A stretch of DNA of 45,185 nucleotides from positions 1 to 45,185 of the forward strand of contig CAMWMS010000003.1 of NCBI GenBank assembly GCA_947175435.1. The letters run 5' to 3'. Positions 1 to 45,185 of this stretch are shown here, one piece after another. Every line of letters starts with the position of its first letter. Position 1 is the stretch's first letter. Source of the DNA: an uncultured Lachnospiraceae bacterium (GTDB lineage: Bacteria > Bacillota > Clostridia > Lachnospirales > Lachnospiraceae). Position numbers and translations under genes: made by a program. The notes beneath the pieces are model-generated. The model was not told where the DNA came from, did no database searches, and saw only the letters and a list, made by a program, of their open reading frames with translations.

Positions 1-10
1 ATATATAATC

Positions 11-355
11 ATGAAAAAACAGATAGAAGGACAATTAAGTTTATTTGATTACATATCTGAAGATGAAAAAAAGAATTTCGGTTATGACAAACAGAGTGAT
101 TCAGGAAAAAACAATAAAGCGACAAAAAGTGAAAATTTAATTTCTTTCTATCAGGAATGTACTCTATGCTGGTGCAGTACATGCAGACACAATGAGAAGG
201 GACAGGCCGTTCCACGTGATTTTGCCGGGGAGAAAAAGCCTTGTCCTTCCTGTGATTTCTGTATCAAACAGAAAAAAGCCGAAATCTGCGAAATCGGTTC
301 TTATGAGAACGGTTGTAAATTACGGGCAGAAGAAGAGGGAATTGCCATTGAATAG
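11..355 (+). CDS. Cys-rich hypothetical protein, possibly 5'-incomplete
   Basis: I do not recognise this 114-residue protein. The N-terminus carries a QLSLFDYI stretch of the kind often seen in small phage-associated or accessory Firmicutes proteins. Nine cysteines lie between residues 50 and 102 (C50, C53, C55, C58, C78, C81, C84, C93, C102), several in CxxC spacing, which suggests metal binding. The frame has no stop upstream within the window, and only ten bases precede the ATG, so no ribosome binding site can be judged and the true start may lie outside. It faces away from its neighbour, ending about 40 bases before the stop of the convergent flavin reductase gene. Confidence 0.5.
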   Translation: MKKQIEGQLSLFDYISEDEKKNFGYDKQSDSGKNNKATKSENLISFYQECTLCWCSTCRHNEKGQAVPRDFAGEKKPCPSCDFCIKQKKAEICEIGSYENGCKLRAEEEGIAIE

Positions 356-396
356 CAGAATGTCAAACATTAATTTTGGTTGATTATAAATCAGAG

Positions 397-999
397 TTAC
401 GTGATTTTTTCAAAATCTTCTACGCCGTGTTTACACCAGGGACACACAAAGTCCGGAGGAAGCTCTTCCCCTTCATAGATATATCCGCATACGACGCAAC
501 GCCATCCTTTCGCAGATGAAGCCGTTGGCTGTGGTTTTACAAATTCGTGATAGAAAGAATAAGTCATTGCTTTTTCACCGGAAAGAACATCACAGTCTGA
601 TACGAGAGCAAGAAAAAGCATGTGGCTTTCCAGGTCAAAACTGTTTATTACTTTACAGTCTAAATATGCCGTAGTATGTTCAGTAAGATACGGAAGTTCC
701 TGTTTTGTCATGGAAAAAGGAAAGTTTACAAATTTGTCTGTATTTCTTCCGCTTTGAAATCCAAAGTGTTGAAACAGGGAAAAAGGCGCTGTTTCAGATA
801 ATACGGAAACTGACAGAATTCCGGATTTTTGAATTAAGTCGCAGGTTAAGTTATCTTTTTTGACGGCAACGACAATCTGTTTTGGATTATCACTAACCTG
901 TGTGACTGTGTTGATGATACAGCCATTCATCTTTTTATCATGTTTTGTCGAGACTACATACAAACCGTAAGATAATTGAAACAATGCTTTAGGATTCAT
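397..999 (-). CDS. flavin reductase-rubredoxin fusion protein (high-molecular-weight rubredoxin type)
   Basis: Residues 1-150 look like a flavin reductase/FMN-binding split-barrel domain (conserved N-terminal LFQLSYGLYVVST and GCIINT stretches). Residues 165-200 are a rubredoxin with the iron ligands C168, C171, C186 and C189 in CxxCGYIYEG and PPDFVCPWC. Family members such as the clostridial high-molecular-weight rubredoxins pass electrons from NAD(P)H-linked reductases to oxygen- or NO-scavenging flavodiiron proteins, which fits a cytosolic role in protecting an anaerobe. At 200 residues it has the expected length. The start is supported by an AAGGAG site a few bases upstream. It stands alone, with no flavodiiron gene next to it. 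Confident in the domain calls, less so in the physiological partner. Confidence 0.9.
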   Translation of the reverse strand: MNPKALFQLSYGLYVVSTKHDKKMNGCIINTVTQVSDNPKQIVVAVKKDNLTCDLIQKSGILSVSVLSETAPFSLFQHFGFQSGRNTDKFVNFPFSMTKQELPYLTEHTTAYLDCKVINSFDLESHMLFLALVSDCDVLSGEKAMTYSFYHEFVKPQPTASSAKGWRCVVCGYIYEGEELPPDFVCPWCKHGVEDFEKIT

Positions 1000-1202
1000 G
1001 GGGAGCTCCTTTCTGTACGGAGATATTATTTTTTCAGACAGATATCAGATTATAATAAGCCGTTATCACAGGAATGACCGGTGCCTGAAAGAAATATCCT
1101 ATAATGGTTATGAATGATAGATAGTATGTGTAGAATATCAATAAATATGTATTAGTACTATATATTGAAATAGGTATAGATTAAGAAAGGCAAGGCGTTT
1201 AT

Positions 1203-2552
1203 ATGAAATTTGCAAACGCAGAAGAAAAAAGAATTTATATGACAGAAGAGCCGGTGAAAAAGTTGGTCTGTACGCTTGCGGTACCGACGATCTTAAGTAT
1301 GCTGGTGACTTCTTTCTATAATATGGCGGATACTTTCTTCGTGGGTAAGCTGGATACGCAGTCCACGGCAGCAGTCGGGGTAGCTTTTTCACTGATGGCG
1401 ATCATTCAGGCAATCGGATTTCTGTTCGGTCATGGGTCCGGTAATTATATTTCCAGACAATTAGGAGCAGGTAATATAGAAGAGGCAGAGAAAATGTCTG
1501 CGGTCGGCTTCTTTACGTCTTTTTTTGCGGGTATTGCGATCATGGTAGGATGTATATTCTTCATCACACCGTTGTCCTATGCTCTCGGTTCCACGCCTAC
1601 GATTCTGCCCTATACGGTAATATATCTGAGGATTATTCTGTTCGGTGCGCCGGCAATGACGGCATCATTGGTGCTCAATAACCAGATGCGTTTTCAGGGA
1701 AGTGCATTCTATGCGATGATCGGGATCGTATCAGGGGCAGTGATCAATATTGTATTAGACCCGATTTTAATATTTATGTGTGACATGGGAATCGCGGGTG
1801 CGGCTCTTGCAACGATAATCAGCCAGTATCTGAGTTTTCTCTTTCTTCTTATTATGGTTACGAGAGGCGGTAATATTCGGATTCGTTTCAGTAACTTTAA
1901 ACCCAGTCTGCATTTCTATCAGGAGATTATACGGGGAGGGATTCCGGCATTGTTCAGGCAGGGACTTGCCAGTGTTGCCACGATCTGTCTGAATCATGCT
2001 GCTAGTGTGTACGGAGATGCGGCGATTGCAGGTATGTCCATTGTAACCCGTATTATGATGTTTGCGAACTCTGCGCTTATCGGGTTTGGTCAGGGATTTC
2101 AGCCGGTATGCGGATTTAATTACGGGGCGGGAAAATATAAGAGAGTATTGGAAGCTTATTGGTTTTGTGTGAAGTTTGCTTTTATAGTACTTCTGGGGTT
2201 AGCGGTGATTGTCTATGCCATAGCGCCACAGCTTGTAACGGTATTTCGACGGGATGATCCGGGGGTCATCGCGGTCGGTACTGCGGCGCTTCGATATTCT
2301 GTTGTTTCATTCCCCTTAAGCGCCTGGATCATCATGTGTAATATGATGTTACAGTCCATCGGCAAGGGCGTGAAAGCATCTATTGTATCTTCTGCAAGAC
2401 AGGGAATCTTCTTCCTGCCGTTGATTGCGATTCTTCCGCATTTCTTCGGGCTTACGGGTGTCGAGATTTGTCAGGCGGTATCGGATGTCTGTGCGCTGAC
2501 CGTATCGATTCCTCTGGGGATGAGCGTAATCAAGGAGATGCAGGAAGCTTGA
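1203..2552 (+). CDS. MATE family efflux transporter
   Basis: A 449-residue, almost wholly hydrophobic protein with about twelve membrane helices in two homologous halves, as in the MATE (multi antimicrobial extrusion) family. The first helix region carries VPTILSMLVTSFYNMADTFF, and QLGAGN and GFNYGAGKYKR are typical loop motifs of the two halves. Members export cationic drugs or metabolites using Na+ or H+ gradients; the substrate cannot be read from sequence. A GAAAGGCAAGG stretch 6-16 bases upstream serves as the ribosome binding site. The gene stops ten bases before the end of the convergent DUF4173 gene, and I see no clear terminator in the gap. Confidence 0.93.
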   Translation: MKFANAEEKRIYMTEEPVKKLVCTLAVPTILSMLVTSFYNMADTFFVGKLDTQSTAAVGVAFSLMAIIQAIGFLFGHGSGNYISRQLGAGNIEEAEKMSAVGFFTSFFAGIAIMVGCIFFITPLSYALGSTPTILPYTVIYLRIILFGAPAMTASLVLNNQMRFQGSAFYAMIGIVSGAVINIVLDPILIFMCDMGIAGAALATIISQYLSFLFLLIMVTRGGNIRIRFSNFKPSLHFYQEIIRGGIPALFRQGLASVATICLNHAASVYGDAAIAGMSIVTRIMMFANSALIGFGQGFQPVCGFNYGAGKYKRVLEAYWFCVKFAFIVLLGLAVIVYAIAPQLVTVFRRDDPGVIAVGTAALRYSVVSFPLSAWIIMCNMMLQSIGKGVKASIVSSARQGIFFLPLIAILPHFFGLTGVEICQAVSDVCALTVSIPLGMSVIKEMQEA

Positions 2553-2561
2553 TTACGCCTA

Positions 2562-4250
2562 TTATTGCAACTTATTAATATATTTTTTTGCAGTATACAC
2601 AGAAAAATTAAAATTGCGTATGTGCATATCGTTTGAAAGATCTTCCATCTTTCCATAATATTTGTAGAGCCATGAATATTCTTTTAGAATATCATCTTTG
2701 TTATAATTTTCTGTCCGATTATCCGTGTTGTCCTCAAACTCGTCGGAGTAAAAGTCGACAGGCATTGCAGCAAGGTAGGGATTACTGTTTTTATCAAGCA
2801 GGATCGGTGCTGCATCGGCGGATAATTTGCGTAAATATTTCTTACTGTCATTCACATCATAATCGTTCAGATATTCTATATGCGCCGGGTCCAGATTATA
2901 CCTGGCGATCCAGTAATCCGGATGTGAGAAGGACAAACCGATATAGAATACGGTTACAATGACCATACTATAGATAAACAACGGAAACTTATTCATGTAG
3001 ATGGAAATTGTAACACCCGCCATTAAGAGGAATATAACGGCAAGCGACCATAAAACGAATATCCGCAGGAAAGTAAGGTTATACCGGTTAATATACATAA
3101 TCATCCGCAGTGCGCTGGATGCGATCATAATAAATGTGCAGCCGCTGATTACTGTCAGGATCATTTTCAGTGCGATGTTCTCTCTGAAAAGATAAAGGCA
3201 TATCAGCACAATCATCAAATTCAGAATACAGACGGCAAGCAGTTGGAAGAATCCCTCTCTGGCATAGCTTGAGTAAGTATATCCTTCGGGAAGCTGCATG
3301 TTTCCGATAAACAGATACAGAATCTGTATCACACTGAACAGCAGATAAATGACAGAAAGCGCTGCCGTGACAATTATGGCGATAATCGGTTCTAAAAATC
3401 TGTGGTCTGTTGTATCTTCTTTTACTTCTCTCATGCTGAATGCGGCACAGAATGCATAGGAGGCAAAAAATACCACAAGAGTCATAAAGAAGGTTCCGAA
3501 GATCGTTTCAAGGTTCACGGCTTTCAGGATACGGGAAAAAATATCTGCAAAAACCGCGTCGGCGCTGGCAAGCAGGATTGTCACAAACAAGAGGGTGGGA
3601 ATCATTATGACAATACCGATCAAAATCGGCAGGAAATAGCTTTTTTTGCCGGTTTTGATCTTTTTTTGGGTATCAAAATAAAAGATCATATCGCTTATAG
3701 GACGGAAAACACAAATAAAAGCAGTGCCGATTGTCTGTCCCAGAGCACAAAAATATTTCGGAAAATTCCAATCCTTATTCTGATAAAAAGTATGAAGCAT
3801 CAGAATAAATGCAAGGAGAAAAATACCGCATTTATTCATAGCTAATATCTGTTCTGAATTGGTAAGGCAGTTGGAAATACCCAGCAGAACGATGCTAATG
3901 ATATAGAAAATGCTGTCTTTTTTGTATGGAACCCCTAACTTTTGCGTAGAGAAGAAGAAATAGCAAAGGGTTCCTATGACGAAAAAAGGGTAGGTAATAC
4001 CGGAAGCATTCTTATATAAACAAAAGGTAAAAAATACGGAGTAGAGCAGGCTTCCGAGGCCAAAGAAGGAAAAGTGTTCTTTCATTGTCTTCGTATAGAC
4101 AGAATCTTCACGCTTCGGTACATAAGTTCCTGCCTGAGAAGCATATGGGTTCCTGCTGCTGTCATTTCCATGAGGTGCAGTGCTGTTTGTGTCCGGTATA
4201 TTGGGTTGATTAGTGTACGGTTGATTGACGTATGGATTATTTTGTGCCAT
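2562..4250 (-). CDS. DUF4173 domain multi-pass membrane protein
   Basis: A 562-residue integral membrane protein. Residues 1-60 are hydrophilic and rich in Asn, Pro and Tyr; about eleven hydrophobic helices follow, and a C-terminal part with a WIARYNLD sequence and a later KYLRKLSADAAPILL stretch matches what is known of DUF4173 proteins in Firmicutes. Function unknown. I start it at the ATG preceded by GAAAGGAG seven bases upstream, beginning MAQNNPYV; an earlier in-frame ATG at 4328 lacks a good binding site. It follows the DUF2975 and HTH genes on the same strand after a 93-base gap, so the three are probably one transcription unit. Such HTH/DUF2975 pairs often neighbour membrane proteins of unknown role. 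Confidence 0.85.
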   Translation of the reverse strand: MAQNNPYVNQPYTNQPNIPDTNSTAPHGNDSSRNPYASQAGTYVPKREDSVYTKTMKEHFSFFGLGSLLYSVFFTFCLYKNASGITYPFFVIGTLCYFFFSTQKLGVPYKKDSIFYIISIVLLGISNCLTNSEQILAMNKCGIFLLAFILMLHTFYQNKDWNFPKYFCALGQTIGTAFICVFRPISDMIFYFDTQKKIKTGKKSYFLPILIGIVIMIPTLLFVTILLASADAVFADIFSRILKAVNLETIFGTFFMTLVVFFASYAFCAAFSMREVKEDTTDHRFLEPIIAIIVTAALSVIYLLFSVIQILYLFIGNMQLPEGYTYSSYAREGFFQLLAVCILNLMIVLICLYLFRENIALKMILTVISGCTFIMIASSALRMIMYINRYNLTFLRIFVLWSLAVIFLLMAGVTISIYMNKFPLFIYSMVIVTVFYIGLSFSHPDYWIARYNLDPAHIEYLNDYDVNDSKKYLRKLSADAAPILLDKNSNPYLAAMPVDFYSDEFEDNTDNRTENYNKDDILKEYSWLYKYYGKMEDLSNDMHIRNFNFSVYTAKKYINKLQ

Positions 4251-4343
4251 GATAAACTCCTTTCTTGTGAGAGCGGATATATTGCGTAATATGGTTCCTA
4301 TGCGTTGATTTCGCTCTGTTGTTTGCATCAGGGTATTGATTGT

Positions 4344-4583
4344 CTAACTGTCTTGATCAATATCTTCCGCAGAGTCTTCGTCTTCCACGTATTGTAGAAG
4401 ATCGCCGGGTTGACATTCCAGTGCCTTGCAGATCTCGTTTAGCGTAGAGAGACGGATTGCTTTTGCTTTATTATTTTTTAAGATGGACAGATTCGCAAGG
4501 GTAATGTCAATTTCGCCTGCCAGCTCGGTCAGTCCTTTCTTGCGTTTCGCCATCATAACATCCAGATTTATAATAATTGCCAT
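4344..4583 (-). CDS. XRE-type HTH regulator (YozG-like)
   Basis: A 79-residue Cro/CI-type helix-turn-helix protein. It starts MAIIINLDVMMAKRKK and contains the recognisable ITLANLSILKNNKAKAIRLS recognition region and LCKALECQPGDLLQY-like tail (here EICKALECQPGDLLQYVE). The family is known from small regulators encoded beside DUF2975 membrane proteins, and that pairing is present: the DUF2975 gene ends 21 bases upstream on the same strand. A GAGGAGG site six bases before the ATG supports the start. The C-terminus is acidic. It probably regulates its own operon; a 6-3-6 inverted repeat near the upstream promoter is a candidate operator (inference). Confidence 0.9.
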   Translation of the reverse strand: MAIIINLDVMMAKRKKGLTELAGEIDITLANLSILKNNKAKAIRLSTLNEICKALECQPGDLLQYVEDEDSAEDIDQDS

Positions 4584-4604
4584 GGATAGCCTCCTCGTTA
4601 ATAA

Positions 4605-5051
4605 TTAGATTGTCAGGTCGTTCTCCAGCTTGTAGGTAACAGCTTTGTCAAAGACACCTGCCAGAACTTTGCTGAATAACCCTGCGATCACAAATACGAG
4701 TATGATAATGAGTACCGCCGGAGTGAGGTAGATAAACAGCCGGCATGCGGTGATCACTGCGATAAAAAAGCTGTAGATACTCATTTTTTCAAGGCGGACA
4801 ACATTTTCCCGGACAAAACAGTCGTCGTTTAACACGGTCATAAACATCTTGCGCAACTGTTGTATAATAAGGATCGCAAAAACCCCCGATAACATGAAGA
4901 TCACACAGAGAGAGTAATAATTTTCTTTAAAATAAGTGTTGTACCTTCCGTAGAACCTGAAACTTAAAGGAAGCGTTACAATCACGATGATTCCTGTGAA
5001 AAACATAAAATCCAGCAGATATTTTGTGAAAAGGGTGAGTTTATCTTTCAT
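4605..5051 (-). CDS. DUF2975 domain membrane protein
   Basis: A 148-residue protein with four predicted membrane helices and the DUF2975 pattern, including MFMTVLNDDCFVRENVVRLE, the conserved segment between helices 2 and 3. Function is unknown; it is commonly encoded directly before a YozG-type HTH regulator, as here. AAAGGA eight bases before the ATG supports the start. It is the first gene of a minus-strand unit (DUF2975, HTH, DUF4173) with a TTGACT-17-TACATT promoter upstream. Confidence 0.88.
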   Translation of the reverse strand: MKDKLTLFTKYLLDFMFFTGIIVIVTLPLSFRFYGRYNTYFKENYYSLCVIFMLSGVFAILIIQQLRKMFMTVLNDDCFVRENVVRLEKMSIYSFFIAVITACRLFIYLTPAVLIIILVFVIAGLFSKVLAGVFDKAVTYKLENDLTI

Positions 5052-5100
5052 ATGGGTAATCCTTTCTTTTTCATTTCGTTATGTTACAGGTAGTGAATAT

Positions 5101-5115
5101 AGAATCTTTGATTCT
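5101..5115. promoter_or_regulatory. operator-like inverted repeat AGAATC-TTT-GATTCT
   Basis: A perfect 6-3-6 inverted repeat lies just downstream of the predicted start point of the DUF2975 promoter, a usual place for a repressor site. The obvious candidate ligand is the XRE protein encoded in the same unit. Binding is inferred, not shown. Confidence 0.4.
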
Positions 5116-5127
5116 TAATATAACCAT

Positions 5128-5156
5128 AATGTAGCATGCTTAAAAATGAAAGTCAA
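5128..5156 (-). promoter_or_regulatory. sigma-A type promoter for the DUF2975-HTH-DUF4173 unit
   Basis: On the minus strand TTGACT (5151-5156), a 17-base spacer and TACATT (5128-5133) form a good match to the vegetative consensus, about 75 bases upstream of the DUF2975 start. Confidence 0.65.
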
Positions 5157-5450
5157 TAAAAATTTATCGAATTTCAATAAATAATTATTTTAGTGCGATA
5201 AGTAAGATTTAAAATAAGACGATTTATGGTAGATAGCAATCTGAGAGGCGGCTTCAATTTAAAACAAGAGGATTTGGAATAACAGCGTTCAACTGACGGT
5301 TGAATTTATAAGCCGACTTCTTCGTTTTGATTATTGTATCTTGGCTGTATGTCGGGGTATGCTGTAATTAAAGCCATATACGGAAGCTTTTGTAAGACAG
5401 AAAACGAGATTTTTAATGTCGTTAATTGTAAAAGAAAGGAACAAACAGAA
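5157..5450. other. AT-rich intergenic region with a possible hairpin
   Basis: Between the divergent DUF2975 and HTH-PurM genes (about 400 bases in all). Apart from the DUF2975 promoter and operator, I see one nested structure: TTCAAC/GTTGAA around 5289-5306 enclosed by CGGCTT (near 5252) and AAGCCG (near 5310). No convincing open frame and no clear promoter for the rightward gene. Confidence 0.4.
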
Positions 5451-5453
5451 GTG

Positions 5454-6704
5454 ATGACTGACAGTATCAAAATCGGAAATTTTATTATGAGGAAGCGCAA
5501 GGAAGCCGGATTGACTCAGCAGCAGCTTGCGGACAAACTGAATATCTCTTTTCAGGCAATCTCCAAGTGGGAGACGGGAAATGCCTATCCGAATGTGGAA
5601 ATACTATGCGACTTGGCAATAATTCTTCGCGTGACGGTGGATGAGATTCTGTCAGGAAATGAGAAGTCAACGGATGGAATGTCTTACAGTAAGGCAGGGG
5701 TGGATATTGCTTACACAGATACCATCAAAAAAGAGATGGCAAAACATTTAGAGACAGAAGATAAAAGAGTGCTCAATAAAATGGGAGCTTTTGCGTCTCT
5801 TTATGACATTCATTTTCCGATGATGAAAGAACCGGTTCTTGTCCTGAAATCGGAAGAGCCCGGTTCGAAGCAAAAACTGGCGATGGAGTACGGTTATACG
5901 GAATCGATCTGCCATGATATGATCAATCATCTTGTAAATGACATTATTGTGATGGGCGCAAAGCCTCTTGCAGTGTTAGATACGATCGTATGCGGCAATG
6001 CGGAGAAAGACACGATCAAGAGTCTGGTAAAAGGAATTTCGGATGGCTGTCGGGAAAATGACTGCGCCCTTGTAGGCGGAGAGACTTCTATTCAGCCGCT
6101 CGTGGTAGACGCAGGCGTATATGTCCTGACTTCCAGCATTGCGGGAATCGTAGAGAAAAAAGATGTGGTTAACGGTTCCGCGATTCAAGAAGGTGACGTG
6201 GTGCTGGCAGTAGCTTCTAACGGACTGCACACCAACGGTTATTCGCTGGTAAGAATGTTAATGGACAGAATGCCGCAGATCAAGTTGGACAAGATTGAGG
6301 GTGTGACTTTTATAGAACAGATCATGAAACCGCATACGCCGTATTATAAAGCGGTTAAGGGATTATTCGATAAAAATATCTTTCACGGTATGGCGCATAT
6401 TACCGGTGGCGGAATAGAGGGGAATCTGGGAAGGGTGGTACCGGAAGGATTGACGGCGGAAATCGACCTGTCGAGGATTCGGCCACTTCCTGTTTTTAAG
6501 TATATTAAGAAGAGCGGCAATATCAGTGATGAAGAGATGCTTCACACATTTAACTGCGGGGTAGGTTTGAATATTGTAGTGGGAGAAAAGGACGCGGCAG
6601 CAGTTATGCAGCATATTTCGAAATATTATAATTGTTATGAGATCGGAAGAATTCGTAAAGGAGAAGAGAAAGTGGCATTTGTAAATCGGTTGGAATGGGT
6701 TTGA
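5454..6704 (+). CDS. fusion of XRE-type HTH domain with a PurM/AIR synthase-like domain
   Basis: A 416-residue protein. Residues 6-66 are an XRE helix-turn-helix (MRKRKEAGLTQQQLADKLN, ISFQAISKWETGNAYP). From about residue 77 the chain follows phosphoribosylformylglycinamidine cyclo-ligase (PurM): YSKAGVDI, NDIIVMGAKPLAVLD, CALVGGETS, NGLHTNGYSLVR, HITGGGIEGN and FNCGVGLNIVV. PurM makes aminoimidazole ribotide with ATP. The ATP/Mg loop, normally GTDGVGTK, is changed to KSEEPGSK, and the GGETAEMPG motif is GGETSIQPL, so activity is uncertain and a ligand-sensing regulator is possible. The start ATG has GAAAGGA 13 bases upstream; a GTG three bases earlier is an alternative. No other purine gene is nearby, which argues against housekeeping use. 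Confidence 0.85.
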   Translation: MTDSIKIGNFIMRKRKEAGLTQQQLADKLNISFQAISKWETGNAYPNVEILCDLAIILRVTVDEILSGNEKSTDGMSYSKAGVDIAYTDTIKKEMAKHLETEDKRVLNKMGAFASLYDIHFPMMKEPVLVLKSEEPGSKQKLAMEYGYTESICHDMINHLVNDIIVMGAKPLAVLDTIVCGNAEKDTIKSLVKGISDGCRENDCALVGGETSIQPLVVDAGVYVLTSSIAGIVEKKDVVNGSAIQEGDVVLAVASNGLHTNGYSLVRMLMDRMPQIKLDKIEGVTFIEQIMKPHTPYYKAVKGLFDKNIFHGMAHITGGGIEGNLGRVVPEGLTAEIDLSRIRPLPVFKYIKKSGNISDEEMLHTFNCGVGLNIVVGEKDAAAVMQHISKYYNCYEIGRIRKGEEKVAFVNRLEWV

Positions 6705-6803
6705 TTGATGTGAAAATATCTGAGAATATTATCTCTGTAATAGCGGTGAAAATAAAAATTGATTATTTCTGTCACATTTTCCTATTCTCAATTGTTCCTA
6801 TAG

Positions 6804-6817
6804 TGAAAGGCCTTTCA
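6804..6817. promoter_or_regulatory. perfect palindrome upstream of the ECF sigma gene
   Basis: TGAAAGGCCTTTCA is an uninterrupted 14-base palindrome 39 bases before the sigma factor start. It may be a regulator site; a role in autoregulation is only a guess. Confidence 0.3.
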
Positions 6818-6855
6818 GAAGACAAAAAAAAATCGCAGGACAGGAGGAAACACCG

Positions 6856-7410
6856 ATGGACAATAGGGCATACATTGATGCAGTCAAAGCATATGCGGAT
6901 ATTGTCTATCGCACGGCATTAAGTTACACGAAGGCATCCCATGATGCGGAGGACGTAACACAAACTGTTTTTATGAAACTGCTTGAAACGAAAGACGGAT
7001 TTGTGGATGAGGAGCATCTCAGAAGGTGGCTTATTCGTGTGACTGTTAATGAGTGTAAAAATCTGTGGAAGTCTTTCTGGCGGCGAAGCGTCGGGCTGTT
7101 TGACCAGATGGCCGAAGATGAGCAGAAACCGTATGATTTTAAAGGGCATACGGAGAGAGGCTTACGAAGAGGAAGGCCGCCCGAGGTTCCTGAGTTTGAA
7201 GATCTTTCGCAGAGTGCGTTGTACGAAGCCGTCATGGCGCTTCCAAAGGATTACCGGATCGTTGTGCACCTTTTTTACTACGAGGATTATAGCACCGGGG
7301 AGATTGCAAAACTTCTGCATATCCGTGAGCAGACCGTCCGAACAAGACTTGTCCGTGCGAGGAAAAAATTGAAACAACGGCTTGAGGAGGCGTGGCAGGA
7401 TGAAGAATGA
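6856..7410 (+). CDS. ECF-type RNA polymerase sigma factor
   Basis: A 184-residue sigma-70 family protein with only regions 2 and 4, as in extracytoplasmic-function factors. Region 2 is seen in ALSYTKASHDAEDVTQTVFM and WLIRVTVNECKN; region 4 in LPKDYRIVVHLFYYEDYSTG, EIAKLLHIREQTVRTRLVRA. The linker between them is rich in charged residues and somewhat long. It recruits RNA polymerase to a small regulon, probably in response to envelope stress. An AGGAGG site eight bases upstream fixes the start. Its last 11 bases overlap the next gene, whose product has the single membrane helix expected of a partner anti-sigma protein. Confidence 0.92.
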   Translation: MDNRAYIDAVKAYADIVYRTALSYTKASHDAEDVTQTVFMKLLETKDGFVDEEHLRRWLIRVTVNECKNLWKSFWRRSVGLFDQMAEDEQKPYDFKGHTERGLRRGRPPEVPEFEDLSQSALYEAVMALPKDYRIVVHLFYYEDYSTGEIAKLLHIREQTVRTRLVRARKKLKQRLEEAWQDEE

Positions 7411-8077
7411 AAAATGGTATAAAGAAACGTTTGAGAAAGTTCATGTTCCCGAGGAGTTGTTGGGAAAGGTGATGGATATGGAGAATCAGGCGGACAAAAA
7501 AGTAAAAAGAAAATGGCGTTATGCAGTGGGAACTTTGGCAGCGGCGTTTGGATTGTTTGTCGCTTCTAACGGAATATGTTTTGCGGCAATCGGAGAAACC
7601 TGGGTATCAAAGATAACAATCTATTCGAACAATGGCGAGAAAATCGAGAGAGATATCACTTGGCAGGAAAACGAGGACGGTACGTTACATGGAACGGTTG
7701 ACACAGGGGGAGATGCGGAAATTCATCTGTATGCCATTACGGATAATGTTGAAATAGCACAGAACAACTTTTCATATTTCATTAGCGGGGGAGACATCAC
7801 GGAAGGTGTGGATGAGACGTATGCGATTACAGTAGGTGAAGATGACGCATACGAAATTATAGACTGTAAGGTAGAGACGGATAAGGATGGCAGCGTATGG
7901 CTCCGCGTCATTGAGAATGATGCCTGTGTAGAGAAAGTAGACTTAACTGCTGATCTTACGGACGGTATGGCGGAGGGAGATTTCGCATATGACGGACTGA
8001 TCTATCATTATCTGGTAACGCAGGATGCGGGTGGTGAGTATGAGCTGATGTTTTCTGCGCAGATTGAGGAGGAGTAA
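7400..8077 (+). CDS. single-pass membrane protein, probable anti-sigma factor
   Basis: A 225-residue protein with a short charged N-terminal cytoplasmic part (1-40), one hydrophobic helix (about 41-62) and an acidic, beta-rich extracellular part of about 160 residues. No zinc-binding HxxxCxxC motif is present. It overlaps the sigma gene by 11 bases (ATG at 7400, sigma stop at 7408), and GGAGG nine bases upstream fixes this start. Tight coupling to an ECF sigma gene and the topology suggest it holds the sigma factor at the membrane, but I see no recognisable anti-sigma domain, so this rests on context. A strong terminator follows at 8212. Confidence 0.7.
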   Translation: MKNEKWYKETFEKVHVPEELLGKVMDMENQADKKVKRKWRYAVGTLAAAFGLFVASNGICFAAIGETWVSKITIYSNNGEKIERDITWQENEDGTLHGTVDTGGDAEIHLYAITDNVEIAQNNFSYFISGGDITEGVDETYAITVGEDDAYEIIDCKVETDKDGSVWLRVIENDACVEKVDLTADLTDGMAEGDFAYDGLIYHYLVTQDAGGEYELMFSAQIEEE

Positions 8078-8211
8078 AGAAATCTTTCTTTGAGGATTAG
8101 CAGATTGGCTACAATGAGTTGTTATATCGACTGCATATCGTGATTTCAGACACGACAAAAAGAAATTACGGTTCATAATAACAATACGGAACAGTGTTTT
8201 ACAGAATAGAA

Positions 8212-8260
8212 GAAAGCATCTTTCAAATCATTTCATAAGTTTGAAGGATGCTTTCTTTTG
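8212..8260 (+). terminator. rho-independent terminator of the sigma/anti-sigma unit
   Basis: A 16-base-pair stem (GAAAGCATCTTTCAAA with TTTGAAGGATGCTTTC, one wobble pair) around a 12-base loop is followed by TTTTGCTTCTTG. It lies about 135 bases after the anti-sigma-like gene; the bases between hold nothing recognisable. Confidence 0.85.
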
Positions 8261-8336
8261 CTTCTTGTTTTTTAATATATCAGGGTATTATGACTACTAT
8301 GAGATCAATATAATTTGGGCATGACAAGAGAAATAC

Positions 8337-8365
8337 TTGACAGTCCTGCTTAAAAGAGATAATTT
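8337..8365 (+). promoter_or_regulatory. candidate promoter for the Rpn-like gene
   Basis: TTGACA (8337-8342), 17 bases, TAATTT (8360-8365). The -35 is perfect, the -10 matches four of six. It gives a leader of about 120 bases before the next gene; I see no other feature in that leader. Confidence 0.5.
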
Positions 8366-8492
8366 ATTATCATATCAAATTTATTCTTATAGTTATATCA
8401 TTTGTGCATTTCGCACGATCGGCAGTTTCTGCCGGAACTTCCAATTGTTTTGTGTTTGGAGAAACAAATTTTACCTAAGAGGAGGACAAGGT

Positions 8493-9632
8493 ATGGCGAC
8501 AAAATTGAAAGAATATTTCCCGATAATCAGGGAGCGGGAGGAGGTGCTGGCGGAGATCGCGAAGAGCGGTGCGCTCCAGACAAAGTTTGATGGCTGGGAG
8601 CCGGAGCAGCAGGAAGAGTTCCTGAATATCTGTACTGGTGTGAAAGGGCTGAAACTTTTGTATGACGGTTTTTTTAAAGAGATCATGAACCCAGAGTATG
8701 TACCAAAGCGATTCAATGATTTTCTATCCAGTCTGTTGGGTCAGAAGGTCAGGGTAGTGAAGGTTTTGCCGAATGATTCCGTCAGGATCGCAGACGAGAG
8801 CTCTCTGCTGATCATGGATATCGTTGTGGAGCTGGAGGATGGGAGTATAGCCAATGTTGAGATGCAGAAGATTGGTTATCTGTTCCCGGGGCAAAGGTGT
8901 GCCTGTTATTCGGCAGACTTGCTTCTGCGCCAGTATAAGCGGGTGAGAGGAGAGAAGAAAAAGAAGTTTAGCTACCGCGATATCAAGAGTGTCTATACAA
9001 TAGTTTTGTTTGAAAAAAGTCCCGCAGAATTCTATGAATATCCTGACATATATTATCATTTTTTCGAACAAAAGTCTGACACAGGATTGCATATGGAGTT
9101 TCTGCAGAAATACCTGTTCATTCCGCTTGACATCTTTCAGAAAAGCAAGCAAAATAAAAACATAAATGACAAGAGGGATGCATGGTTGGCCTTGTTTTCA
9201 AGTGATGAGCCGGAAACTATTATAGGGTTGATGGAAACATATCCTGAGTTCCGCGAAATATATGAAGAAGGCTATGAGATCTGCCGGAATGTAGAGAGGG
9301 TGATGGAGATGTTCTCGAAAGAACTGTATGAGCTTGACCGGAATACGGTGCAGTATATGATTGATGAGATGCAGGATACGATAGATACGCAGAGGGACGA
9401 GCTCGATAAGCAGAAAGGCGAACTCGATAAGCAGAAAGACGAGCTCAATAAGCAGAAGGAGGAGCTCGACGAGCGGAACCGGACAATTACAGAGTTACGG
9501 GAAGAACATGAAAAGGCGATGTGTGGTACGGTAAGTATCCTTCGAAATCTAAGTATACCGGAACATGAGATCATCACGAGAATTTGTGACCAATATCAGA
9601 TAAGTGAAGAACAGGTGAGGAAATATTTGTAG
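8493..9632 (+). CDS. Rpn-like PD-(D/E)XK nuclease family protein with C-terminal coiled coil
   Basis: A 379-residue protein of the family annotated as Rpn recombination-promoting nuclease/putative transposase (PD-(D/E)XK superfamily). The N-terminal half carries the phage-type fold signature: KRFNDFLSSLLG, then D109 in LIMDIVVE and E123/Q125 in NVEMQ, the usual D-ExQ metal and catalytic residues. A long acidic helical C-terminus includes four heptads of the type DELDKQK (residues 302-329), predicted coiled coil, then a small region ending in ISEEQVRKYL. Start chosen at the ATG after AGAGGAGG; earlier in-frame codons lack a site. Rpn proteins cleave DNA and raise RecA-independent recombination in E. 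coli; whether this copy does is unknown. Confidence 0.85.
   Translation: MATKLKEYFPIIREREEVLAEIAKSGALQTKFDGWEPEQQEEFLNICTGVKGLKLLYDGFFKEIMNPEYVPKRFNDFLSSLLGQKVRVVKVLPNDSVRIADESSLLIMDIVVELEDGSIANVEMQKIGYLFPGQRCACYSADLLLRQYKRVRGEKKKKFSYRDIKSVYTIVLFEKSPAEFYEYPDIYYHFFEQKSDTGLHMEFLQKYLFIPLDIFQKSKQNKNINDKRDAWLALFSSDEPETIIGLMETYPEFREIYEEGYEICRNVERVMEMFSKELYELDRNTVQYMIDEMQDTIDTQRDELDKQKGELDKQKDELNKQKEELDERNRTITELREEHEKAMCGTVSILRNLSIPEHEIITRICDQYQISEEQVRKYL
9396..9479 (+). repeat. four tandem 21-base repeats encoding coiled-coil heptads
   Basis: Units at 9396, 9417, 9438 and 9459 encode DELDKQK, GELDKQK, DELNKQK and EELDERN. The first two differ at two bases; later ones diverge. Each unit is exactly one heptad, so gain or loss of units would lengthen or shorten the coiled coil without a frameshift. 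Confidence 0.85.
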
Positions 9633-9725
9633 ATATTAAGAGTCAAGTTGATTTAGGAGAGATGACAGCCTCTGCCGTAACCAAACGGAAAAAGGGTTGT
9701 CAGATCGTGTGGGGATGGGGAAAAC

Positions 9726-10247
9726 ATGATACTAAGAACGTCAAGATTGAATATCCGATACATTAGATCAGATGATTGGAAAAACCTGATCGAAATATGG
9801 AAAGATTTTAATCAATCTGAGTTCTCAAAGTATGATGTTCCGCATTCATTAGATGAAGCAGAAGTGCGGGAAAAAGCTGAACGTATGGCGAAATTATCAC
9901 CTCATAAGGAGCATATGTGTTTTGCTATGTGCGTTCAAAATGAGATGATTGGGTATATTGATTTTCATAAGAATGATGACGGTTATGAGTGTGGATATTG
10001 CTTTCATAGTAAATATCATGGTATGGGATACGCAAAGGAAAGTATGCAAATGTTGATGGAATGGTTATCAAGAGACAGCAGCAAACGATTTATAGCGGGA
10101 ACAGCTTTGAATAATTTACCGTCGGTCAGACTGTTGACTTCCCTTGGATTTAGAAAAATAGGGGAAGAGAAGGTGTCTTTCTATAAAGACGAAAAGGGCG
10201 AAGATATTTATTTTGATGGGGGTATTTTCATGGTTGATGTAGGTTGA
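9726..10247 (+). CDS. GNAT family N-acetyltransferase (RimJ/RimL-like)
   Basis: A 173-residue acetyltransferase of the RimJ/RimL-like subfamily. It opens ILRTSRLNIRYIRSDDW, carries the beta-4 strand (HMCFAMCVQNEMIGYIDFH) and the acetyl-CoA-binding region GYCFHSKYHGMGYAKESMQM, followed by ALNNLPSVRLLTSLGFRKIG, all typical. Substrate unknown; relatives acetylate protein N-termini or small amines. The binding site is poor (GGGGA about seven bases before the ATG). It stands between the Rpn-like gene and a convergent minus-strand unit and shows no sign of an operon. Confidence 0.88.
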   Translation: MILRTSRLNIRYIRSDDWKNLIEIWKDFNQSEFSKYDVPHSLDEAEVREKAERMAKLSPHKEHMCFAMCVQNEMIGYIDFHKNDDGYECGYCFHSKYHGMGYAKESMQMLMEWLSRDSSKRFIAGTALNNLPSVRLLTSLGFRKIGEEKVSFYKDEKGEDIYFDGGIFMVDVG

Positions 10248-10285
10248 CAACTTTATTCATTTCTATAACCTTATCCAATAGTTTG

Positions 10286-10324
10286 TTAAAAAACAAAGAC
10301 AGAGGAGCAAGATAGGCTCCTCTG
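10286..10324 (-). terminator. terminator of the minus-strand signalling unit
   Basis: CAGAGGAGC and GCTCCTCTG (10300-10324) pair around a 7-base loop; on the minus strand the stem is followed by TCTTTGTTTTTT. It sits 15 bases beyond the end of the in-frame membrane segment at 10339, so that segment is inside the transcript. Confidence 0.75.
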
Positions 10325-10338
10325 CTATATAGCATAAT

Positions 10339-10539
10339 CTATACAACTTTTTTGTTTCTTATCATTGCAATAATTGCAAGAATTGCGTTAATCAAACACC
10401 AAAACGCCCAAATAACGAGGTCGCTGTAATTGCCATATCCTACAAACCCCATAAGAGCCGCTAATCCAAACAAAATGACAAGCGCAATGTTGCCGCCCTT
10501 TCCCTGTGATTTTCTGGTAGCTACCGAAACGATTCCTTC
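10339..10539 (-). other. in-frame, start-less continuation of the next gene past a TAG: two-helix membrane segment
   Basis: Directly after the TAG at 10540-10542 that ends the exported-protein gene, the same frame stays open for 66 codons to a TAG at 10339. The translation begins EGIVSVATRKSQGKGGN and has two hydrophobic stretches (NIALVILFGLAALMGFVGYG; LVIWAFWCLINAILAIIAMI) and a basic end. It has no ATG, GTG or TTG near its beginning, although GGAAGGA sits right after the TAG. It could be stop-codon readthrough, a small membrane protein with a damaged start, or a membrane tail cut off by a nonsense mutation. Confidence 0.5.
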
Positions 10540-11472
10540 CTACTGTGTCGAAAATGTAATAGGTTCTGAATCTGAAATCGTAGAATAGGAATCCGCATCA
10601 TAAATATGGAATTTCAATTCCACTTCTTCAATTGCCTCGATTCCATTTTCCTCCAAATCGCTTGAAAATATGGTGATGTCATCTATGGATTTCTTTCCAT
10701 CATAAACTGTAGTTGAAAAGAACGGACTCATCATAAATCCATTGATCGACATATCATCTACGGAAATACCCACATTTTTTCCCGAATTATTCTCGAGGTA
10801 CAGGAGAATTGCCGTTCCCCAAAAGCTGTTTTCATCAACTGTCTTTCCAACGATTCGGATTCCGTCCTGATTATACAGTTCTGTTCCTGCATCATTTGGC
10901 ATTGTGTCCATATTGGCATATTCTGATGTCTGGATGGTCACACATTCTGTATCAAAAATAGTGTTATATGTAGAAGAATCGTATACATGGAAATATATCT
11001 CAATTTTCCCAACGTTCTCAATACCTGCCGCCTTCAGTTGCGTACTGGAAAGATACAGTATTTCATTGGACTTCTTCCCTGCGGCTATACTTGAAGCAAA
11101 TAGGTCTGTGATCATATAATCATTAACCATCAATGCATTACAGCCAACTGTGATGTCCTTATCTGAATTATTTTCCAACAACAGCTTAACTCCATCACCC
11201 CAGATACTGTCTGTAACATATTCTGTTGCGGTAACGACAATACCGCCCTGCTCGAAAAGTACCTGCTCGTCAATTGTGACTGTTACATCAGGTGAAGTTT
11301 CTGAATGCTCTGAACTATCAAGTGTGCTTTCATTAACACTTGCGTTTTCTGATTCTTCGTTTGAAACAATCTGTTTGGTTTCGCCTGAATCTGACTGGCC
11401 GCTTCCCAATGCCATTACTGCAAACACAGCAAGGCACAACACTGCAGCAATTCGTTTCATGTTTCTCTGCAT
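10540..11472 (-). CDS. exported protein with two homologous extracellular domains
   Basis: A 310-residue protein with a Sec signal sequence (residues 1-25, MQRNMKRIAAVLCLAVFAVM) and a Ser/Glu-rich linker. Two copies of a roughly 115-residue domain follow: GIVVTATEYV...GVKLLLENNSDKDITV and GIRIVGKTVD...AILLYLENNSGKNVGI, each ending in a KIEIYFHVYD or ELKFHIYD strand. The signal end reads MALGSGQS, like a lipobox whose Cys is Ser, so I do not call it a lipoprotein. GGGAGG ten bases before the ATG, inside the end of the upstream gene, fixes the start; the genes are one base apart. Function unknown. Context is a kinase/regulator island. Confidence 0.75.
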   Translation of the reverse strand: MQRNMKRIAAVLCLAVFAVMALGSGQSDSGETKQIVSNEESENASVNESTLDSSEHSETSPDVTVTIDEQVLFEQGGIVVTATEYVTDSIWGDGVKLLLENNSDKDITVGCNALMVNDYMITDLFASSIAAGKKSNEILYLSSTQLKAAGIENVGKIEIYFHVYDSSTYNTIFDTECVTIQTSEYANMDTMPNDAGTELYNQDGIRIVGKTVDENSFWGTAILLYLENNSGKNVGISVDDMSINGFMMSPFFSTTVYDGKKSIDDITIFSSDLEENGIEAIEEVELKFHIYDADSYSTISDSEPITFSTQ

Positions 11473-11473
11473 T

Positions 11474-11899
11474 TTAAAATTCCTCCCTTGAATAAAATTT
11501 ATATATAATACATGCAGCAATGATCTCAGCCAGAAAGATGGCGGCAATATCAAAAACATCAAATGTTCCCGGAATAAAAGACACCTTCTGCATCATTTCC
11601 ATTGCCGCTGAGAAGGGAAAAGCCATCCAAAAGATTTTCCATATACTTGCCACATTATTACCAATGATATAAAACAACGCAAAAACCAACGAATACCCCC
11701 ACATCATATCCGGCAGATAATTCCTGATCAGCCTTAAAAGAACACTGCCTGTCGGGAACATCCGCATACGGACTGCCCATCCCATGAGATCCTCTATCTT
11801 TTTGATAAAAATCACATCTGGCGCTACCAAACAATATATAAGCGCACCAGCTGCTATCGGACACATGATATTTAAAAACATAATCGTTTTTCTATTCAT
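11474..11899 (-). CDS. VanZ-like small membrane protein
   Basis: A 141-residue protein with four predicted membrane helices. The pattern NYLPDMMWGYSLVFALFYI, then FSAAMEMMQKVSFIPGTFDV, FDIAAIFLAEIIAACIIY resembles VanZ-like proteins, where an acidic residue after the second helix and a D..D..A motif in the last helices recur. VanZ proteins are linked to low-level teicoplanin resistance and envelope function; the mechanism is not established. GAGGAG precedes the ATG. It is followed one base later by the exported duplicated-domain protein and lies 42 bases after the regulator-like gene, so the three are likely co-transcribed. Confidence 0.65.
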   Translation of the reverse strand: MNRKTIMFLNIMCPIAAGALIYCLVAPDVIFIKKIEDLMGWAVRMRMFPTGSVLLRLIRNYLPDMMWGYSLVFALFYIIGNNVASIWKIFWMAFPFSAAMEMMQKVSFIPGTFDVFDIAAIFLAEIIAACIIYKFYSREEF

Positions 11900-11941
11900 G
11901 TTTTTATTCGCTCCTCGGGGTGTATTTTGTATATTTTTCTG

Positions 11942-12397
11942 TCAGTTCTGTAAGCCGCTTGTCCGCAATGGTTCCATTCCGTGCTCTTTGAGTATTTCAT
12001 TGACTTCGATGATATCTCCCGGATGTTCATTGAAAATAATCATCAGCAGAGCATCCCTTGGCAGCTTCGCATACAGTTCCGGCATCTCATATTTCTTCAA
12101 CGCCCGCTGTGTTTGTGCCAAAGACATTTCAGCCGCATAACATATCCGCAGAATGACATCTCTCTGCCTTGTTCTTTTTTCCCCGGACAGCAGTTTATAA
12201 CCATATCTTTCCGGGACATCCGCCCGCAAAAACACAAGCTGCTGCGTGAGCTTCTTTTCGCTGAAAATATTTTTCATATATACAGTAAAATCCCCATCAA
12301 TCAAGCATCCTGTATTTTCCTTGCAATAAGCATCAAAATTTTTTATATGCGTGCTTTGCAACACTTTTTCTAATTCATCTGTATTTTTCTCTCCCAT
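11942..12397 (-). CDS. putative HTH-like regulator paired with the Ser/Thr kinase
   Basis: A 151-residue soluble helical protein. The central part (PERYGYKLLSGEKRTRQRDV, ILRICYAAEMSLAQTQRALK) looks like an XRE-type fold in which a short basic turn replaces the usual motif, and the C-terminal LPRDALLMIIFNEHPGDIIE recurs in clostridial proteins encoded beside protein kinases. Start taken at the ATG with GGAGG six bases upstream. It is divergent from the kinase gene across 54 bases, a spacing that suits shared control. It may be a kinase substrate or partner (inference). I do not have a firm family name for it. Confidence 0.6.
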   Translation of the reverse strand: MGEKNTDELEKVLQSTHIKNFDAYCKENTGCLIDGDFTVYMKNIFSEKKLTQQLVFLRADVPERYGYKLLSGEKRTRQRDVILRICYAAEMSLAQTQRALKKYEMPELYAKLPRDALLMIIFNEHPGDIIEVNEILKEHGMEPLRTSGLQN

Positions 12398-12451
12398 AAG
12401 TTTCCTCCATCTGATACAATGTAATAACAAACCTTTGAAAGGAATGATAGC

Positions 12452-13525
12452 ATGGATTATGCCAGCCGTCTTGAAATTTCATACTACAATACCATTGCGG
12501 CCATAAACAGTGCGCATAAAATATATTTGGTTCAGCACCGGGAAAGCGAAAAAATATACATCAAGAAAATATTGAATGTATACAATCCGCATATATACGA
12601 ATATTTGATGGAACACCATATAACCGGAATTCCCAGGCTATATAACGTATATGAAGAAAACGGACAGCTCATACTGATTGAAGAATTTATTTCTGGTGTA
12701 TCGTTGCAGGAAATGATTGATGAACGGATGCTTACACTTGATTTAGTTATCCAGTTTATGGAAGAACTGTGCGACATACTGGAAAAACTGCATATTCTTA
12801 ACCCGCCCATCATTCACAGAGATATTAAGCCCTCAAACATTATTATTACACCCTATAACCACGTCGTCTTAATTGATTTTAACGCAGCAAAGTATTTAAC
12901 TGATACTGCTGACCATGATACCGTACTGCTTGGGACAAAGGGATATGCCGCCCCTGAACAGTATGGATTTGGTTTTTCCACTCCCCAGACTGATATCTAT
13001 GCTTTGGGCATTTTATTAAAGGAATTTTCTTTTGCTCTGCCGGTTCCGACAAGTATATTTGATGCAATCATCAGAAAATGTACCGAGATGAATCCGTCTG
13101 ACAGGATGAAAACTGTACAAGAATTGAAAATCGAAATCGAAAAATTGCAAACCCGCAATGGCAAAAAACCGCAGCATACAACCGAGTTTGCCACATGGAA
13201 AAATTTTATTCCGCCCGGTTTTAGGACAAAAACCCCGTGGAAAATGTTGACTGCCTCCACCATATACTTATTTATCTTTTGGATCTGTTTGTCAATGGAA
13301 GTAAAGGATGTAACTGTTTTCCACCTTTGGTTGGAAAGATTTACCGTTTTATTCATGATGCTTTCTATTGTCTTTTGCTGTTTTAACTACCGCAATATAC
13401 ACCGATTCATTCCCTTATGTGCGAATAAGTATCGACTTATACGTTACATAGGAGTACTGATTTTAAATTTTGCAGTAGCTTCCTCGTTGCTTTTTGCAAT
13501 GCTTCTGTTGGAATCCATCTTTTGA
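12452..13525 (+). CDS. membrane-anchored Ser/Thr protein kinase
   Basis: A 357-residue Hanks-type kinase. The N-lobe is short and lacks a clear glycine-rich loop; K38 in IYIKKI is the likely ATP lysine. The catalytic loop is HRDIKPSN (D124), the metal motif is DFN instead of DFG (D142), and the activation segment ends GTKGYAAPEQYG. After residue 255 there are three hydrophobic segments (about 266-282, 298-312, 331-355), so the kinase domain is N-terminal and cytoplasmic, with no PASTA repeats. It is not the usual PrkC/StkP cell-wall kinase. AAAGGA ten bases upstream supports the start. A terminator follows at 13564. Confidence 0.88.
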   Translation: MDYASRLEISYYNTIAAINSAHKIYLVQHRESEKIYIKKILNVYNPHIYEYLMEHHITGIPRLYNVYEENGQLILIEEFISGVSLQEMIDERMLTLDLVIQFMEELCDILEKLHILNPPIIHRDIKPSNIIITPYNHVVLIDFNAAKYLTDTADHDTVLLGTKGYAAPEQYGFGFSTPQTDIYALGILLKEFSFALPVPTSIFDAIIRKCTEMNPSDRMKTVQELKIEIEKLQTRNGKKPQHTTEFATWKNFIPPGFRTKTPWKMLTASTIYLFIFWICLSMEVKDVTVFHLWLERFTVLFMMLSIVFCCFNYRNIHRFIPLCANKYRLIRYIGVLILNFAVASSLLFAMLLLESIF

Positions 13526-13563
13526 CTTTCGTTTTTTTATTATAACATGCTTTTTTCTTTTCG

Positions 13564-13600
13564 TTGCCACCGGTATGGTGGCAATTTGCTTTTGCTTTTT
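13564..13600 (+). terminator. rho-independent terminator of the kinase gene
   Basis: TTGCCACC (13564-13571) and GGTGGCAA (13577-13584) pair around a 5-base loop, followed by TTTGCTTTTGCTTTTT. It separates the kinase from the downstream SPFH/TIR operon. Confidence 0.85.
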
Positions 13601-13635
13601 CAGCATTGCAAGCTAATTACGTAATGTATGCACAG

Positions 13636-13664
13636 TTGACGCAAGAATACATTTGTATTATAAT
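13636..13664 (+). promoter_or_regulatory. near-consensus sigma-A promoter of the RHH/SPFH/TIR operon
   Basis: TTGACG (13636-13641), a 17-base spacer and a perfect TATAAT (13659-13664) lie 27 bases before the start of the ribbon-helix-helix gene. It is one of the strongest promoters in the window and is followed by no terminator until 20154. Confidence 0.85.
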
Positions 13665-13691
13665 AGTATTCACTAACGGAGGGTACATATT

Positions 13692-13880
13692 TTGGAAGAA
13701 AAAAAGCTCATTATTCATCCGCAGAAATATACAAGTGAATCCAAGGTTATTTCCATGAGAATACCTATTGATATGTTGGTAGAGATAGACCGTGTTTCCA
13801 AAGAAACCGGAAGAACCCGCAATGAGATTATGCAGCTTTGTCTGGAATTTGCATTGCAGAATATGGTCATAGAAGAGTAA
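13692..13880 (+). CDS. ribbon-helix-helix (CopG/Arc-type) DNA-binding protein
   Basis: A 62-residue protein. The N-terminal beta strand KVISMRIPIDMLVEID and the helix-turn-helix VSKETGRTRNEIMQLCLEFA follow the ribbon-helix-helix pattern. Such proteins bind DNA as dimers through the strand and often repress their own operon or act as antitoxins. It uses a TTG start, supported by GGAGGG eight bases upstream; there is no ATG in a usable place. It is the first gene of the SPFH/TIR operon, 98 bases ahead of the SPFH gene with no terminator between, so it may be the operon's regulator (inference). No toxin-like gene follows it. Confidence 0.8.
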   Translation: MEEKKLIIHPQKYTSESKVISMRIPIDMLVEIDRVSKETGRTRNEIMQLCLEFALQNMVIEE

Positions 13881-13978
13881 GACTGAGAAGAATTTTGATA
13901 TAAAAATATTATTATGAATTGATGAAACGATAAATCAACAAGATGATTTAAGTTTAAAAGGAGAAATTGCGGACTGGT

Positions 13979-15217
13979 ATGAATCAGCAGATAAAGAGAG
14001 AAGGCCTTGTTAGTATTATCAAATATGATGAGGACAATGAAACACTTGTATGGAAGCATCCGGCAGATGATTTTAAGATGGGTACGCAGTTGATTGTCCA
14101 TGAAAGCCAGGAAGCCGTATTTTTCAAGGATGGGCGTGCATTGGATGTATTCGGAGCGGGACGTTATACACTGGAAACCCAGAGGCTTCCGCTTTTGGAT
14201 CAGTTTTTCAAACTTCCCTCCGACACGGAGAGAACTTATCACTCAGAAATATATTATATTAATCTGGCGACACAGATGGGAATTAAATGGGGGACAGATT
14301 CTAAAATTCGCTTTCTAGAGCCGCGTTCTGGAATGCCCATAGAAATCGGTGCCTGCGGAGAGTTCAACATTCGTGTAAGCAATTCCAGAAAATTGTTGTT
14401 GAAGGTCATCGGCACAGCGTCCGGTTTTGATCGGCAAAATCTGCTTGGCGAAAACGGAGAGAAAGGATATTTTCAATCTCTGGTGATTACGCAGGTGAAA
14501 AGCAGCTTGGCTCAGATCATTAAAGAAGAAAATATCAGTATTTTAGAGATTGATGCGGAGCTTTTACGCCTTTCTGATATTTTGAAAACAAAGATCAACG
14601 GTATGTTTGAAGAGTACGGATTAATTATGCCGGACTTTTTTATTAATCGGGTGATCACGCCGGATGATAATCCGAATTATCGCCGGATGAAAGAACAGTA
14701 TGCACAACAGTATCTTCTCGTTAAACAGGAAGAAATCAGGCGTAAGGAAGCGGAAGCAGTGGCGGAGCGTAAGGCGGTAGAAGCACAGACAGAGGTGCGG
14801 CTTAAGGTCATCGAGGCACAGGGCAGTGCGGAAATCCTGAGGATTCAGAAGAGCGCAGAGGCGGAAGGATATAAGATGCAGGCGGCTGCGGAAGCAGCGG
14901 AAATGCAGATGAAGGGATATACTTATCAGCAGGAGACATCACGCTTAGTAGGAATGGAAGCCATGAAAAACGGCATCGCAAACGGTGCAGGTACGACATC
15001 GGTGCTGGGGGATCTGGCCGAACTCGGTGTAGGACTGGGGGCTATGGGCGGTGTTATGAACATGACAAAAGATGCTCTTTCTCCGTTATCCAAAGAGGGT
15101 GTAGAGATGGGACAGGCAATGGGTGAAATATTACAGACGGCTTGGAACTGTCCTTGCGGTCAGTCCGGAAATACCGGTAATTTCTGCAGTAACTGTGGCA
15201 GAAAAAGGAGCGAATAG
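13979..15217 (+). CDS. SPFH-domain protein with C-terminal zinc ribbon
   Basis: A 412-residue protein of the SPFH (stomatin/prohibitin/flotillin) group sometimes labelled virion core protein-like. The N-terminal part (GTQLIVHESQEAVFFKDGRA, VFGAGRYTLETQ) starts the SPFH fold, which runs to about residue 225. A charged coiled coil (235-300) and a Gly/Met-rich region follow, ending in a zinc ribbon with C391, C393, C403 and C406. It has no membrane helix; relatives form membrane-associated oligomers. AAGGAG lies 15 bases before this ATG; a TTG at 13967 is only three bases from it, so the exact start is uncertain. The next gene begins after five bases. It probably scaffolds the membrane proteins of the operon (inference). 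Confidence 0.85.
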   Translation: MNQQIKREGLVSIIKYDEDNETLVWKHPADDFKMGTQLIVHESQEAVFFKDGRALDVFGAGRYTLETQRLPLLDQFFKLPSDTERTYHSEIYYINLATQMGIKWGTDSKIRFLEPRSGMPIEIGACGEFNIRVSNSRKLLLKVIGTASGFDRQNLLGENGEKGYFQSLVITQVKSSLAQIIKEENISILEIDAELLRLSDILKTKINGMFEEYGLIMPDFFINRVITPDDNPNYRRMKEQYAQQYLLVKQEEIRRKEAEAVAERKAVEAQTEVRLKVIEAQGSAEILRIQKSAEAEGYKMQAAAEAAEMQMKGYTYQQETSRLVGMEAMKNGIANGAGTTSVLGDLAELGVGLGAMGGVMNMTKDALSPLSKEGVEMGQAMGEILQTAWNCPCGQSGNTGNFCSNCGRKRSE

Positions 15218-15222
15218 AGAAT

Positions 15223-15909
15223 ATGAACAGGATAAAATATTTGCGGGGTTATATTCCGATTGCTTTTGTTTTCCTTATTTACAATATAGCTACTATACCG
15301 TTTGTCAAAAATATTGTGCTCCTGATTGCCTATTTCTTTTCTGTAACCGCAATATTAATGCAAGTCTATATGCTACATGAAATGGCGAAAAGTCAGGTGC
15401 TTATAAAGGACAGAGTATATGATTTCCCCATGTTCAGAATCAGCGTGCTGTACTTGATTGTACAGATAACAGCCAGCCTGCTTCTGATGGGATTTTCCGT
15501 GAAGATTCCGGTTTTTGCGGCAGTGCTGATAGAGATGGTAATTCTGGCTGTGGCGGTTATGGGTTTTTGTGCCGCGAGGGCGTCGCGGACAGAAGCGCTT
15601 CGTCAGGATGCTCAGCTTGAAGAAAAATTGATAAAAATGAAGGAATTACAAGCGCGGGTAAATCTGCTGATCAGTCAATGTGAGGAAGCGCAGATTCGGG
15701 AGATACTGCATAAGCTGGCGGAAGAAATCCGTTACAGCAATCCTATATCCAAAGAGATCACGGAGGAGATTGAAGAAGAAATCCTGGTTTTATTTACAGA
15801 GATAGAGGCAGCAGCGCTTGATGGTGATACAGATAACACTTCCGGTCTGTGCGAACGAATAACGGGACTACTACGAGAAAGAGATAGAATATGTAAGTAC
15901 GGCAAATGA
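15223..15909 (+). CDS. four-helix membrane protein with cytoplasmic coiled coil
   Basis: A 228-residue protein I do not recognise. Residues 10-55 and 70-117 hold four hydrophobic helices; the remainder is hydrophilic and helical, with an acidic coiled-coil-like stretch (QLEEKLIKMKELQARVNLLI; EITEEIEEEILVLFTEIEAA). AAGGAG at the end of the SPFH gene serves as its binding site. It is packed between the SPFH gene (5 bases) and the TIR-LRR gene (14 bases), so the three are almost surely made together. It could be a membrane partner for either neighbour. A structural search of the C-terminal 110 residues would be the most useful test. Confidence 0.75.
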   Translation: MNRIKYLRGYIPIAFVFLIYNIATIPFVKNIVLLIAYFFSVTAILMQVYMLHEMAKSQVLIKDRVYDFPMFRISVLYLIVQITASLLLMGFSVKIPVFAAVLIEMVILAVAVMGFCAARASRTEALRQDAQLEEKLIKMKELQARVNLLISQCEEAQIREILHKLAEEIRYSNPISKEITEEIEEEILVLFTEIEAAALDGDTDNTSGLCERITGLLRERDRICKYGK

Positions 15910-15923
15910 GGAGAGCATAGAAA

Positions 15924-18707
15924 ATGTCTGTATTGATATGTAAAATGTGCGGTGGTGATCTGGAGATCAAAGAGGGCATGACAACCGCAAGATGCCCTTA
16001 TTGCGGAACGAATCAGACATTGCCGAAGTTTGATGATGAAAAACGCCTCAGGCTGTATGATCGGGCGAATCATTATAGGCGAAGTAATGATTATGATAAA
16101 GCGATGGCGATGTATGAGCAGATTCTTGAAGAAGATCAGACAGACAGCGAGGCTTACTGGGGAATTGTCCTATGCCGCTACGGGATAGAGTATGTGGATG
16201 ATCCGGCGACACATAAGAAGATTCCCACTGTCAATCGGGCACAGTATACATCAATTCTGGCGGATGAGGATTACAAGGCAGCGCTTCGATATGCCGACGC
16301 AGTTCAGGCAGGAATCTATGAACAGGAATCGAGAGTTATAGATACGATCCAAAGAGGCATTCTGCAGGTATCACAGAGAGAAGCACCTTATGATATTTTT
16401 ATCTGCTGTAAGGAGACGGATGATAACGGAAACAGGACAAGAGACAGTGTACTGGCTGACGAACTGTATTACCAACTGATACGCAATAATTTCAAGGTAT
16501 TTTTTGCCAGGATTACACTGCAAGATAAACCGGGAGCAGCCTATGAGCCGTATATTTTTGCTGCGCTCCACTCTGCCAGGGCTATGATTGTTGTCGGAAC
16601 TTCTCCGGAAAATATTCAGGCCGCCTGGGTTAAGAACGAATGGAGCAGGTATCTTTCTCTGATTAAACGTGGGGAGAAAAAAGTATTAATTCCGGCATAT
16701 CGTGATATGGACCCTTATGATTTGCCGAAAGAATTTTCTCATTTACAGGCACTGGATATGTCAAGACTGGGATTTGTGCAGGATCTGATTTATGGAGTTA
16801 ACAAGATTTTTGGCGATAACACACGGAACGGAATAAGAGAAATCGCAAACCGGAATTCAGAGGTCACGATGGATCAACAAGAAACTAGAATCCCGATTCC
16901 TATAGAGCAAAAAAAGCGTAAAAAGGAAGAGAGGACTCGTGGAAAGCAAATAGGCATTGCGGTGGGAATTATTCTGGTTTCGGTAATTGCGCTGGTAGAT
17001 GTCGTGAACAACTATAAGCAGCTACGAGCATCTTATGAGAAAAATTTAGCGCCATTAATAGATGAAACAAAAAATGAGGAAGAGACAGCGAAAGAGACTT
17101 TCACCGCTCCAAATGTGGAACAGACAGATCAAACGCAAGAAGTTGCTGATTTTACCGGCGTAATGGAAGAGTTTGTTTCCAGTGTGTATAAACGTCCGGC
17201 AAAAGATGTCCCTGAAAGTGAGCTGGCAAAGATGCAGCAGCTTATTATAAAGCATGATCGGGAATGGTGGGAGATTGGATACAGTTTTGAACCGCCGACG
17301 GATAATGTAATCAAAGGTTTTGAAACAGATGCAGAGGATGATTCCGGAGATGGCGTTGTGTGGATGACCTTTTATGTTGAGGAGGGTATCAGTTTGCGCG
17401 GCCTGTCTCGATTTTCCAATCTGAAAAAGCTGGATGTAAGCGCTGTGGTTGATGCAGAAGATATTAGAGGGCTTCCATTGGAGAGTGTCAGCGCTTATTT
17501 TGCGAATCCGGCACAAGCTGCGAACATGCTGGATGATCCGGGATTGGTCAGAGAATTAGGATTAAATGGCAGTTTAAAAAATTTGAACGGGATCGAAGCA
17601 TTTGAAAATTTAGAGACGCTGTACATTTCTTATTGTGAGCCTGACAATATTGATGCGCTGATACATGTAAGGCATTTGAAAAATCTTTTTTTGAAAAGTG
17701 ATGCATATTTGACAGATTTTGCAGTTCTTGGGAAACTTCAGGATTTGGAAAAGCTGTATTTGCGTGCAGATGGACTAAAGTCTATTAAATTTGTCAGCAG
17801 CCTGAAACATCTGGATACATTGAAAATAGAATGCGGAGAGCTGAGTGCCCTCTACGGATTAGAGGAGTGCGAGACACTAAGGTGTTTGTCGATTTCTAGA
17901 TGTATGGAATTAAAAGAGGTGAGTGCCGTGTCGGAGCTGATAAATTTACAGGAGCTTTCTTTGGAAATACCTTACGGCTGTCCCGAACCGGAATTAGATA
18001 ATCTGACAGAATTAAGAAAGCTGACGCTTGATGGTTTTGAAGACTGTTCCTTCATCGAGAACATGACTAATTTGACAGAGCTTAATTTAATTTATTGTGA
18101 TTTGCCGGAAGGAGCAGATTTGTCAAAATTAACTTCATTAAAGAAACTTTTCTATGACCACAATGCGTCAAATGAGGTAAAGATTGCTGATATAGAATCG
18201 TTTCAAACGTTGGAAATTTTGGATATTCAAGGTTCAATATGTTATGACGATATATCGGGAGTCTTCCGAATGCCAAACCTTAAGGAATTAGATATCAGTA
18301 GTATGTACTGTGAGCTAGATTTTGATGCTATTACTGAAAATACCATGTTGGAAATATTGCATATGAATAATACTCAGTTGATTACAAATACGCGGGTTGA
18401 GCGCTTTAACGGAGCATTAATCGGGGGCTGGGATTATGTAGCATTGGATGAACATATGGATTTTCTTAAGAAATTTCCGGAACTTAAGGAATTGTATTTG
18501 AGTGAAGACGAATTGACGGATCTTAACTTTGCAGCAGGAATGTCTTCTTTGGAAATTTTGGATATTTCAGAGAATTATATTACAGATCTGAAACCGCTTG
18601 CAGAGCTGCCATCGCTTCAGAAAGTGATTTGTGCAGGCAATCCGATCGAAAACGAAAATGTGCTTCGGGATTCTGTGGTGGTTATCACGGAATTAGAGGA
18701 AGAATAA
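15924..18707 (+). CDS. zinc-ribbon / TPR / TIR / transmembrane / leucine-rich-repeat receptor-like protein
   Basis: A 927-residue protein. Order: zinc ribbon (C6, C9, C24, C27), a TPR-like helical part (about 40-150), a TIR domain (155-295: box 1 YDIFICCKETDD; AWVKNEWSRYL with E239 where TIR NADases have their catalytic Glu; LIPAYRDMDPYDLP), a basic stretch (KKRKKEERTRGK) and one membrane helix (342-362), a linker, then about 430 residues of leucine-rich repeats (e.g. LKKLDVSA, LEILDIQG, LKELDISS, LEILDISENYITDLKPL). The zinc-ribbon/TIR half is a known family in gut Firmicutes. The positive-inside rule puts TIR in the cytoplasm and the LRRs outside. GAGGAG precedes the ATG. It may sense an extracellular ligand and signal through NAD+ breakdown (inference). 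Confidence 0.9.
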   Translation: MSVLICKMCGGDLEIKEGMTTARCPYCGTNQTLPKFDDEKRLRLYDRANHYRRSNDYDKAMAMYEQILEEDQTDSEAYWGIVLCRYGIEYVDDPATHKKIPTVNRAQYTSILADEDYKAALRYADAVQAGIYEQESRVIDTIQRGILQVSQREAPYDIFICCKETDDNGNRTRDSVLADELYYQLIRNNFKVFFARITLQDKPGAAYEPYIFAALHSARAMIVVGTSPENIQAAWVKNEWSRYLSLIKRGEKKVLIPAYRDMDPYDLPKEFSHLQALDMSRLGFVQDLIYGVNKIFGDNTRNGIREIANRNSEVTMDQQETRIPIPIEQKKRKKEERTRGKQIGIAVGIILVSVIALVDVVNNYKQLRASYEKNLAPLIDETKNEEETAKETFTAPNVEQTDQTQEVADFTGVMEEFVSSVYKRPAKDVPESELAKMQQLIIKHDREWWEIGYSFEPPTDNVIKGFETDAEDDSGDGVVWMTFYVEEGISLRGLSRFSNLKKLDVSAVVDAEDIRGLPLESVSAYFANPAQAANMLDDPGLVRELGLNGSLKNLNGIEAFENLETLYISYCEPDNIDALIHVRHLKNLFLKSDAYLTDFAVLGKLQDLEKLYLRADGLKSIKFVSSLKHLDTLKIECGELSALYGLEECETLRCLSISRCMELKEVSAVSELINLQELSLEIPYGCPEPELDNLTELRKLTLDGFEDCSFIENMTNLTELNLIYCDLPEGADLSKLTSLKKLFYDHNASNEVKIADIESFQTLEILDIQGSICYDDISGVFRMPNLKELDISSMYCELDFDAITENTMLEILHMNNTQLITNTRVERFNGALIGGWDYVALDEHMDFLKKFPELKELYLSEDELTDLNFAAGMSSLEILDISENYITDLKPLAELPSLQKVICAGNPIENENVLRDSVVVITELEEE

Positions 18708-18761
18708 GCAATTAATTAAGGATTATAAACAAAACTCAATAAGAAAGGGTAAGGTGTATTT

Positions 18762-19967
18762 ATGAAAAGGAGAGCGAGAAACGTAATAGCAGCTGCCATA
18801 ATGCTTGCATTGGTGCTTGCAGGATGCGGTAGCAAAGAGGTAGTTATGAAAGAATTTACCTCTGAGGATGAGACCGTAAGTATTCAGTTGAATGAGAAGT
18901 GGAAGCAGGAAGATATAGGAACCGGAGCCGAAGGCTGGATTGCGGCAGCCAGCGAAGATGATTCTGAGGCAGTTATGGTTATGCAGATGGCAAAAAATAT
19001 TTATGGTGCAAATGTTATTGACATGGATAATTGGAAAGATATGATAAACGCTTCCTATCCGATGTCAGAAATGACATTAATTGATAATCCGTCCGTTCAG
19101 GGTATGGATGTGGCGGAAACCTATAGCTGTACAGTAACCATTGAAGATATCAGTGGTAATGGACGTATTCTGTATGGTGAGACAGAATATGCCTATTACA
19201 GCATTTTATATGTAGCTATCAAAATGAATGATGCAGAAGTAGAATATTTTAATAATGTATGCGGATCGTTTAAGGAGAACGCCCCGGAAATTGAAGAAAC
19301 ATCAGCGGCGGAAAGTACAGATACGATTCAGTGGTTTAATAATACATGCGCTGTTCTGACAGCAGCTAACCGTTGGGATTACACTTTGTTTGGCGGGGCG
19401 CCTGCAGATGAGAACAGTAAAAGTATGGTTCAGAATCTTCTGAGCGAGTGGTGGGATGTTACAGATCATGAAACAGCGGAGGAGACAATGGACTGGCTTT
19501 TAAAGGAGGGACATCGTGTCTCTTTTGCAGAAGAGATGGACATGTTGGCAGAAGCTGGGCTCGCGGATGTTTCTGAAGCAGAGAGGGTTGACTTGATTCT
19601 TGAGAGCTTTGATGTAAGTGAGGAGGAAGCGCAGAATTACTCAGATTGGTTTGCTTTTTATGAACAGTATGGTTCAGACGCTGCGGCAGGATGGGATTAC
19701 AGCCGTGCGATGTCGCTTCTGGGATACTATTATCTCGCGGGATACTATACCGAAGAAGAGGCTTTAGATAAGTCGCTGGAGACTGCGGAGATTATCCAGA
19801 ATACCTTTGATTCGTGGGATAGCCTTATGGAAAGTTATTTTGTAGGATATGAATATTGGGCAGAGGAGAGTAGTGATGAGCGGCGCGAGATTTATGAAGA
19901 AATCAAAGCGGCTTCTGACAGCCCGTTTCAGTTAGAGTGGGGAATGGCATTTGAGAAAACGTGGTAG
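18762..19967 (+). CDS. DUF1266 domain lipoprotein
   Basis: A 401-residue lipoprotein: basic N-terminus, hydrophobic core and lipobox LVLAGCGS with C22. Residues 30-180 form a beta-rich domain (TIQLNEKWKQEDI-like start, SIQLNEKWKQED). Residues 195-400 match DUF1266: EWWDVTDHETAEETMDWLL, EGHRVSF, AAGWDYSRAMSLLGYYYLAG, YYTEEEALDKSLE and SWDSLMESYFVGYEYWAE. DUF1266 function is unknown; it recurs beside envelope and signalling genes. The gene follows the TIR-LRR gene after 54 bases and precedes the micropeptide by 82 bases, in the same transcript. Located outside the cell, it could act with the predicted external LRR part (inference). Confidence 0.85.
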   Translation: MKRRARNVIAAAIMLALVLAGCGSKEVVMKEFTSEDETVSIQLNEKWKQEDIGTGAEGWIAAASEDDSEAVMVMQMAKNIYGANVIDMDNWKDMINASYPMSEMTLIDNPSVQGMDVAETYSCTVTIEDISGNGRILYGETEYAYYSILYVAIKMNDAEVEYFNNVCGSFKENAPEIEETSAAESTDTIQWFNNTCAVLTAANRWDYTLFGGAPADENSKSMVQNLLSEWWDVTDHETAEETMDWLLKEGHRVSFAEEMDMLAEAGLADVSEAERVDLILESFDVSEEEAQNYSDWFAFYEQYGSDAAAGWDYSRAMSLLGYYYLAGYYTEEEALDKSLETAEIIQNTFDSWDSLMESYFVGYEYWAEESSDERREIYEEIKAASDSPFQLEWGMAFEKTW

Positions 19968-20006
19968 AAGATCTTTATTAATTAACCGGATTAAGGCATG
20001 TGAATA

Positions 20007-20029
20007 AAGCGGATCAGTTTAAACCGCTT
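20007..20029 (+). promoter_or_regulatory. small hairpin just before the micropeptide ribosome binding site
   Basis: AAGCGG and CCGCTT pair across an 11-base loop. An alternative pairing exists between CTTTATT (19973-19979) and AATAAAG (20003-20009), which shares bases with the first stem. The AAGGAGG site begins five bases after the hairpin. A role in controlling translation of the micropeptide is possible but unproven. Confidence 0.3.
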
Positions 20030-20049
20030 AAGATAAGGAGGGAAGAGAA

Positions 20050-20151
20050 ATGTACGAGATATTTGAAGTAGTTACCACGGTTGCTTTTATCGCGATCGCG
20101 GCAGTCTGTATTATCAGGAACATTAAGAAGAAAAAAGATGGTGATAAGTAA
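20050..20151 (+). CDS. 33-residue single-helix membrane micropeptide
   Basis: MYEIFEVVTTVAFIAIAAVC begins a 33-residue peptide with one hydrophobic helix (about 6-22) and a basic C-terminus (RNIKKKKDGDK), predicted N-out/C-in. AAGGAGG seven bases before the ATG is one of the best binding sites in the window, which argues that this short frame is translated. It follows the DUF1266 lipoprotein by 82 bases and is closed three bases later by a strong hairpin, so it is the last gene of the SPFH/TIR operon. Small membrane peptides often modulate larger membrane complexes; which one here is unknown. Confidence 0.65.
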   Translation: MYEIFEVVTTVAFIAIAAVCIIRNIKKKKDGDK

Positions 20152-20153
20152 AC

Positions 20154-20187
20154 GAAAATGCCCTGCCGCAAACGGCGGGGCATTTTC
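20154..20187 (+). terminator. strong hairpin ending the SPFH/TIR operon
   Basis: GAAAATGCCCTGCCG and CGGCGGGGCATTTTC form a 15-pair stem with one wobble and a CAAA loop. The stem itself ends in a T-rich ATTTTC, but no long T run follows, so efficiency is uncertain. Confidence 0.75.
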
Positions 20188-20307
20188 AAATATTTGTAAT
20201 AGAAACATGTGAGATATAACCTTTTCAATTTCGACATGAAATGGTAAGATAAGAATAAACTATAAAAAATATTTTAATACATATTATTATATAAGGAAGG
20301 TACTGTT

Positions 20308-22287
20308 ATGGCATCTAATGATTATGCAACAGCGTTAAAACAGGGACGACGCAGTTATCGGACTGCACTCACTAAGGGCGAATACCCTTATCTTCCGGTA
20401 CTGGATGAAATGATATCTTATACCGAGGTGGCATCAATTGAAAATTTGGGAATCATGGATATTCCGTTATCTAAGATCGTAGGAACAAAGACAGTGGGGC
20501 GGTCTAATGCGTTCGCCAATAATTTTATGCCACTTCTTCCCGAGAACTCAGAATTTGGGATGAAATGGGGATCGCTTTATAACCATCAGATTGATGACGG
20601 AATCAATGATCCGATCATCGCTTATGAATTTATGAATCAGTTTTATGTGCAGGAAGGCAATAAACGTGTCAGTGTTATGAAGTATTTGAAAACCTACAGC
20701 CTTTCCGCAAGCGTTACCCGTCTGGTTCCTAAGAAATCAGATGATAAGGAAAACCGTCTGTATTATGAGTTCCTGGATTTTTATGAGGTGTCACAAAGTT
20801 ATGATGTCTGCTTTTCTAAAGAGGGGAGTTATAAGAAACTCCTAAAACTTATGGGAAAAGCGGAGGATGAAGTCTGGAGTGATGATGACAGAATGGATCT
20901 GCATTCTGCCTGCTATAGCTTCGAGCTTGCATTCAACAAGGCACATGGTGAGAAATTGGACATCAATGTCTCCGATGCCTTTTTGATTTATGTAGAAATA
21001 TACGGATACGATAAGGTTATAGATGAAACAGAACAGGAAATAAGTCGTTCACTCCAGAAAATATGGACAGAGATCACTCTTGCCGATCAGGGCAGTCAGG
21101 TAGAGCTTGTGCAGGCTCCTGAACAGGTAAAATCCTCTCTGCTGAATAAACTGCTTCCGACGGGAATTCCGGATTCTCTGAAAATAGCATTTATTTATAT
21201 GAAGACACCGGAAACTTCAAGTTGGGCATATGCGCACGAATTGGGAAGATTATATCTGGAGCAGGCGTTTGACGGTAAAATAGAGACGATGGCTTTTGAT
21301 AAAGCTGACACGGAGGAGGAAGTGGAAGAGGCCATTGAGCAGGCGATTGCGGCAGGCTGTGAGTTGATTTTTACGACGGCCACGCAGATGATAAACCAGA
21401 GCGTGCGTTCCGCGGTTCATCATCCGAAAGTAAAAATATATAACTGTTCGATCAAGATGTCCTATTCCTCTATCTGTACATATTATGCAAGAATGTATGA
21501 GTCTAAGTTCCTGATGGGTGCTATTGCGGCGGCGCTGTCCAGAACCGACAGGCTCGGATACGTGGCGGATTATCCGATCTATGGCACTCTGGCGAACATT
21601 AATGCATTTGCTTTGGGGGCTAAAATGATCAATCCCTATGTGCAGATTCATTTGGAATGGACGAAGGTTAAAGGAGTAGATGCCAGAGAAAGACTGGAGC
21701 AGGAAGGAATTGTCTTTGTATCTGACAACGATATGATTACTCCAGAGAGTGCTTCCAGAGCATATGGACTCTATGCGAAAAGAGAAGACGGAACCACTGA
21801 AAATCTTGCAACACCGATCTGGGACTGGGGAAAATTCTATGAACAGATCATTAGAAATATTTACAGCGGCGGCAGCACGGAGGCAGAGGCACAGAAGGGG
21901 AAGAAGGCGGTCAATTACTGGTGGGGAATGTCGGCGGATGTTATTGATGTCATCTGCTCAAAGTCTATGCCTCACGGAACTAACAGACTTATTGAATTTC
22001 TGAAAAGTTCGATACGCGCAGGAGCTTTTCATCCTTTTGACGGTCCGATCTATGCACAGGGAGGCGTTGTACAGTGCGAGAAAGGTGAGAGTTTGGGACC
22101 TGAAGAGATTATTACAATGGATTGGCTGGCAGAGAATGTGATCGGAAAAATTCCGGAATTAGACGAACTGACGGATGAAGCCCGGACACTTGTAAACTTT
22201 CTGGGTGTTAAAGTAGATGAATCCGGCACTGATAAAAGCGCCGATACCCAGACTGACAGGTCAGAAGGGAACGGAGGGCTTGAATGA
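20308..22287 (+). CDS. cytosolic ParB-like / BMP (PnrA-like) nucleoside-binding fusion protein
   Basis: A 659-residue protein without signal peptide or membrane helix. Residues 45-125 resemble a ParB N-terminal-type domain (MDIPLSKIVGTKTVGRSNAF; VQEGNKRVSVMKYL). From about residue 290 it follows BMP/PnrA-type ABC substrate-binding proteins (LKIAFIYMKTPETSSWAYAH, ELIFTTATQM, KFLMGAIAAALSRTDRLGYV, FHPFDGPIYAQGG), which outside cells bind purine nucleosides. Lack of export means it is a cytosolic binder, perhaps a sensor. AAGGAAGG seven bases upstream supports the start. Its stop overlaps the ATG of the metallophosphoesterase (ATGA), implying coupled translation and a shared task such as handling a nucleotide-like ligand (inference). 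Confidence 0.85.
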   Translation: MASNDYATALKQGRRSYRTALTKGEYPYLPVLDEMISYTEVASIENLGIMDIPLSKIVGTKTVGRSNAFANNFMPLLPENSEFGMKWGSLYNHQIDDGINDPIIAYEFMNQFYVQEGNKRVSVMKYLKTYSLSASVTRLVPKKSDDKENRLYYEFLDFYEVSQSYDVCFSKEGSYKKLLKLMGKAEDEVWSDDDRMDLHSACYSFELAFNKAHGEKLDINVSDAFLIYVEIYGYDKVIDETEQEISRSLQKIWTEITLADQGSQVELVQAPEQVKSSLLNKLLPTGIPDSLKIAFIYMKTPETSSWAYAHELGRLYLEQAFDGKIETMAFDKADTEEEVEEAIEQAIAAGCELIFTTATQMINQSVRSAVHHPKVKIYNCSIKMSYSSICTYYARMYESKFLMGAIAAALSRTDRLGYVADYPIYGTLANINAFALGAKMINPYVQIHLEWTKVKGVDARERLEQEGIVFVSDNDMITPESASRAYGLYAKREDGTTENLATPIWDWGKFYEQIIRNIYSGGSTEAEAQKGKKAVNYWWGMSADVIDVICSKSMPHGTNRLIEFLKSSIRAGAFHPFDGPIYAQGGVVQCEKGESLGPEEIITMDWLAENVIGKIPELDELTDEARTLVNFLGVKVDESGTDKSADTQTDRSEGNGGLE

Positions 22288-22880
22288 AAATTTTAGTGCT
22301 TGCTGATCAGAAATCTAAATATTTGTATGATTTCTATGAACCGGATAAATTAAAGGATATTGACCTCATTATTTCATGTGGGGATCTGTCACCGGCATAT
22401 CTGTCTTTTTTCGTCACACTCTGCAATGTGCCGTTGCTCTATATTATGGGCAACCATGATGAAAGATATGAAGAGACACCGCCGGAAGGATGCATATGTA
22501 TTGAGGATGATATCTATGTGCATGAGGGAGTCCGTATCCTTGGTTTAGGCGGTTCCATGGAATATATACCGGGAGCAAGCAATCAGTATTCAGAACAGAA
22601 AATGAGAAGACGGGTGTGGAAGCTGAAATATAAGTTATGGAGGAAGAAAGGGTTCGACATTCTTGTAACCCATGCACCCGCTTATCATATTAATGATCTG
22701 GAGGATCTTCCCCATCGGGGTTTTGAAGTTTTTCGGACGTTGATGGAGAAATATGAACCGAAGTTTTTCTTTCACGGGCATGTACATGCCAATTATGGCA
22801 GGGGATTTAAGCGGACAGACACATATGGTAAGACAACTATAGTGAATGCCTATGAGTACTATATTGTGGATTATTTGTAA
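22284..22880 (+). CDS. calcineurin-like metallophosphoesterase
   Basis: A 198-residue metallophosphoesterase. Motifs seen: D8 in LVLADQK (motif I, normally DxH; here the His is Lys10), GDL with D34, GNHDE (N57, H58), VTHAP and GHVH. The DxK form recurs, as I recall, in a Firmicutes subgroup, so the change does not by itself mean loss of activity, but one metal site is altered. It overlaps the upstream BMP fusion by four bases, with GGAGG inside that gene's end as binding site. Substrate unknown; cyclic nucleotides, nucleotides or phosphodiesters are all possible. A terminator follows at 22936. Confidence 0.88.
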   Translation: MKILVLADQKSKYLYDFYEPDKLKDIDLIISCGDLSPAYLSFFVTLCNVPLLYIMGNHDERYEETPPEGCICIEDDIYVHEGVRILGLGGSMEYIPGASNQYSEQKMRRRVWKLKYKLWRKKGFDILVTHAPAYHINDLEDLPHRGFEVFRTLMEKYEPKFFFHGHVHANYGRGFKRTDTYGKTTIVNAYEYYIVDYL

Positions 22881-22935
22881 TAAATTATTTAATTTGGTTG
22901 TAAATATCATAATGGTAAGATAAAATAATAAAAAG

Positions 22936-22980
22936 AGCTGGTACACGCACTTATGCAGTTTGTGATGTATCAGCTTTTTT
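22936..22980 (+). terminator. terminator of the BMP-phosphoesterase pair
   Basis: AGCTGGTACA and TGTATCAGCT pair (one wobble) and are followed by TTTTTT. Confidence 0.8.
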
Positions 22981-23037
22981 GAAACAGATGTAAGTATTTA
23001 TGCAATAATACATATGGTAAAAAACAGGAGAGCACAT

Positions 23038-23718
23038 ATGATCCCGATAGACTTCGCAGCATGGAATATGCAGAATATAATGATACGCGTTATCGTGGCG
23101 GCTATTTTAGGAGGTATTGTTGGTCTTGACCGTGGAATGAAGCACCGCGGTGCAGGGACAAAAACGATTACGGTGGTCTGTCTTGGCGCTACGCTGGTTA
23201 TGTTGACGGAACAGTATATACAGATTCATTTTCCCGGACTGGCTAATATGAACCGTATGGCGGCACAGGTGATCAGCGGGGTAGGCTTTATCGGTGTGGG
23301 TACGATTATCATATCTAAGCATCGTGTCAGAGGACTGACGACTGCGGCCACGCTCTGGGCGAGTGCGTGTATCGGACTTGCTGTGGGAATCGGATTTATC
23401 GAGGGAGGCGTGTTGATTACTGTTATGATGCTGCTCTCGCTGCATGTGCTTCCTTTTGTGGAACGTTTCGCTACCAGACACTCCCGTTATTGTAATGTGT
23501 TCATTGATCTTGAGAAAAGCAGGGATTTGCATATCATCATACAGGATCTGAAGGATGCGGGGGTCGTGATAGATTCCATGGATATGAGTGAGTCCAGAAT
23601 TGCCGGTGAGGGAGTTTCGGTGCATATGGTTCTCTATGTGAAGAAGCCTACGGAACGCACGGAGATATATGATATTCTCATGAAGTCGGACAAGGTTGTT
23701 TCGTTGGATTTTCTGTGA
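23038..23718 (+). CDS. MgtC/SapB family membrane protein
   Basis: A 226-residue protein with about five membrane helices in the N-terminal 140 residues and a soluble ACT-like C-terminus. MgtC hallmarks: RVIVAAILGGIVGLDRGMKH, GAGTKTITVVCLGATLVMLT, QVISGVGFIGVGTIII and GLTTAATLWASACIGLAVG. MgtC-type proteins are linked to growth at low magnesium and, in pathogens, to ATP-synthase control. Start placed at the ATG with CAGGAG seven bases upstream; an in-frame ATG at 23014 has no site. No magnesium riboswitch or transporter gene is next to it. The following hydrolase gene starts 35 bases later and may be in the same transcript. Confidence 0.92.
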   Translation: MIPIDFAAWNMQNIMIRVIVAAILGGIVGLDRGMKHRGAGTKTITVVCLGATLVMLTEQYIQIHFPGLANMNRMAAQVISGVGFIGVGTIIISKHRVRGLTTAATLWASACIGLAVGIGFIEGGVLITVMMLLSLHVLPFVERFATRHSRYCNVFIDLEKSRDLHIIIQDLKDAGVVIDSMDMSESRIAGEGVSVHMVLYVKKPTERTEIYDILMKSDKVVSLDFL

Positions 23719-23753
23719 GGTAAAATAATACAAGGAAGTTGGATAGTTGCATC

Positions 23754-24755
23754 GTGATTAAAAAACTGTATGTGAACAAAATTATACAAAGATTAATCAG
23801 AATAATAATCATCTGTATAATTGTAGTGTCAGTGTTGATATTTAGTGGTGTTGCAATAGCTCATTCAGTAGTTTTTTCAAGGGCAGATTATGATAAGTAT
23901 GATTCAGATTATTATTTTGTTTACGATGATATTGACAAGGAGAAATATCCACGTGAGCAGATGATTGTACAATCCGCAAAAAATGATATTTCTGCATTTC
24001 TTTATACAGTCGATAATACGAAAGGATTGATAGTAGTAGCACCCGGACACAGAGATGCTAATGATATCAAACTTTACGAAATACGATATTTTGTTGATGC
24101 CGGATATTCGGTTGTATGTCTTGATTATACTGGATGTTACACAAGTGGCGGCAATAGTATGAGGGGATACAGTCAGAGTGTTTACGACATTAATGCACTT
24201 CTTAATTACATTGAGACAGATGAAAGATTTGCAGATATGCCAATTTACCTTTTTGGCCATAGCATGGGCGCGTATGCAGTTTGTACAGAGCTTCAGTTTG
24301 GTCACAATATTGCGAAGGTAGTTGCGGCATCTGGGTTTGATACTCCTAAAGAACAGTGGCAATATTCGATAAAACGCTACAGTGGAATATTTTATCCGAT
24401 TATCAAACCGTTCAATTCGTTGTTCATTCATCTGAAGTATGGAGATGATAAAGATTTGTCCGCGGTTGATGGAATCAATTCTGTGTCGATTCCTATTTTG
24501 GTTATCAGTGCGGAAGAAGATTCTTTTTATGGTGGAAAGAGTCCGATTTACGAGCGGCAAAATGAAATTACGAATTTAAATTGCAAATTTATGCTGATGG
24601 ATGAGGAAAATCACAATGGTCACTATGACTATTTTCTGACTGACGCTGCATTAGAGTATGAGGCTGAAAATCCGATGCCGCCTATTGATAAAGAATTGTA
24701 TATGGAGCATGATGTAGATGTCATGAATATGATAATTGAGTTTTTTGATAACTGA
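23754..24755 (+). CDS. membrane-anchored alpha/beta hydrolase
   Basis: About 333 residues: an N-terminal membrane helix (about 12-35, IIIICIIVVSVLIFSGVAIA) and an alpha/beta hydrolase fold. The nucleophile elbow is GHSMGAYA; ISAEEDSFYGG offers the acid and ENHNGHYDYF the histidine of the triad. YSVVCLDYTGCYTSGGNSMR resembles the oxyanion region of serine aminopeptidase-like lipases. It is predicted to face outside. The start is unclear: AAGGAAG touches a TTG at 23739 and lies 15 bases before this GTG; there is no nearby ATG. The base composition is lower in GC than its neighbours. A terminator lies at 24862. Confidence 0.8.
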   Translation: MIKKLYVNKIIQRLIRIIIICIIVVSVLIFSGVAIAHSVVFSRADYDKYDSDYYFVYDDIDKEKYPREQMIVQSAKNDISAFLYTVDNTKGLIVVAPGHRDANDIKLYEIRYFVDAGYSVVCLDYTGCYTSGGNSMRGYSQSVYDINALLNYIETDERFADMPIYLFGHSMGAYAVCTELQFGHNIAKVVAASGFDTPKEQWQYSIKRYSGIFYPIIKPFNSLFIHLKYGDDKDLSAVDGINSVSIPILVISAEEDSFYGGKSPIYERQNEITNLNCKFMLMDEENHNGHYDYFLTDAALEYEAENPMPPIDKELYMEHDVDVMNMIIEFFDN

Positions 24756-24861
24756 CAATAGAGGAGAAAATTTGGTTTGAAAAAGCCTGTAAAATGCTTG
24801 GAACGTCTGTAGTAGAATGCAAGAAATCCAAGCAGCAAGCGACATTATAAGAGATTAAAAT

Positions 24862-24893
24862 GCACTGAACATGTTTAAGTTTAGTGCGTTTTT
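24862..24893 (+). terminator. terminator after the alpha/beta hydrolase
   Basis: GCACTGAAC and GTTTAGTGC pair (one wobble) around a short loop and are followed by GTTTTTC. Confidence 0.75.
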
Positions 24894-25041
24894 CATGTCA
24901 CCAATCTGTTTCCTGCCGTTTTCCTATGTGTTTCTTTCCATTTTGCAGACACTTGGATAAAATAAAATTATAAAACCAAAAAGGTGCATGCATATGGTTA
25001 TATTTAGGAGACATATGATAAGCAGAACGGAGGCTTTTATG

Positions 25042-25908
25042 ATGCAGATCGAGTTTGGAGAGAAGTTAAAGAAATGCAGAGAAGAAAAAGGAATGACACA
25101 GCAGACACTGGCAAACCAGCTCTATGTCACAAGACAGGCAGTGTCACGGTGGGAATGCGGGGCGCGTTACCCCGATTTAATTACGGCGAAACGCATTGCA
25201 GAGGAGCTTGAAATATCCTTGGATGAACTGGTATCGGGTGAAAAAAATGTTCGCGATATAGAGAAAGAAGCCGTGATCACGGCCTCTGCTCCGTTATTGA
25301 TTCAGACTGCGCTGTATGCTGTGGCATGTGTACCCTTTCTGTTAATGGGTCTTTTTGAGATTATAAGCGTTATTCCGCGGGGATCAGTATCCAATGCGGC
25401 AGATACAGAAATAAACATATGGATGGTAAGAGCCATAGCGTACAATTTTGTATATCTTGTACTAATGGGAATCGGATTATATTATTCCGTACGCAATAAG
25501 CTGTCTCCCCGTCGGGTCGGATGGATTATGAGTGTCTGCTTATGGGCGAAAGGTGCAGTGTATTTCGCGATTCTCTTGCATATGTTACCGATGCTTATGA
25601 AAGGTAACGGTACATTGACTTTGGATTCTAAGTTGTATGTTTTATTTTATTGTGTTGCGCCGTTTATTATTCTAGGATTTTTTAATAATAAGAGGCATTT
25701 GAATGTCAAATATATCTATGCGGTTGTTATCATTATGATTGCGTTCTATTTTCGTTCGTTGTACGTTTACTGGAACTTTTCTTCAGATTTTTTTGATTTG
25801 GGCGGTATAGTAGACCTGATCAATGTTATTGGAGATTTAGCGTATATCCTGCTTCTTGCCTTTCAGTCATATACTCTGAACAGAAAACGCGCGGCTGCAA
25901 ATTCATAG
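25042..25908 (+). CDS. XRE-type HTH regulator fused to a membrane domain
   Basis: A 288-residue protein. Residues 1-65 are a helix-turn-helix (KCREEKGMTQQTLANQLYVT, RQAVSRWECGARYPDL). Residues 85-280 hold about six hydrophobic helices. Such HTH-membrane fusions are common in Lachnospiraceae and are thought to tie transcription to an envelope signal; the target is unknown. CGGAGG eight bases upstream supports this ATG; another ATG sits three bases earlier. The last codons overlap a CG-rich hairpin that is the terminator of the convergent exonuclease gene. Confidence 0.88.
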   Translation: MQIEFGEKLKKCREEKGMTQQTLANQLYVTRQAVSRWECGARYPDLITAKRIAEELEISLDELVSGEKNVRDIEKEAVITASAPLLIQTALYAVACVPFLLMGLFEIISVIPRGSVSNAADTEINIWMVRAIAYNFVYLVLMGIGLYYSVRNKLSPRRVGWIMSVCLWAKGAVYFAILLHMLPMLMKGNGTLTLDSKLYVLFYCVAPFIILGFFNNKRHLNVKYIYAVVIIMIAFYFRSLYVYWNFSSDFFDLGGIVDLINVIGDLAYILLLAFQSYTLNRKRAAANS

Positions 25909-25915
25909 CCGCGCG
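25881..25915 (-). terminator. terminator of the exodeoxyribonuclease III gene, inside the convergent coding end
   Basis: CGCGCGGCT (25888-25896) and AGCCGCGCG (25907-25915) pair; on the minus strand TTTTCTG follows. The hairpin includes the last codons and stop of the convergent HTH-membrane gene. Confidence 0.75.
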
Positions 25916-25930
25916 AAACCGGTTAAAGCA

Positions 25931-26683
25931 CTATTTGATAATCAGTCCCACTGGACAGTGATCGGAACCCATCACATCTTTGTAGATCAGTGCATCCTGC
26001 AATCTGTCTTTCAGAGACTCCGACACAAGAAAATAGTCAATACGCCATCCGGCATTCTTGGCTCTGGCGCTAAAACGATACGACCACCATGAGTAAGCGC
26101 CCTCTAAGTCCGGATAAAAATATCGGAAAGTGTCAATAAATCCCGCTTCCGTCAGAGTTGTGAATTTTGTTCGTTCTTCATCCGTAAAACCGGCATTCAT
26201 GCGGTTCGTTTTCGGATTTTTCAGATCAATCTCTTTATGTGCCACGTTCAGATCACCGCAGAAGATTACAGGCTTCTTCTCCTCCAGTTTTTTCAGATAA
26301 GATAAAAAGTCTTCCTCCCATTGCATACGGTAGTCCAATCTTGCCAATTCATTCTGAGAGTTGGGTGTATACACGGTGATAATATAAAAATCCGGATATT
26401 CCAAAGTAATCACACGTCCTTCATGGTCGTGTTCTTCAATGCCGATCCCATAGGAAATCGAAAGAGGTTCCTCCTTCGTAAAAACAGCAGTTCCCGAATA
26501 CCCCTTCTTCTCTGCATAATTCCAATATTGATGATAACCCGGAAGATCCAAGTCGATCTGCCCCTCCTGCAGTTTCGTCTCCTGCACACAGAAGATATCC
26601 GCATCCTCTGCCTGAACGAAATCCAAAAATCCCTTACCGACACAAGCCCTTAATCCGTTCACATTCCAAGATATAAATTTCAT
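25931..26683 (-). CDS. xth: exodeoxyribonuclease III (ExoA/Xth family AP endonuclease)
   Basis: A 250-residue endonuclease/exonuclease/phosphatase-fold enzyme for base excision repair: it cuts DNA 5' of abasic sites and has 3'-5' exonuclease and 3' phosphatase activity. Motifs in order: [19 protein letters not shown] (metal-binding Glu), [21 protein letters not shown] (Asp, Asn), [32 protein letters not shown] and the terminal GSDHCPVGL (Asp-His pair). Full length. The start is the ATG nine bases after AAAGGA; an ATG directly touching that site at 26692 cannot use it. Monocistronic, with its own terminator. Confidence 0.95.
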
Positions 26684-26860
26684 AACATCCATTCCTTTCG
26701 TGTCCTTATTTTTTATATGTACCTTATTTTTATATCCATTCTTTTCATTTCGTTCAAGTTACAAAACTCCATGAAAATTATTGTTTTTCAACTTTAGTAT
26801 ACTTTATTATTAACGTCCGGCCAGGCAGATTGTGTAAGCTGCCTTCACAGCCTCAATCTC

Positions 26861-27916
26861 TTATTCATAATACTCATTAATCAACTCCTCTACAATCTCC
26901 TGCGAAAATGCATACATCCCGTCCAACCGTGCCCCATAATTATCTATCGTCAGCCGCTCCTCCCCTTTTGCCAGCTTATCATAGACATAATAGTTAATAT
27001 CCTTAGAAAAGTGAATCATGTCCATGTAGTTATCCAGATTCGTAATAATCTCCCGATCGTCCTGATAAAAGTAGATTTCCACATTATCATATTGCAAGAG
27101 TGCCTTTACAGCCTGTTTCTCGTTATAGATCACGGCGTCTCTCTCACCGCTGCGGTATGCGTTATCCCACCACAGCATAGAGTAAGGTGAAAAGAAGAAT
27201 TTAAAAGTAGTCTCCGGATGCGCCTCTACCTGTGCTGTGAGAAGTGCAATATTACCGGTAAGTTCCGTGGTGTTTGCGGTTTCCGGCTGCATATTTTTGA
27301 CAGAGGGAAGGCGGGTATATAAGCCCATCGCCATATCCTGTCCGAAATATTTCCATTGTGCCCAATTGTAGGAGTCGCCTTCATTGTAATCACCGATAAA
27401 AGAATAGGCCAGCATATAAGGAAGCTTTTCCATCAACACGTCCTTATTGAGTACATAGGAATAATCATTGAAAGGATTCTTATCATATAAGTACATCGGG
27501 CAGCCTGTAGACACGTAGGTGGGTTCGATTCTTGCCGACAGGGAAGAAGGATCAATATTGTAGAAAACATATTTCAAGTCATGTCCTTCATAGGCATTAT
27601 CTAACAGATAACACAAATCTGCGGTGGCGCCGTAAGAGCGGATCGCCTTGATTGTCGTACAATCAAACCCCTCATCAAACCAGTAATTGTTATAATTTTC
27701 ACAGACCGAAGATCCCACGATCAGCGCATCATAATCGAAGGTGCGCAGCGTGCCGATACACTGATATTCCTTGTCAGTCAGCACCGCCTTCAGTCCCGGC
27801 AGCGGTTTGTGGTATTGATAAAAAGGGTCAAAGATTACCACTACAGCAATGACTGCTGCCAGAAGAATACTCATCCGTATGAAAAAAGATTTAATAAATT
27901 TCTTATCTGTATCCAT
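26861..27916 (-). CDS. SGNH-like (AlgJ/DltD-type) acyltransferase partner of the MBOAT protein
   Basis: A 351-residue protein with one N-terminal membrane helix (about 9-29) and an extracellular SGNH-like domain. ALIVGSSVCENY gives the nucleophile (S69 or S70) and D299/H302 in YMDMIHFS give the DxxH pair typical of SGNH acyltransferases and esterases. Proteins of this kind take acyl groups exported by an MBOAT partner and place them on surface polymers. The MBOAT gene lies directly upstream (116-base gap) on the same strand. GGAAGG ten bases before the ATG supports the start. The target polymer is not shown. Confidence 0.8.
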   Translation of the reverse strand: MDTDKKFIKSFFIRMSILLAAVIAVVVIFDPFYQYHKPLPGLKAVLTDKEYQCIGTLRTFDYDALIVGSSVCENYNNYWFDEGFDCTTIKAIRSYGATADLCYLLDNAYEGHDLKYVFYNIDPSSLSARIEPTYVSTGCPMYLYDKNPFNDYSYVLNKDVLMEKLPYMLAYSFIGDYNEGDSYNWAQWKYFGQDMAMGLYTRLPSVKNMQPETANTTELTGNIALLTAQVEAHPETTFKFFFSPYSMLWWDNAYRSGERDAVIYNEKQAVKALLQYDNVEIYFYQDDREIITNLDNYMDMIHFSKDINYYVYDKLAKGEERLTIDNYGARLDGMYAFSQEIVEELINEYYE

Positions 27917-28032
27917 ATGTTTTATACCTTCCTATAGACTCAGTTCCATGTAAGCAAAAAATTATGCCATACATAATGTCAGGCGCATTCGGTTTAACAT
28001 AATGATATCATTTGCGAATGACTGAGCGATTA

Positions 28033-29574
28033 CTAAAAATTGAAATACAAGAACGTACTCACCTGAGACAAAGATACAATACACCATATTAATAGAATAC
28101 AGATGATCCAACATCTCTTTGAAGTCAGTTCCCCGCGCATGGATCGCTCATAGGCATTGGGTCTGAATACCAGATAAAATGCCAGCGCAAACAATAAAAA
28201 CATGACAATCAGATACAGGTACCCGGCCAGATTCGGCGCTGCCATATCCAGGGCTTGTCCGATCACGTAGATTTCAGAAACATTAAGCTGGGCCGCGACC
28301 TCGAAAATTTTGCCCGTATAGCTTCCGGAGAAAAGATTTTTGAATAGTTGGATCGCCGCGATCATACTTCCGCTTCGAAAGAAAAAGAGCGACATATTAA
28401 ACAATGTAAAAGTGAAGATCCAGCCCAGCCATGCGGGAATATGGAAAAGTGCTGGTCTCTTCTCATCCCGTCCTTTAATACCGATGATTCCCAGATTGTC
28501 CCAGACAACCAATAGTCCGTGTATAGCGCCCCATGCCACATAAGTCCAGGCAGCTCCATGCCACAGTCCGCTTAAGAGGAAGATGATGAAGGTGTTGATA
28601 AGCATACGCATCCGGCCCTTCCTGCTGCCGCCCAGCGGAATATATACATAGGTGATGAAGAAGCGGGAGAGGGTGATATGCCATCTCTGCCAGAATTCTT
28701 TAATAGTGCACGCGCGATAGGGTGAATCGAAATTAACGGGTAGTTCAATATTGAACATCCTGCCAAGCCCGATCGCCATATCGGAATAGCCGCTGAAGTC
28801 AAAGTATAGTTCGAATGTGTAGGACAAGATCACCGCTACCGTGGAGATGCTGTCCAAGGAAAAGGTCTGTGCAAATCCATAGTTAGCTGCCAATGCAAAG
28901 GTGTCCGCCAACAGTACCTTCTTGGCAAGCCCAAGCACAAACAGATAAATACCGCGGGAAAAAGAAGCCGCGTTAAAGCTGCGCCTGGAAGTATCTTCAA
29001 ACTGCGGGATCATTTCTTTATATAAGACGATCGGACCCGCGATCAACTGTGGGAAAAAAGTGACGAAAGTAATGTAATTAATCAGGGAATAGTGTTCGCA
29101 TTTTCCCAGTGCCCTGTCAATAATAAAGGACAGTTGCTGGAAGGTAAAGAAACTGATCCCAAGCGGCAACAGGATATGCTTCAGCGTGAAATCCGTGTGA
29201 AAAGCATGATTAATATTTTCAATAAAAAAATCATAATACTTAAAGTAAAAGAGAATGCCCAGATTAAGGATGATTCCCGTAATCAGACCGACCCGATTCC
29301 TTATATGGTGTGTCGATACGGTCTGCTGCACGCCGTCTGCACCGGAGGGATCTGCGGGAATCCGTGTCAGCAGGTAGCTTAACAGGTAGTTTACTCCGAT
29401 ACTGCACAATATGATCGCCAGATAACGGACGTTGAAATAGCCATAGAACCAGAGGGACATTCCCGCCAGAAATACATTTGCAAGAGTGTATTTCCCATAG
29501 TAATTCAGTCCATACCATCCTAAAAGCGTTAATGGTAAAAATATGAAGATAAAAATATACGAGTTAAATAACAT
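28033..29574 (-). CDS. MBOAT family O-acyltransferase (AlgI/DltB-like)
   Basis: A 513-residue membrane protein with about eleven helices. The MBOAT core is clear: GISFFTFQQLSFIIDRALGK, FVTFFPQLIAGPIV, YFDFSGYSDMAIGLGRMFNI, FWQRWHITLSRFFITYVYIP, LGGSRKG and LSGLWHGAAWTYVAWG with the catalytic His (H339). These enzymes move acyl (usually acetyl) groups across the membrane for transfer to extracellular glycans or teichoic acids, working with an SGNH protein, here encoded next. A weak AGGA site lies 12 bases before the ATG. In the 5' region a 7-2-7 inverted repeat AAAAATA-CA-TATTTTT (29608-29623) lies near the start and may be regulatory. Confidence 0.92.
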   Translation of the reverse strand: MLFNSYIFIFIFLPLTLLGWYGLNYYGKYTLANVFLAGMSLWFYGYFNVRYLAIILCSIGVNYLLSYLLTRIPADPSGADGVQQTVSTHHIRNRVGLITGIILNLGILFYFKYYDFFIENINHAFHTDFTLKHILLPLGISFFTFQQLSFIIDRALGKCEHYSLINYITFVTFFPQLIAGPIVLYKEMIPQFEDTSRRSFNAASFSRGIYLFVLGLAKKVLLADTFALAANYGFAQTFSLDSISTVAVILSYTFELYFDFSGYSDMAIGLGRMFNIELPVNFDSPYRACTIKEFWQRWHITLSRFFITYVYIPLGGSRKGRMRMLINTFIIFLLSGLWHGAAWTYVAWGAIHGLLVVWDNLGIIGIKGRDEKRPALFHIPAWLGWIFTFTLFNMSLFFFRSGSMIAAIQLFKNLFSGSYTGKIFEVAAQLNVSEIYVIGQALDMAAPNLAGYLYLIVMFLLFALAFYLVFRPNAYERSMRGELTSKRCWIICILLIWCIVSLSQVSTFLYFNF

Positions 29575-29660
29575 ATGGGTATGAAATCCTTTTGCTACAT
29601 TTACTGTAAAAATACATATTTTTCTAATAAAGGCAGAAACTAGTTACTGCAGAGTTCTCT

Positions 29661-29690
29661 TTGACAAGCGGCAGCATGCTAGTATAGTAT
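29661..29690 (+). promoter_or_regulatory. sigma-A promoter of the structured leader and DUF4358 lipoprotein
   Basis: A perfect TTGACA (29661-29666) is followed by TATAGT after 16 bases or TAGTAT after 18. The start point would be near 29696, about 40 bases before the structured element, which therefore lies in the 5' leader of the gene at 29981. Confidence 0.7.
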
Positions 29691-29732
29691 ACATCCTATT
29701 TGGCATATATAAACAGTCGAAAGGATAAATAC

Positions 29733-29907
29733 AGGTAACTATTCAGTACGGGTCGAAGCATTTACTGCTGAGACCGTAAGAATATGATTCAGCGAGCAAA
29801 ATTCCATCGTCGAAGACGGTTTTAAGCGCCGGTGGCGCTTGGTTAGAACGGACCGAAGACTTTAGGATGGATTTTGCAACGTAACTGTGAAGGTACTGAA
29901 CAGTTCA
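29733..29907 (+). ncRNA. structured leader RNA candidate (riboswitch-like or mobile repeat), family unknown
   Basis: About 170 bases with strong nested pairing. P1: 29737-29749 with 29893-29905 (12 of 13 pairs). P2: GGTCGAAGCA/TGCTGAGACC at 29751-29760 and 29766-29775, with tandem G-A pairs and a 5-base loop. A small GAAT/ATTC hairpin at 29780-29790. P3: 29796-29808 with 29866-29877 (12 pairs, one bulge). P4 inside it: AAGCGCC/GGCGCTT with a 3-base loop. AACTGT at 29883 can pair perfectly with ACAGTT at 29900, which competes with P1. A promoter lies upstream and a lipoprotein gene 74 bases downstream. I match it to no RNA family I know. Confidence 0.6.
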
Positions 29908-29980
29908 AATACAGTATATCAAATAGAGGGGACAGAAACAATAAAGAAGATTAAACTAAGACGGAGGGAAACAGACAGAT

Positions 29981-30610
29981 ATGAAAAAAAACAGGAGAAG
30001 AATGGTTACAACTATTTTACTCATAGCATTGTGTGTTACAACAGGGTGCAGTAATGAGCTGCCGGAAGATGAACTGGTAGGCAACGGTCAAGCATTTGAA
30101 ATGCAGAAGATCAGCGACGATCTGCAGGCAAGTAATTTTCCTTTTCAGGATAAGGAAAAGTTTGTGACGTTGACGCAGTTAAAAGACAGTGTCAAGGAAT
30201 TGATGGGTGATCAATACTGGCCGGAGGTGGATCTGACTAAAGAAGAACTGGAGAAGAAGACTGGGATCACGGAAGACATGTATGTGGACTTTCTGGCCGA
30301 GAAACAGGTTATGGATTCTCATATAGACACGATGATCATTATTCATGCCAAGGAGACAGAGGTGGGAGCGGTCGAGGCGGCATTGGAGAGATATCGTGAA
30401 AAGATAATTGAGGAAAACAATAACTATCCCCAGAATCTGTGTAAGGCACAAGCTTCCCGCATGGAGACAATAGAAAACTATGTCTGTTTCGTGCAGTTGG
30501 GCGCCGATACCACGATTGTTGCCGATAAGGGCGAGGACGAGATTATCGCCTACTGTCAGGAGGAAAACGAGCGGGCATTGTATGTTTTGGAAAAAGAGAT
30601 TCTGGAATAA
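29981..30610 (+). CDS. DUF4358 domain lipoprotein
   Basis: A 209-residue lipoprotein: KKNRRRM start, hydrophobic core, lipobox VTTGCSN with C23. The mature part follows DUF4358: a short FPFQDKEKF region, LTKEELEKKTGITEDMYVDF, then DTMIIIHAKETEVGAVEAAL, YREKII and ENYVCFVQLG. Function unknown. In Lachnospiraceae DUF4358 genes recur near MBOAT and SGNH acyl-transfer genes, as here, where they are divergent; a shared role in surface polymer acylation is a reasonable inference. GGAGGG lies about 12 bases before the ATG. Its leader contains the structured element at 29733-29907. Confidence 0.85.
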   Translation: MKKNRRRMVTTILLIALCVTTGCSNELPEDELVGNGQAFEMQKISDDLQASNFPFQDKEKFVTLTQLKDSVKELMGDQYWPEVDLTKEELEKKTGITEDMYVDFLAEKQVMDSHIDTMIIIHAKETEVGAVEAALERYREKIIEENNNYPQNLCKAQASRMETIENYVCFVQLGADTTIVADKGEDEIIAYCQEENERALYVLEKEILE

Positions 30611-30612
30611 GA

Positions 30613-30756
30613 GTGCAGCCGATTCGGATAGCCTACCGTATTTCCGATATCGGCGATAGATAACCCTGTCAGCTTTAAAAGTTCCGTTGCTTTTGTCATG
30701 CGGTAGGAGATGAGGAATTCAACGGTTTCTTTAGCACGCAGACCGTCGAATTCTAT
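30613..30756 (-). pseudogene. fragment of an AraC-family regulator (C-terminal HTH)
   Basis: Minus-strand translation gives 48 residues including EFLISYRMTKATELLKLTG and LSIADIGNTVGYPNRLH, the first part of an AraC C-terminal DNA-binding domain. The frame is closed by TGA on the upstream side, and past LH it runs into unrelated sequence antisense to the lipoprotein gene, losing the second HTH helix pair. No start or ligand domain is found, so this is a remnant. Confidence 0.6.
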
Positions 30757-30882
30757 TCATACATATTCCCATGGAATCTTGTGATCCGCAATTTAGGTAC
30801 ATACCTGATGGGGACAGCCTTCTTCTATTCGATGCCAGTTGATTGGCTTTTTGAATTTTTGCGGTTTGATGTAAGTTACTTC

Positions 30883-30911
30883 TTCTCATTTTATCAACGA
30901 TATGATATAAT
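30883..30911 (+). promoter_or_regulatory. promoter of the pullulanase gene
   Basis: TTCTCA (30883-30888), 17 bases, perfect TATAAT (30906-30911). The leader to the gene would be about 95 bases. The stretch 30760-30882 before it shows nothing I can name. Confidence 0.6.
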
Positions 30912-30914
30912 GAA

Positions 30915-30933
30915 GAAAATTTCGTAAATTTTC
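30915..30933. promoter_or_regulatory. operator-like 8-3-8 inverted repeat at the pullulanase start point
   Basis: GAAAATTT-CGT-AAATTTTC is a perfect inverted repeat starting four bases after the -10 box, so it would cover the transcription start. This is where a repressor of a starch-use gene would act; the regulator is not in the window. Confidence 0.5.
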
Positions 30934-31014
30934 GCAAATGATATCTATATAATCCTATGCGAAAAAAGTATACACAATGTAAGACGGACAAACATGTAGA
31001 GAAGGAGGTTCCTA

Positions 31015-33774
31015 ATGAGAAGAAGAGTAAGCGCATTTTTCATGGCAGTAATTCTGCTGATCACGCCGTTTATGACAGCGTTGTGTAGTGGAATAACGGT
31101 TCACGCGGCGGAAGGCATAACCGTAAAGCTGCACTATCACAGAGGTGATGATGCATATGACGGCTGGGATGTATGGTTCTGGGAAGAAGGCGGCGGCGCG
31201 GGCGAAGGTATTCCTTTTCAGGAAGAAGACGGCGACATGGTGGCGACGAAAGAAGTTACCCCCGGGATAACAAGCGTAGGATTTATCGTTCGTACCCAGG
31301 ATTGGCTGAAAGATTTTGATGGTGACCAGTTTATTGACATATCTGAGGTGATATCGGGTACCGTACATATTTATGTAGAATCGGGTATAGAAGGCTATAC
31401 GAAAGAATACGGAGATGATGTGGTGACAGGAGTGAGATTAAGAACGGCGACCTATAATAATGACGGCACGATCAAAGTCACAATGACGGGCGAGATTGAA
31501 GGCGATCCGAACGGTGTTTTCTCTGTTGCGGATAAAGAAGGTGAAATTTCTGTCACGGAAGTAACAGGCGGTACGGATGGCGTGTACACCGTAGTATTGG
31601 CGGACAATCTGGATGTGTCTAAGAGTTATACGATTACTTTCGAAGAAGCGGCATATGATATATATATTCCGAGTATCTATTCTACACCGGAGTTTGAGGC
31701 AGAGTATACATACACAGGGGATGATCTGGGAGCGACGTGGAGTGAGACACAGACGGCGTTCCGTGTTTGGGCACCGACAGCGGAATCCGTATCATTACGA
31801 CTCTATGCATCAGGTACGGGTTATGCTAAGGATATGACGAACGAGATCGAGATGACGCCGGATGTAAACGGTACATGGGTCGCAGTGAAAAATGGTGATT
31901 TAAGAGGATTATATTATACCTATTATGTTACGATAGACGGCGTAAGCAGAGAAGCATGTGATCCTTATGCGCGCACGACCGGCATTAACGGGGAACGTGC
32001 CATGATCCTTAATCTGGACGATACAGATCCGGAAGGATGGGACAGCGATACGGATCCCAATGCGGGTAAAGGAATTAACGACGCGATTATTTATGAACTG
32101 CATGTGCGGGATCTTTCCGTGGGTGCGGATTCCGGAATCGAGAATGAAGGTAAATTCCTCGGATTAACAGAGACAGGAACAAAGACGGAGTCCGGAATAT
32201 CCACCGGACTGGATCATATCAAAGAGCTGGGAGTGACACATCTGCACCTTCTGCCGATCTATGATTTCGGTTCGGTAGACGAGAAGCGTACATTGACGAA
32301 TCTGTTTAACTGGGGTTATGATCCGGTCAATTACAATGTGCCGGAAGGGTCTTATTCTACAGACGCTTCCAATGGTGAGGTTCGTGTCAAAGAGTTAAAG
32401 CAGGCAGTGAAGGCGCTACATGACAATAATATTAGTGTAGTAATGGATGTCGTATACAATCATGTATATAATGTTACAGACTTCTGTTTCAACAGGATCG
32501 TACCGGATTATTTCTCACGTGTCGATGAGGGCGGCGGATATTCCAACGGATCGGGCTGCGGCAATGACACGGCGTCCGAACGTTCCATGGTAAAGAAATA
32601 TATTGTGGATTCCGTTTGCTATTGGGCAGATGAGTATCATATTGACGGATTCCGTTTTGACTTGGTAGGGCTTCTGGATACGGAGACGGTTAATGAGATT
32701 ATCGAAGAGGTACACAAGGATCATCCGAACGTGATCTTTTATGGTGAAGGCTGGACGATGAGCACTTCCCTGACAAAAGACGGTTATACATTGGCGACAC
32801 AGCTTAACTCTTCTTATACGCCTGAGTTTGCATACTTTAACGATACGATCCGCGACGGCCTGAAAGGCAGTGTATTTGATGATCTGGATAAAGGGTATGC
32901 GTCCGGTAAACCGGATATGGAAGAAACGATCACGAACTGCTTCATGGGTGCGGATGCATGGTGCGGCAGTCCGTCCCAGACGATCAATTATGCATCCTGT
33001 CATGATAACCTGACGTTGTTCGATCATTTACAGACCGCGAGATCTGAGGCAAGCAGAGAAGATCTGATTAAGATGAATAATCTGGCGGCAGCAGTATACA
33101 TGACTGCACAGGGTACTCCGTTTATGCAGGCAGGCGAGGAGATGCTGCGTACCAAACAGCGTGCGGACGGTACTTTTGATTCCAACAGTTATTCTTCCGG
33201 AGATGAAATTAACTGTCTGAAATGGAGTGATTTGGAAGACGAAAGCCATGCACGGGTTTTCGAGTATTATAAAGGTCTGATTGCATTCCGTAAGGCGCAC
33301 GGTGCGCTGCGTCTTACAACTGCGGAAGACGTGGCGGCAACAGTCGCACCGGTGACAGGGCTGGATGCCAATGTAGTTGCTTTCGATATTCAGGGCGGTA
33401 TAAACGGAGAAACGGCAGACGAGCTGTTTGTAATCTTTAATGCCAATGAGGCGGGAACCACAGTGACTCTTCCAGAAGGGAGCTGGAATGTTTATATCAA
33501 TGGTGAGAATGCGGGTACGGAAGTGCTTGGTACGATTACAGGCAGTGCTGCGGTGGAGCCGATTTCAGCGATGGTGCTTGTAAGAGAGAGCGGTGCGGCA
33601 GCAGTGGCGGATGAGGATACCGATGCGCAGGATGAGGCGCCGGCAGATACCACGGTCGGAGAAAGCACGGGGGGAAATAGCGGTTCTAAGACAGCGCTGA
33701 TCGTATGTATTGCAGCGGCATTGCTTATAGGCGGCGGAGTTGTGTTCGGTAAACGGAAGAAGAAATCCGAGTAA
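31015..33774 (+). CDS. pulA: type I pullulanase, secreted and membrane-anchored
   Basis: A 919-residue GH13 enzyme that cleaves alpha-1,6 branch bonds in pullulan, starch and glycogen fragments. Order: signal peptide (about 1-31), CBM41-like starch-binding domain (KLHYHRGDDAYDGWDVWFWE), a linker domain, CBM48 (TAFRVWAPTAESVSLRLY), then the catalytic barrel with NWGYDPVNYNVPEGSY, VVMDVVYNHV, HIDGFRFDLVG (nucleophile D549), FYGEGW (acid E578) and SCHDN (D664). An Ala/Asp/Glu-rich tail and a C-terminal helix plus basic end (about 895-919) anchor it to the membrane; there is no LPXTG motif. AAGGAGG precedes the ATG. A terminator follows at 33851. It is a single-gene unit. Confidence 0.95.
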   Translation: MRRRVSAFFMAVILLITPFMTALCSGITVHAAEGITVKLHYHRGDDAYDGWDVWFWEEGGGAGEGIPFQEEDGDMVATKEVTPGITSVGFIVRTQDWLKDFDGDQFIDISEVISGTVHIYVESGIEGYTKEYGDDVVTGVRLRTATYNNDGTIKVTMTGEIEGDPNGVFSVADKEGEISVTEVTGGTDGVYTVVLADNLDVSKSYTITFEEAAYDIYIPSIYSTPEFEAEYTYTGDDLGATWSETQTAFRVWAPTAESVSLRLYASGTGYAKDMTNEIEMTPDVNGTWVAVKNGDLRGLYYTYYVTIDGVSREACDPYARTTGINGERAMILNLDDTDPEGWDSDTDPNAGKGINDAIIYELHVRDLSVGADSGIENEGKFLGLTETGTKTESGISTGLDHIKELGVTHLHLLPIYDFGSVDEKRTLTNLFNWGYDPVNYNVPEGSYSTDASNGEVRVKELKQAVKALHDNNISVVMDVVYNHVYNVTDFCFNRIVPDYFSRVDEGGGYSNGSGCGNDTASERSMVKKYIVDSVCYWADEYHIDGFRFDLVGLLDTETVNEIIEEVHKDHPNVIFYGEGWTMSTSLTKDGYTLATQLNSSYTPEFAYFNDTIRDGLKGSVFDDLDKGYASGKPDMEETITNCFMGADAWCGSPSQTINYASCHDNLTLFDHLQTARSEASREDLIKMNNLAAAVYMTAQGTPFMQAGEEMLRTKQRADGTFDSNSYSSGDEINCLKWSDLEDESHARVFEYYKGLIAFRKAHGALRLTTAEDVAATVAPVTGLDANVVAFDIQGGINGETADELFVIFNANEAGTTVTLPEGSWNVYINGENAGTEVLGTITGSAAVEPISAMVLVRESGAAAVADEDTDAQDEAPADTTVGESTGGNSGSKTALIVCIAAALLIGGGVVFGKRKKKSE

Positions 33775-33850
33775 AGATAAAGCCGGTTATAGGCTATATA
33801 TCTGTGTAAAAATAATAATGACGGTAGATAACAGTATATGCCGAATGGTT

Positions 33851-33900
33851 CGGACAGGGTGAACGGGATTCCACAGAAGTTTACTCTGTCCGTTTTTCTT
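33851..33900 (+). terminator. terminator of the pullulanase gene
   Basis: CGGACAGGGTGAAC and GTTTACTCTGTCCG form a 14-pair stem with two wobbles, followed by TTTTTCTTGTTTT. The rest of 33775-34069 holds no gene I can support. Confidence 0.88.
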
Positions 33901-34069
33901 GTTTTACATAGCCAAAGGAATATGATAAAATGGGCGAAGAGAGCAGAAGTCCCAGTTTCCGATGCGAGTTATTGCAGTAGCTGCAAATTTGGGCTTCATG
34001 CAACAAATTCACAGGCTGAGAAAAAGGGCATGGATGTTAGTATGTCAAGAGATGGAAGGATTACATATC

Positions 34070-35137
34070 ATGCAGGATTATATCAGGATATCGAAATATG
34101 CCGGGATGCGAAATGATCTGGCACAGGCGGGCGGAGGGAATACATCCGTTAAGCCGGATGACCATATCATGCTCGTTAAGAGTTCCGGCGTTCAACTGGC
34201 GGATGTAAATGAGCAGGACGGTTATTCCAAGGTAGATTATAGGAAGATAAGGGATTATTTCAAAGACCATGTAGAGCCTTATGAAAAGGATGTCTTTACA
34301 GAGGAGCTGGGCAAAAAACTGCTGCAGGAGGCGCAGATCGATGGTGCAAGGGCATCGATAGAGACATTTCTGCACGCGGTTACCGGGAAATATACACTCC
34401 ATTCGCATCCTACGCTGGTCAATGTTCTGACGGCAAGAACAGACGGTATGGAGGCGCTGCGTTCACTTTTTCCAAAGGCAGTGTTCGTGCCTTACAGGAA
34501 GCCGGGAGCTGCGTTGGCGGAGACTTACTATAAACTGTATCGGGAGCAGAAGGCACAGGGAGCGGACGGATCAATTATTTTCCTGGCAAATCACGGGCTG
34601 GTTGTCAGCGGTGAAAGTGGGGAAGCAGTGATCCGGCAGACGGAACAGGTCTTGGAGAAGATCGCAGCACATTTGGGGATAGATGATAGTGCGAACAGGA
34701 ATGCGACGAAGATTTGGGAGACGATAGGACAGATTGATATGCTGCAGGACAATATCGTCTACCTGTCTGAAAACCGATATTTGTCACAGGAGTACGCAGG
34801 CAGTAAGCTGGTGGAAAAAGGGGTTTGGAATCATGCTTTCTGTCCTGATTGCGTGGTCTATGCAAATAAGAAATTGATGCAGCTTAAGAAGGATTATGAC
34901 AGACAGGATATTGAAGATTTTATCGAGTGCTATGGTCTGCCGACGCTCATATATCATGAGGGACATTTCTACATACTGGCGGAGAGCGTAAAAAAGGCGC
35001 AGGAGATCGAAAATGTAATGAGTTTCGCCGCGCAGGTACAATATGCTGATATTGGCCATAAGATGTGTTATTTAGACGGCATGCAGCAGGATGAACTGCT
35101 GGGCTGGGAGGCAGAAAAATATCGCAGACAGAAATGA
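34070..35137 (+). CDS. class II aldolase/adducin family protein
   Basis: A 355-residue protein. Class II aldolase features: GGGNTSVK (21-28), the metal ligands HSHP (H111, H113) and LANHGLVVSG (H175), with SSGVQLADV in the N-terminal part. These Zn enzymes cleave or epimerise phosphorylated sugars. The C-terminal 150 residues are an extension less usual in fuculose aldolases, ending LGWEAEKYRRQ. GGAAGGA nine bases before this ATG fixes the start. It is the first of six genes with gaps mostly under 80 bases; the nucleotidyltransferase follows after 9 bases. The substrate is probably an activated sugar or its precursor for a surface glycan (inference). Confidence 0.85.
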   Translation: MQDYIRISKYAGMRNDLAQAGGGNTSVKPDDHIMLVKSSGVQLADVNEQDGYSKVDYRKIRDYFKDHVEPYEKDVFTEELGKKLLQEAQIDGARASIETFLHAVTGKYTLHSHPTLVNVLTARTDGMEALRSLFPKAVFVPYRKPGAALAETYYKLYREQKAQGADGSIIFLANHGLVVSGESGEAVIRQTEQVLEKIAAHLGIDDSANRNATKIWETIGQIDMLQDNIVYLSENRYLSQEYAGSKLVEKGVWNHAFCPDCVVYANKKLMQLKKDYDRQDIEDFIECYGLPTLIYHEGHFYILAESVKKAQEIENVMSFAAQVQYADIGHKMCYLDGMQQDELLGWEAEKYRRQK

Positions 35138-35146
35138 GGTAGGAAA

Positions 35147-36844
35147 ATGAACGTAATGATTCCGATGACGGGATATGGTTCCCGTTTTGTGGCGGCAGGT
35201 TATAAGGAGTTGAAGCCTTTTATTAAGGTGATGGGGAAACCGGTTATAGAGTGGATCGTGAAGAGAATGTATTCTTCAGATGTTAATTTTATCTTCGTCT
35301 GCCGCGGCGAACATCTGCAAGCGGATCCGTCCATGCAGGAGCGACTGCTGGCTCTTGCGCCGGAGGCGACTATCGTATCGATAGAGGACTGGGTCAAGAA
35401 GGGACCGGTTTACGATGTATTGCGCGCATACAGGATGATTTGCAGGGAAAATGAGCAGACAGAGACCGTGGGTGGCAAGATTATAGGCTCAAAAGAGCTT
35501 GACAGTGATGACGGCTTTATCATTAACTACTGTGATTTCTATATGACTTGGGATTATGATGCTTTTGTAAGGGAAGCAAGAGAGCGTGACTGCGACGGCG
35601 CGGTGCCGTGTTACACGGGATTTCATCCGAACCTGTTGCCGGAGAAGAATTATTATGCCTCCTGCTTAACGAATGAGGCGGATGACTTGATAGAGATTCG
35701 GGAGAAGTATTCTTTTGAGAAAGATAAGACCAAGGCAAAACATTCTCCCGGCACCTATTATTTTAAGAACGGTGCAATCATGGAAAAATACTGTCAGATG
35801 TTGACGGAGCATGAGGAGTGCGCTATTAACGGGGAATATTATGCATCGCTTCCCTATAATTTTATGGTGAAAGACGGGCTTAAGGTATGGGTACCCACGA
35901 ACGTGGAATATTTCTGCCAGTGGGGGACGCCGGAGGATATGCAGGAATTTGTTTATTGGACAGATCGAATCCGTCGGGCGCAACAAAGCGATGAGAAGCC
36001 CGGCGCAAAGGCTCTGCCGGAAGATCAGACAGGATTGGAAAACGGTAAGATTCTGATTCCTATGGCCGGTGCAGGGCAGCGGTTTGCGGATGCGGGTTAT
36101 TTGGTACATAAGCCGGCGATCATGACGGTGGACAGGGTTACGGGAGAAGAAAAGCCGATGGTGGTATGTGCTACAGCCGATTTGCCGGGCGTGGCATCGG
36201 ATGGCAGCAATGTAATCTATGTGGACAGAACTTTTCATAAGGCAGACGGTGTGGAGGATGCTATCCGCGCCTATTATCCGAAAGCCTCCTTTATTACGGT
36301 AGATCATCTGACGGAAGGACAGGCGTGTACCTGTATGCTGGCAAAAGACCGGCTGGATCCGGAGGAGCCGCTTCTGATTGCGGGATGTGACAATGGGATG
36401 GATATCGACGGGACGGCATATGAGGCGCTGAAGCAGGAATGCGATTGTATCGTCTTTACATACAGACATAACGAGGCCGTGCTTCAAAATCCTAATGCTT
36501 ACGGTTGGATGATCACTGACGGGCAGGGAAACATCACAGGCACATCGATTAAAAAGGCGATTTCAGACACGCCTATGGAAGATCCGGCGGTGGTGGCGAC
36601 CTTCTGGTTTAAGAGAGCGCAGATATTCTTGAATGCAACGGAGAAGATGATTGCGGAAGATGACCGTATCAACGGGGAATTTTACGTGGATCAGGTGGCA
36701 AAGCATGTGCTGGACTTAGGATACCGTGCCAAAATTTTTGATATCGGGCGGTATGTCGGCTGGGGAACGCCCGCTGACTATGAAAGCTATCAGGAGACTT
36801 GGAAGTATTTTAAGGAGTTTATGCAGACAGAACATTATATTTAA
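35147..36844 (+). CDS. tandem sugar-nucleotidyltransferase-like protein
   Basis: A 565-residue protein made of two related Rossmann nucleotidyltransferase-like units. Unit 1 (about 1-265) begins MNVMIPMTGYGSRFVAAGY and ELKPFIKVMGKPVIEWIV; unit 2 (about 301-560) begins KILIPMAGAGQRFADAGY. Both have the GxG-xRF loop and later GEYYASLPYN or GEFYVDQVAKH and WGTPxD motifs seen in sugar-nucleotide pyrophosphorylases. Unit 2 keeps the metal-site-like GCDNGMDID; unit 1 has NYCDFYMTWD. One half may be catalytic and the other regulatory. It starts 9 bases after the aldolase gene, with TAGGAAA as a modest binding site. Product sugar nucleotide not identifiable by eye. Confidence 0.82.
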   Translation: MNVMIPMTGYGSRFVAAGYKELKPFIKVMGKPVIEWIVKRMYSSDVNFIFVCRGEHLQADPSMQERLLALAPEATIVSIEDWVKKGPVYDVLRAYRMICRENEQTETVGGKIIGSKELDSDDGFIINYCDFYMTWDYDAFVREARERDCDGAVPCYTGFHPNLLPEKNYYASCLTNEADDLIEIREKYSFEKDKTKAKHSPGTYYFKNGAIMEKYCQMLTEHEECAINGEYYASLPYNFMVKDGLKVWVPTNVEYFCQWGTPEDMQEFVYWTDRIRRAQQSDEKPGAKALPEDQTGLENGKILIPMAGAGQRFADAGYLVHKPAIMTVDRVTGEEKPMVVCATADLPGVASDGSNVIYVDRTFHKADGVEDAIRAYYPKASFITVDHLTEGQACTCMLAKDRLDPEEPLLIAGCDNGMDIDGTAYEALKQECDCIVFTYRHNEAVLQNPNAYGWMITDGQGNITGTSIKKAISDTPMEDPAVVATFWFKRAQIFLNATEKMIAEDDRINGEFYVDQVAKHVLDLGYRAKIFDIGRYVGWGTPADYESYQETWKYFKEFMQTEHYI

Positions 36845-36921
36845 GCAGAATATAAGACGGACTTTCAGTAAAAAATGAAGATTAGGCAGGGATAAAAGTA
36901 CACGGAAAGGCATAAGAATCC

Positions 36922-39036
36922 ATGTTACGGAAGTTAAACGAGCAGGACTTAGAGGAAAATTATCATAAAATATTGGGGACTGCAATTATAGGAACGGTCA
37001 TATTGAAGCTGTTTCTGATGGGTCTGTTTTCATCCGATTATCAGGATCTTATGTTTATTCCCTTCGTGAAATGTTTCCTTGGCGGAGAGAATCCATACCA
37101 ATATTACTATGATCATGGGCTGCTGCCTTCTTTTCCGTATCCGCCTGTCATGCTTCTGATCGAGAGTGTCGGCGGCTTGTTGGTGACATTTTGCGGCACG
37201 CTTCCTGTTTTTATGCGGAATCTGCTTTTTAAGATGCCGCTGCTTATTATGGATCTTCTGGGGCTATATTATCTCATGCGCATATCTAAATCTAAAAGGA
37301 AATACATTTTAGTATTGTATTTCCTGTCGCCGATTCTTCTGTATGCTTCTTATATGCACGGACAGTTGGATATTATACCGACAGTGTTTCTGGTGGGAGC
37401 GATTTATTATCTGACACAGGTGGGTGTGTCAGAACGGGAGGCTGTGCGCAATGACTGGAAATTTGTGGTATTTCTCACGCTTTCGCTGGCTTCCAAGTTT
37501 CACATAGCGGTTGTACTGCCGTTGTTTTTTCTCTATCTTTATAAGAAAAAAGGGCACAGGAGAGCAATCGTCATGACAGGACTTCCGATCCTGTTTACGG
37601 CATTGGTCGTGGCACCTTTCTGGGGAAGCGGATTTGTCAATATGGTGTTGTTCAATAAAGAACAAAGCGCTATGGGTAATGTTTATATTGATTATGGCAA
37701 GGCTCATCTTCTGTTATGCGTGCTGGTATTGCTCTTTATTTATTTTCAGGCATTTCATATCAATCAGATGAACAGGGATCTGCTGATCAGTATGACGGGG
37801 TTGTTGTTCAGCGTTTTTCTGGCCTTTGTACCGGCTATGCCGGCGTGGTTTATATGGATCGTACCTTTCTTTATGCTCTATCTTGCGGGGCTATCCGTGA
37901 GCAGAGGAAAAATGGTCATGGTGTATGGCATATTTAATTTGCTGTACCTGCTCTATTATGTCTGTCTGCACGTGACGGGATTTACGGATCTGTCAATTCT
38001 GGGCAGGGATCTAAACTGTCTGAAATATGTAAATGAGGATATCAAAAACATTGTGTTTACATTGATGGTCGGAGTGTTTCTGATTCTGGTTGTATCTATG
38101 TACCTGTACGGCGTAAACAGTAATGCCTATTATCGCAGGAGAAATCGCCCGTTTACGATCGGCATCGCCGGGGACAGTGGCGCAGGAAAAAGCAGACTGC
38201 TCGCCATGCTGGGAGAACTTTTGTCTGAGGAAAATATATTGAATATTGAGGGTGACGGAGATCACAGGTGGGAGCGGGGGAACAGTAATTGGGATGAGAT
38301 AACACATCTGAATCCCCGGGCGAATTATCTGTACAGACAGGCGGAGGATTTGCGGGTGCTGCGAGGGAACAATTCCGTAAAACGGTCGGATTATGATCAC
38401 AGCACGGGGACTTTTACCAGCAAGCGGAGGGTAGCGCCCAAGCCCTATATCGTTATGTGTGGGCTTCATTCCCTGTATCTGCCGCAGATGAGGCAGGTGC
38501 TGGATTTAAAGATCTATCTGGATACCGATGAAGCGCTCAGATATTATTGGAAAATGGGTCGGGATCAGGCCAGCAGGGGGCATGCGGCAGCCGATATCAG
38601 AGCACAGATTGAGAAGCGTCGTAAAGATGCGGAAAAGTATATCTATCCACAGAAACAGTATGCTGATCTGGTCATTCGATATTTTGACATCGGGCTGCCA
38701 AAAGACTTAAATATGATAGAAGACGGATACAGAGCGGATCTGGGTGTGGAGTTCTTAATGGATGTCAGCATCGATGCGGAACCTATGCTGGCGCTCATGC
38801 AGGAACAGGGTGTAAAGGGGATTTTATCCTATGACAATGATCTGCTGCACCAGCGAATCCTGTTTGCAGGCGGCGATCTTAAGGTGAGCAGGGAGGTTTG
38901 GGAGAATATTGCCCATGCGGCAATTCCGCAGATCGAGGATCTGACGGGCGGTCATATCCTGTGGGAAGACGGCACGAACGGTATGATCCAGGTAATGCTG
39001 CTGGCCGTGATCAGTGAGATCATGAAGAGAAATTAG
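36922..39036 (+). CDS. fusion of a multi-pass GT-C-like membrane domain with a uridine-kinase-like domain
   Basis: A 704-residue protein. Residues 1-400 contain about eleven membrane helices and look like a GT-C mannosyltransferase-type membrane domain (PYQYYYDHGLLPSFPYPPVM; ASYMHGQLDIIPTVFLVGAI). Residues 410-610 are a P-loop kinase of the uridine kinase/phosphoribulokinase group with Walker A GIAGDSGAGKSR (K423), followed by NIEGDGDHRWERGNSN, DYDHSTGTFTS and an IYLDTDEALRYYW segment typical of the family. The last 90 residues are a separate alpha/beta tail. GGAAAGG lies 12 bases upstream. Fusion suggests a lipid- or sugar-linked phosphorylation tied to the membrane (inference). Middle gene of the glycan cluster. 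Confidence 0.8.
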   Translation: MLRKLNEQDLEENYHKILGTAIIGTVILKLFLMGLFSSDYQDLMFIPFVKCFLGGENPYQYYYDHGLLPSFPYPPVMLLIESVGGLLVTFCGTLPVFMRNLLFKMPLLIMDLLGLYYLMRISKSKRKYILVLYFLSPILLYASYMHGQLDIIPTVFLVGAIYYLTQVGVSEREAVRNDWKFVVFLTLSLASKFHIAVVLPLFFLYLYKKKGHRRAIVMTGLPILFTALVVAPFWGSGFVNMVLFNKEQSAMGNVYIDYGKAHLLLCVLVLLFIYFQAFHINQMNRDLLISMTGLLFSVFLAFVPAMPAWFIWIVPFFMLYLAGLSVSRGKMVMVYGIFNLLYLLYYVCLHVTGFTDLSILGRDLNCLKYVNEDIKNIVFTLMVGVFLILVVSMYLYGVNSNAYYRRRNRPFTIGIAGDSGAGKSRLLAMLGELLSEENILNIEGDGDHRWERGNSNWDEITHLNPRANYLYRQAEDLRVLRGNNSVKRSDYDHSTGTFTSKRRVAPKPYIVMCGLHSLYLPQMRQVLDLKIYLDTDEALRYYWKMGRDQASRGHAAADIRAQIEKRRKDAEKYIYPQKQYADLVIRYFDIGLPKDLNMIEDGYRADLGVEFLMDVSIDAEPMLALMQEQGVKGILSYDNDLLHQRILFAGGDLKVSREVWENIAHAAIPQIEDLTGGHILWEDGTNGMIQVMLLAVISEIMKRN

Positions 39037-39104
39037 AGTATTGACGCTATACAATAGCTGATTAAGAAAACCGAATATATAGGATCACAAAGAGAAAGGT
39101 AACT

Positions 39105-39770
39105 ATGATACGAGCAGTCATATTGGATCTGGACAATACATTATATGCATATGAGCCGTTGAATGAAGAGGCATCGGCAAAAGTGCGGGAGTTTATCTGC
39201 GGACAGCTTAAAATTACAAGTCCGCAGTATGAGGAAGCATATAAATTCGGGAAAAATGAGACAAAGAAACGGCTGGGTAATGTAGGGGCATCACACAACA
39301 GATTGTTGTATTTCCAGAAGACTCTGGAGTATTTGGGCGTAAATCCGATACCGTTATCCCTGCAAATGTACGAAATATATTGGGGCACTTTTCTGGAGAA
39401 AATGTCACTTCGGGAGGGCGCGGGAGAATTTATGGATCGTATGCTGGAACACGGAATCCGGGTTATGATCTGTACCGATTTGACGGCGCATATTCAACAC
39501 CGCAAGATCGAGGCACTGGACATTGCGGACAAGATCTGCTATCTGGTGACCAGTGAGGAGGCGGGCATAGAGAAACCTGCACCGGAGATCTTTGCACTCT
39601 GTCTGGAGAAGTTGAAGCTTCGTCCGGAAGAAGTGTGTTGTATCGGTGATGATTCGCGAAAGGACGTGGAAGGCGCTGCTGCGGCGGGCATACGAGCATT
39701 TTTATTCCGTGCGGAAGAGCCTGGCGTGCCGCAGTTTGAAGAGATGGCGGAGCAGATATTGCAACAGTAG
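39105..39770 (+). CDS. HAD family phosphatase
   Basis: A 221-residue haloacid dehalogenase-fold hydrolase. Motif I is VILDLDNTLYAYE (nucleophile D8, acid D10), motif II ICTDLTAHIQ (Thr), motif III the Lys in GIEKPAPEIF, and motif IV CIGDDSRKDVEGA. An all-helical cap of about 75 residues sits between motifs I and II, as in the pyrophosphatase/beta-phosphoglucomutase-like subgroup. The substrate is probably a sugar phosphate given the neighbours. GAAAGG lies upstream of the ATG. Sixty-eight bases follow the fusion gene and 54 precede the GT2 gene. Confidence 0.9.
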   Translation: MIRAVILDLDNTLYAYEPLNEEASAKVREFICGQLKITSPQYEEAYKFGKNETKKRLGNVGASHNRLLYFQKTLEYLGVNPIPLSLQMYEIYWGTFLEKMSLREGAGEFMDRMLEHGIRVMICTDLTAHIQHRKIEALDIADKICYLVTSEEAGIEKPAPEIFALCLEKLKLRPEEVCCIGDDSRKDVEGAAAAGIRAFLFRAEEPGVPQFEEMAEQILQQ

Positions 39771-39824
39771 TGCGAGTCTGCAAAGCAGATGAATGAAAAA
39801 TAATTATTAGAAAGGAACGGAAAT

Positions 39825-40523
39825 ATGAAATTATCCATTGTTGTTCCATGCTATAATGAAGAGCAGAATATACCCCTGATTCTGAAACGATTTGGGGAGA
39901 TCATAGAGAGGCAGGATATTGAAGTGATTCTCGTGGATAACGGGTCTACGGATCACAGTGCACAGATACTGGCAGAGCTGCTGCCCCAATATCCCTTTGC
40001 GAGGACGACCAAAGTGGAGATCAATCAGGGCTACGGCTACGGAATCCTGCAGGGTCTGAGGGAGTGCAGAGGGGAATATATCGGCTGGACACATGCGGAT
40101 ATGCAGACCGATCCGGCAGATATTCTTAAGGCGCTTGCCATTATAGAGGAAGAAGGCGGGCTGGTCTATGCCAAGGGAAGGCGCAAAGGAAGACCGCTTT
40201 TTGACGTATTCTTTACTGTGGGGATGAGTGTGTTTGAGAGTTGTTATCTGCACGGGAAATTATATGATATTAATGCCCAGCCTAATGTATTTCCTAAGAT
40301 ATTTTTTGACAGCTGGGAGAATCCGCCCCATGATTTCTCACTGGATCTGTATGCCCTGTATATGGCGCGGAAGAGGAAACTGAAGGTAGTCAGATTCCCA
40401 GTGCTTTTTCCGAAACGAATCTACGGGGAATCCAAGTGGAATACGGGACTTAAAGCTAAGTGGAAGTTCATTAAGAGAACCGTGGAATTTAGTATTAACT
40501 TAAAAAAGAACGGTAACCTATAA
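39825..40523 (+). CDS. family 2 glycosyltransferase
   Basis: A 232-residue GT-A fold enzyme: LSIVVPCYNEEQNIPLILK, VDNGSTDHS, INQGYGYGILQGLRECRGEY and GWTHADMQTDP with the DxD-like DMQTD region. Polyprenol-phosphate mannose synthase-like enzymes look similar but this one has no membrane helices. It would add a sugar to a lipid or acceptor. GAAAGGAACGG before the ATG acts as binding site. The GDPD-like gene starts 15 bases after it. Confidence 0.9.
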   Translation: MKLSIVVPCYNEEQNIPLILKRFGEIIERQDIEVILVDNGSTDHSAQILAELLPQYPFARTTKVEINQGYGYGILQGLRECRGEYIGWTHADMQTDPADILKALAIIEEEGGLVYAKGRRKGRPLFDVFFTVGMSVFESCYLHGKLYDINAQPNVFPKIFFDSWENPPHDFSLDLYALYMARKRKLKVVRFPVLFPKRIYGESKWNTGLKAKWKFIKRTVEFSINLKKNGNL

Positions 40524-40538
40524 TAAAGGAGAACAGGT

Positions 40539-41129
40539 ATGGAATACATAGCACACAGAGTAAACACGATAGAAGAGCTGCGTAAGCTGTCGACGGAATA
40601 CGGGGTAGAGCTTGATCTGCGGGATGATTTGAACGGCAGGATCTACATTTCACACAATCCCTTTGAGGCAGGAGAAGATTTCGAGGATTATTGCAGGGAA
40701 TACCGTCATGGCACGATGATCCTGAATATTAAGAGTGAGAGGATCGAGCATAAAGTTCTGGAATATATGAGGCAGTATCATATAGAGAAGTATTTCTTTC
40801 TGGATTCTTCTTTCCCGATGATCAAACTGTTGACTGACATGGGGGTAAAGGACGTGGCGCTTCGGTTCAGTGAGCTGGAAGGGCTTGATACGATCCGCAA
40901 TATGGCGGGCAAGGCAGACTGGGTGTGGGTGGACTGCTTTACGAAGATTCCGCTTAATCAGGCTAGTTATCGGGAATTAAAAGATATGGGTTATAAGTTG
41001 TGCTTTGTGTCCCCTGAACTGGAGGCGCAGGAAGAGAAGATTTCTTCATACAAGAAGTATATAGAAGAACAGGGATTTGTGTTTGATGCAGTCTGTACGA
41101 AAAGCTATCATATAAAAGACTGGATGTAG
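40539..41129 (+). CDS. glycerophosphodiester phosphodiesterase-like protein
   Basis: A 196-residue protein shaped like a short GDPD barrel. IAHRVNT (H6, R7), GVELDLRDD (E24, D26) and IYISHNPF (H39) fit the catalytic HR...ExD...H pattern of GDPDs, though the usual HRG is HRV and the chain is shorter than the 240-residue norm. Later WVWVDCFTKIP and LCFVSPELEAQ strands complete the barrel. Homologues occur in capsule clusters, where the substrate may be a glycerol-phosphate or polyol-phosphate unit. AAAGGAG precedes the ATG. Last gene of the six-gene run; DegV begins 68 bases later. Confidence 0.72.
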   Translation: MEYIAHRVNTIEELRKLSTEYGVELDLRDDLNGRIYISHNPFEAGEDFEDYCREYRHGTMILNIKSERIEHKVLEYMRQYHIEKYFFLDSSFPMIKLLTDMGVKDVALRFSELEGLDTIRNMAGKADWVWVDCFTKIPLNQASYRELKDMGYKLCFVSPELEAQEEKISSYKKYIEEQGFVFDAVCTKSYHIKDWM

Positions 41130-41197
41130 TTCACATCTGAGAAATGATTTTATAGGAGCAATGAAAAACAACAATAAATGACAGAAGGATGGATTAT

Positions 41198-42067
41198 ATG
41201 CGAGAATTTGTAATTACAACGGACAGTAACTGTGATATGGATCCGGCTTATCTGGAAGAGCACGGAGTAGGAGTAATTCCGCATTATTATACGATAGAGG
41301 ATGAGATATACGGAGACGGTAAGGAACTGAGCGTCAAGGAATTCTATGATGCCATGCGCGAGGGAAAGAAGGCGGCCACTATGGCCAGCAATCCGGAAGT
41401 AATCAGGGAACGTTTTGAGGAATATGCAAAACAAGATAAGGATATTCTGCATATCAGTTTTTCTTCCGCGCTCAGCAGCGCCTATAATAATATCGTGAAT
41501 GGTGCGGATGAGATTATGAAAAAATATCCGGGAATGAATGTCATCGTGATTGATACTCTGTCGGCATCTTTGGGTGAAGGTATTATGATCCGCAAGGCGA
41601 TCGAGATGAAGCAGGCAGGCAGTTCACTGGAAGAGACGGCGGCGTGGGTACGGGAGAACAGTCCCCATCTGAACATACAGTTCACGGTGGATGATCTCAA
41701 TTTCCTGTATCGTGGCGGGCGTTTATCCCGATCTTCCGCGATCCTCGGTACGGTAATCAATATTAAGCCTATTCTATATTTTGACAAAGAGGGCAGATTG
41801 GTAGCCTTAGATAAGGTACGGGGACGGAAGAAGTCGCTCATGACACTCGTGGATAATATGGAAGAACGGCTGGGGGAATATAAGGATAAGCAGGTGTTTA
41901 TCGGTATTGTTCACGGGGACTGTGAAATGGATGCGAGATATGTTGCGAATATGATCACAGAGAGATTCGGCTATACGGATATCGAGATCAGACCCATCGG
42001 ACCGAGTATCGGCGCACACTCCGGTCCGGGCGCGGTCGGGCTGATCTTTTTAGGAAATATGAAATAG
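41198..42067 (+). CDS. DegV family fatty-acid-binding protein
   Basis: A 289-residue DegV protein: FVITTDSNCDM at the start, FSSALSSAYNN, NVIVIDTLSASLGEGIMIRK, FTVDDLNFLYRGGRLSRSSA and GRKKSLMTLVDNM, ending HSGPGAVGLIFLG. DegV (FakB) proteins bind fatty acids and present them to a FakA-type kinase for phospholipid synthesis; no fakA is here. The start is the ATG nine bases after AGAAGG; an in-frame ATG at 41189 touches that site and is unlikely. Monocistronic and convergent with the next gene. Confidence 0.93.
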   Translation: MREFVITTDSNCDMDPAYLEEHGVGVIPHYYTIEDEIYGDGKELSVKEFYDAMREGKKAATMASNPEVIRERFEEYAKQDKDILHISFSSALSSAYNNIVNGADEIMKKYPGMNVIVIDTLSASLGEGIMIRKAIEMKQAGSSLEETAAWVRENSPHLNIQFTVDDLNFLYRGGRLSRSSAILGTVINIKPILYFDKEGRLVALDKVRGRKKSLMTLVDNMEERLGEYKDKQVFIGIVHGDCEMDARYVANMITERFGYTDIEIRPIGPSIGAHSGPGAVGLIFLGNMK

Positions 42068-42096
42068 AGAAGAATTTACACCTTTGAAAAATGCGT

Positions 42097-42870
42097 TTAG
42101 GAAATTGTGAAGGTAGCGGCAATTTCCTGCAGCAGCATTTCCAGCTCCCTAAGCTCGGCATCGGAAACGCCGGGGATGTCTGTGCCTTCTGATGCATAGG
42201 CGGCTTCTTGGTCGCTTGGTTTGTTCTGTCTGTCGGATTCCGGAACCGGACTTTGTGCGGCGGGGGTATTCTGTATCTCTGTCCCGGCGGCCGTCTGGGG
42301 CGTATCCGGGGTATCTTGTCCGCGCGGGCTGATCATCTGCATGTCCAGTTCCGTCTGTTCCAGACGATTTGCCAGATGATTTTCCAGATAATCTACCAGA
42401 TTGATCCGAAGGATATTGATCTTACCGGGTATATCAATGAGAGAGGAAACCGCGAAATAGCAATATAATCCCAGGAAACTCACAACATAAAAAGGTACGA
42501 TACTAAAGAAATTCTCATTATGTATAATGCCGAGACAGGCGCCTATGCCTGCCACAAGAACGGAAAGCAGCATAAGCTGTCCCGACAAGTGTTTCAGCAT
42601 GGATAAGGGTATGGCGCCGATCTTGACATGGCTTATAAATTTGTCTACGAAAACAGAAACATTGGCAACTTTCTCATTGATCTTGCTGTATCCGGAGAAC
42701 TTGAGCTTGAGCTGTTGTAAAGATTTGTTTGTGGTTGTGGACATATGTTCCGTTTCCCAGATCAGACGGTGATATATCACTCCCATCACGATCTGGCATA
42801 TGATGCTAGCAAACAGCAGTGCCAGAATTCCGATCATGAAGTTCTTATGTTGAAAAAAAAATGCAAGCAT
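42097..42870 (-). CDS. membrane protein of unknown function
   Basis: A 257-residue protein I cannot name. Helix 1 is at about 10-33, two more at 100-122 and 125-147; between helix 1 and 2 there is a 65-residue amphipathic stretch (NKSLQQLKLKFSGYSKINEK). The C-terminal 75 residues are acidic, Pro/Gln/Thr-rich and probably disordered, ending in a short helix (DAELRELEMLLQEIAATF). This resembles small Lachnospiraceae membrane proteins without assigned role. GGGAGG lies about 12 bases before the ATG. No neighbour on its strand suggests a partner. Confidence 0.7.
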   Translation of the reverse strand: MLAFFFQHKNFMIGILALLFASIICQIVMGVIYHRLIWETEHMSTTTNKSLQQLKLKFSGYSKINEKVANVSVFVDKFISHVKIGAIPLSMLKHLSGQLMLLSVLVAGIGACLGIIHNENFFSIVPFYVVSFLGLYCYFAVSSLIDIPGKINILRINLVDYLENHLANRLEQTELDMQMISPRGQDTPDTPQTAAGTEIQNTPAAQSPVPESDRQNKPSDQEAAYASEGTDIPGVSDAELRELEMLLQEIAATFTIS

Positions 42871-43034
42871 GATTCGCCATATCCTCCCTAAATATGATAA
42901 ATATAATCCGCATACCTATATTATATTAGATAGTTCCGGCTATAAAAGCCGTAAGGTGTCGTCAAATTAGTGCATGATAAGTTCTTTTCATACATTGTCC
43001 GGCAAAATATAGGGGTGCGAACCGGCTGCGGTAC

Positions 43035-43063
43035 TGGAAAGAAATAGAAAAATATGCTACAAT
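43035..43063 (+). promoter_or_regulatory. extended -10 promoter for the TSCPD-murG unit
   Basis: TGGAAA (43035-43040), 17 bases, then TGCTACAAT with an extended -10 (TACAAT at 43058-43063). The inverted repeat at 43059-43075 overlaps the -10 box. Confidence 0.5.
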
Positions 43064-43075
43064 ATCTAATATTGT
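43059..43075. promoter_or_regulatory. operator-like inverted repeat ACAATAT-CTA-ATATTGT
   Basis: A perfect 7-3-7 inverted repeat overlapping the -10 box and start point of the candidate promoter. A repressor there would block initiation. The rest of 42871-43129 shows no gene. Confidence 0.45.
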
Positions 43076-43129
43076 GTAAAAAGGATATATTCGGGCAAAA
43101 TAAAATATCGTAAACTGGAGGGAATAGCA

Positions 43130-43372
43130 ATGGTTTATCATCCACAGGGAGTATGCTCTAAGGCGATTGACTTGGAGGTAGAAGATGGCGTGATTAAGTC
43201 TGTTGAATTTACGGGAGGATGTAATGGCAATCTGCAGGGCATTTCCAGATTGGTGTCGGGAATGAAGATTGAAGATGCCATCGAGAGATTGCGTGGTATT
43301 AAGTGCGGATTTAAAAATACTTCCTGCCCTGACCAACTGGCATGTGCGCTACAGGAAATCCTAGATAATTGA
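43130..43372 (+). CDS. TSCPD domain protein (TIGR03905-like)
   Basis: An 80-residue protein with the TSCPD motif itself, here TSCPDQLACAL near the C-terminus, and GGCNGNLQGISRLV plus KCGFKN earlier. Four cysteines could bind metal. The family occurs alone in anaerobes and as the C-terminal domain of some ribonucleotide reductases; as a stand-alone protein its role is unknown. GGAGG lies seven bases or so before the ATG. MurG begins 16 bases after its stop, and the two share a candidate promoter. Confidence 0.88.
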   Translation: MVYHPQGVCSKAIDLEVEDGVIKSVEFTGGCNGNLQGISRLVSGMKIEDAIERLRGIKCGFKNTSCPDQLACALQEILDN

Positions 43373-43388
43373 GGAGGTTTCTTCCATA

Positions 43389-44465
43389 ATGAGTAAGAAG
43401 ATCGTACTTACCGGCGGCGGAACTGCCGGACATGTAACCCCTAATATGGCGCTTATTCCGAAACTGCGGGAGCTGCAGTACGAGATAGCCTATATGGGTT
43501 CCTATGACGGTATTGAGAAGAAATTAATGGAAGACTTTAATATTCCATATTTCGGTATTGCCACAGGTAAATTCAGAAGATATTTTGATCCTAAGAATTT
43601 TTCGGATCCGTTTCGCGTGCTTAAGGGAATGTCCGAGGCAAGGAAGTATCTCAAAGAGATAAAGCCGGACGTGGTCTTTTCCAAAGGCGGTTTTGTCAGC
43701 GTACCAGTAGTGCGTGCGGCGGCATCTCTTGGAATTCCGTGCATCATACATGAATCGGATATGACGCCCGGTCTCGCCAATAAATTATGTATTCCGGTGG
43801 CGAAGAAGGTATGTTGTAATTTTCCCGAAACATTTCGCATGCTGCCGGAGAGCAAGGCGGTTCTGACAGGATCTCCCATCAGAAAGGAACTTACCATGGG
43901 TAATAAGGAAGCCGGTTATCGTTTGTGTGGTTTCGATGCCTCTAAACCGGTCATCATGGTAGTGGGAGGCAGTCTGGGGTCCGCGGCGGTGAATCAGGCA
44001 GTCAGAGACGTGCTTCCGGAGCTGTTGAAAGATTTTCAGGTGGTACATTTATGCGGGAAGGAGAAGATGGATAATCTGCTTCTCACAACGCCCGGATATA
44101 AACAGTTCGAGTATATCCGTTCCGAGATGAAGGATATCTTTGCCATGGCAGATCTGGTCATCTCCAGAGCCGGTGCAAACGCGATCAGTGAGCTGTTGGC
44201 GCTTCGTAAGCCTAACATTCTGATTCCGCTTCCGGCGACCAGCAGCAGAGGGGATCAGATTTTGAATGCGGAATCCTTCGAGTCGCAAGGGTTCAGTATC
44301 GTGATTGACGAAGATGATCTGACGAACAAATTATTGCTGGAGAAGATACAGGAGCTGTATTTCAACAGATTCAGTTATATCGAAGCGATGACGAAGAGCA
44401 ATCAGCGGGATGCGATCGGAACGATCATCGGATTGATCGAGGATGCGGTTAACCAGAAACAGTAG
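43389..44465 (+). CDS. murG: MurG, UDP-GlcNAc:lipid I GlcNAc transferase
   Basis: A 358-residue GT-B enzyme that adds GlcNAc to lipid I to make lipid II at the inner face of the membrane, the last cytosolic step of peptidoglycan precursor synthesis. Motifs: TGGGTAGHVTPNMALIPKL, GSYDGIEKKL, FSKGGFVSVPVVRAA, HESDMTPGLANKL, VVGGSLGSAAVNQAV, and the nucleotide-binding ISRAGANAISELLALRKPNI followed by IPLP. Full length. GAGGAGG about ten bases before the ATG supports the start. It is not in a division/cell-wall cluster but beside a TSCPD gene, which is not the classic dcw arrangement. Confidence 0.92.
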   Translation: MSKKIVLTGGGTAGHVTPNMALIPKLRELQYEIAYMGSYDGIEKKLMEDFNIPYFGIATGKFRRYFDPKNFSDPFRVLKGMSEARKYLKEIKPDVVFSKGGFVSVPVVRAAASLGIPCIIHESDMTPGLANKLCIPVAKKVCCNFPETFRMLPESKAVLTGSPIRKELTMGNKEAGYRLCGFDASKPVIMVVGGSLGSAAVNQAVRDVLPELLKDFQVVHLCGKEKMDNLLLTTPGYKQFEYIRSEMKDIFAMADLVISRAGANAISELLALRKPNILIPLPATSSRGDQILNAESFESQGFSIVIDEDDLTNKLLLEKIQELYFNRFSYIEAMTKSNQRDAIGTIIGLIEDAVNQKQ

Positions 44466-44513
44466 GACGGCTTTTGTAACAGCGCAGGAAGATAGTGGCA
44501 AAAAAGTAAAATC

Positions 44514-44542
44514 TTGAAAAACCATGTTTGCAATGTTACACT
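44514..44542 (+). promoter_or_regulatory. promoter of the glucose-6-phosphate isomerase gene
   Basis: TTGAAA (44514-44519), 17 bases, TACACT (44537-44542), 80 bases before the start codon. Confidence 0.6.
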
Positions 44543-44621
44543 TATGTGTAGTGGCAGATAGAAGACAAATTGGATCGTCAGGTTGCGAATGGCAGTCAGA
44601 CGTTTCGGAATGGAGGACAAA

Positions 44622-45185
44622 ATGAGTAAAGTTACATTTGACTATTCTAAGGCGGCACCTTTTATCGGGGACAATGAAGTAGAGTCCATGAAAAAGCTGG
44701 CGCTCGATGCGAAAGAGCTGCTGGTGAGCAAGACCGGAGCAGGGAATGATTTCCTTGGATGGATCGACCTGCCGGTTGATTATGATAAGGAAGAGTTTGC
44801 GCGGATTAAACAGGCGGCTGCTAAGATTCAGAATGATTCCGAGGTACTTGTCGTGATCGGTATCGGCGGTTCCTATCTGGGAGCGAGAGCGGCGATCGAA
44901 TTCCTGCGTCACAGCTTTTACAATGTAGTGGATAAATCCATCAGAAAAACACCGGAAATTTATTTTGTAGGAAACTCTATCAGTTCTACTTATATCAAGC
45001 ATCTGATTGATGTGATCGGTGACAGGGACTTCTCGATTAACATGATCTCCAAATCCGGCACAACTACGGAGCCGGCGATTGCGTTCCGTGTATTTAAAGA
45101 GATGGCTGAGAAGAAATACGGTAAGGACGGCGCGGCGAAGAGAATCTATGCTACTACCGATAAGGCGAGAGGATCACTTAAGAAC
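44622..45185 (+). CDS. pgi: glucose-6-phosphate isomerase, 3' end outside the window
   Basis: The first 188 residues of phosphoglucose isomerase, which interconverts glucose 6-phosphate and fructose 6-phosphate in the cytosol. Seen: [48 protein letters not shown] and [18 protein letters not shown], the phosphate-binding loops of SIS domain 1 (GGSYLGA and SKSGTTTE). The N-terminal shape fits the compact Firmicutes form of about 450 residues. GGAGG five bases before the ATG supports the start. The chain is open to the last base, so the C-terminal part and catalytic Glu are not visible. Confidence 0.95.

Follow-up and report, generated by a model that had tools for sequence, protein, structure and literature searches.

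Can one bacterial polypeptide combine a cytoplasmic TIR domain, a membrane helix and extracellular leucine-rich repeats (LRRs), in the manner of an animal Toll-like receptor? An open reading frame in a 45,185-nt stretch of DNA (hereafter the window) from an uncultured Lachnospiraceae bacterium raised this question. The original prediction, made from the letters alone, read its product as a zinc ribbon, a TIR domain keeping a glutamate at the NADase position, a basic stretch, one helix and an LRR ectodomain. The features discussed below are listed by window position; residue numbers refer to the TIR protein.

13967 to 15217, plus strand: partner gene 1, SPFH/Band_7_1 protein (Band_7_1 2.6e-35), YdjI-like, with a C-terminal zinc ribbon and without membrane helix.
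15223 to 15909, plus strand: partner gene 2, 4-helix membrane protein whose C-terminal tail is charged (its hydrophobic segments lie at 10, 31, 73 and 95).
15924 to 18707, plus strand: putative TIR receptor gene, a single ORF of 927 aa with Pfam matches, found in 15 of 77 genomes of the genus including its own.
15939 to 16007, plus strand: zinc ribbon, residues 6-28 (Cys6, 9, 24 and 27; all four invariant in 47/47 sequences).
16053 to 16163, plus strand: TPR, about residues 44-80 (TPR models score below the Pfam cut-off in the window protein and above it in some relatives).
16383 to 16823, plus strand: TIR domain, residues 154-300.
16638 to 16640, plus strand: E239 codon, the WxxxE glutamate at the NADase position (invariant in 47/47; present too in a TLR TIR).
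16911 to 16946, plus strand: basic juxtamembrane stretch, residues 330-341 (8 K+R in the 20 residues before the helix vs. 3 after).
16950 to 17006, plus strand: single membrane helix, residues 343-361 (Kyte-Doolittle mean 2.83; likewise placed in 15/15 aligned genus sequences).
17007 to 17393, plus strand: stalk and cap, residues 362-490 (mean pairwise identity within the genus 29% for the stalk and 51% for the cap).
17394 to 18653, plus strand: internalin-type LRR solenoid, about residues 491-910 (LRR_4 2.5e-20, Foldseek and pLDDT).

The 927-aa ORF starts at an ATG with GAGGAG upstream, and a check of the sequence found the four zinc-ribbon cysteines, W235 and E239 positioned as claimed. Pfam returned TIR_2 (2.3e-9, residues 173-281) besides LRR_4. 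The AlphaFold2 model of residues 1-300 had a mean pLDDT of 85, and fold comparison of the models returned a fold of the TIR domain superfamily and an LRR fold, in support of both domain claims. Over the full length, the model gave block means of 69-93 for LRR residues 491-820 and only 35-57 for residues 861-927; cap residues 411-460 were modelled at 78-92 and residues 461-480 at 38-50. Foldseek ranked Roco and internalin LRRs at the top for the LRR part (Roco LRR 1.2e-11, InlA 2.1e-11). The TPR, the two conserved upstream genes and the swapping of C-terminal modules across the family had been absent from the earlier reading.

In an alignment of 47 zinc ribbon-TPR-TIR halves (window included, three short matches dropped), the four Cys, W235 and E239 were invariant. 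Since the same architecture recurs in 14 other genomes of the genus, the layout is not a chance assembly. These 14 copies are 51-97% identical to the window protein overall, 73-98% over the first 300 residues and 47-100% over the LRR part; the last part of one copy (G058) lies in a different frame. For 11 pairs, some with dS values close to saturation, dN/dS was 0.03-0.08 for the inside half, 0.08-0.25 for cap plus LRR, and 0.23-0.96 for the juxtamembrane stretch, helix and stalk.

When the TIR-half profile was run against named genomes, at least 579 of at least 593 matched stretches encoded a relative. We retained 79 named loci among the matches listed. Most of these are from Clostridia (titles Lachnospiraceae, Oscillospiraceae, Ruminococcaceae and Clostridia), many from gut or rumen MAGs, and the nearest among the matches listed are Lachnospiraceae MAGs labelled Mgla. 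Two titles point elsewhere, one to Coriobacteriaceae and one to a planctomycete; these bins may be mislabelled. Family members also occur in the isolates Massilioclostridium coli and Anaerotignum sp. MSJ-24. Within the taxonomic family of the host, 26 of 348 genomes carry the TIR half, and seven have three or four listed matches, fragments among them. No match was found in 72,556 plasmid records or in 50,697 phage records; one IMG/VR contig carries the TIR half. The genome of the window encodes two other TIR_2 proteins with layouts unlike that of the window protein. The first is a C-5 cytosine methylase joined to TIR, and the second has an N-terminal TIR, then a hydrophobic stretch recognised by eye and, further on, a weak match to a PQQ_2 propeller.

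What might the TIR domain do? NAD+-cleaving TIRs share a WxxxE catalytic glutamate, and W235 and E239 form this motif here. The sole PDB sequence matched by the TIR profile was a TLR15 TIR (E 0.019), in which a Trp and a Glu occupy the places of W235 and E239. The predicted residue sits at the NADase position but does not single out a NADase, because a TLR TIR has the same pair. Structure comparison placed the TIR model nearest to NADase TIRs, with SPARTA first and SARM1 next. E239 is compatible with NAD+ cleavage. Like the NADase TIRs (SPARTA TIR-APAZ, AbTir, SARM1), which are among its best structural neighbours, the window domain has the TIR fold with the WxxxE glutamate; those proteins are soluble or triggered inside the cell, whereas here a membrane helix links the TIR to a C-terminal sensor-like module.

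Among eight hand-picked proteins compared with Pfam, five cassette neighbours matched SIR2-like domains, three over the cut-off, and two of these also weakly matched AbiH; the others were one FRG, one RCC1 and the 4-helix protein of the window, which matched no Pfam family. For this hand-picked set, the SIR2-like neighbours make the picture lean towards a role in NAD-based defence. In the PADLOC-DB search, none of the TIR, SPFH and 4-helix proteins matched a family at E 0.01.

Upstream of the TIR gene lie the SPFH and 4-helix genes. The SPFH gene was found in this position in 14/14 fetched genus loci and the 4-helix gene in 13/14 (one copy short), with flanking genes unlike those of the window in nine of the 14. 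Over 80 loci (the 79 named ones, among the matches listed, plus one IMG/VR locus), a same-strand SPFH gene was located within four genes of the TIR gene in 54 (upstream in 50, downstream in four), and a 4-helix gene was present in 51. The 26 loci without SPFH, among the matches listed, include 14 with more than 5 kb upstream, and flanks above 5 kb are present on both sides at only three; one SPFH-less locus has no TIR ORF. Band_7_1 itself is common in the taxonomic family of the host (270/348 genomes). The 4-helix protein occurs in 30 of the 348 genomes, in 15 of them together with the TIR half, vs. about two expected (Fisher p 1e-11); 15 genomes carry only the 4-helix protein and 11 only the TIR half.

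Two other neighbours were considered. The kinase gene at 12452-13525 was rejected as a part of the cassette; in four close relatives nothing aligns to the stretch 12000-13650. Its PADLOC matches to mad6 and PD-T4-6 look like generic kinase matches and were not taken as a defence system. The DUF1266 gene at 18762-19967 follows the TIR gene in only five of 12 named genus loci.

The SPFH protein resembles a component of the PspA-YdjG-YdjH-YdjI complex of B. subtilis in being a helix-less Band_7_1 SPFH protein with a C-terminal zinc ribbon encoded beside a membrane protein. According to excerpts of one study, YdjI with YdjG and YdjH carries PspA to the membrane in this organism (PMC8581546). Bacillus subtilis has a Band_7_1 match, probably YdjI. 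The window cassette differs in lacking pspA and adding the TIR protein: the only PspA match of this genome (82% complete) is on contig C250, and the single Band_7_1 match is the cassette SPFH on contig C3. A C-terminal zinc motif was present in 13/29 SPFH relatives. At 10 of 16 fetched loci with SPFH or 4-helix genes but no TIR, a gene no more than three genes away encodes an N-terminal zinc-ribbon motif, which suggests that the TIR protein may dock through its zinc ribbon-TPR part.

These partners bring up the best surviving alternative, in which the protein is a membrane-anchored adaptor of a PspA/YdjI-type envelope-stress complex, the TIR domain has a non-catalytic assembly role like that in TLRs and MyD88, and the LRR monitors the cell wall. 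The zinc ribbon of the SPFH partner, the PspA gene elsewhere in the genome, the zinc-ribbon-motif genes at TIR-less loci and the TLR TIR as sole PDB sequence match are all in keeping with such an adaptor. A non-catalytic TIR fits less well with a Trp and Glu invariant in 47/47, a model closest to NADase TIRs and SIR2-like neighbours, and repeated C-terminal swapping suits varied ligands better than a single wall signal. We consider this adaptor unlikely, if still worth weighing.

The swapping is seen across the family. The original prediction singled out the joining of the TIR half to a helix and an LRR ectodomain as the unusual part. The combination of TIR half, helix and C-terminal module turned out to be common: among the matches listed, 65 of 77 complete named relatives (proteins cut by a locus end and short TIR matches excluded) have one helix after the TIR, nine have none and three have several. 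Nor is the LRR an exceptional partner, being one of at least five C-terminal modules assigned by Pfam in the 77 proteins. Among the matches listed, DUF6273 was found in 41, LRR_4 (internalin LRR) in 12, BspA LRR_5 in five, and the B-repeat Flg_new and RCC1_2 in four each; these counts may overlap within one protein. In one anonymous relative, the C-terminus weakly matches a C-type lectin.

In a tree of 110 TIR halves, in which bootstrap was not fully settled and several branches were long, the C-terminal labels needed 42 changes (minimum 7; shuffled mean 57.9), a number inflated by catch-all labels such as 'other', into which the regex classes put some RCC1 and B-repeat proteins that they missed. 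The internalin-LRR proteins group in a single clade (100/99). DUF6273 needed 24 changes, 13 of them forced by well-supported branches, and BspA LRR arises in five places. Adjacent paralogues can have close TIR halves and differing C-termini, such as those at 3937 and 14415 of L073. Compared with L086, the window was 99-100% identical in eight consecutive 150-base steps at 17250-18450, vs. 85-99% elsewhere in the aligned sequence; compared with L087, identity fell to 79-95% over 17250-18750. This pattern fits recombinational exchange of the LRR half. The larger finding is this family, in which the TIR half stays constant and the C-terminal half is swapped, with an SPFH gene alongside.

DUF6273, the B-repeat and the BspA-type LRR are known from surface or phage-tail proteins and speak for a place outside the cell. 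In excerpts of PMC10743442, DUF6273 is described as a C-type-lectin-like domain of phage receptor-binding proteins and as a DGR-diversified domain in phages. The module of these phage tentaclins is shared by 41 of the 77 cousins, among the matches listed, and absent from the window protein. A crude motif filter, run without a positive control, yielded no DGR-like reverse transcriptase close to the cassettes.

Binding modules of this sort could also belong to a contact or kin receptor among gut bacteria, in which LRR or lectin-like ectodomains recognise neighbours by their surface proteins or glycans, and the TIR output alters behaviour without killing. The internalin-type LRR, the B-repeats and DUF6273 (with its lectin-like fold in phage proteins) would suit it, as would the lack of a TIR-half match in the plasmid and phage records. 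We regard it as quite improbable: bacterial TIR outputs usually deplete NAD+, and the SIR2-like neighbours, two with weak AbiH matches, indicate abortive defence.

A surface role requires the chain to cross the membrane. Membrane helices were called by Kyte-Doolittle hydropathy only (threshold 1.9); the helix at 343-361 stands well apart from the next best segment of the protein at 1.04, so the single helix held up. The positive-inside charge did so as well: among the matches listed, 63 of the 65 single-helix relatives have more K+R before the helix than after it, with means of 7.7 and 2.6 in 20 residues. Three of the 65 end 1, 2 and 38 residues past the helix and thus have no outside domain. 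The bias is weaker in the genus, where 13/15 show it, L089 is a tie and L088 is reversed. The LRR has relatives elsewhere in the genus, among them four ORFs whose N-terminus looks like a lipobox (L021, L022, L028 and L031; judged by eye), kinase-helix-LRR chains in two genomes (L023 and L029), and two proteins without any helix (L027 and L032).

Other results speak against a surface receptor. The Cys content of the LRR half is 1.94%, close to the mean of 1.80 for no-helix proteins (n = 322) and above those of lipoproteins (0.98, n = 17, 1/17 reaching the window value) and N-terminal-helix proteins (1.06, n = 19, 3/19 reaching it). This argument is softened by Cys649, 660, 708 and 796, which lie within the repeats and are conserved in 15/15, and by the four lipobox-bearing LRR relatives, at 1.2-1.75%. 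The nine helix-free relatives, among the matches listed, have a best hydrophobic segment of 0.61-1.36, and eight of them still bear DUF6273 (seven) or BspA LRR (one), presumably inside the cell; module type alone is therefore no proof of export. The exposed strand face of the LRR was not more variable than the loops (1.28 vs. 1.29 bits, p 0.996, 12 sequences). That the hydrophobic stretch is an inserted, non-crossing anchor, with both halves cytoplasmic and the LRR reading an internal partner, would agree with the Cys content, the helix-free relatives and the weak charge bias of some orthologues, but is the least probable of the alternatives given the strong family-wide charge bias, the B-repeat and BspA modules that relatives carry in this position and the lipobox-bearing kin.

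The explanation we favour, at somewhat less than an even chance, is a surface receptor on an SPFH membrane platform, with the LRR outside and the TIR acting on NAD+. The protein would be a single-pass receptor whose LRR binds a protein or surface ligand outside the membrane. Inside, the zinc ribbon-TPR part would dock on a scaffold of the YdjI-like SPFH and 4-helix proteins. Ligand binding or membrane disturbance would then cluster the TIR domains, which may act on NAD+ to yield a signal nucleotide or depletion. Its purpose would most likely be the detection of phage, toxin or neighbour contact at the envelope. Of this, computation directly supports the domains, the single helix, the conserved Trp and Glu, the cassette and the exchange of modules, while LRR export, docking, clustering, NAD chemistry and purpose are inferred. 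The receptor is favoured by the charge bias (63/65 among the matches listed), the surface and phage-tail modules, the lipobox and kinase-helix-LRR kin, the lower dN/dS inside than in cap plus LRR, the conserved SPFH and 4-helix partners with their YdjI precedent, the NADase-TIR-like model and the SIR2-like neighbours. Against it count the cytosol-like Cys content, the eight helix-free relatives with DUF6273 or BspA LRR, the helix-less L027 and L032, the weak charge bias in the genus, the LRR face, the glutamate shared with a TLR TIR, the lack of a PADLOC match, the 11/26 TIR genomes without a detected 4-helix gene, and the three loci (among the matches listed) with more than 5 kb on both sides yet no SPFH.

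How far does the Toll-like comparison go? Toll and Toll-like receptors likewise have an LRR domain, one membrane helix and a TIR, which in the window protein is predicted to be cytoplasmic. In Toll-like receptors the LRR is N-terminal to the helix and the TIR is C-terminal, whereas Pfam and hydropathy give TIR, helix and LRR along the window chain (N-terminal TIR, predicted type II topology), the reversed order that had been predicted. The window protein also adds a zinc ribbon, a TPR and the SPFH cassette, and its sister proteins have other C-terminal modules. TLR7 and TLR9 came at ranks 47 and 49 in the LRR fold search, behind the Roco and internalin LRRs. With the order reversed and the partners different, the likeness is fair as an analogy, not as membership.

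We found no report of a TIR-helix-LRR protein in the open-licence literature, which is weak evidence since the search terms were partly narrow. A survey of TIR domains describes, in the excerpts available, bacterial groups that mix domain architectures and does not show such a protein there (PMC7075850); excerpts of PMC7159879 and PMC11237479 do not describe one. The latter, on the PspA-YdjG-YdjH-YdjI system, lacks the terms Toll, interleukin, TIR domain and LRR.

For the family as a whole, we more tentatively propose a repertoire of TIR pattern-recognition receptors in gut Clostridia, a bacterial counterpart of the Toll repertoire that would answer phage or neighbour contact with an NAD-derived signal. 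The constant inside unit would be the zinc ribbon-TPR-TIR part on its SPFH scaffold, and the exchanged outside sensors would be LRR, lectin-like, B-repeat and RCC1 modules, sometimes several in tandem per genome. To our knowledge, known bacterial TIR defence proteins sense intracellular events. If the proposal is true, Toll-style surface sensing would also exist in bacteria, from parts joined independently, and membrane surveillance would be connected with TIR signalling through SPFH.

The LRR-coding part of the window TIR gene (17250-18450) is nearly identical to that of the relative at locus L086, while the surrounding DNA differs by several percent. This half of the gene was likely exchanged recently. 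Three to four TIR genes were found in tandem at loci L068, L071, L073, L082, L130, and L168, and in several of these arrays the members differ in their C-termini. At L095 (genome G058, same genus) and L108, the LRR end of the TIR-protein orthologue runs on in a different frame; this copy may therefore be damaged or misassembled. Relatives at L117, L123, L129, L134, L162, L169, L172, and L153 have no membrane helix after the TIR domain, yet carry DUF6273 or BspA LRR, and are candidate cytosolic versions.

Three further genes of the window (upstream and downstream refer to the TIR gene):
12452-13525 (+), just upstream, a kinase gene whose product has C-terminal hydrophobic segments
18762-19967 (+), downstream, a DUF1266 gene whose product starts like a lipoprotein
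22284-22880 (+), metallophosphoesterase gene, matching PADLOC candidate family PDC-S10 (1.7e-18)

The kinase-gene stretch could not be aligned to any of four close relatives. Of the 12 named loci from the genus, 5 have the DUF1266 gene after the TIR gene. In two chains of the same genus, L023:1465-3384 (-) and L029:1069-2895 (-), a kinase domain is followed by a single membrane helix and then by LRR, a layout like that of receptor kinases.

SIR2-like genes, two of the five with weak AbiH matches, adjoin or lie among TIR genes elsewhere, and one array contains an FRG-domain gene:
L122:10065-11024, SIR2-like
L162:4090-5031, SIR2-like
L148:2529-3827, SIR2-like
L068:9526-10449, SIR2-like
L071:10771-11817, SIR2-like
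L073:6527-7471, FRG domain, within the TIR array

Two other TIR proteins are encoded in the window's genome. One combines TIR and C-5 cytosine DNA methylase domains in one chain (L001:301-2106, +). The other (L003:1132-3234, +), with its TIR at the N-terminus, matches ThsB_TIR and, weakly, the PQQ_2 propeller; it also contains a hydrophobic stretch.

SPFH and 4-helix genes, the upstream partners of the window TIR gene, also occur at loci lacking TIR (L180-L195), with a zinc-ribbon gene nearby in 10 of these 16. Without TIR, the two genes perhaps represent a wider membrane module.
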